This document shows, one piece after another, positions 1 through 31,451 of a DNA stretch of 31,451 nucleotides. Below the pieces are notes generated by a model, which was given only the letters and a program-made list of their open reading frames with translations, ran no database searches and was not told where the DNA came from. Source of the DNA: a virus. Numbering within the stretch: the first letter of the stretch is position 1; the number at the start of each line of letters is the position of its first letter. Position numbers and translations under genes: made by a program. The DNA is taken from positions 1 through 31,451 of the IMG/VR virus record IMGVR_UViG_3300025417_000059; one strand, 5' to 3'.

Positions 1-147
1 AAACTGAGAAATTTGATTTTGAAGAATCGTTTGTGATTGTGTCAATTCTCTAGCTTGAACAGCTTGACCAGGTTTGAATAAAATGCGATGATAATTTTTT
101 GTTGGATCAAAATCATCAAAAAAAGGTGCCGTTGCGTAATTAATCAT
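1..147 (-). CDS. DUF4815-type virion protein, N-terminal fragment (3' part outside the window)
   Basis: Only the first 49 codons are present; the gene runs off the left edge. The start is the ATG at 147, preceded by a good ribosome site (AAGGTAAATTA). The N-terminus contains NYHRILFKPGQAVQARELTQ, which I recognise as the start of the DUF4815-type proteins found in the baseplate or fibre region of marine T4-like phages. It lies 9 nt downstream of gp8 in the same late operon, so it is probably a baseplate-attached or fibre protein. The exact role is unknown for the family. Confidence is high for the gene and moderate for the family. Confidence 0.75.
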   Translation of the reverse strand, partial: MINYATAPFFDDFDPTKNYHRILFKPGQAVQARELTQSQTILQNQISQF

Positions 148-156
148 TAATTTACC

Positions 157-1527
157 TTAAAATCGTAAAATTAGTCTTAGTTGTTCGTTACCGCCGGCTG
201 ATCTTTGTATTGGTTGTCTATTTTCGAAATACATCATATAACCAGAGCCGACGTTGAAATTTGTAGCGTTATATTGTAATAATACTCTTGAAGCACCAGA
301 AGTGTTTCCATAAATTGCAGAACTTAAAGTTGGTGTTCCGTATGTATTTATTAGCGAAATTACGTTGTTTGTTGAATCAAAAGAACAAACTGTTGCAGTA
401 TATGTAGCTGTCGAGAGTGAAGCACCCTGATAAACAGTTTCACCTGATGAAAATAAACCAGAACCAACTGATACTGTTGCTAAATCACTTGTATTATATA
501 TGCTGGCTGTTGGAGTGGTTCCATCTTTTAGTGTAGGATTTACAATGATACCTAACTGACGATATGAAATATTTGTTGGAACATTACAACTTTCAGAATC
601 ATAGAACTCTGCACTTACCATGATGTGATTGCAACCTAACTCAGAAACTGGATCGATTCCGTGACCGCCGATAGGTGAAATAATAGCATTTGCTGTTGCG
701 CCAGAGCCAGAATAACCAATTGTTGGCGATATCGCTACGTTTGCATATGTGTAATTATTTCCTGTATTCGTCATAATTACATCAACAACAATATTATTTG
801 TTACGTTTGCATAGCCTGTTGCACCAGTTCCGTCACCTGTTACAGTAACAGCAGTTGTTGTAAATCCATTCGAATAACTGTTACCAGAAGTTGTTACGTT
901 GATTGCATCGATTGAACCCATTTTTGCTGTGAATAACGGATTTGGTGTGTTATTTCCTACAGCGAGAGGAATCCAATTATTATCAAAGAAGTTCTTTTTC
1001 AGTCCTTTATCGATTGTTGTGACATAAATCCATTTGTAACCGTCTGCAAGATATAATGTATTAGATGAATTTAATACACCTGCTTGTAAAACTGGTTGAA
1101 CAGTAGACGGAGCACCTTTTGCATTTGATAAGCATTTGAAAATTTGATCGTAATTATTACGAACATAAAATTGTTGTGTTATGATACCATTCGAATCAAC
1201 AGTAAACATGTCATTATAATCAGTATACGGCGTGTATACATTGCCTGATGTCCAATCGATACGAGGAACTACTGGACACATATTAGATGTTGTCAATAGT
1301 TTAGCCGCAAACATATGCTTAAATGTCTGTTTAACATATGATTGAGATTGATTTGGTGTGGGAATATTTACATCATCGGGCCATGAATCTGGTTTACCCA
1401 AGAAAAAATATGATGTAGAATTTACATTGGGTGTGTAGCCAGTTCCAGTATTAACAAAGAAATATGTTAATTCAACTTCTACTGTCGAAGCGTATGTTGT
1501 AAGAATTCCGTTAACTGTATTTGCCAT
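157..1527 (-). CDS. gp8: Baseplate wedge protein gp8
   Basis: This 456-residue protein is a homologue of T4 gp8 (334 aa), a dimeric baseplate wedge component. Recognisable gp8 landmarks are the N-terminal fold with FFLGKPDSWPDD (about 41-52), a VPRIDW segment (87-92), GYKWIY (163-168), the SYRQLGIIVNP segment (321-331, compare KGFRQISIITNP in T4), and the C-terminus YMMYFENRQPI (430-440, compare EMIYMENRPPI). It is longer than T4 gp8 because of two insertions: a glycine-rich beta-repeat module at about 205-286 and a second one at about 340-425. No clear Shine-Dalgarno lies before the ATG; the leader reads TTAATAAATAGAAC. It sits after the gp6/gp7-like genes as in T4. Confidence 0.85.
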   Translation of the reverse strand: MANTVNGILTTYASTVEVELTYFFVNTGTGYTPNVNSTSYFFLGKPDSWPDDVNIPTPNQSQSYVKQTFKHMFAAKLLTTSNMCPVVPRIDWTSGNVYTPYTDYNDMFTVDSNGIITQQFYVRNNYDQIFKCLSNAKGAPSTVQPVLQAGVLNSSNTLYLADGYKWIYVTTIDKGLKKNFFDNNWIPLAVGNNTPNPLFTAKMGSIDAINVTTSGNSYSNGFTTTAVTVTGDGTGATGYANVTNNIVVDVIMTNTGNNYTYANVAISPTIGYSGSGATANAIISPIGGHGIDPVSELGCNHIMVSAEFYDSESCNVPTNISYRQLGIIVNPTLKDGTTPTASIYNTSDLATVSVGSGLFSSGETVYQGASLSTATYTATVCSFDSTNNVISLINTYGTPTLSSAIYGNTSGASRVLLQYNATNFNVGSGYMMYFENRQPIQRSAGGNEQLRLILRF

Positions 1528-1537
1528 GTTCTATTTA

Positions 1538-2893
1538 TTAAGCGTGTGTAACAGCAACAAATGTATTTTGTGTAGTGCCGTCGATGCTCATATATCTCGC
1601 TAAAATTGTTGAAGTTGATGGTATTGCATATGTTGTGGCGTTAACAGTTGAATTTAATGCAGAAACCCCATGAGTAAATGTTTGACTGGTACCTGCTGTA
1701 TTTGTAATCCAAACAAGAACTTCTTTGCCAGCCAACAAATTGGAAAGAGTAACAACTAAACCTGTTGATGTCTGGGCACGAACTAATGCATTATTTGAAA
1801 AATCGATTGTTATTGCTGTCTGTGCCGCCGGATAAACTAGTGGTGTGTAAACAAATCCTTTTTGTGGATTTACATACCCAGAAAATGATACCGATAAAGC
1901 ATTAAATGATGCTACTTGTGTTAAAGTATTCGATCCTACTGGTGTATTCCAAAATTGAATCTGTGTACCTCTGTTAGTATCACTAAAATTCTCTGCCGCA
2001 ACAAAATCAATTTTCGTAGGCGATGATGATGGAAATTGTGTTCCTGTGTACCCACTACCAGTAATACGCATCATTACATCATTTATTTGAACTGCTGTGG
2101 GAGCAGTTACAGAACCACGACCCATACGACCAATAATTACTGGATATGTATTTTGTCCAAAACTATCAATTACAACCCTAGTCGTAGAATTTGCTTTTCC
2201 TGTAATTTGCAACATATAATTTGTATTAGATGGCGCAAATGTAGAATAGTTATTACTTGCCGTTATTTGTATAAATGCATTGCTTGGATTAAATGATGAA
2301 TTATTGAATTGAATGTAACTATTTTGAGAAACGACATTTCCCGAAACAGTTAATGTCCCAGGAATGATCAGATTACTATTAGCAGTAATTGTTGATGTAT
2401 TTTGTAGTGCTGTATTGGCAATTAAATTTGCTGTGTTTGCTTGATTAAATGCCGCTTGAGCAATAGGTTCTGAAGTCAAAACTTGCAGATTGTTTGAATA
2501 AACTGTATTTGCATAAACGTTACCAGCAACACCTACACCACCAGAAACTACCAAAGCACCAGTATTTGTTGAATTGGAAGCAAAAGTACTTTGAATAAAG
2601 ACTTCTGTTTGATTTGTGATAATAACGTCTGCTAGACCGTCAGGATCAATAATTAGATTTTGGCCAGAACCTTTAGCCGTAGTGATTGTTGTTGCGTATA
2701 GATTACCAGCAATGTTTGCACCCAATGAACCAACGATAAGTTGATTGTTTGCATATAATGTTGAACCTAGAGCGGCACCACTAATACTAAATGAATTATT
2801 TGCACCTAAGTCTGTTGTGAGAAACAGCGATTGTGCTGGATTTGCATTTAAATTGTAACTAGGTGTTAAGCCTGAAACTTTTACTGTACTCAT
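1538..2893 (-). CDS. Tail-fibre-like / virion structural protein
   Basis: This 451-residue protein is low in charge and rich in Asn, Ser, Thr and Gly, as in trimeric beta-structured fibres. It contains TNTGALVVSGGVGVAGNVYA (about 110-129), a repeat typical of fibre proteins of marine T4-like phages, and a related copy near 52-66 (IVGSLGANIAGNLYA). The C-terminal 70 residues (GKEVLVWITNTAGTSQTF) look like a terminal beta-domain. It lies between the gp7-like and gp8 genes, with a ribosome site TAGGATAACAA before the ATG. The role is inferred: a fibre or baseplate-associated spike contacting the host. It has no recognisable enzyme motif. Confidence 0.6.
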   Translation of the reverse strand: MSTVKVSGLTPSYNLNANPAQSLFLTTDLGANNSFSISGAALGSTLYANNQLIVGSLGANIAGNLYATTITTAKGSGQNLIIDPDGLADVIITNQTEVFIQSTFASNSTNTGALVVSGGVGVAGNVYANTVYSNNLQVLTSEPIAQAAFNQANTANLIANTALQNTSTITANSNLIIPGTLTVSGNVVSQNSYIQFNNSSFNPSNAFIQITASNNYSTFAPSNTNYMLQITGKANSTTRVVIDSFGQNTYPVIIGRMGRGSVTAPTAVQINDVMMRITGSGYTGTQFPSSSPTKIDFVAAENFSDTNRGTQIQFWNTPVGSNTLTQVASFNALSVSFSGYVNPQKGFVYTPLVYPAAQTAITIDFSNNALVRAQTSTGLVVTLSNLLAGKEVLVWITNTAGTSQTFTHGVSALNSTVNATTYAIPSTSTILARYMSIDGTTQNTFVAVTHA

Positions 2894-2896
2894 TTG

Positions 2897-5644
2897 TTAT
2901 CCTAATAGAAGTGTTCTACCATCTTCGGTTATAATTATCGATCCGTTTTCTGCTAATAAGTCAACAACTTCAACAACTTGTACAATTCCAGATACCCAAA
3001 CATTACTTGTATTTGTGTTTTGTGTAAAAGATAGATACCCTGTTTGCGCTGAAGAATAAGCAGAATTTACTGTAATTGTTGTTCCAAGACCATGCTGATC
3101 TACGTGAACGATTTGTTTATAATTAACGCCATCAAATGAAACTGAGTCGTAAACGTGCATAAAATCACTAAAATACGAAACTGTATTACCAGTAGCAACG
3201 TTCCATGTGTTCGTGATGCTATTGATATTTATGATTGTTGAATTAGCGTTTGCTGTAGCAATTGCAACATTTGGTACTGATGTTATCCAGTTATCAAATA
3301 AGGTAATGCTATTCGATGTGACTGATTTTACATTTGAATAAAATGGGATCCCGTTTGTATATATTGTCAAAAAAGAATTTGCGGCAACGACGTTTGCTAC
3401 GTTTGAACCACTTAAATTTGTAAAATTGATCGTATTTGATGATCCAGATGCTACGTTTGCAACATAATTATAGTTACTTAATAGATAGCCTAGTTTATTC
3501 AAATTCAAATATTCACTTGTCATTGAACCATGAAAAGAAACATTATTTTTCAGTAGATTGTAAGCATTGTATTTCATACCAGCAGGATGTAAGAATGCCA
3601 ATGCTGTGTTTGCGTAATTTGCTAGTGCTTGTTCTACTTGTAAAATATAAGCATAATTGTTGTAATTTTGACTTTCTAACAAAGAGTATGCAGATGGCTG
3701 TCCATCAGAATTTTGATAAAAGCCTGCTCCGTATTGAACACCATTGCTGAAATTTACAGTTGCTTTGGCTGATCCATTTCCGTAAATCTTTCTTCCTGTT
3801 GTATAAATTCCAGATGTTGTTTGTACTAATGAAAGATTTGCACCAATGTCAACACCACTTCTTGCTATGTATATTGAGCCGTTGTTGTTGAAAGTACCAC
3901 TGTAATAGTACACTCTTATGTTGTAATTGTTTGCAGAATAATATGAAATAGAATCTACATTCGCAAAAAATGTTTGATTAGATAAAGTTCCTTGATATAA
4001 TAAGTCACCTTTTGCTGGACTGTTACTTAAAGAAACATTTGAAACTAATAAATCTTCTACACGCAACGATACGTTAGGAGTAGAAACGTAATCTTTACCT
4101 ACATTTGTTAATGTTATTTGTGTTACTTGACCGTATGATGTTGAGGATAATGAGAATGTTGCATCACCGCCAACTAATCCCGGAACATATAATGAAGCAC
4201 CAGATCCCGTTGCTGTATTAACAGAAACAGTAGGCAAACCATTTTGATATGACATTCCACCGAGAGGATACTTTGTGTTTCCAGTAGGATCAGAAACGTA
4301 TGTGATTTGTTGAATTGCGCCATTAGCTGCAACAGAAGTTACATTTGCATATGCGCCGTATCCAGAACCACCAGAAAAGACAATCTTATCATTTATTTGA
4401 TAATTCAAACCACCAGACGTAATTAGAACTGGTCCAAGAATACCCATCGAAGGTAATGATTCTAATGTAGAAATATCAGTTGAATAATATCCAACTGCAT
4501 TTGCACTTGTTGTAGCGTCGTAGCCAGAACCGCCAGATGTGATTGTTGTAGCAGAAATACCAAAAGTATTTAATATTGGAAATGTCAATGCATTAACTAA
4601 TTTTGTATTTGCATTTGCGTTAGTTAAGTTTGCAAAACCATACGAAACAGAATTTATTGAAAGCGATGCTTTAGATGCAATAGTATCATTTGGTACTAAG
4701 TAAACGTAATATGGTGTTGAATCAAGAGTAGTAAGTAGAGCGTTTGCATTTGAACCTGTACCAGAACCAGAAATGACGTTGATCTGTGTGTAGCTACCTG
4801 AGCGATAACCTTGACCTTTGTAAACAGGAGTAACATTAGTGATACTTGCATTTGTTACAGATGAAATGTAACCCGATGCACCGACTGGATTAGATACAGC
4901 AGGATTTAGACCGCCATAAAATACTACAGGATCGCCAACATTATAGCCAGAACCTGGATTATTTGGGTCAGGTGTCACAGATGAAACAACACCTAGAATC
5001 TGCGCTCTAACATTAGCTGAATTGATTAATACTGTAGCATTATGATTATCTACAACACGAACGAATTCGCCAGTTGTGAAATTTCTATCTATTCCAGAAA
5101 GAATCACTTGTGTTGTATTGTTGCTAATTGTTACGCCAGAAATTGTAGCGTAACCTTGAGAAGTCTCACCAAATACTCTATAATTTGTAGTCGATAGCCA
5201 TCTAGGATCAGACGTATATAAATTTAATAATTTAGTGATTGTCCATTTACCGTCAGATGCTTTTAGAATATAATCTTTTGCGTTATATATTTGAGCGTCT
5301 GAATTGTAAAGAACTCTAAAAAGAAACTGATATGACGCTGGAGTTCCTTTTGTCTTATACAATTCACTTGCAATTTTCGTTAATTTTCTTTGATCTACTA
5401 ACGCATTTTCAGGAAAGAAAGGAAGAAAATCATTCTTATAATATTGAAGAAACCCATCCATTGTGGAATCAATATCATAATAATTTGGTAAATTCTTTGC
5501 ACCGTATATTGCATTACCAGATTGTTCCAACCATTCATAATATGCTTGAAGAAACAATACAAAATTTTGATAATCTGGATTGTCTCGAATATATTCGGGT
5601 AATTGACTTGGAACAAGTAACGATGTTTTATTAATGTATGACAT
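2897..5644 (-). CDS. gp7: Large baseplate wedge protein in the gp7 position
   Basis: This 915-residue protein begins with a conserved helical domain: YQNFVLFLQAYYEWLE (about 25-40), then YKTKGTPASYQFLFRVLYNS (117-136) and YILKASDGKW (144-153), which recur in large baseplate proteins of marine T4-like phages. Much of the middle is made of glycine-rich beta modules (SGGSGY, GKDYVSTP and similar, about 220-550) that also occur in gp6 and gp8 here. It lies between gp6 and gp8, exactly where T4 has gp7 (1032 aa), the wedge initiator. The gp7 label rests on synteny and size; I did not recognise sequence similarity to T4 gp7. Its ATG overlaps the gp6 stop, implying translational coupling. Confidence 0.65.
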   Translation of the reverse strand: MSYINKTSLLVPSQLPEYIRDNPDYQNFVLFLQAYYEWLEQSGNAIYGAKNLPNYYDIDSTMDGFLQYYKNDFLPFFPENALVDQRKLTKIASELYKTKGTPASYQFLFRVLYNSDAQIYNAKDYILKASDGKWTITKLLNLYTSDPRWLSTTNYRVFGETSQGYATISGVTISNNTTQVILSGIDRNFTTGEFVRVVDNHNATVLINSANVRAQILGVVSSVTPDPNNPGSGYNVGDPVVFYGGLNPAVSNPVGASGYISSVTNASITNVTPVYKGQGYRSGSYTQINVISGSGTGSNANALLTTLDSTPYYVYLVPNDTIASKASLSINSVSYGFANLTNANANTKLVNALTFPILNTFGISATTITSGGSGYDATTSANAVGYYSTDISTLESLPSMGILGPVLITSGGLNYQINDKIVFSGGSGYGAYANVTSVAANGAIQQITYVSDPTGNTKYPLGGMSYQNGLPTVSVNTATGSGASLYVPGLVGGDATFSLSSTSYGQVTQITLTNVGKDYVSTPNVSLRVEDLLVSNVSLSNSPAKGDLLYQGTLSNQTFFANVDSISYYSANNYNIRVYYYSGTFNNNGSIYIARSGVDIGANLSLVQTTSGIYTTGRKIYGNGSAKATVNFSNGVQYGAGFYQNSDGQPSAYSLLESQNYNNYAYILQVEQALANYANTALAFLHPAGMKYNAYNLLKNNVSFHGSMTSEYLNLNKLGYLLSNYNYVANVASGSSNTINFTNLSGSNVANVVAANSFLTIYTNGIPFYSNVKSVTSNSITLFDNWITSVPNVAIATANANSTIININSITNTWNVATGNTVSYFSDFMHVYDSVSFDGVNYKQIVHVDQHGLGTTITVNSAYSSAQTGYLSFTQNTNTSNVWVSGIVQVVEVVDLLAENGSIIITEDGRTLLLG

Positions 5645-7710
5645 TATTTTGTAGTTACGTTAACAGTAATTGCAGAAGAATCATTTGAATCTAATGTTAT
5701 GATTTTGTCGTATGATGATGAAACAATTCTGTTTGATGCATATGCGTTAACACGAAGAATGCCATCGCTACTATTCAAAAGAACAGGATTAAAATTATTC
5801 AGTGTAACGATTCCATTTTCAAAATCTACTGTACCTGCATTAGATGTATCGCTATAACTTGTTAATATATTTTTAACGCCATTCACATAATAATATGTTC
5901 TTAGATTTGCATAATTTCCACGAATGACTGCAACACCTACAGCACCAGAGCCAGAGATATCAGAAATAACGACAGACGCTTGAGTATAGCCAGAACCACC
6001 AGATGTGATTGTGATTGCAGTAATAACACCACTAACTACAGTTGCATATGCTTTAGCACCAGTACCATCACCAGATATTGTAATTGTTGGATTTACGTAA
6101 CCAGAACCACCATTCGATACTGTTACCGAATCAATGTTTGTTGTTGAATCTGGTGCAATTTCAAAATATACAGTTGGATAATAATTACCAGAACTGTCGT
6201 ATTGTGCAAAAGAAGGAGTAATAGTTAATGCTTCGTCACCAACACCTCTTTCAATTGGATTATTAAAGTTAATAGTGTATGTTTGTTTTACGCCCAATTG
6301 GGGTATGATTCGTTTTTGTAAATATAAATCAAAATCTACAGCATAAATTGAACTGTCTAAACTTTGAAGATATTGAATTAAACCGCCAGCAACAAGAGTT
6401 GAGTTGAATGTGTTTAGATTATTATTGCAATATGTTATAATACCAGCATTAATCAAAGATGAAATTTGACTCGATGTTAATGTAGTATTTTTTGAATAAT
6501 ATATAACATTTGCGTCGAATAAAAGATATATGTAATCAACATCAACAATTTGAGGCGTGACTGTCAATACAGAAATTGGTGCAATGATATCATTGATAAT
6601 AACTGATTTTTGATTGTCAGTTAATGTATAGCCGCCAGTTGGTTTAACTGCTACAAATATTTTACCGTATTGTGGAATAGCTTGTTCTTCGCCACCCCAG
6701 ACATTAACTGCATCAAAAGTTAATCCAACTGTATTTTGTTGAATTAATGTTATATAATCGTCTTTTGTAACTGCACGATTTTGTGCAGAATATGATTTAG
6801 GTGCATTAAATTTAATAGAAGAAATTGATTCTTTTGCTGAACCATTTGATGCTGAAGTAACTGGTGTGATATTATAAGATGTCAGACCTTGTAGTGAATC
6901 CATCAATACAAAGTTATTTGCTCCAGCAGAAGAAGTTCCACTTGTAGAAATATATGAAAGACTAACGATATTACCATCAGATAATTTATTTCCTAATATA
7001 CCGTCACCAAAGTAAATTTCATAATATCCACTTGTTGTACTTTCTTGTAAAAAATATACTTTAGATGAACTATTAAGCGTTAAATAATTTGTTGCTAATG
7101 AATATACAGTATAACTTGTGTTAGATGACGATTGTTGAACGACAACTTGTAGCGTAGATGTATCTACATTAGCATCTTGTATTTGAAACGTATACGTTGG
7201 ATTTGTTGTGCTATTGACAGTATACGAGTATGTTGTAGGATTACCTTGTTTCAATATTACGTTACTGATAGAAGCAACATTATTTGCTGTATTGACAGTA
7301 TATGAAGTTGTTGTAACAAAGTTGTAGTTTACACCACCAACTGCTTGCGACATAAAATTTGTATATGCTGGTAACGTGAACGATGAATTTGCTACGCCAT
7401 TTGCTTGAAAATTAATAATTGCAGTTGGTGCGATTGCAGATTGTGGTGTATAATTTAATAATTTTGCATGTGAAACAACAGATGCTCTTTGAATTGCAGA
7501 ATCCAAGAACATTTCATTTGCTACCATATTTAAATAAAATGCATTATATTGTGTATTATATGCTAAAACATCTAATAAAACAGATAGGCTAGAACCACTA
7601 AAATTGTAATCTTTGAATGTGGATTGTGATTGCAAATAATTAATAAAGTTTTGCTTAATACTACTAAAATCTAAATCAGTAATTTGTATATTTGTATTAG
7701 AAGATGACAT
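5644..7710 (-). CDS. gp6: Baseplate wedge protein gp6
   Basis: This 688-residue homologue of T4 gp6 (660 aa) belongs to the gpJ-like wedge family that forms the inner baseplate ring. The N-terminus shows the family signature: DFSSIKQNFINYLQSQSTFKDYNFSG, then LLDVLAYNTQYNAFYLNMVANEMF (about 45-68; both shown only as landmarks), and RAVTKDDY (about 311-318), the conserved J-like motif. Residues 528-596 are an inserted glycine-rich beta-repeat (two GGSGY units with GDGTGA between) in the C-terminal region. It overlaps gp25 upstream by one base (coordinate 7710) and the gp7-like gene downstream, so the three are probably translationally coupled. Confidence 0.92.
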   Translation of the reverse strand: MSSSNTNIQITDLDFSSIKQNFINYLQSQSTFKDYNFSGSSLSVLLDVLAYNTQYNAFYLNMVANEMFLDSAIQRASVVSHAKLLNYTPQSAIAPTAIINFQANGVANSSFTLPAYTNFMSQAVGGVNYNFVTTTSYTVNTANNVASISNVILKQGNPTTYSYTVNSTTNPTYTFQIQDANVDTSTLQVVVQQSSSNTSYTVYSLATNYLTLNSSSKVYFLQESTTSGYYEIYFGDGILGNKLSDGNIVSLSYISTSGTSSAGANNFVLMDSLQGLTSYNITPVTSASNGSAKESISSIKFNAPKSYSAQNRAVTKDDYITLIQQNTVGLTFDAVNVWGGEEQAIPQYGKIFVAVKPTGGYTLTDNQKSVIINDIIAPISVLTVTPQIVDVDYIYLLFDANVIYYSKNTTLTSSQISSLINAGIITYCNNNLNTFNSTLVAGGLIQYLQSLDSSIYAVDFDLYLQKRIIPQLGVKQTYTINFNNPIERGVGDEALTITPSFAQYDSSGNYYPTVYFEIAPDSTTNIDSVTVSNGGSGYVNPTITISGDGTGAKAYATVVSGVITAITITSGGSGYTQASVVISDISGSGAVGVAVIRGNYANLRTYYYVNGVKNILTSYSDTSNAGTVDFENGIVTLNNFNPVLLNSSDGILRVNAYASNRIVSSSYDKIITLDSNDSSAITVNVTTK

Positions 7711-8102
7711 TACCTTGATCTCTGTAGAAGTAAGTTAACCGCTGTCGGTGAAGAATTATTACCTATAAAAAACGTCAAAGATACATTATAAGCATTTTGC
7801 TCTATATTTGGTTGAACAACAATCGATTGAATGGAAACTCTTGGTTCGAAATTTTTGATAGTATTTGTTATCTCATTTTGCAATAGCGAAGCAGTCAAAG
7901 GATCAATATTTTCAAACAATAATTTTGTTACATTTGAACCTATTTGTGGCTGAAACAATCTGTCGTAAGTATTTGTTAATAAAAGATTTCTGACTGATTT
8001 GATAACAGCTTGATCGTCGTATTTCATAGCGACATCGCCCGTAACAGGAACTTTGTTAAAGGTTAAGTCTAGATCGGAATATATTTTATTTAATGTAGCC
8101 AT
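7710..8102 (-). CDS. gp25: Baseplate wedge protein gp25
   Basis: This 130-residue protein matches T4 gp25 (132 aa), a lysozyme-fold-like wedge protein that joins sheath and baseplate. It has YSDLDLTF near the N-terminus, a central stretch of LLTNTYDRLFQPQIGSNV (37-54), and the conserved EPR triplet in NFEPRVSIQSIVVQPN (84-99), which in related sheath-initiator proteins nucleates the core bundle. It lies immediately upstream of gp6, the standard order in contractile phages. The leader TTAATAAATAATAC carries no Shine-Dalgarno and resembles the leader of gp8. Confidence 0.92.
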   Translation of the reverse strand: MATLNKIYSDLDLTFNKVPVTGDVAMKYDDQAVIKSVRNLLLTNTYDRLFQPQIGSNVTKLLFENIDPLTASLLQNEITNTIKNFEPRVSIQSIVVQPNIEQNAYNVSLTFFIGNNSSPTAVNLLLQRSR

Positions 8103-8118
8103 GTATTATTTATTAACG

Positions 8119-8958
8119 TTAATGTGAGCTATTTGCAGAATTTGCTGCTATTTTTGCTATCAAACTCGGCGTACCTATTACATTGTTAATTAAGCCAGTT
8201 TGTGTGTTGCCCATATTACTAAAAGAATTTAAAAACATATAATTTTGCAAAGTTGTCATTCCTGTACTATAAAAATTCCAGTCTTGAACTCTACTGTTAT
8301 ATAACGTTGTTTGTACATTAGCAATGTTATTTGCAATTGAATAAATTACATTTTCTGTTAATGTATTTGCTGTATTTCCTGAAATAATAACATTTGCTGA
8401 ATTTGAAATTGTTAATGTGTTAGATGCTAAAATATCATTAATAAACAAACTGGTCATACAGCCTAATGTCGAAATTGAATTTGCTATACCATCAGTTTTA
8501 TTTAATAACATTGTCAATTGAGAACCCATACCTATAATCATTGTGTATGTAGGTATAGTGTAGCTACCTGAATTTGCAGAAACGCCGGATATATTATTTG
8601 TGTGTGAACCGAAGTTTGAAACTTCTATAATACATGCATTTGCTGTATTTGCTAGATAAGCTGCCGCATTTGCTACAGCAGGTGATGATCCAGAAGTGTT
8701 ACTATTTGACATATATTGTGCAGTTGCACTTATTGAAATCAAATTCGGTGACATTTGAGTACAATATGTTATTGTTGGATTTTGAAAATAGTTAGTTCGA
8801 ATAATTGAACCATTTGCAAGATCACTTATTTGCCAAGCAGAAAAATTTGTATTGTTTGATACTAAATTTAAAGTATTTGCTTGATTAGACGATATATTAA
8901 TTAATGAACCGAATCTTGAACTATTAAAACTGTAATTAAAATTATTAAAAACGCCCAT
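8119..8958 (-). CDS. Unknown virion-operon protein, Asn-rich
   Basis: I do not recognise this 279-residue protein. It is rich in Asn, Ser, Ala and Thr with very few charges, which suggests an extracellular or virion beta/coiled fold. The N-terminus (MGVFNNFNYSFNSSRFGSLI) and repeated Ala-Asn-Thr stretches suggest a fibrous or oligomeric protein. It lies between the spike (8973-9794) and gp25 in a packed late operon, so it is probably a minor baseplate or hub component. No signal peptide or catalytic motif is visible. The start at 8958 follows a TAGGATTTTAT ribosome site. Confidence 0.6.
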   Translation of the reverse strand: MGVFNNFNYSFNSSRFGSLINISSNQANTLNLVSNNTNFSAWQISDLANGSIIRTNYFQNPTITYCTQMSPNLISISATAQYMSNSNTSGSSPAVANAAAYLANTANACIIEVSNFGSHTNNISGVSANSGSYTIPTYTMIIGMGSQLTMLLNKTDGIANSISTLGCMTSLFINDILASNTLTISNSANVIISGNTANTLTENVIYSIANNIANVQTTLYNSRVQDWNFYSTGMTTLQNYMFLNSFSNMGNTQTGLINNVIGTPSLIAKIAANSANSSH

Positions 8959-8972
8959 TATAAAATCCTATT

Positions 8973-9794
8973 TTAATATGCACTTTGCGGTGCTGGTGTT
9001 GTAGGTCCACCGCCTGATGGTGCAACGTGATCATGAATTGCGTCAAATAAACGCATAATAGATGTAGGTCCAAAAATATCAGAAACGACACCGCCTTGAT
9101 GTACTGATGAAGATGTTAAAGGTGAAATTACACTAGTTGTTGTTGTTACAGCACCGTTCGGTATAATAGGTCCTGGTGTAGAAAAACCAATATTAGCACC
9201 ACCGAGTGTTTCTAATCCACCAGTTGCAAACACTTTTCCGACTGCTGTTATTCCAGCATTAGATGATATTGCTCCCGCTGTAATTCCACCACTTACATTT
9301 AAATCGCCTTTAACGTTTACTACTCCACCAGTAATTAGCGTGATATCATTAGAAACGCCTGGAACCACGCCACCAGCAGAAATAGTAACTCCGCCAGTAG
9401 AAGATACATCCAAAGCACCTTCAACGTGTACATAGCTATCTGCGCCCGCTGTAGCATATAAAGAACCATCTATTTGAATATTGGAATCTCCGTAAACGTG
9501 TAGTTTAGAATCGCTATGAACTTCTATGTTACAGATGCCTTGTATTACTACGTTTTGATCATTTACAATAATTGAAAAATTATTACCATAAATTCTTTGT
9601 TCACAATCGCCGTTGGGTTTCATGTGAATAAATGTTCCTGTTTTTCCGTGTTGTAATAATATTTGTTCTTTACTTGGTGTGTCGTCCATTAATAGAAAAT
9701 GACCAGATTCACTTTGTTTTACATTAATGAATGGATAATTACCTATTTCTATTTGGTCTGTGTACCATATACTTCCCGCTGGAGCTTGAATCAT
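8973..9794 (-). CDS. gp5: Baseplate central spike (gp5 C-terminal beta-helix-like, separate gene)
   Basis: This 273-residue protein corresponds to the needle part of T4 gp5 without its OB and lysozyme domains. After an N-terminal region (GSIWYTDQIEIGNYPF) it has a run of short beta-strand repeats such as IVVQGICNIEVHSDSKLHVYG-type strands (about 70-175: INVKQ, IIVND, VVIQG, IEVHS, LHVYG, IQIDG, VHVEG, VTISAGG, VNVKGDLNVSGG), expected for a triple-stranded beta-helix. The C-terminus FDAIHDHVAPSGGGP (about 252-266) has the His-x-His pattern seen at metal-bound spike tips. The OB domain is encoded separately at 10667-11029. The function inferred is membrane puncture on sheath contraction. Confidence 0.75.
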   Translation of the reverse strand: MIQAPAGSIWYTDQIEIGNYPFINVKQSESGHFLLMDDTPSKEQILLQHGKTGTFIHMKPNGDCEQRIYGNNFSIIVNDQNVVIQGICNIEVHSDSKLHVYGDSNIQIDGSLYATAGADSYVHVEGALDVSSTGGVTISAGGVVPGVSNDITLITGGVVNVKGDLNVSGGITAGAISSNAGITAVGKVFATGGLETLGGANIGFSTPGPIIPNGAVTTTTSVISPLTSSSVHQGGVVSDIFGPTSIMRLFDAIHDHVAPSGGGPTTPAPQSAY

Positions 9795-9796
9795 TA

Positions 9797-10657
9797 TTAA
9801 ACTACCTTAACTAGAACTGTTGGTGTATAAGAAGTTTGTGCATTAGTCAACGTATTCTGTACAGTCGAAACTGCTAATGTGACGTTATTGCTTAAATTGC
9901 TACCTAAAGAAGATAGATTGTTTGCAACATTGGTAGCACCAGTTGCAGCTTGATTTGTATACGAAACTGCTGTTGATATATTTGTTGACAGTTGTTGTAC
10001 TTGTGATAGTAAACCGCCAGTGTTTATGTTTAGTGAACCAGTTAATGCGCCTGTTAATGCATTAGCGAGTAAAGTAACACACTCTGCCATAGCATTTGCT
10101 ATTACTATTGGTAGCGAAGCGATAAAATTAATTATAGTATTAATATATTGCTCTACGATAATTACAGTTGCTACAATTGTGTTGTATACCTTTAAAATAT
10201 AATTTACAGTTTTTAGTATATTTGCAATGTAAGCACCCGCAGCTTGAATTGCTTGTAGTATTGGACTGACTGAACCTAAAGCATTTTCTATTGTTGATCT
10301 AATATCAGAAATAATTTTCTGAACAGTAGCACTTTTTAGTAATATATTCATTTTTAAAACGGGAACACCCAAACCAACATTTGGAAATTTAACAACATTA
10401 TTATTTGGATCCAAAATATATCTAGATGTGTTTTTTGTTGCTGTTACGCCAAATGGTTCACATATATGAAAAACATTTGAATTAGAAAAAGCGATGCCAG
10501 TATTGTCTGTTATTCCTCTGGCTAACTTCGGAACAGTTGCGTCGCCAATAACAACACCGTCACCAATATTTCTGACTGTAGGATATTCTGTTTCGTATAT
10601 GCTATTGAAACTATTTGAATTTGTTTCTGTATTTGCAGCATTAACTATAGTTGCCAT
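9797..10657 (-). CDS. Hub-operon protein with long hydrophobic helical segment
   Basis: I do not recognise this 286-residue protein. The N-terminal 100 residues are beta-like (VRNIGDGVVIGDATVPKLAR; HICEPFG at about 66-72). Residues about 105-215 are strongly hydrophobic and helical (ATVIIVEQYINTIINFIASL and neighbours), and the C-terminal 70 residues are Asn/Thr/Ser-rich and coiled-coil-like. It lies between the gp5 OB domain gene and the spike gene, so it is probably a hub component. The hydrophobic stretch could be a buried trimer core or could enter the host membrane; that is inference. Its stop is 2 nt from the spike start. Confidence 0.6.
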   Translation of the reverse strand: MATIVNAANTETNSNSFNSIYETEYPTVRNIGDGVVIGDATVPKLARGITDNTGIAFSNSNVFHICEPFGVTATKNTSRYILDPNNNVVKFPNVGLGVPVLKMNILLKSATVQKIISDIRSTIENALGSVSPILQAIQAAGAYIANILKTVNYILKVYNTIVATVIIVEQYINTIINFIASLPIVIANAMAECVTLLANALTGALTGSLNINTGGLLSQVQQLSTNISTAVSYTNQAATGATNVANNLSSLGSNLSNNVTLAVSTVQNTLTNAQTSYTPTVLVKVV

Positions 10658-10666
10658 GTTATACCT

Positions 10667-11029
10667 TTAACTCGTGTACTGATTAGTAACCGATGTAGTA
10701 ACTGTTTTGCTATTCGATCCTATGCCAGTATTTACTTGACTAACGCCGGGAAGAACACCCATTATTATAGGAAATTGACCAGATTCTCCGTCCATGAAAA
10801 ATCCAAGGACCCATGAACCAAGTGCCATCGGTTCAAAAGTTTTAGAGCAATTTGCGGCAATCATCGCTTGTGCCCAAGGTAAATCAGAATCTTGTATCGA
10901 GTCGCCATACCAACCGAATATTCTAACTTGATATCTACTTAGACCTAATTCATCTACACGATTGCGTATTTCTCCGACCCAGTAAACGAAACCATTTAAA
11001 CCTGCAAAATTATTTACAACTTTACTCAT
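10667..11029 (-). CDS. gp5: Baseplate hub gp5 OB-fold domain (stand-alone)
   Basis: This 120-residue protein matches the N-terminal OB-fold of T4 gp5. It has GFVYWVGEIRNRVDELGL (13-30), YQVRIFGWYGDS (33-44), the diagnostic DSDLPWAQAM (47-56) and a strand set GSWVLGFFMDGESGQFPIIM (72-91). T4 gp5 continues into lysozyme and beta-helix domains; here the protein ends after the OB fold with a short polar tail. The spike is encoded by a separate gene two positions downstream (8973-9794), and no lysozyme domain is present in either. The gene overlaps the gp27-like gene by 4 nt. The OB domain should seat the spike on the gp27-like ring. Confidence 0.85.
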   Translation of the reverse strand: MSKVVNNFAGLNGFVYWVGEIRNRVDELGLSRYQVRIFGWYGDSIQDSDLPWAQAMIAANCSKTFEPMALGSWVLGFFMDGESGQFPIIMGVLPGVSQVNTGIGSNSKTVTTSVTNQYTS

Positions 11030-12465
11030 TGTATAATTCCTTTTACTGTATTTTGATATAATGTAGAACTATTGTCTACGTTTGGATATGCATTTGTTAC
11101 GCTTTCTTTTGTTATTTCTAAAATTGTTTTATATTCAGTAATACCAATCAAGTGTTTAACGCCTGTGATGAAATAATTACCAGAATAATATTTATCTAGT
11201 TCTGTGTTATTTGGTTGCTTCGACATCAAATTGAATGTCAAAACTCTTCCTATCGTTAGACCAGGATCACCAGGAACAGATAATCTAACTCTAGTGTAAT
11301 TTGCTAATCCTAGTTGAGCAGTTCTGTATGGTATGTAAGTTTCTGCAAAGATGTCATTACCACCAGAGTTCGGCGGTCCTTGAACAACATAAGAATTTTG
11401 ATTTGAGTTTGTGTTTGAAAATACAAGTTTTAAAAGTGCCTGTGGCGTTTGCGTCAACGCATCACCATTTCTATTAGCGAAATTATTAATGATTGGACTA
11501 TTATTTAATAATTTGCCTTGTGTTGTTGTTTGTGTGATTGATGTTGGTGGATTTCCAAACGTTGGATTTGTCAACATACTTCCAGAGCCAAATTGACCAG
11601 CTTGACCGCCAGTGTAAAGATTGTAATCGAAATTTGTGACTAATCTTGTTCTTGTCAATGGATTTATAGATATCAGTTGATTCGCAAATATTCCAGAATG
11701 AATTCCATCAAGTGTATCAAAAGAATCTAATATTTCATACGTTATCACATTATATGCATCAGAATTCAGATCGTTTGAATTAATATTTTTAGGCTTATAT
11801 GTGTACGTATAATATGATGGCTGTTTCATTAATGTTTGAAGCGATCTGAAATTAAATCCAAATTTATCTTCAAAAAACAACATATCTGATCCAGCACCGT
11901 TTGTTGGATTAGTTCTTGCGTAATTTGTTAACCAATTTATAGCGTCAAATGGAGATATTGTCGGCAACACAAAATCATATTGTCCATATGTTGTTTCTAT
12001 TACTCCATTTTTATTTGTTGGAATTTTCAAATATGTATTTAAAATGTCTTTAACAATATCAGAAACAGCATATGATTTGTATGCTTTTGAAATTTTATAT
12101 TGTGATGATAACATTAATTCTTCAGAGCAAAAATACAAAACATACGATTCTTTGTACATTGTGCCTTCTGGCTTTCTATTTCCGACTTTATATACACGAA
12201 ATACTTTATCGATTTGATTACTATTGTCGCCAGTTTTACTGAAAGTTAATCTTAGAAATTCATTACCTGATAATGCCAACGTTTCAATGTATCCAGACGC
12301 TTCACTTACTAATACGTATCCGTAGCAAGAATTATCGAATATATCTTCAGTGTATGCAATTTCAATCATCATAGGAGATAAATCAAAAGTTGCAACTGGA
12401 CTAAGTAACAATAAATTACTTAGTGTATAGTCTTTCGAATTTAAAATACCAGTAGAAGAACTCAA
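11026..12465 (-). CDS. gp27: Baseplate hub protein, gp27-like
   Basis: This 479-residue protein is probably the hub ring that carries the OB/spike complex (T4 gp27, 391 aa; gpD-type fold). It shows a beta-rich N-terminus with VEIAYTEDI-like strands (about 33-42), SEASGYIETL (54-63) and FLRLTFSKTG (69-78). A helical middle follows with YKISKAYKSYAVSDIVKDIL (123-142) and FDAINWLTNYAR (173-184), typical of tail hub proteins that have a split tube-like domain, and then NYFITGVKHLIGITEYKTIL (about 431-450). The direct 4-nt overlap with the gp5 OB gene supports the hub assignment. Sequence similarity to T4 gp27 itself was not recognised, so the name rests on fold features and synteny. Confidence 0.65.
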   Translation of the reverse strand: MSSSTGILNSKDYTLSNLLLLSPVATFDLSPMMIEIAYTEDIFDNSCYGYVLVSEASGYIETLALSGNEFLRLTFSKTGDNSNQIDKVFRVYKVGNRKPEGTMYKESYVLYFCSEELMLSSQYKISKAYKSYAVSDIVKDILNTYLKIPTNKNGVIETTYGQYDFVLPTISPFDAINWLTNYARTNPTNGAGSDMLFFEDKFGFNFRSLQTLMKQPSYYTYTYKPKNINSNDLNSDAYNVITYEILDSFDTLDGIHSGIFANQLISINPLTRTRLVTNFDYNLYTGGQAGQFGSGSMLTNPTFGNPPTSITQTTTQGKLLNNSPIINNFANRNGDALTQTPQALLKLVFSNTNSNQNSYVVQGPPNSGGNDIFAETYIPYRTAQLGLANYTRVRLSVPGDPGLTIGRVLTFNLMSKQPNNTELDKYYSGNYFITGVKHLIGITEYKTILEITKESVTNAYPNVDNSSTLYQNTVKGIIQ

Positions 12466-12466
12466 T

Positions 12467-13093
12467 TTACGTACCTAACAAAGATTGTAATTGTTTTTCA
12501 AAATCTGAAGCATAATTTTTATTAATTAATTGAATATTTCTTTTTGCTTCATTCACACTAATTTCATAGTCATATATACTTACTGGATTTTTTGTAATCG
12601 TTTCTGTTACTGAATTACCGTCTGAGAATGTTTGTGTTGTCGTTCCAGTTTGTGTGAGTAAATATGTCGGTTGATCTACTACTATAGTCACTGATGTTGT
12701 ATTTGAACTAATACTATCTGTTGTTGTAATCGTTTTATTATATTGATATATTGTAGATTGTGTATATGAGAGAACAGTATTGATGCCAGCGACAGATGAA
12801 TACTTGTCATTTAAATATAGACTGAATTGTTGTGAAGTCAGTGGCCATTGCCATTGAGGATCCATAATCTGATTTGCAAAAAGTACTAACCAATATCTAT
12901 AAGGATCGCCATAATACTTATTTGCAATAATCTCTGGCGTATCGCCCTCTTGTATATCATAGCTATAAAAAATTAAAGGATTACTCAATAATTGAGGTAT
13001 GACTTCAACTCTTTGTAAAAGATTAGTTAATAATATTAAATTATTTTTATAATCTGTAGATATTACTTTATTGAATGATTTAAAATATAACAT
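12467..13093 (-). CDS. gp53: Baseplate wedge protein gp53
   Basis: This 208-residue homologue of T4 gp53 (196 aa) completes the inner wedge and helps join wedges around the hub. The N-terminal half contains the family signature FYSYDIQEGDTPEIIANKYY (about 46-65) followed by GDPYRYWLVLFANQIMDPQW (66-85), a LysM-like element, then PLTSQQFSLYLNDKY. The C-terminal part (YDYEISVNEAKRNIQLINKN) is a helical tail. It overlaps the gp48-like gene by one base and is separated from the gp27-like gene by 1 nt, so it belongs to the same translationally coupled hub block. Confidence 0.9.
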   Translation of the reverse strand: MLYFKSFNKVISTDYKNNLILLTNLLQRVEVIPQLLSNPLIFYSYDIQEGDTPEIIANKYYGDPYRYWLVLFANQIMDPQWQWPLTSQQFSLYLNDKYSSVAGINTVLSYTQSTIYQYNKTITTTDSISSNTTSVTIVVDQPTYLLTQTGTTTQTFSDGNSVTETITKNPVSIYDYEISVNEAKRNIQLINKNYASDFEKQLQSLLGT

Positions 13094-14295
13094 TATCTTC
13101 TTTCTAAATTACTTCCGATTTGAGAATTTTCTGCACCAGTCTGACTAAAATAATCTCTAGTAAGAATATCAAGTTCTTTAAAGTTCAAATTCAATACTCG
13201 TTGAACCATTGATCCATCAGTGTAAGCAGCGAATCCATTAGGTGCGTCATTGACATCCATTGAAGTCAGTACGCAATTTCCATATTTTGGCAATATCTGA
13301 CTTTCACTACCATTTATAAAGAATTGGATTCTGAACTGTGCTGGTGGAACTAAAAACATACTTAGTTGCCCAGTACCAGAACTGCCTTCAGTTGATAGTG
13401 ATGGTGATGAATAAAATCTAAATTGATTAATGATACTATTAACAGTCATTGCTTCATCTAACGACTTAGGAGTAAATGTGAATTGTAGTTGAAATTCTCT
13501 AAGACCAGTGCCTCGATATATCATTTGAATTTGTGGATTGATTGCAAGACCTTGCGCTTTAAGCATTAATGTTGCAACATTTTCTAAATTAACCCCACCA
13601 GCAGAGCCTAAATTCGTAGCTGCTGCTAATAAACCTGCTCTTGTACTTGAATCATTTCCTTGATTTGAAAACATTTTACTAAAATCAGTAATTCCACTAT
13701 TAACTGAAGAATCTATTGCTCTTAACGTTGCAGGAAGAGCACCTAAATCTTTAGATAGATTCATTTCTTCATAATTTGATGAATAAGATACAGCTAAAGT
13801 ATCTGGCATATATAAAGAAATTGTTGAACCGGTATACTGTATTGGTGCATTTATTTTTAATCCAGATGCTAGTGCAGTAATTCCCAACGCAGCTGGAGTT
13901 GCTTTGCCTGCACCAGTAATAGCACCTAAAGCAGCACCAACTGCATAATTTTTTCCGCCAGTGACGATTAGATTACCCGCTGCGCCAGCGGCACTGCTTG
14001 CTGCAACAGTACCCAATAAAGCAACACCTGCAAGACCTGTTGTTGTTCCTGATATTGAAACTTGTTGTGTATTGTTATAATTAGCGGGTTGAACATCGTA
14101 CATTGTAAATGTTACCCAATGATTCTTAGAATTTACATAAGTTGTTGTGCCAAGATCGGCAGGATATCTAAAATTTGTGTTTGTATCGCTTGGAGTTGCA
14201 AAAAGTTCAGATAAAGGACCCGATTTAGAAGGCGCAGGGCCACCGGTAGCACTACCGTTAGTCACGTAATCAGTTATTTTTATTGCTGTTGCCAT
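13093..14295 (-). CDS. gp48: Baseplate tail-tube cap protein, gp48-like
   Basis: This 400-residue protein is the first gene of the leftward late operon. The N-terminal part reads FRYPADLGTTTYVNSKNHWV (about 42-61), typical of marine T4-like gp48 homologues. A glycine/alanine-rich middle (about 90-150) looks like an insertion. The C-terminal half has tube-like signatures: REFQLQFTFTPKSLDEAMTV (266-285), IINQFRFYSSP, FRIQFF, and NCVLTSMDVNDAPNGFAAYTDG. T4 has two related proteins at the hub-tube junction, gp48 and gp54; the choice of gp48 is based on size (364 aa in T4). The start has a weak AAGAGAT ribosome site and a TATAAATA late promoter 30 nt upstream. Confidence 0.75.
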   Translation of the reverse strand: MATAIKITDYVTNGSATGGPAPSKSGPLSELFATPSDTNTNFRYPADLGTTTYVNSKNHWVTFTMYDVQPANYNNTQQVSISGTTTGLAGVALLGTVAASSAAGAAGNLIVTGGKNYAVGAALGAITGAGKATPAALGITALASGLKINAPIQYTGSTISLYMPDTLAVSYSSNYEEMNLSKDLGALPATLRAIDSSVNSGITDFSKMFSNQGNDSSTRAGLLAAATNLGSAGGVNLENVATLMLKAQGLAINPQIQMIYRGTGLREFQLQFTFTPKSLDEAMTVNSIINQFRFYSSPSLSTEGSSGTGQLSMFLVPPAQFRIQFFINGSESQILPKYGNCVLTSMDVNDAPNGFAAYTDGSMVQRVLNLNFKELDILTRDYFSQTGAENSQIGSNLERR

Positions 14296-14324
14296 CTAAA
14301 TCTCTTAAATTATTGTCGTATATA

Positions 14325-14332
14325 TATTTATA
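14325..14332 (-). promoter_or_regulatory. T4-type late promoter (TATAAATA) for the leftward baseplate operon
   Basis: A perfect TATAAATA lies on the minus strand, 30 nt upstream of the gp48-like ATG at 14295. In T4 this single -10-like element, with no -35 box, is read by RNA polymerase carrying the gp55/gp33 late factors. It faces away from the plus-strand operon in a 123-bp divergent intergenic region. Confidence 0.75.
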
Positions 14333-14387
14333 TGGCATATTCAGGCAAATTTAATCCAACAAATGTTTTCATTATTTCAATTTCCCA

Positions 14388-14395
14388 CATAAATA
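14388..14395 (+). promoter_or_regulatory. Late-promoter-like CATAAATA for the rightward operon
   Basis: CATAAATA differs from TATAAATA by one base and lies 24 nt upstream of the ATG at 14419, in the same divergent intergenic region as the leftward late promoter. It would start a transcript at about 14400-14406 and so supply the plus-strand tail operon. The single mismatch keeps confidence moderate. Confidence 0.5.
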
Positions 14396-14418
14396 TATAT
14401 TTAAATTAGGGATTTAAT

Positions 14419-15063
14419 ATGAATAGCTGTAAAATATGTAATATTGGTTTAGAAAATATAAGAAAATTATCAAAACATATACGAGATAATCACAAACAAA
14501 TAACAATTAAACAATATTATGACAAATACATAAAAGCAGAATTTGAAAATATTTGTTGTATTTGTGGCAAAGAAACGAAATATTGTGGTTTGGGACAAGG
14601 ATATAAAGAAACTTGCCCAAGAACATGTAGTGCAAAATTATTCAGAATAAGACTAAAAGAAAATGAACAAAAGAATAATTTATTTAAACAAAAAGTTAAA
14701 AATAATATGATTGAATTATGGAAACAAAGAGAATTATCTGGCGAAAAGAAAATAATTATAGAAAAATCAAAAATAAAAAATAAAAAAACAATATCAGAAT
14801 TGACCAAAGAAGAGAAAAAAATTAGATTCGGCTGGCTCAATAAATTGAATGATGTAGATAAAGAGAATAAAATAAAAGAATTGATTTCTCCTCTAATCAA
14901 ATATTATGAAAATATAACGGACGATGAGTATAAATTACTATGTAAAAAAAGAAATGATACTATGTTAAAAAATAAAAAAAATCAACCTGATCAAGATCAA
15001 ATAGTTTATGAATTATCCGACGAAGGTAAAGAACAAATTAAAAAATTTTTCGGTATAGAATGA
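14419..15063 (+). CDS. Zinc-finger protein, probable free-standing mobile endonuclease-like gene
   Basis: This 214-residue, very Lys/Ile/Asn-rich protein begins with a C2H2-type finger (C4, C7, H20, H25; SKHIRDNH) followed by KQYYDKYI. A second cysteine cluster, CCICGKETKYCGLGQGYKETC, lies at about 46-66. This N-terminal layout resembles homing-endonuclease-like or DNA-binding proteins that move between T4-like phages. No HNH or GIY-YIG catalytic core is obvious, and the C-terminal half is charged helical sequence. It separates the divergent late promoters from gp4, and its stop overlaps the gp4 ATG (ATGA at 15060-15063). Its AT content is even higher than that of its neighbours, consistent with insertion. 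The start follows TAGGGATTTAAT. Confidence 0.55.
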   Translation: MNSCKICNIGLENIRKLSKHIRDNHKQITIKQYYDKYIKAEFENICCICGKETKYCGLGQGYKETCPRTCSAKLFRIRLKENEQKNNLFKQKVKNNMIELWKQRELSGEKKIIIEKSKIKNKKTISELTKEEKKIRFGWLNKLNDVDKENKIKELISPLIKYYENITDDEYKLLCKKRNDTMLKNKKNQPDQDQIVYELSDEGKEQIKKFFGIE

Positions 15064-15500
15064 AAACTTATTATAGCGGCAAATACAAAATAATCAATAG
15101 AGAAAAATATATTGGCAATCCTGACAATATAATTTATAGAAGTTCTTGGGAATTAAAATGCTTAATATGGTTCGATAAGAATCCAGATATAATACAATTT
15201 GGTTCAGAAGAATTAATAATACCGTACATATCACCAGTTGACGGTAAGCCACATAGATATTTTCCTGATTTTTTTGTGAAATCAAAAACAAAAAATGGTA
15301 TAAAAACAATGGTTATTGAAATTAAACCATATAAACAAACTGTACCGCCAAAACAAAGAAAAAAAGTAACAAAATTATACATAACTGAAGTTACGACATG
15401 GGGCGTAAATCAAGCAAAATGGGAAGCAGCAAAACAATATTGTTTGGATCGCAAATGGGAATTTAAAATTTTGACTGAACGTGATCTAAACTTCACATAA
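15060..15500 (+). CDS. gp4: Head completion protein gp4
   Basis: This 146-residue protein matches T4 gp4 (150 aa), a TnsA-like nuclease-fold protein needed to complete DNA-filled heads before tail joining. Conserved points are YYSGKYKIINREKYIGNP (4-21), IYRSSWELKCLIWFDKNPDI (25-44, compare YRSNWEKFFFEWLDKNPEI), FGSEELIIPY, and HRYFPDFFVK (64-73). MVIEIKPYKQTVPP (85-98) carries the Asp and Glu-x-Lys positions of the nuclease fold (D69, E88, K90). The C-terminus FKILTERDL matches FRILTEDGL in T4. The ATG overlaps the stop of the upstream zinc-finger gene. Confidence 0.9.
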   Translation: MKTYYSGKYKIINREKYIGNPDNIIYRSSWELKCLIWFDKNPDIIQFGSEELIIPYISPVDGKPHRYFPDFFVKSKTKNGIKTMVIEIKPYKQTVPPKQRKKVTKLYITEVTTWGVNQAKWEAAKQYCLDRKWEFKILTERDLNFT

Positions 15501-15508
15501 ATAATTCT

Positions 15509-16132
15509 ATGACACAAAGAAAACCATCAAAACTTACCGAGATATCGGAAAAACTATCAGCTACTAATTATAAACTATTAAGTAGCAAATCTTTCATTTG
15601 GCTTCAAGAAAGAATAAAAGAAATACGAAACTTGTCTAGAGAACGTGCTGCTATAGCGGCAGAACTATTTAGACAAAAAACAAAAAGATTCAGAGTAGGA
15701 AAATTATATTTTTTCTTCTATGATCCTAAAGGAAAAGAAGATTTACCATATTATGATATATTTCCATTAGTTTTGATCATAAAACGATATGATGATGGAT
15801 TCTTAGGATTAAACTTACATTATTTACCAATAATTCCAAGAATACGATTTTTGAATAAATTACTTAGATTAGCTGTAATGGGCGATGATGACGAAATAAA
15901 ACATATGCGAATAACATATGATATTTTGAACGAAACAAATAGATATAGAGAATTTAGACCTTGTATTAAGCGATATTTGTACACTCATATAAGATCAAAA
16001 TTACTAGAGGTTCAACCCAATGAGTGGGAAGTCGCTGTTCATTTGCCTGTTCATTCGTTTAAAAAAGCAAGAGCGTCTACTGTTTGGAAAGATTCTACTC
16101 AAGAAATAAAAGAACCAGAGGAAACTAATTAA
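15509..16132 (+). CDS. Conserved T4-like protein next to gp4 (possible DNA-end or structural protein)
   Basis: This 207-residue protein has a helical N-terminus (about 1-55), then GKLYFFFYDPKGKEDLPYYD (about 65-84) and FPLVLIIKRYDDGFLGLNLH (86-105) followed by YLPI. I recognise these blocks from marine T4-like phages, where such proteins lie beside gp4 and are sometimes labelled DNA end protector (gp2), but I cannot confirm that function. The block order and the gp4 neighbour suggest a role in head completion or tail attachment. Its stop overlaps the ATG of the tail-tube-like gene. The leader CATAAATAATTCT has no Shine-Dalgarno. Confidence 0.6.
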   Translation: MTQRKPSKLTEISEKLSATNYKLLSSKSFIWLQERIKEIRNLSRERAAIAAELFRQKTKRFRVGKLYFFFYDPKGKEDLPYYDIFPLVLIIKRYDDGFLGLNLHYLPIIPRIRFLNKLLRLAVMGDDDEIKHMRITYDILNETNRYREFRPCIKRYLYTHIRSKLLEVQPNEWEVAVHLPVHSFKKARASTVWKDSTQEIKEPEETN

Positions 16133-16734
16133 TGTCTGCACCAATTTCTACATTTATAGCTTCTTTTACTCAAGAAATTGCAAGACCTTCTACATTTGAT
16201 GTCAATATTCAAGTGCCGGTAAGTCTTTCTAGTTCTTCTGTTTCATCTGCAACACTATCATTACGTTGTGAAAATGCACAATTACCAAGTAGATCATTTG
16301 CAACAATAGAACAAAAATTTGGTTCAAATCCTGTTGAAACATATCCTTATCAGACAAGTTACGGATCATCACAGTTGACTTTTATAGTTTCTGGTGATAT
16401 GTCTGAAAAGAAGTTTTTTGATTCTTGGATGGATTTAGTCATGCCAACAAACAACTATAACTTCAACTACAAATATAACGGATCTGTTCAAAATTACGTT
16501 ACTCCTGTTGTAATTAATCAATACGATGCTACTGGAAAAAAAGTATATAGTGTAACTTTAAATGATGCGTATCCTATAGATATTGGTCAACTTGATTTAG
16601 ATTGGTCAACGGAAGGTTATCATAAACTGACTGTAGTTTTCGCATATACGTATTGGTCAATAAACACTGGTGCATTAGCTGTCAGATTAAGTAACGGCGG
16701 TACGGCATCGACATCAACTTCACTTTCATTTTAA
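16132..16734 (+). CDS. Tail-tube-like protein (gp19/gp54 family)
   Basis: This 200-residue protein has the layout of contractile-phage tube proteins. It has an N-terminal strand TFDVNIQVP (20-28), RCENAQLPSRSF (45-56, matching the family's C-E-x-A-x-L-P-G motif), YPYQTSYGSSQLTFIVSGDM (72-91), then KKFFDSWMDLVM, and NYVTPVVINQYD (122-133). KVYSVTLNDAYPIDIGQLDL (138-157) is followed by KLTVVFAYTYW. T4 gp19 (163 aa) forms the tube, and gp48/gp54 share its fold. Because the neighbours are hub genes, this could be a tube-initiator paralogue (gp54-like) rather than the main tube; the window cannot decide this. Confidence 0.7.
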   Translation: MSAPISTFIASFTQEIARPSTFDVNIQVPVSLSSSSVSSATLSLRCENAQLPSRSFATIEQKFGSNPVETYPYQTSYGSSQLTFIVSGDMSEKKFFDSWMDLVMPTNNYNFNYKYNGSVQNYVTPVVINQYDATGKKVYSVTLNDAYPIDIGQLDLDWSTEGYHKLTVVFAYTYWSINTGALAVRLSNGGTASTSTSLSF

Positions 16735-16758
16735 TATTCATATCATGAGGATTTTACA

Positions 16759-17484
16759 ATGGCACTTCCAAAAATAGATACACCTGTTTACGATCTTTAT
16801 TTACCGCTTTCAAAAAAGAAAATCAAATTCCGTCCTTTCCTTGTGAAAGAACAACGCAATCTTTTAATGGCATTAGAATCGAAAGACAAAGAAACAATAG
16901 AAAAAAACATTAAACAAGTTTTACATAATTGTACGTTAACTGAAAAAATCGATATCGATACATTACCAATAGTCGATGTTGAATTTTATTTTTTGAACTT
17001 ACGTGCTAGATCAGTAGGCGAAGTAGTAGAAAACAAATATAGATGTGAAAATGTAGTTGATGATAAAAAATGTAATAATTTAATGGACGTATCGTTTGAT
17101 ATTTTAGACATTAAAGTAGACATAAAAGAAAATATATCTAACGAAATTAAAATAAACGAAAAAGTGATAATAAAATTAAATTACCCTAAGTTTTCTATTA
17201 TAGGTAAAAATTCTAAATTCGATTCAACATCAGAAATGGTGTTTAATATGATCATAGAAAGCGTAGATTACATTTACGACGGTGAACAATTCTTTTACGC
17301 AAATGAAACACCAAAAGAAGAACTAGTAGATTTTATAGATTCTTTGGAACTGGATCAATTTAATAAAATTCAAGAGTTTTTTGAAAATTTACCTTCCTTA
17401 ACAAATAAATTAGATATTAAGTGTAAAAAATGCGGATTCGATCACGTAATTTTTTCAGAGGGTCTTGAAAGTTTTTTCGTCTAG
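16759..17484 (+). CDS. gp26: Baseplate hub assembly protein gp26 (zero-frame product)
   Basis: This 241-residue protein belongs to the T4 gp26 baseplate family. The N-terminus MALPKIDTPVYDLYLP leads into KKKIKFRPFLVKEQRNLLMA (19-38), the family hallmark, and NLRARSVGEVV follows (about 76-86). Two cysteine pairs, one at CENVVDDKKC and one at CKKCGF near the C-terminus, could bind zinc. In T4, gp26 is a hub assembly factor. The ATG follows ATGAGGATTTTACA. The gene ends AGT TTT TTC GTC TAG, which contains a canonical -1 slippery heptamer, so a longer gp26-fusion product is likely (see 17472-17478). Confidence 0.85.
   Translation: MALPKIDTPVYDLYLPLSKKKIKFRPFLVKEQRNLLMALESKDKETIEKNIKQVLHNCTLTEKIDIDTLPIVDVEFYFLNLRARSVGEVVENKYRCENVVDDKKCNNLMDVSFDILDIKVDIKENISNEIKINEKVIIKLNYPKFSIIGKNSKFDSTSEMVFNMIIESVDYIYDGEQFFYANETPKEELVDFIDSLELDQFNKIQEFFENLPSLTNKLDIKCKKCGFDHVIFSEGLESFFV
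17472..17478 (+). promoter_or_regulatory. Probable -1 frameshift slippery site T TTT TTC
   Basis: Two codons before the gp26 stop (17482-17484), the zero-frame codons AGT TTT TTC form the heptamer T TTT TTC. A -1 slip keeps both Phe tRNAs fully paired at the codon positions that matter and continues as CGT CTA GTG ATG CGG, entering the downstream small ORF in frame with no stop in between. Confidence 0.7.
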
Positions 17485-17546
17485 TGATGCGGCATGATAA
17501 TTTGATAAATTATTATAAAACAAATTTTTCACTAATGCAGCATCAC
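17484..17546 (+). promoter_or_regulatory. Stem downstream of the slippery site, possible frameshift stimulator
   Basis: GTGATGC (17484-17490) is the exact reverse complement of GCATCAC (17540-17546), giving a 7-bp stem that starts 5 nt after the heptamer, the spacing expected for a stimulator. The 49-nt loop contains an inner hairpin TAATTT/AAATTA. An alternative pairing, TAGTGA (17482-17487) with TCACTA (17529-17534), is also possible. Confidence 0.5.
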
Positions 17547-17657
17547 AAATATAGTTTAACAGAATTAGAATCGATGATACCATGGGAGAGAGAAATTTAC
17601 ATTGCTATGTTGATCAGTTATATAGAAGAACAGAACGAAAAACTAAAGCAAAAATAA
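17487..17657 (+). CDS. Small hub-chaperone-like ORF, probable -1 frameshift extension of gp26
   Basis: This 56-residue ORF contains HHKYSLTELESMIPWEREIY (about 19-38), a motif I recognise from short proteins found directly after gp26 in marine T4-like phages. It is helical and acidic/basic with a Lys-rich tail (EQNEKLKQK). The ATG lies 2 nt after the gp26 TAG and has no ribosome site of its own. The frame is open upstream to the gp26 slippery heptamer, so a gp26-ORF fusion by -1 frameshift is the best reading, as in lambda G/GT tail chaperones. Coupled reinitiation at the ATG is the alternative. The stop abuts the ATG of the next gene, the tail lysin. Confidence 0.75.
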   Translation: MRHDNLINYYKTNFSLMQHHKYSLTELESMIPWEREIYIAMLISYIEEQNEKLKQK

Positions 17658-19517
17658 ATGGAAAAATCATCTAAAGAAAATATATCAAAAACTCTTCAGT
17701 CTTATATGGCTCGAATGATGAAGAAGTTTTCACCAGAAAAGATAGCAAATACATTTTCTGGTGAAACTTCATCTGCGTCAACAGAATCTTTGAATGAAGA
17801 AAATAATGACTCAAAAATAAATCCAGTAAAGTCTAAGAAAAATAAATCATTTTTTACTTCAGTATCTTCTGAGAATTCGCAACGAATTCGAATTGGTGAC
17901 GGCATAGCAACTATAGCATCTAAAATTTATTCTCTTTTTAGTAAACGTGATAGCGAAGAAAAAAAGAAATTAGAAATCATTAAAGATTTTGAACACGAAA
18001 GAAATTTTGAATTAAAAAAAGAATATGATAATATTCTGGATTCAGTTGGTCCAGAAGATAACTTAAACAAAACTGCGACTAAAACAACAATCAAAAAAAG
18101 TTCATTACTCAAAAAAGCGGCAATTGCCACAACTGGTGTAGCGGGTGCTGCATCGATTGATTCGTTTTTGTTTCCACAGAAATCAGAAAATGAAGAATCT
18201 GGCGAAACTGATATCGATCCAAAACATTCGCACGTTGAAACACCAGAGACAAACACACAAAGCGAAACAGAAAAACCAACTTATGCGATTCAACCTTTCT
18301 CGAAAGAATCATATAAAGCGTATTTACGTGAACACGAAACTCCAGATAGTTATGATCCATATAATACGATGAATAAATCGAAAGAAGAATATAAAAGAAA
18401 ATCAAATTCGAATATAATTACAACAGAAAATACAGACATAAATGGTAAAAAATATACAAAAAATTTAACAGATATGACATTACAAGAAGTTGTTGATTTT
18501 TCAGAACATAGAAAAAAGAAAATAGGTGCTGCTGGCATGGGCGGCGCAAGTGGTAAATATCAACTAATGTCTATTGCTATAAAAGAAGTTGGTCCAATAG
18601 CATTTGGTAAAGAATGGAAAAAACAAAAGTTTTCTCCTGAAAATCAAGAATTATTAATGGATGCATTAACTGATTATCAAACAAAGAGATTGAAAAGTCA
18701 AGGTTTAGATGTAAACAATGCTAGTTTGTATCTTATGCATGTGTTTGGTAATCCGCATAAAGCATCTAGAATAATAAAAGCAAAAGATGATCAATTAATG
18801 AAAGATGTGATGAATAGCTCAGAAGCGGAAGCAAATCCAAGCATTGCAAAGATGACAGTAAAAGATTATAAGACTAAAATAGGAATGTCATCAGATGGAA
18901 AAGCATTACCGACTAAAGTTAGTGCTAAAAATGTTTCAATGTCTAGAGGATTTAAACCTGGTCACGATGGCATAGACTACGCAGCTACCGCAGGAACATC
19001 AGTAAATGCAACAAAAGACGGTAAAGTTGTTCAAGCGTCTATGAATCCTCCTGGTTTTAATGGCTATGGAAATCTTGTCGTTCTAGATCACGGCGACGGA
19101 ACTCAATCATTATATGCTCATTTATCATCTTTTAATGTTTCTGTTGGTGACAACGTTAAGCAAGGGCAAAATTTAGGTGGCGTAGGTTCTACTGGTAAAA
19201 GCACAGGTAATCATTTACACTACGAAATAAGAAAAAACGGTAAAGCTATTGATCCCGAAACAAATAAGTTATCAATGGTTTCTCCTGTCGGCAATACTAC
19301 ATCTTTGGCACAAACAGAACAAACTGGAAACGTTTTGGAAAATAAATTAGAAGAGAATAAATCTTTAAAATCAAAAAATAATATGGTTTCTATAAATAAT
19401 CCTACTAACAATGTAGTAGGTAAAAAACAAGAAAATCAAATATTAACTACTGGTTCTTTGAATGATTTGCCGTTGATACCAAAGTTTGTATTACCTAACA
19501 ATACACAGTTGAGTTAA
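17658..19517 (+). CDS. Two-domain tail lysin: muramidase-like plus M23 peptidase
   Basis: This 619-residue protein is inferred to act on peptidoglycan during infection. Residues 76-126 form a charged helical domain shared with the next gene, and 148-172 is a hydrophobic Ala/Gly-rich helix. Residues about 215-400 look like a lysozyme or transglycosylase domain: LREHETPDSYDPYN (223-236), with E225 or E227 as candidate acid, and GGASGKYQLMSIA (295-307), like the A-G-K/R-Y-Q motif of such enzymes. Residues about 428-540 are an M23 (LytM) endopeptidase: HDGID (H436, D440), YAHL (H488) and NHLHYE (H519, H521), so all metal and catalytic positions are kept. It occupies the hub/tape-measure region and appears to replace the lysozyme missing from gp5. 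Confidence 0.85.
   Translation: MEKSSKENISKTLQSYMARMMKKFSPEKIANTFSGETSSASTESLNEENNDSKINPVKSKKNKSFFTSVSSENSQRIRIGDGIATIASKIYSLFSKRDSEEKKKLEIIKDFEHERNFELKKEYDNILDSVGPEDNLNKTATKTTIKKSSLLKKAAIATTGVAGAASIDSFLFPQKSENEESGETDIDPKHSHVETPETNTQSETEKPTYAIQPFSKESYKAYLREHETPDSYDPYNTMNKSKEEYKRKSNSNIITTENTDINGKKYTKNLTDMTLQEVVDFSEHRKKKIGAAGMGGASGKYQLMSIAIKEVGPIAFGKEWKKQKFSPENQELLMDALTDYQTKRLKSQGLDVNNASLYLMHVFGNPHKASRIIKAKDDQLMKDVMNSSEAEANPSIAKMTVKDYKTKIGMSSDGKALPTKVSAKNVSMSRGFKPGHDGIDYAATAGTSVNATKDGKVVQASMNPPGFNGYGNLVVLDHGDGTQSLYAHLSSFNVSVGDNVKQGQNLGGVGSTGKSTGNHLHYEIRKNGKAIDPETNKLSMVSPVGNTTSLAQTEQTGNVLENKLEENKSLKSKNNMVSINNPTNNVVGKKQENQILTTGSLNDLPLIPKFVLPNNTQLS
19391..19398 (+). promoter_or_regulatory. Internal late promoter (TATAAATA)
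   Basis: A perfect TATAAATA on the plus strand lies inside the 3' end of the tail-lysin gene, about 120 nt upstream of the next start at 19519. It could give extra late transcription of the following hub protein. In such an AT-rich genome a chance match is possible. Confidence 0.4.
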
Positions 19518-19518
19518 G

Positions 19519-21714
19519 ATGAAAATTTTAAAAAAATATGTAGTAAAAATAGATTCTAATAAAATAGAAGATTTTACTCCAACACCAAGTAATGAAATCG
19601 TTGTTAAAGATTCTGAATCGATGAAAGGCGTATATGCTTTTGATCCACATGATTCTGCGCCGCATGTTGTGAATGTAACCGGTGAAGGTAAGTTTGTAAC
19701 ATATAAAGATATCTCTGGTAAATCTAATGTCATTTTTTCAAGCGACGATGAAAGTAAAATAAAACAGAACAAGTGTTTTATTTCTATATTTGACAAAAAA
19801 CAATTCAAAAAATTAAGAAATGGTGATTACTTTAGTCAAACAGTAAGTAAGCCAATAACACATCTTGAAGTTATTGATTCTATCAGATATATTCAGCAAC
19901 AAGGTTGGACTGTAAAATTTTCAGATAACATTTATTCTTCAATTAAAAAATTAAATGAAGCTGGCGTTGTTTGGCAAGGCACTGGTATTGATCTTGAAAG
20001 ATTAAGATCATTAAACGAAACTCAAACTAATAAAAAAGATATTACAGAAAATAATAATATTGCTTTGATATCTGATGTGGAAGCACCAAAACCTAAAATA
20101 GAAAAAGAACCAGAGGTTAATGCTAAAGAACAACCAAAAGAAAAAGCACAACCTAAGCAAAGAAAAGCTAGAGAAAAAGCAGCACCAAAAGAAAAGCCAC
20201 AACCAAAAAAGAGAGGCAGAAAGCCATCGAAACCAAAGGATAAACTTACTGTAATAGAACCAGTACAGAGCAATCTATCGACTGATGTTATCAAATCTAA
20301 GTACAAATACAGTCAAGAAGAAACTAAGCAAACAAAGGCTAGAAAAACTAGAAAAACTAGAGTTAAAAAATTAAAACCTTTGCGTAAAAGTAAAGTAGAT
20401 AGAGAAGAAAATATCGCAAGATTAAATAAAAAATTAAGAAAAAATAAAACATATAATATGTATTATGGTGGTTACATTCCGGGTCTTTCATTCGATGACG
20501 ATATGAGCGTTATTCAAAGTCACGTATTTAATAAACTAAACAAAGAAAGATCAAAAAATCAAACAGCATCAAAAGAAAATGTCAATAATGAAGCATTATA
20601 TACTGGCGTTTCTACAAATAAAGTAGTTAAAGTTAAAAAAGGTGATTCTATTGCTGACGTTTTATCTAAATTATATGGATTTTTATATAAACAAATAGAT
20701 GATCAAAAAAAGAAAGATGAAATTAAAAGTGATTTTGAAAAAGAAAGAGATTCAGAACTCAAAATGTTCTTAAATAGTTTAGTTAAAAGAATAGAAACAA
20801 CTAATGAAGAACAACAAAAAATGTTGGGTTATAAAACTAAAAACGAATCTGAAAAAAAGGAAAAAGAAGAAGAAAAATCAAAAGATTATGAATGGTTAAA
20901 AGATGTAGTTGAAGTCGCTACTGGTGTTGGATTGAGCAAAGCAACAGATAAACTTTTAGCTAAATTAAAAAATGTTAAAATACCGAACATCGGGAAAGCA
21001 GCTTCAAACATTGCATCTAAAGCGTCTAGCGTCGGTTCTTCATTTGCGAGTAGAGCAGCACAATTAGGATTTTCTGCTATGGAAATAGCGAGTAGTGCTG
21101 CTATGATAGATTCTGCTCTAATAGGTGGCTCGATTCTTGGTTCTGTTGGAGCTATGTACTTTTCTGCAAAACAAAATGAAGAAGCTCGTAATGATATTAA
21201 TAATCCTGAGCATGAAAATATATTAGCTAGTGATAAAATGAGAAAAGCTAAAGGTGAGAATAAACGTAGTGCAGTTAAAAGTCAAAAATACGATCCAGAA
21301 ATTCAAAATCAACTAGACGAAGTAACTAGAAACAATTCGTCTGATTTTGAATTTAAAAAAGAACAAGAGTCTGGTTTTCAAGATCAAACTACACGTAGAT
21401 ACGGTAACGATTTAATGAATCAAAGGGCTGGTACTGTAACACCAGCTAAAGAAGATAAATTATCATTAGATACTGATACGTCATCTACTGTAACACCAGC
21501 TAGTGAAGCGAAAAACTCTAACTTATCAAAAGTATCTTCTGACTATGACATGAATCAACAAGTGTCAGGCGGCAATACAGTTGTCGTTAACAGTCCAAGT
21601 ACAAACATAATCAATGCTGGTGGTTCATCTTTATCTGTAGAGAAATTAACAGGTGTTAGAACAACAGAATCTACATTAAAAAAGATTCACATGCAAAATT
21701 ATCGTTGGGTATAA
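19519..21714 (+). CDS. Large hub or tape-measure-like protein with basic linker
   Basis: This 731-residue protein has no confident match. Residues 1-165 are globular (THLEVIDSIRYIQQQGW, 114-130). Residues 190-310 are extremely Lys/Pro/Arg-rich, including PKKRGRKPSKPK (229-240), which resembles an AT-hook. Residues 370-422 repeat the domain of the tail lysin (KGDSIADVLSKLYGF, then DFEKERDSELK). Residues 440-480 are a charged helix. Residues 485-550 are Ala/Ser/Gly-rich and hydrophobic (like AASSAAMIDSALIGGSILGS) and could span a membrane. The C-terminus (TVVVNSPSTNIINAGG) resembles tails of hub proteins in marine T4-like phages. Its position after gp26 and the lysin makes a gp29/tape-measure-type role plausible but unproven. 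The gene ends at a bidirectional terminator. Confidence 0.65.
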   Translation: MKILKKYVVKIDSNKIEDFTPTPSNEIVVKDSESMKGVYAFDPHDSAPHVVNVTGEGKFVTYKDISGKSNVIFSSDDESKIKQNKCFISIFDKKQFKKLRNGDYFSQTVSKPITHLEVIDSIRYIQQQGWTVKFSDNIYSSIKKLNEAGVVWQGTGIDLERLRSLNETQTNKKDITENNNIALISDVEAPKPKIEKEPEVNAKEQPKEKAQPKQRKAREKAAPKEKPQPKKRGRKPSKPKDKLTVIEPVQSNLSTDVIKSKYKYSQEETKQTKARKTRKTRVKKLKPLRKSKVDREENIARLNKKLRKNKTYNMYYGGYIPGLSFDDDMSVIQSHVFNKLNKERSKNQTASKENVNNEALYTGVSTNKVVKVKKGDSIADVLSKLYGFLYKQIDDQKKKDEIKSDFEKERDSELKMFLNSLVKRIETTNEEQQKMLGYKTKNESEKKEKEEEKSKDYEWLKDVVEVATGVGLSKATDKLLAKLKNVKIPNIGKAASNIASKASSVGSSFASRAAQLGFSAMEIASSAAMIDSALIGGSILGSVGAMYFSAKQNEEARNDINNPEHENILASDKMRKAKGENKRSAVKSQKYDPEIQNQLDEVTRNNSSDFEFKKEQESGFQDQTTRRYGNDLMNQRAGTVTPAKEDKLSLDTDTSSTVTPASEAKNSNLSKVSSDYDMNQQVSGGNTVVVNSPSTNIINAGGSSLSVEKLTGVRTTESTLKKIHMQNYRWV

Positions 21715-21715
21715 A

Positions 21716-21753
21716 AAAACCACTGGAACTTTTCAGTTTAAACCAGTGGTTTT
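21716..21753. terminator. Bidirectional rho-independent terminator between convergent operons
   Basis: AAAACCACTGG (21716-21726) and CCAGTGGTTTT (21743-21753) form an 11-bp stem with a 16-nt loop. An A-run precedes it and T residues follow, so it can end the plus-strand tail operon (stop at 21714) and the minus-strand gp32 transcript (stop at 21771). Confidence 0.9.
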
Positions 21754-21770
21754 GTTGCTACGAATTATAT

Positions 21771-22700
21771 TTAATCGTCGCTATTTGCTAGATTTCTAAA
21801 ATAATCTAAATCATTATCATCAGAATCATCAACAGAACTTGTAGATACAATAGTTGTGAATTCTTCATTAGATTCAGCAGCAGTTTTTCTATTTTCAAAA
21901 TTTTGTGCTTGAGTTTGTTGAACAGTCGTTCGTGGAGCATCGCCATTCAAGCCAATCACTTTATCTAATCTTTTCTTTAGAACATCATAATCTTTAAATT
22001 CAGAATCATCAATTAGATTTTTCAGAGAATGTTCTTGTTTCCAGATTTTTTCAAGTTGTTCATCATCATCTGATAAAGCTGAAACTGAATCAAACTCAGA
22101 TTTGTCGTAATTTTGATAACCTTCAACTTTACGAATCTTCAATTTGAAATTAGCACCCTTCCATAGATTGAATGGATTGATTGCTTCTTCATCTGGGAAT
22201 GGTGGATTCATTGCTTCAGTAATCTTATCAAAGATTTTCTTTCCGTACTTGAACAACTTAACAGTGCCTTCGTTCTCTGGATGCTTCGGATCAGAAACAA
22301 TATAAACGTTTGAAATATAATTCAATTTACGTTTTTGTTTACGAGCAACATCTTTATTGGCTTCAATTCCAGAATTCCAAAGTGTTGAATTGTATTCACA
22401 AATAGGACAAACTTTGCCTTTTTTATGACCATCAGTAGTTAAACAATTATCGATTAACCAACCACCAGGACCTTGAAAGCCATGAGCAAAGATTTTAACC
22501 CATGGAAGACCATATTCACCATCTTTTTCTGAAGCTGGCAAAAATCGAATGATAGCCATTCCATTGCCTGCTTTATCTACTTCTGGTCTCCAATAGTTTT
22601 GATTTTTTTCTGAGGAATCAGAAGAGATTCCCATTTCTTTCATTTTTTTATTTAGCGAATCGATATCGCCTGAACTTTTTCTTAATTTATCGAATGACAT
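21771..22700 (-). CDS. gp32: Single-stranded DNA-binding protein gp32
   Basis: This 309-residue homologue of T4 gp32 (301 aa) coats single-stranded DNA during replication, recombination and repair. The N-terminal basic region (MSFDKLRKSS) is the cooperativity domain. The core carries the zinc site C86, H92, C98, C101 (NCLTTDGHKKGKVCPIC), as in T4 (H, C, C, C). It also has NYWRPEVDKAGNGMAIIRFL (35-54) and the ssDNA-cleft segment LPWVKIFAHGF. The C-terminus is acidic (VDDSDDNDLDYFRN), the protein-interaction tail. It is the last gene of the gp33-gp59-HAD-gp32 cluster and has its own sigma70 and late promoters upstream. Confidence 0.95.
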   Translation of the reverse strand: MSFDKLRKSSGDIDSLNKKMKEMGISSDSSEKNQNYWRPEVDKAGNGMAIIRFLPASEKDGEYGLPWVKIFAHGFQGPGGWLIDNCLTTDGHKKGKVCPICEYNSTLWNSGIEANKDVARKQKRKLNYISNVYIVSDPKHPENEGTVKLFKYGKKIFDKITEAMNPPFPDEEAINPFNLWKGANFKLKIRKVEGYQNYDKSEFDSVSALSDDDEQLEKIWKQEHSLKNLIDDSEFKDYDVLKKRLDKVIGLNGDAPRTTVQQTQAQNFENRKTAAESNEEFTTIVSTSSVDDSDDNDLDYFRNLANSDD

Positions 22701-22775
22701 ATTATTTCCTTATTAAACGGAGTATATTTTTATTATTAAACGCAATATTTCACAAACTTCTCATGATCAACTTCT

Positions 22776-22804
22776 ATTATGACATATAGTACTTCATATG
22801 TCAA
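22776..22804 (-). promoter_or_regulatory. Sigma70-type promoter for gp32
   Basis: On the minus strand TTGACA (22799-22804) and CATAAT (22776-22781) are separated by exactly 17 bp. The start would fall near 22769, about 70 nt upstream of the gp32 ATG at 22700. This allows host-polymerase transcription of gp32 apart from the upstream replication genes. Confidence 0.75.
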
Positions 22805-22807
22805 TAT

Positions 22808-22815
22808 TATTTATA
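22808..22815 (-). promoter_or_regulatory. Late promoter (TATAAATA) upstream of gp32
   Basis: A perfect TATAAATA on the minus strand overlaps the stop codon of the HAD gene and lies immediately upstream of the sigma70 promoter of gp32. Tandem early and late promoters would keep gp32 made throughout infection. Confidence 0.55.
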
Positions 22816-23308
22816 CATACATTTTTAAGATGGTTAGCGTCGTATTCCAATCTTTATGTTCAATTGCAATACCGCCTGCTTCTCGCCATTGTAAACACAC
22901 TGAAGGTGTGTCATCTATAATGATTCTTGATTCAGTTGAATAATTCTTTTTCTTCGATTTTCCTGGAACAAAAATAGGATTAAAAGTAATTGCATTCTTT
23001 TGTAACCAGATTTGTTTTTGTTTTGCTATATCATCAAACAATTCATCATTGACTGTGCTCGATAATATTTGAGTAGGCACTGAACATTTACGAAGAAAAT
23101 CGACACCTGAAGATGCGCCAGGCATTAAATCAAGTGATTCAAATTGTTTAGTTTTTATAAATTCGAGAAATAAAGGATAGAAATTATTTTTGGCTTCTGC
23201 TTCTTTGGGATGCACACCAAACAATTCATCGTAACGTTTACTGAAATCACAAATAACACCGTCCATATCTAAAAATATAGATTCAATTTTTTGTTTCAAC
23301 ATGTTCAT
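22811..23308 (-). CDS. HAD-family phosphatase, 5'(3')-deoxynucleotidase-like
   Basis: This 165-residue protein has the HAD motifs. Motif I is FLDMDGVICDF (12-22; D14 nucleophile, D16 acid/base), motif II LSSTVND (about 83-89), a motif III lysine in the PGKSKKKN region, and motif IV IIIDDTPSV (paired Asp). The short cap and the layout resemble phage and bacterial 5'(3')-deoxyribonucleotidases, so a role in nucleotide turnover is likely. It is inserted between gp59 and gp32, which are adjacent in T4, and overlaps the gp59 3' end by 26 nt. Two in-frame ATGs (23308 and 23302) are possible starts. Confidence 0.8.
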   Translation of the reverse strand: MNMLKQKIESIFLDMDGVICDFSKRYDELFGVHPKEAEAKNNFYPLFLEFIKTKQFESLDLMPGASSGVDFLRKCSVPTQILSSTVNDELFDDIAKQKQIWLQKNAITFNPIFVPGKSKKKNYSTESRIIIDDTPSVCLQWREAGGIAIEHKDWNTTLTILKMYV

Positions 23309-23897
23309 TTAACCTTTCTTTTATTATTGATTTGAATTTTTGTTTATCATAGTTCACGAATGGTGTGTATTTTTCACATTTCATCTTAGTTGCTGGCCAG
23401 ATAATATCATCTTGAATTTTCTTAGACCACATAGGAAAGAAATTTAAGATGTCATTCATAATGACTAATGTTTCTAGTCTTATGTTTTCTTCCATGGTTT
23501 CTGTGAGAAGATGTGGCCACATGCCATTAACTCTTAACATTTCCTCTGGCTTATATTTGTCAAAAAGATAATTGATATCATTTTCAAAATGATATGTTAG
23601 TGATTGATTGATTTTTTTCCATTTGGTGTATAGTTCTTCACCTTCTGAACTGATCAATTCTCCTATCCAAGAGCTTTTTCCATATACGAAATTGGAAACT
23701 AGATAATTCTTTATTTCGTCGATAGAATATTTTCTAGATAGTTTATAGTAAGAGTATTTTGCTTTGTTTTTTAGAAAACTATCTTGAGTTACATTTGTTT
23801 TGAAATTGTATTTTATTGCATCATACGAAGATGATGTAAAATGTAATTTTAAAGAAGAGTATAGTTTATATACTTCAAATCCAGAGTTTTCTGTCAT
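23283..23897 (-). CDS. gp59: Helicase loader gp59
   Basis: This 204-residue protein is homologous to T4 gp59 (217 aa), which loads the gp41 helicase onto gp32-coated forks. Shared landmarks are FEVYKLYSSLKLHF (8-21, compare KSVYKLYLMIKQHM), YDAIKYNFKTNV (24-35, compare YDVIKYNWCMRV), KYSYYKLSRKY (46-56), VYGKSSWIGEL (72-82, compare DAWIGDI) and FENDINYLFDK (104-114). It lies in the T4 order gp33, gp59, gp32. Its ATG overlaps the gp33 stop (ATGA), suggesting translational coupling. Confidence 0.85.
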   Translation of the reverse strand: MTENSGFEVYKLYSSLKLHFTSSSYDAIKYNFKTNVTQDSFLKNKAKYSYYKLSRKYSIDEIKNYLVSNFVYGKSSWIGELISSEGEELYTKWKKINQSLTYHFENDINYLFDKYKPEEMLRVNGMWPHLLTETMEENIRLETLVIMNDILNFFPMWSKKIQDDIIWPATKMKCEKYTPFVNYDKQKFKSIIKERLNEHVETKN

Positions 23898-24115
23898 ATT
23901 GGAAGTTTTGCTGTTTTTTTCAACAAATTGAGTGATTCCGCTTCTTGTCTAATCTTTGCTTTTAGTGCTGATGTGATTAAAGATGATGCTACTTCTATTT
24001 CTAAGCCATTCACGCTACAGTAATGTATTATAGAATCAATTAAACTAATGCGTTTCTCTAACGATAGTTTTTCTATTTCTGTACTAAAATTCAATACTTC
24101 TGTTCTTGTTGGCAT
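23894..24115 (-). CDS. gp33: Late transcription coactivator gp33
   Basis: This 73-residue helical protein contains DSIIHYCSVNGLEIEVASSL (27-46) and LKAKIRQEAESLNLLKKT (51-68), the pattern of gp33-type late coactivators in marine T4-like phages. T4 gp33 (112 aa) links RNA polymerase and the sliding clamp at TATAAATA promoters. The identity is supported by synteny: gp33 lies directly upstream of gp59 in T4. It is shorter than T4 gp33, and I cannot point to a clear clamp-binding C-terminus. No Shine-Dalgarno is visible, and the leader carries the 37-nt element at 24148-24184. Confidence 0.7.
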   Translation of the reverse strand: MPTRTEVLNFSTEIEKLSLEKRISLIDSIIHYCSVNGLEIEVASSLITSALKAKIRQEAESLNLLKKTAKLPI

Positions 24116-24147
24116 AATATTTCATTGATTCCATTATTTTATAATTA

Positions 24148-24184
24148 CCAACTGATTTGGTTATAAGGACAGTTGGCGAAACCC
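24148..24184 (-). repeat. 37-nt repeated pseudoknot-like RNA element, copy 1
   Basis: Identical over 37 nt to 24482-24518. Read on the minus strand, CCAACTG and CAGTTGG form a 7-bp stem, and GGTT near the 5' end can pair with AACC in the loop, giving an H-type pseudoknot (3-nt and 4-nt crossing loops). This copy begins 12 nt after the stop of the upstream 78-residue gene and lies 33 nt before the gp33 start. Confidence 0.7.
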
Positions 24185-24196
24185 GATACTTATAAA

Positions 24197-24433
24197 TTAT
24201 TTCGTTTCAGAAACAAATTTATAGAGCTTGTTTGCTTTATCTATAATCTGTTCCTCTGTTGGAAAATCTGGCATTTCAGGATATGAAGGTCTACCCTCAC
24301 CTGAAAATAGTCTCATTGTTTCCTGATATTTTTGATTTATTTTATCAGATTTCGAATAGTATTCATCAGTTAATAAATCTTTTGCCATTCCCAAAATTTG
24401 TAAACGTATTTCATATGGATTTAAATTACTCAT
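24197..24433 (-). CDS. Conserved small T4-like phage protein of unknown function
   Basis: This 78-residue protein begins MSNLNPYEIRLQILGMAKDL and ends in a helical EEQIIDKANKLYKFV segment, with a Pro-rich bridge (GEGRPSYPEMPDFPTEEQ). I recognise the pattern 'NPYEIR..L..MAKD.L...YY' from small proteins next to gp33 in marine T4-like phages; no function is known. It has a good ribosome site (CTAAGGAGAAGTAAA). The second 37-nt element lies 49 nt upstream, and its loop TCCTTA is complementary to the TAAGGA of this ribosome site. Confidence 0.7.
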   Translation of the reverse strand: MSNLNPYEIRLQILGMAKDLLTDEYYSKSDKINQKYQETMRLFSGEGRPSYPEMPDFPTEEQIIDKANKLYKFVSETK

Positions 24434-24481
24434 TTTACTTCTCCTTAGTGTATGTAACTACTGTGTGTAACTGCTAATTAG

Positions 24482-24518
24482 CCAACTGATTTGGTTATAA
24501 GGACAGTTGGCGAAACCC
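24482..24518 (-). repeat. 37-nt repeated pseudoknot-like RNA element, copy 2
   Basis: Identical to 24148-24184. This copy starts 8 nt after the stop codon of the tmRNA tag frame (24527-24529) and lies 49 nt before the ATG at 24433. The loop TCCTTATAACC contains TCCTTA, which matches the anti-Shine-Dalgarno end of 16S rRNA and could pair with TAAGGA at the next gene's ribosome site. Confidence 0.7.
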
Positions 24519-24657
24519 CACTGAGATTAAGCCGCTAGGCGATTATCTACAGAAAATGCGTTATCATTTGCATTTATTGGTTTTTTAGTTTTTACGACTA
24601 TCTATGTCGAGTTGCCGTCTCCACTAGCTCAAGCTGTCGAATGCTGAGTACACCCCC
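24519..24657 (-). ncRNA. ssrA: Permuted tmRNA, coding piece (tag reading frame)
   Basis: The 5' end GGGGGTG (24657-24651) pairs with CGCCTCC of the acceptor piece to form a 7-bp alanine-type acceptor stem with the G3-U70 identity pair. It is followed by CATTCGACAGC, the conserved tmRNA D-region motif (GGATTCGAC in E. coli), ATAGTCGTAAAAAC, and a tag frame GCA AAT GAT AAC ... GCG GCT TAA (24571-24527) encoding ANDNAFSVDNRLAA. ANDN starts and AA ends are typical of alphaproteobacterial tags. tmRNA frees stalled ribosomes and adds the degradation tag. The 3' end is approximate; the resume codon is inferred from tag similarity. Confidence 0.85.
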
Positions 24658-24765
24658 ATCAGAAAGAACTCTCTTGTCATTCATAATATATGCCCATCTT
24701 AGACATGGCCGTTTGCATACATTACTAATTCCACTAGTTTACGGATCACTAGGGAAAGTTCTTTC
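24658..24765 (-). other. Intervening segment of the permuted pre-tmRNA
   Basis: These 108 nt join the CCA end of the acceptor piece to the 5' G of the coding piece. GAAAGAACT directly after CCA (24765-24757 on the minus strand) is complementary to AGTTCTTTC (24670-24662) shortly before the coding piece, a 9-bp stem that continues the acceptor helix. Removal of the segment would give a two-piece tmRNA, as known in alphaproteobacteria. Confidence 0.75.
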
Positions 24766-24830
24766 TGGTGGAGGCGAGGGGATTTGCACCCCTGTCCAAC
24801 CTGCCTTCATTTTGAAGGGATTACAACCAT
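24766..24830 (-). ncRNA. ssrA: Permuted tmRNA, acceptor piece with T arm and encoded CCA
   Basis: On the minus strand the 3' end reads GGAC AGGGG TGCAAAT CCCCT CGCCTCC A CCA. This is the tmRNA GGAC, a 5-bp T stem with a 7-nt loop, the 3' strand of the acceptor stem, the discriminator A and a genome-encoded CCA (24766-24768). A short hairpin CCTTCA/TGAAGG lies just upstream (24804-24818). The gene order acceptor piece then coding piece is the circularly permuted form. The 5' boundary near 24830 is a guess. Confidence 0.85.
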
Positions 24831-24876
24831 ATTGAAATACACTAATAACTTGCGTTTGGTTGATACTCATGGAAGC

Positions 24877-24940
24877 GATCCAGTAGTAGCAAGTACGGTT
24901 ATTATCATGTCCTAACAGTTTCGAATCTGTTATCTGGATC
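24877..24940. repeat. Nested inverted repeat, tRNA-like but not a tRNA
   Basis: GATCCAG (24877-24883) and CTGGATC (24934-24940) enclose an inner TAACAG/CTGTTA stem with the loop TTTCGAAT and a small GTA/TAC stem. On the plus strand this resembles an acceptor stem, D arm and T arm. The T loop has 8 nt, no 5-bp anticodon stem exists and the total is only 64 nt. It lies in the leader of the tmRNA transcript. Function unknown. Confidence 0.4.
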
Positions 24941-24961
24941 TATTAATGTATTTCGATATGA

Positions 24962-25093
24962 TTATTGTACAGCGTGTGTCTTTTTATGTTTCAAAGACTT
25001 CTTCAGTACTTTCATCCAAAACTTTCTTTCTCTTTCGGCATCATGTTCAACACAAGCTTTATAGAGTTTTTTCATTAGTTTCTTCATCTTCAT
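24962..25093 (-). CDS. Small basic ORF in the leader upstream of the tmRNA
   Basis: This 43-codon frame (MKMKKLMKKLYKACVEHDAE, then ERERKFWMKV) is Lys-rich and helical. The first ATG directly follows the -10 box of a strong promoter, so a transcript starting about 7 nt downstream would begin at the second in-frame ATG (25087) and be leaderless for this ORF. It is not recognised, and a plain tmRNA leader is the alternative. Codon use (AAA, GAA) matches the phage. Confidence 0.4.
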   Translation of the reverse strand: MKMKKLMKKLYKACVEHDAERERKFWMKVLKKSLKHKKTHAVQ

Positions 25094-25123
25094 ATTATAC
25101 TCTCTTTATTTATCAATTGTCAA
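25094..25123 (-). promoter_or_regulatory. Strong sigma70 promoter ahead of the tmRNA / gp33 / gp59 cluster
   Basis: Consensus TTGACA (25118-25123) and consensus TATAAT (25094-25099) on the minus strand are 18 bp apart. No terminator is seen downstream, so the transcript should cover the small ORF, the permuted tmRNA, the 78-residue protein, gp33 and gp59. Early host-polymerase transcription is expected. Confidence 0.8.
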
Positions 25124-25253
25124 CTGGCAATACGCTCTGGATATCGATAGGCGAACGTTCCTCTACTACAGCATAGTCTTTGTTGTCTGCATTAAACAAT
25201 AGTTTAACATCATTTTGTCTGTATTTCTCGTATATAATTTTCAATAAAATCAT
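25113..25253 (-). CDS. Small ORF overlapping the nuclease 3' end
   Basis: This 46-codon frame (MILLKIIYEKYRQNDVKLLF, then NADNKDYAVVEERSPIDIQS) starts at an ATG overlapping the nuclease stop region and ends inside the spacer of the promoter at 25094-25123. Composition and codon choice look like real phage coding sequence, with acidic and hydrophobic residues in helical order. It lacks a clear ribosome site, so coupling to the nuclease would be needed. It was not recognised. Confidence 0.4.
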   Translation of the reverse strand: MILLKIIYEKYRQNDVKLLFNADNKDYAVVEERSPIDIQSVLPVDN

Positions 25254-25872
25254 TCAGCGAGATTTCTTCTTCGAATTTTTTAGATTCTACAGTATTATCT
25301 ACGCAAGAGATATTTCCCATATTCTCGCCTTCGATAATGACAAATTTACACACGTATGATGGTACTGGTATACCATTTATATTAGTATCATTATCATAAA
25401 AAGGTATATTCACAACATACATTGATTTTTGAGAATTTTTTAGTTTTTTTCTAGTCTCTTCCTCGATATTTTTCCAGACAACTCTATTCATATTTGGTAT
25501 TTCTGGAACCATATTAGTCATCAAAAATGTTTCATGCATTTCTTTATCATTAGATGCATCCGCCGCGGGGGCTAAATGTCCACGATCAAAACCAGTATTA
25601 GAATAATCAGAAGTGTTTGGGTGTTTACCGATTCTATCGTCTGAATGAAAATCATTAGTTCTTTTAACTGAACCGACCGCACCGTGTTTCAAGTGTTCTG
25701 AAACTAAAATAACTCTATTATGATTTTTATCAAATAAAGAAACATAGAATGAATTACACAATTCTACAGTATTTTTTACCTCTATCGGTTTTGAATCTGG
25801 ATACAGATTTACACACTCAGAAGCTATTACTGAATTACATACAAATAATAACGCTAATAACATTTTTTTCAT
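25210..25872 (-). CDS. Secreted DNA/RNA non-specific endonuclease (NUC1/EndA family)
   Basis: The protein has 220 residues from the ATG at 25872, chosen because it follows a TAGGAC ribosome site and begins directly with a signal peptide (MKKMLLALLFVCNSVIASEC). An upstream ATG at 25905 would add 11 residues in front of it. The core shows the family motif FDRGHLAPAAD (DRGH, with the catalytic His) and a TFLMTNMVPEIPNMN stretch containing the metal-binding Asn. Such enzymes cut DNA and RNA without sequence preference and need Mg2+. The Ser-Glu-Cys after the hydrophobic core suggests export to the periplasm, possibly with disulphides. It overlaps the GIY-YIG gene only if the upstream start is used. 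Confidence 0.85.
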   Translation of the reverse strand: MKKMLLALLFVCNSVIASECVNLYPDSKPIEVKNTVELCNSFYVSLFDKNHNRVILVSEHLKHGAVGSVKRTNDFHSDDRIGKHPNTSDYSNTGFDRGHLAPAADASNDKEMHETFLMTNMVPEIPNMNRVVWKNIEEETRKKLKNSQKSMYVVNIPFYDNDTNINGIPVPSYVCKFVIIEGENMGNISCVDNTVESKKFEEEISLNDFIENYIREIQTK

Positions 25873-25897
25873 TTTTATAGTCCTATTTTTCAAATTA

Positions 25898-26596
25898 CTA
25901 AACATTTATTTTTAATTTACAATTATTATTATGCCAACGTGCTATAACTCTAGCAAAATTTTCATAATTACAATGAATGCATTTTATTTTTGGCAGATTT
26001 AAAGATTTTTCACTCATTCTTTTTTTAGTTTCGTCGCTATGAGAACCACCAGAAAACGATGGACATTTTCTTAGACCTTCAGCGTATTCTTGTTTCCGTC
26101 TCCATGATAATTTTTTTCTACCTTCTTCTGAAAATTTTAATCCAACTCTAGCATCTGCCATATTTTTTTTAGCTTCATCTGATAGTTTCATACCTTTAAT
26201 TGGACTAGGTTTTCCTTTATGTGCATCCGACATTTTTTTTCTAACTTCTGGTCGTTTAGATGGATTATTAATCCCTTTAAATCTAATTGATCTTTTAATT
26301 TTTTCTTTTTCTGTGTGTGCTGGATTCAATTTTCCTGAAGAAAAACCACAAGAACTTAAATTGAAATTCATGCAATTTTCTTTACCAACATTTTCTTGTA
26401 AAAATAATTGCTCTTTCTCTTTTAATTCCGACTCTTCACAGAATAATAATATTTCCCTAGTAAGTTCATCTTTGTTTTTTAAAGAACGTATCCATTTGCC
26501 AGAACCAAAATAATAATCATCTAATTTTTTTGTCGAATGTCTACCTATATAATATTTGCCGCTTTTAGATGTTGTTTTGTAAATAAAGTGATACAT
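25898..26596 (-). CDS. GIY-YIG homing endonuclease with NUMOD3-like repeats
   Basis: This 232-residue protein is a free-standing homing endonuclease of the Seg/I-TevI type. The catalytic domain has FIYKTTS (4-10, in place of GIY), KYYIGRHS (14-21, with R19 as the catalytic Arg), YFGSGKWI (29-36) and a Glu-rich EKEQLFLQEN (60-69) that carries the catalytic acid. About five NUMOD3-like DNA-binding repeats follow (NPSKRPEVRKKMSDAHKGK, GMKLSDEAKKNMADAR, LKFSEEGRKK and similar). A C-terminal CIHC...H...C cluster may bind zinc. It lies between PhoH and the secreted nuclease. The ATG follows AGGA, which a hairpin may hide (see 26606-26625). Confidence 0.88.
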   Translation of the reverse strand: MYHFIYKTTSKSGKYYIGRHSTKKLDDYYFGSGKWIRSLKNKDELTREILLFCEESELKEKEQLFLQENVGKENCMNFNLSSCGFSSGKLNPAHTEKEKIKRSIRFKGINNPSKRPEVRKKMSDAHKGKPSPIKGMKLSDEAKKNMADARVGLKFSEEGRKKLSWRRKQEYAEGLRKCPSFSGGSHSDETKKRMSEKSLNLPKIKCIHCNYENFARVIARWHNNNCKLKINV

Positions 26597-26605
26597 TGTT
26601 TTTTC

Positions 26606-26625
26606 CTATAACACTTTATTTATAG
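26606..26625 (-). promoter_or_regulatory. Hairpin overlapping the GIY-YIG ribosome site
   Basis: On the minus strand CTATAA (26625-26620) can pair with TTATAG (26611-26606) across an 8-nt loop. The 3' arm covers half of the AGGA ribosome site (26607-26604), which is 7 nt before the ATG. The 5' arm lies inside the late promoter. A second inverted repeat, CTTTATT/AATAAAG (26614-26633), overlaps it. Confidence 0.5.
26617..26624 (-). promoter_or_regulatory. Late promoter (TATAAATA) of the GIY-YIG gene
   Basis: A perfect TATAAATA on the minus strand, 20 nt upstream of the ATG at 26596. A transcript beginning near 26610-26612 would lack the 5' arm of the hairpin that covers the ribosome site. Confidence 0.6.
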
Positions 26626-26646
26626 CAATAAAGTCTTTTACTAAAG

Positions 26647-27477
26647 TTAAATATCCAATTTTTCACACGCAATAATCCATGATTTGACTAAAGATGATCT
26701 CATGATGTCCTCTGGCGTAAAATGTATTCTAGTGAATTCTTTCATTGTTGTTGCAACTTTAAGAAAATCCATTAGGCCAGAAGTGTCATGTTTATTTTTA
26801 ATTAGATCATTTTGTTTGGTATCGCCACAAAAAATAATTTTTGATCTATAACCAACTCTAGTAACAATACTTGATAATTCATGAAAAGTCATAGATTGAC
26901 ATTCATCAACTATTACTATTGCATCATCGAATGTACAACCTCTAAGAAAACTAGTGCTTACGAATTCGATATAATCTTGCTCAGTTAATCTAGTATAAGC
27001 ATCTTTTCTACCAAATAACGTTTCGCATATTTGATGATAAGGTTGTTCATAAAGACTCATTTTTTCTTCTACTGAGCCTGGTGTAAATCCTAAGTCTCTA
27101 CCTTGTACAGCAGAACGAACAATTATGATTTTTTTAAATGGATTAGTTTTATCTAGAACCTCTTCTAATGATTTATATAAAGCAATAAAACTTTTTCCTA
27201 CACCAGCGGAACCAGACAACATCATGAAATAATCACCACGTTTATACGCTTCAAAAAATATTTTTTGATTTTCTGTCAACGGTTCGAATGTCTTTAAGTG
27301 ATCTAATTTAATCTTTAAAGAATTGCTGATCTGTTGTGGCTGATACTTCTCTACTTGAGATTTTTCTAAATCTATTGCTGATTCAGATTCTTGTGGTTTT
27401 GTTTGTTTTTGTGTTCGTTGTGTTTTTTGATAGGATTGATCCGGATGTTCGTGAAACTTTTTTGATCTGGTAACCAT
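26647..27477 (-). CDS. phoH: PhoH-like ATPase
   Basis: This 276-residue protein has a polar, Gln-rich N-terminal tail (1-60) followed by a P-loop ATPase of the PhoH family. The Walker A motif is LSGSAGVGKSFIA (about 88-100) and the Walker B is DDAIVIVDECQSM (about 184-196). Between and after them are IIVRSAVQGRDLGFTPGS (like the conserved RP-x-V family block) and IIFCGDTKQNDL (sensor region, 219-230). PhoH is common in phages of aquatic bacteria; its exact role is unresolved and includes proposals of RNA or DNA helicase activity. The start at 27477 has an AAAAAGGCGG ribosome site. Confidence 0.9.
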   Translation of the reverse strand: MVTRSKKFHEHPDQSYQKTQRTQKQTKPQESESAIDLEKSQVEKYQPQQISNSLKIKLDHLKTFEPLTENQKIFFEAYKRGDYFMMLSGSAGVGKSFIALYKSLEEVLDKTNPFKKIIIVRSAVQGRDLGFTPGSVEEKMSLYEQPYHQICETLFGRKDAYTRLTEQDYIEFVSTSFLRGCTFDDAIVIVDECQSMTFHELSSIVTRVGYRSKIIFCGDTKQNDLIKNKHDTSGLMDFLKVATTMKEFTRIHFTPEDIMRSSLVKSWIIACEKLDI

Positions 27478-27562
27478 TAATACCGCCTTTTTCGAGTTTA
27501 GATGCTTGTGACATTTTTAATCTGTCTACTCTATTTATTAATAGATACGGGACTTTATTCAT
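27383..27562 (-). CDS. Possible small ORF overlapping the phoH start
   Basis: A 59-codon frame (MNKVPYLLINRVDRLKMSQA, then SKLEKGGINGYQ) begins 2 nt after the stop of the 92-residue gene and runs 95 nt into phoH in another frame. The upstream part reads like a short helical protein and fills the only gap in a dense gene block. The overlapping part is low-complexity Lys/Asn/Thr and may be a frame shadow. The function is unknown, and the existence uncertain. Confidence 0.3.
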   Translation of the reverse strand: MNKVPYLLINRVDRLKMSQASKLEKGGINGYQIKKVSRTSGSILSKNTTNTKTNKTTRI

Positions 27563-27563
27563 A

Positions 27564-27842
27564 TTACCACTCTCTAGGCATTTTGGTTTTATGTCCTGAC
27601 ATTGTATTTCCCGGTATAGATTCTTTCATTCTTTGGATCACACCACGCTCAAATGCCGCATGAGGTTGCCCTATGCCAGGAACGCTTAATCTAACACCAT
27701 CACTCATAATAGGAAGATTTTCAGCAGAATGATAAATCTCTAAATTTGGATTTTCTTCTAAAAATTTATCTAGTACTGTATAAGACATTCTATGCTCAGA
27801 AATCTCTCCAGTCTCTTTATTTCGCATATCGTAAGATGGCAT
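27564..27842 (-). CDS. Small conserved phage protein, FmdB-like fold without cysteines
   Basis: This 92-residue protein begins MPSYDMRNKETGEISEHRMS and continues YTVLDKFLEENPNLEIYHSA. Similar short proteins in marine T4-like phages start MPTYxFxNxxTGEE and resemble the N-terminal part of FmdB regulatory zinc ribbons, but with the zinc cysteines lost. None are present here. The C-terminal half has GVRLSVPGIGQPHAAFERGV and a basic tail. The function is unknown; a small DNA- or protein-binding role is possible. It is separated by 1 nt from the upstream gene. Confidence 0.65.
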   Translation of the reverse strand: MPSYDMRNKETGEISEHRMSYTVLDKFLEENPNLEIYHSAENLPIMSDGVRLSVPGIGQPHAAFERGVIQRMKESIPGNTMSGHKTKMPREW

Positions 27843-27843
27843 C

Positions 27844-28149
27844 TTATTTTCCAGAAATCATTAAATTTTCTAATTCTTTTCTATTATGCAATGATATTTC
27901 TGAATTATTCAAAGGTGGTATATCATTCAAATCTTCTTTGATCTTTTCATGCACTCTTGATTTCCACAGGGACTTTTGTTCTTCGATTTTTGCAATCGTC
28001 AATTCATCTAATATTACATTTGACAAATTAGAATTGTTTGATATTTTATATGATTGTGATCTAGTCAGTCTAAAATCTTTATATGTTTCTTTAAATACCC
28101 TAAATTCAAGTTTTAATGCACTTGAAAAATCAGATAAAATTCCTTTCAT
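27844..28149 (-). CDS. Unknown protein of the accessory block
   Basis: The protein has 101 residues from the ATG at 28149, chosen because it follows a strong ribosome site (AAAGGAGTATTAAA). The longer in-frame start at 28194 would overlap the upstream gene by 44 nt. It is helical and charged (MKGILSDFSSALKLEFRVFK, KIEEQKSLWKSRVHEKIKED). I do not recognise it and see no catalytic motif. The next gene starts 1 nt after its stop. Confidence 0.6.
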   Translation of the reverse strand: MKGILSDFSSALKLEFRVFKETYKDFRLTRSQSYKISNNSNLSNVILDELTIAKIEEQKSLWKSRVHEKIKEDLNDIPPLNNSEISLHNRKELENLMISGK

Positions 28150-28150
28150 T

Positions 28151-28507
28151 TTAATACTCCTTTGGCTTTGGATATTTTCTTTTAACTGCATCAACTTTAT
28201 TTAAATAGTCATTCATCAATTGTAAATGTTCTTCGCATGACGCTCTTTGTTGCCAATAATAAGCATCGATGAAATCTTCGATTGGTGGATACTCATTTTT
28301 ACGCAATTCTTTGTATGCAACTGATTTTAATCTTTCGCATTCAGTCATCAGTTCATCCCATGTGGGTACGGGTTGATGATGCCACCATGCTTCAAATGTA
28401 CTATTGTTTAAACGATACATTGCACCAGGGCGTAGGCTTTCAATTGCATCGTTAATGCCGTATCGACCAGCAGGCATTGGATTATAATTATTAAAAATAT
28501 CTGTCAT
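28151..28507 (-). CDS. Conserved tail-associated or fibre-related small protein
   Basis: This 118-residue protein starts MTDIFNNYNPMPAGRYGIND, followed by a region around RPGAMYRLNNSTFEAW and PVPTWDELMTECERL. It ends with NEYPPIEDFIDAYYWQQ, then YLNKVDAVKRKYPKP. The last block resembles the 'YPxIxDxLDA...YxxxVxxVKxKYPKP' segment of small tail or fibre-associated proteins in T4-like aquatic phages (XkdW-like). It is the only virion-like gene in this block and has its own candidate late promoter at 28585-28592. The exact function is unknown. Ribosome site TGAGGTAAATT. Confidence 0.6.
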   Translation of the reverse strand: MTDIFNNYNPMPAGRYGINDAIESLRPGAMYRLNNSTFEAWWHHQPVPTWDELMTECERLKSVAYKELRKNEYPPIEDFIDAYYWQQRASCEEHLQLMNDYLNKVDAVKRKYPKPKEY

Positions 28508-28510
28508 AAT

Positions 28511-29071
28511 TTACCTCAATTGATACCAAGTAGGAACTTCACGAGAATTGATTTTACCAGACCAACTGGCTAAATGTTGTTTATTATTTATATAGTATTT
28601 TTTATACGACGCAATCGAATCGTTTGGAATGATACATTCTTCTGGCATTGCAGGAGTTGGTTCAGTAAATCTAGCAAGAGGAATATTATCAGGAACAATA
28701 TCGTGCAGCATTTTTATTAGACCTTCACGCTCTGCTTTATGTACTTTACCGTAACGATAAGTATATTCTTTGCACAATTCAACTAATAGGTTAGATAACC
28801 ACATATAGTTTGCAACAGATTGTCTTACCCAAACAGCGGACGGGTGATTAATGTGAGTAGCACTATACAATAAATTATCACGCTCATCATGCAAGCAATA
28901 AATTGTTTTTTTCCGTCCAGTACTAGAGTTGCTAACGCTAATAGTGCCATCAAGTATACGATGGGCTGTAGATAGTAATTGAGCATATTCCAAAATCATT
29001 TTAACAACATGTTTATCGACATGCATTTCTGCACACGTTTTAGTATTTTCATCAAGATAAAAAATATTCAA
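28511..29071 (-). CDS. Conserved phage protein with paired DKHVVKM / HPSAVWVR motifs (TTG start)
   Basis: This 186-residue protein contains MHVDKHVVKMILEYAQLLST (17-36), ATHINHPSAVWVRQSVANY (about 71-89) and KEYTYRYGKVHKAE (100-113), followed by NIPLARFTEPTPAMPEE and a YKKYYI ... LASW tail. I recognise this pattern from proteins common in T4-like and other aquatic phages, some annotated as pyrimidine-dimer glycosylase-like. The function is not established. Histidines H17, H21 and H76 are candidates for an active site. The start is TTG at 29071 with GAGG 8 nt upstream; no suitable ATG exists. A strong sigma70 promoter lies at 29121-29149. Confidence 0.7.
   Translation of the reverse strand: MNIFYLDENTKTCAEMHVDKHVVKMILEYAQLLSTAHRILDGTISVSNSSTGRKKTIYCLHDERDNLLYSATHINHPSAVWVRQSVANYMWLSNLLVELCKEYTYRYGKVHKAEREGLIKMLHDIVPDNIPLARFTEPTPAMPEECIIPNDSIASYKKYYINNKQHLASWSGKINSREVPTWYQLR
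28585..28592 (-). promoter_or_regulatory. Internal late promoter (TATAAATA) ahead of the tail-associated gene
   Basis: A perfect TATAAATA on the minus strand inside the 3' part of the preceding gene, about 78 nt upstream of the ATG at 28507. It would give late expression to the fibre-related protein, which otherwise lies among early genes. A chance match is possible. Confidence 0.45.
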
Positions 29072-29120
29072 GATAAAGCCTCATAATGTATAGTGTAATG
29101 TGTAATGTAGTGTAGTAGAC

Positions 29121-29149
29121 AGTATAGCACATACTGCCTAGTGTGTCAA
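29121..29149 (-). promoter_or_regulatory. Sigma70 promoter for the accessory/PhoH block
   Basis: Minus strand TTGACA (29144-29149) and TATACT (29121-29126) separated by 17 bp, directly after the homospermidine synthase stop. The leader that follows (about 29072-29115) is a TACA/ACAT-rich imperfect repeat before the GAGG ribosome site. Confidence 0.8.
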
Positions 29150-29153
29150 ATCA

Positions 29154-30593
29154 TCAGGTCCATACACGGAAATTTTCGAAAGAGCAAGGGTTTCTAGCAT
29201 CGTATTCACGATAAAATAGAGAATTCTTGTCTTCATTTGGTCTCCAATCTGTCATTTCAAAAGGAATCGGACCCAGATAAGGATCAGCATATTTTAAAAC
29301 ATAATCAAATGGGATTTGTTCGGGTTCAATATATCCTAGTCTTGGATTCTGAATTGCCCACATAATAGCACCTAGCATAGATGCTACGACTTGAACTGAT
29401 GTAGCATTTTCGCCTGGAATTAATTTTCTAGCAGCTTCGATTTCTAGTTGAGAACCGTGCCACATTGCGAAATCATCACCAATTAGAAGAACACCGAGTT
29501 CGTCCATTCCAGAAACAACTTCGTCTTTAGCAATACGTGTTTTAGATTGTAAATCGAGTTCACGGCCACGCATTTCGTGTACAGATGCAATAGCAGCATC
29601 AGTAGGTTGATAAACGTAGTAAACTGATGGTCTAAATGAACCGTCTTTTGTTGTGAAATACTCACTGATAGTAATTGCTTCACTGTGCTGAACACAGAAA
29701 CCGTTATAACTACCGCCGACTGGAACCCATGATTTCATCAATACCGATAATCCAGGTTGCTCTAGATATGCTGCGTTTCCTTGTGATCTACCGCCTTCTG
29801 GATGTTTGTTTTCGTGTGTTCCCCAACCCATTTCAGCAGGAGCACGACCTTCAGCCCAGAAACCTTCACATGACCAGCTATTAACAAATTCGTTGACTTC
29901 CTTTGGTTTATCGATAATCTGTGTATCACGTTCTGCAATATGAACAACTCTAACTTTTAGAGATTTCATTAGTTGCGCCCAACCTTGTTGATCTTGAGGT
30001 GCTTCGACTTTTTTACCGTTCTTTTTAGCTAACTCTAGTAATGCACGTTTAGTCAAATGAGTTACTAAGCCTGGATTAGCACCGTGTGTAGCTACACAAG
30101 TAGCCGCATTTGGATACTTTTTAGCAAATTCTCTGATTTCTTTATGTGTTGCATACAGTGTACGATCAGCTAAATTCTTGATTTTCTCGTCTGAATGATG
30201 TTCCCAACGTTCTAGTGATGTGTTGATATACATTACGTTGTGTTGAAAACACCATTTCATAATCGATTGTGCATCGATATTTAACGAAACGTCAATTAAA
30301 AAACCACCATCTTCTAGATACTTTGATAGTGTAGAATCTAGATTTTTTGCAACAATTTGTTTTCTTACGTACTGTACGCCGTTGTTTTTATTACGTTGTT
30401 TGAAAAGTTTTGAATGATCGTCTTTTTCAAGTACCGTAATATTTTTTGGATTTGAACTGATGTGCTTTAAAATGATAGGAAGAATTGCTTGTCCTACGCT
30501 ACCATATCCAATTATAAGAATTTTTTTGTCAAAATCGACAAATCTCTCTCTAGGAGTTTCGATAAATTCTCTAAAAGTAATTATAGATGACAT
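29154..30593 (-). CDS. hss: Homospermidine synthase (auxiliary metabolic gene)
   Basis: This 479-residue protein matches bacterial homospermidine synthase, which makes the polyamine homospermidine from putrescine in an NAD-dependent reaction. The Rossmann start is KKILIIGYGSVGQAILPII (23-41; GYGSVG, G29, G31, G34). VSLNIDAQSIMKWC (about 102-115), YINTSLERWEHHSDEK (about 122-137), ATHGANPGLVTHLTKRALL (about 168-186) and GRAPAEMGWGTHE (about 249-261) are hallmark blocks of the family. The length equals that of bacterial enzymes (about 477 aa), with no frame breaks. A saccharopine-dehydrogenase relative is the alternative, but the ANPGLV and AEMGWGTHE blocks favour Hss. A CATAAATA late-like element lies 38 nt upstream. 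Confidence 0.9.
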   Translation of the reverse strand: MSSIITFREFIETPRERFVDFDKKILIIGYGSVGQAILPIILKHISSNPKNITVLEKDDHSKLFKQRNKNNGVQYVRKQIVAKNLDSTLSKYLEDGGFLIDVSLNIDAQSIMKWCFQHNVMYINTSLERWEHHSDEKIKNLADRTLYATHKEIREFAKKYPNAATCVATHGANPGLVTHLTKRALLELAKKNGKKVEAPQDQQGWAQLMKSLKVRVVHIAERDTQIIDKPKEVNEFVNSWSCEGFWAEGRAPAEMGWGTHENKHPEGGRSQGNAAYLEQPGLSVLMKSWVPVGGSYNGFCVQHSEAITISEYFTTKDGSFRPSVYYVYQPTDAAIASVHEMRGRELDLQSKTRIAKDEVVSGMDELGVLLIGDDFAMWHGSQLEIEAARKLIPGENATSVQVVASMLGAIMWAIQNPRLGYIEPEQIPFDYVLKYADPYLGPIPFEMTDWRPNEDKNSLFYREYDARNPCSFENFRVWT

Positions 30594-30630
30594 TTGTAAT
30601 ACCCTATTAAAATGTTTTAAGTTTCAATAT

Positions 30631-30638
30631 TATTTATG
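30631..30638 (-). promoter_or_regulatory. Late-promoter-like CATAAATA upstream of hss
   Basis: CATAAATA on the minus strand, 38 nt upstream of the hss ATG at 30593, in the 85-nt gap after the previous gene. It is the same one-base variant seen at 14388-14395. Confidence 0.35.
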
Positions 30639-30678
30639 CATTACGATAATACACAACAAATATACAAAAAATAATTAA

Positions 30679-31044
30679 CTATTTATTAGAATACCAAGTT
30701 TCATCTGCACGATGCACAAATCTTTCGTCAATTGCACAATTTGTTGTAATAGTTGGTCTAAGTTCTGTTTGAGCATAACCAGATGTTTCAATTTCTTTTG
30801 GATTTATATGAATACCCCACAAATGAGTACTGTTAGTTGTATCACATTTAGGTAAACTTTCGATATACTCTTCTGGATAATCAAGAACTCGTAATTCGTC
30901 AAATTTAAAACCAGAACTTTTAAGAAAAAGTTCCAATTCATATGCAATAATATCTAAATCATTCGTTTCAATCTCTACTGTCTTTTTTGTTGGAGTACCA
31001 AATAGACTACTATCTTTATCTTCAGAAATTAGAGTGAATTTCAT
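30679..31044 (-). CDS. Unknown accessory protein
   Basis: I do not recognise this 121-residue acidic protein. It begins with beta-like sequence (MKFTLISEDKDSSLFGTPTK), then a helical segment (DLDIIAYELELFLKSSGFKF) and a polar C-terminus (YAQTELRPTITTNCAIDERF). No motif is visible. It overlaps the upstream 92-residue gene by 4 nt (ATGA), so the pair is probably translationally coupled. Confidence 0.6.
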   Translation of the reverse strand: MKFTLISEDKDSSLFGTPTKKTVEIETNDLDIIAYELELFLKSSGFKFDELRVLDYPEEYIESLPKCDTTNSTHLWGIHINPKEIETSGYAQTELRPTITTNCAIDERFVHRADETWYSNK

Positions 31045-31319
31045 AGCTTAGGAATCTCCGGCATTTTAACTGTAGGTGTCTTTAATGATTTAACTCGTTT
31101 TTCAATATCTTCTGATGATACAGTTTGCATTGCAAATTGAGCAAATTGAGAGTAAGGATTCTTAACTCTAAGTGAAATTTTACCGCCTATGATTGCTTCA
31201 GTTCTCCAGAACAATTCACAACCGCCTGCTGCTAAAGGTGCAATCTCAAATACTAAATCTAGATCGACCAAGACTTTACAACCTTTTTCTAAACTATCAA
31301 CTTCAACATATAAACTCAT
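31041..31319 (-). CDS. Unknown accessory protein
   Basis: This 92-residue protein has a beta-rich N-terminus (MSLYVEVDSLEKGCKVLVDL) and a middle with APLAAGGCELFWRTEAIIGG, ending in a Pro/Lys tail (KTPTVKMPEIPKL). I do not recognise it. It has a ribosome site AAAGGAAATAAA just before the ATG and lies upstream of, and overlaps, the 121-residue gene. Confidence 0.6.
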   Translation of the reverse strand: MSLYVEVDSLEKGCKVLVDLDLVFEIAPLAAGGCELFWRTEAIIGGKISLRVKNPYSQFAQFAMQTVSSEDIEKRVKSLKTPTVKMPEIPKL

Positions 31320-31330
31320 TTTATTTCCTT

Positions 31331-31451
31331 TTATGTGATTACTTTAAAATAAACTAACATACCAAATATAAAGACTAAAGATAAAACAAACAATGAACAA
31401 TAAGCAAAAAAAATATTCATTTCTTCGTGATAATAATCTTTTTCTAATTTA
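31331..31451 (-). CDS. Small membrane peptide, 5' end outside the window
   Basis: An open frame enters from the right edge (KLEKDYYHEEMNIFFAYCSL, then FVLSLVFIFGMLVYFKVIT and stop). It has one strongly hydrophobic segment of about 20 residues, as in small single-pass phage membrane proteins. It may start at the ATG at about 31417 (29 residues) or upstream of the window. The stop lies 11 nt before the next ATG, in a normal operon spacing. The function is unknown. Confidence 0.5.
   Translation of the reverse strand, partial: KLEKDYYHEEMNIFFAYCSLFVLSLVFIFGMLVYFKVIT

Follow-up and report, generated by a model that had tools for sequence, protein, structure and literature searches.

The 31,451 nt of virus record IMGVR_UViG_3300025417_000059 analysed here (the window) hold on the minus strand an element that a preliminary description had read as a phage-borne, circularly permuted tmRNA gene. 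The locus raises the questions of whether this element is a tmRNA gene at all, whether it is maintained, and what such an RNA would do during infection.

Identification of the gene and its carrier

The element, at approximately 24828-24481, is a circularly permuted (two-piece) tmRNA gene carried by a phage. Rfam model RF04321 (tmRNA_permuted) matches over its full length (1-213) with 111.3 bits against a cut-off of 47 (E 3.6e-21), and RF01850 (beta_tmRNA) with 88.3 bits against a cut-off of 84 (E 1.4e-25). ARAGORN independently places a permuted tmRNA at 24436-24858 with the tag ANDNAFSVDNRLAA. These results bear out the identity first proposed. The alphaproteobacterial model had been suggested for the search; significant tmRNA matches were indeed obtained (RF04321, RF01850), but none to the alpha model (RF01849) was reported for the window. 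The chance that a fortuitous resemblance, or an ordinary tRNA or other RNA structure, has been taken for a tmRNA is negligible, being refuted by the RF04321 E-value together with the independent ARAGORN detection. The interval of 24519-24830 given previously was correct in location but too narrow, as the ARAGORN and Rfam matches run somewhat beyond it, the latter extending the gene upstream to 24828 or 24906 and downstream to 24468.

The window is a fragment of a T4-like (Kyanoviridae-like) phage. It encodes gp59, gp32, a baseplate hub protein, tail-type proteins, a PhoH-like protein and likely gp33, in agreement with the phage origin previously assigned, and its gp32 is 49-58% identical to gp32 of Kyanoviridae cyanophages. 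Permuted tmRNAs of marine and aquatic phages have already been published, so the window adds one more case and is less novel than the preliminary description implied.

Architecture of the RNA

On the minus strand the acceptor piece lies upstream, followed by the intervening segment and then by the coding piece (Table 1). The acceptor-piece elements from GGAC to CCA, the intervening segment (exactly 24765-24658) and the coding-piece elements from GGGGGTG at 24657 to the TAA codon all lie where they had first been described, and the two pieces form the expected 7-bp acceptor stem with its G3-U70 pair. The tag frame of the window has an alanine resume codon, a stop and an alanine-rich end, and in the alignment comparable hairpins follow the tag in relatives. 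For the mRNA domain the analysis covered the helices included in the models and this 3' hairpin. The T loop in the T arm of the window (within 24793-24777) is of the TGCRAAT type, as in many phage tmRNAs; relative to TTCRANT this type corresponds to a change of U55 to G.

Table 1. Positions of the tmRNA parts and neighbouring features in the window.
Feature	Position	Strand	Remarks
gp32 single-strand DNA binding protein	21771-22700	-	PHROG 224
gp59 helicase loader	23283-23897	-	Pfam T4_Gp59_N/C, PHROG 269; 39/39 loci
Likely gp33 (late-transcription accessory protein)	23894-24115	-	Downstream neighbour; position annotated gp33 in Mosig
3' hairpin of coding piece	24481-24511	-	GCCAACTG...CAGTTGGC, loop TCCTTATAACCAAAT; from alignment, within RF01850 match
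Coding piece up to stop	24527-24657	-	GGGGGTG (acceptor 5' strand, 24657-24651), CATTCGAC, CAACT (24614-24610), tag ORF; sequence, ARAGORN, Rfam
Tag reading frame	24527-24571	-	GCA...GCT TAA = ANDNAFSVDNRLAA*, 14 aa, ends LAA; codons GCA...GCT 24571-24530, stop TAA 24529-24527
Intervening segment	24658-24765	-	108 nt, predicted removed
Intervening terminal helix	24765-24754 with 24673-24662	-	GAAAGAACTTTC with GAGAGTTCTTTC, then TGAT directly before coding piece
Acceptor piece	24766-24828	-	GGTTG, GGAC, T arm AGGGG-TGCAAAT-CCCCT, CGCCTCC (acceptor 3' strand), A73, CCA ending 24766; sequence, ARAGORN, Rfam; mature 5' end uncertain
GGTTG, 5' strand of long helix	24828-24824	-	In acceptor piece; pairs with CAACT 24614-24610
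Candidate micro-ORF	24962-25093	-	About 43 aa, very basic (MKMKKLMKKLYKACVEHDAERERKFWMKVLKKSLKHKKTHAVQ); between promoter and tmRNA
Perfect sigma-70 type promoter	25094-25123	-	TTGACA-18-TATAAT; sole 12/12 match in window
DNA/RNA non-specific endonuclease	25210-25905	-	PF01223; likely signal peptide; upstream of tmRNA
NUMOD3 protein, probably homing endonuclease	25898-26596	-	Between phoH and the nuclease adjoining the tmRNA
Saccharopine-dehydrogenase-fold protein	29154-30593	-	Resembles homospermidine synthase (Pfam PF16653, PF03435); no PHROG match

The intervening segment contains the stem described previously, although its length had been put at 9 bp; the helix has 12 pairs with G-U allowed and 14 in the minimum free energy (MFE) fold, and it abuts the acceptor stem. 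The folding energy of the region is -52.3 kcal/mol (z -6.7), none of 200 shuffles being equally stable, and mononucleotide shuffling of the intervening segment gave a helix of equal length in 2 of 5000 cases. A helix of at least 7 pairs flush with the acceptor stem is found in 36/39 phage genes and 22/27 beta genes, and in 4 of 43 further bacterial rows (mostly alpha, some mis-parsed); the comparison covered these three sets. GAT directly precedes G1 in 35 of the 39 phage genes, and TGA plus any base does so in 24 of the 27 beta genes. A flush precursor helix of 7-14 bp with a (T)GAT motif, shared by phage and beta genes and rare in the alpha genes sampled, is possibly a new feature.

Genomic context and promoter

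Loci were compared in 39 phages, namely 36 IMG/VR loci together with L082, Melnitz and Mosig. The 36 are those that carry a permuted tmRNA among 80 IMG/VR phage loci found by gp32 and searched with RF04321; where at least 4.3 kb of sequence lies upstream of gp32, a permuted tmRNA is present in 31 of 35. In all 39 loci the gene shares its strand with gp59 and gp32 and lies upstream of both. A gp33 match was obtained in 38, downstream of the tmRNA in 37 and with a 9-nt overlap in one, and phoH is upstream of the tmRNA in all eight loci where it was matched. Far from being confined to a few isolates, the permuted tmRNA is an established gene under selection, found at a single locus across a wide range of T4-like phages from aquatic habitats. 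Four to eight relatives with sufficient upstream sequence have no tmRNA gene, so the group does not depend on it. Among related cyanophages, P-SSM2, S-PM2 and DSL-LC03 were tested; the locus is present in them and the tmRNA absent.

The sigma-70 type promoter of the window has counterparts elsewhere: a match of at least 10/12 lies within 350 nt upstream of 30 of the 39 phage tmRNA genes, against a background of 0.27 such matches per 400 nt in the rest of that strand. This suggests that the tmRNA is transcribed by unmodified host polymerase, in which case transcription would probably be early. The micro-ORF between promoter and tmRNA was suspected of being conserved and was set aside, similar peptides being found only in L061, L082 and L083.

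Of the other neighbours, the non-specific endonuclease has a 69% identical counterpart in L082. The homospermidine-synthase-like protein is possibly the product of a polyamine auxiliary gene. Host assignment through it was rejected, as the bacterial proteins that match it best share 39-45% identity with it and are scattered over many phyla; a 52% match lies on a contig (L092) whose neighbouring ORFs look phage-like, so no host was deduced from it.

Covariation and selection

The structure assessed for covariation is the known tmRNA fold and was not derived from these sequences. Acceptor-stem pairing is complete (7/7) in each of the 39 phage genes parsed, with G3.U70 and the discriminator A in every case; A73-CCA never varies. 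Pairs 4-69, 5-68 and 6-67 switch type among these genes by compensatory changes. Because this parse had located the ends by pairing, it was repeated with pairing-blind anchors. Cognate acceptor stems then paired at 7/7 positions in 31 of 36 cases, compared with 26% of non-cognate combinations; the remaining five look mis-anchored. In a set of 25 distinct phage sequences, from which two mis-anchored rows had been removed and in which that of Mosig had been corrected manually, all 300 cells of the T arm and acceptor stem are paired, with double changes in 8 of the 12 pairs. This set has a covariation score of 0.454, compared with 0.116 +/- 0.019 for shuffled alignments and at most 0.105 when slid. 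Full pairing with compensatory changes, combined with the invariant G3.U70 and A73-CCA, indicates that the gene is maintained by selection.

Relationship to bacterial tmRNAs

Beta permuted tmRNAs (RF01850) resemble that of the window in the flush precursor helix, in the TGAN before G1 and in grouping with phages in trees. They differ in the tag and in the T loop (TTCRANT against TGCAAAT), their intervening segments are mostly of 29-76 nt compared with 108 nt, and the best identity of the window to any tree row is approximately 64-66%. Alpha permuted tmRNAs (RF01849) share the permutation and G3.U70, but have a GGCRGTA T loop (mostly GGCGGTA in the genes sampled) and short intervening segments that mostly lack a long flush helix.

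Trees built on approximately 185 columns place the phage and beta sequences together and the alpha sequences apart as a separate group (99/99). With all rows included, beta is nested within the phage sequences; with long branches removed, the phages form one side (89/74) and beta does not. An AU test does not reject the phages as one side (p 0.42), and the position of the window relative to beta shifts with the rows included. The trees and the AU test are therefore ambiguous, and no direction of transfer is claimed. It is conceivable, if rather doubtful, that T4-like phages and beta-proteobacteria share one permuted tmRNA lineage, recognisable by the flush helix of 7-14 bp and a (T)GA motif ahead of G1, beta having obtained its copy from a phage or the phages theirs from beta hosts. 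If so, phages would be vehicles spreading permuted tmRNA between bacterial classes. A passage in PMC3978253 cites literature in which two-piece tmRNA arose independently in the beta lineage; the precursor architecture shared by phage and beta genes reopens that question in a testable form.

Nearly all the Gammaproteobacteria sampled have one-piece tmRNA, and only 4 of 150 Burkholderiales score above the beta cut-off. Two genomes of a Burkholderiales family (L317 and L316) have low-scoring permuted tmRNAs with long intervening segments and the odd tags ANDAHFKVAAHA and ANDEMFDVRLAA. The ORFs surrounding that of L317 resemble translated tRNAs, so it may sit in a phage-like tRNA array.

Comparison with known phage tmRNAs

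Like that of the window, the tmRNAs of the mycobacteriophage Bxz1 group, Bacillus phage G and Streptomyces phages are phage-carried (PMC4131195). They belong to phages unrelated to the window phage and are one-piece forms, not known to be permuted. Two-piece tmRNAs are reported from Melnitz, Mosig and other marine phages, and 53 out of 133 unique tmRNA structures from phages were called two-piece (PMC9004378); the tmRNA database holds 79 bacteriophage sequences (PMC11915505). In Melnitz (a Methylophilales phage, MZ577097; host OM43) and Mosig (SAR11) the permuted tmRNA lies between a nuclease and gp33/gp59/gp32, as in the window. RF04321 gives 113, 94 and 91 bits for Melnitz, Mosig and HTVC008M (Pelagibacter phages, Kyanoviridae). 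All three share with the window G3.U70 and a helix in the intervening segment, but have different tags (ANDNYVPVDYALAA, GEDNFALAA). A blastn search of the window tmRNA against phage records gave no match, the sequence being too diverged. The glutamine riboswitch reported to accompany the tmRNA in Melnitz and Mosig (PMC9004378) is absent from the window, where only the tmRNA matches Rfam in 24100-25300 at E <= 1.

Xanthomonas phage Rb1 (L180; PQ569993, 16300-16605) has an unannotated permuted tmRNA of 103 bits with the tag ANDDNFRPALRLAA. A further record (L080, G1045:6177-6413) contains a second, weaker permuted-tmRNA match of 34.8 bits beside the main one, possibly a tandem remnant.

Proposed function

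We consider it likely that this is a functional permuted tmRNA gene of a T4-like phage, acting in trans-translation during infection with host factors. A single precursor would be transcribed, probably early, from the host-type sigma-70 promoter, and its intervening segment would form a helix that stacks onto the acceptor stem. Cleavage in front of G1 of the coding piece would be the work of host RNase P, while an acceptor piece ending in CCA would result from host 3' processing; pairing in the acceptor stem and in the long helix would keep the two pieces together. Host AlaRS would charge the RNA with alanine through G3.U70 and A73, and the charged RNA, with host SmpB and EF-Tu, would rescue stalled ribosomes during infection. 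Addition of ANDNAFSVDNRLAA to the product would lead to its removal by host ClpXP-type proteases. In this scheme RNase P and 3' processing, alanylation, delivery by SmpB and EF-Tu and tag-directed proteolysis are taken from established tmRNA biology. The sequences show the gene, its permutation, the covariation, the promoter match and the conserved locus, whereas we infer processing, charging, rescue, tagging and a benefit to the phage. A search of 14 related contigs, mostly incomplete and up to 170 kb long, revealed no SmpB, so the phage presumably uses that of the host. Ribosome rescue provided by the phage itself, as first suggested, is the best inference, with the change that the phage seems to contribute the RNA only; rescue would then be split, with the RNA from the phage and SmpB from the host.

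Fragments of ssrA do occur in phages as integration scars, as discussed in PMC9004378, and the gene might accordingly be a pseudogene or a non-functional copy that was recently acquired from a host. This is very improbable. The gene is complete, no integrase is seen in the ORF list of the window, and the evolution of both stems by compensation already contradicts such an origin; covariation, the constant genome position across 39 phage genes and the promoter together argue for a maintained gene and not a captured fragment.

A maintained RNA might instead act against the host, as a decoy or inhibitor that mainly titrates SmpB or occupies stalled ribosomes and so blocks host trans-translation. 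Mycobacteriophage DS6A has a tmRNA reduced to the tRNA-like domain, for which such a role has been proposed, and a molecule of that kind inhibits tmRNA (PMC4131195, PMC11915505); the lack of SmpB among the relatives examined would also fit. However, relatives keep the tag ORF with its stop and alanine-rich C-terminus, for which a decoy would have no need, and the charging identity pair is invariant. The retained tag frame makes an inhibitor of the DS6A type less likely, and we regard it as quite improbable here. Alternatively, rescue could be intact and the tag could alter the fate of its products, with host proteins recycled faster or phage proteins spared. Selective tagging of host proteins has been suggested for Melnitz (PMC9004378), the 14-aa tag of the window is unlike the alpha and beta tags sampled, and a degenerate scan of genome contigs found no bacterium with the same tag. 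Against this, many phages of the group have ordinary ANDxxxALAA tags and the window tag ends in LAA, so that the degron appears to be kept; such retargeting seems unlikely, and ordinary trans-translation with host factors remains the preferred reading.

Possible separate evolution of the two pieces

Permuted tmRNAs missed by ARAGORN were found with RF04321 (77.5 bits) at L082:4251-4597 and L083:5799-6145. The last 21 bases of the window tag are identical in both, and the tag end and 3' tail are nearly base-identical to those of the window, whereas the tRNA domain is very different. The similar tail beside a dissimilar tRNA domain suggests recombination between the pieces, or unequal change of them.
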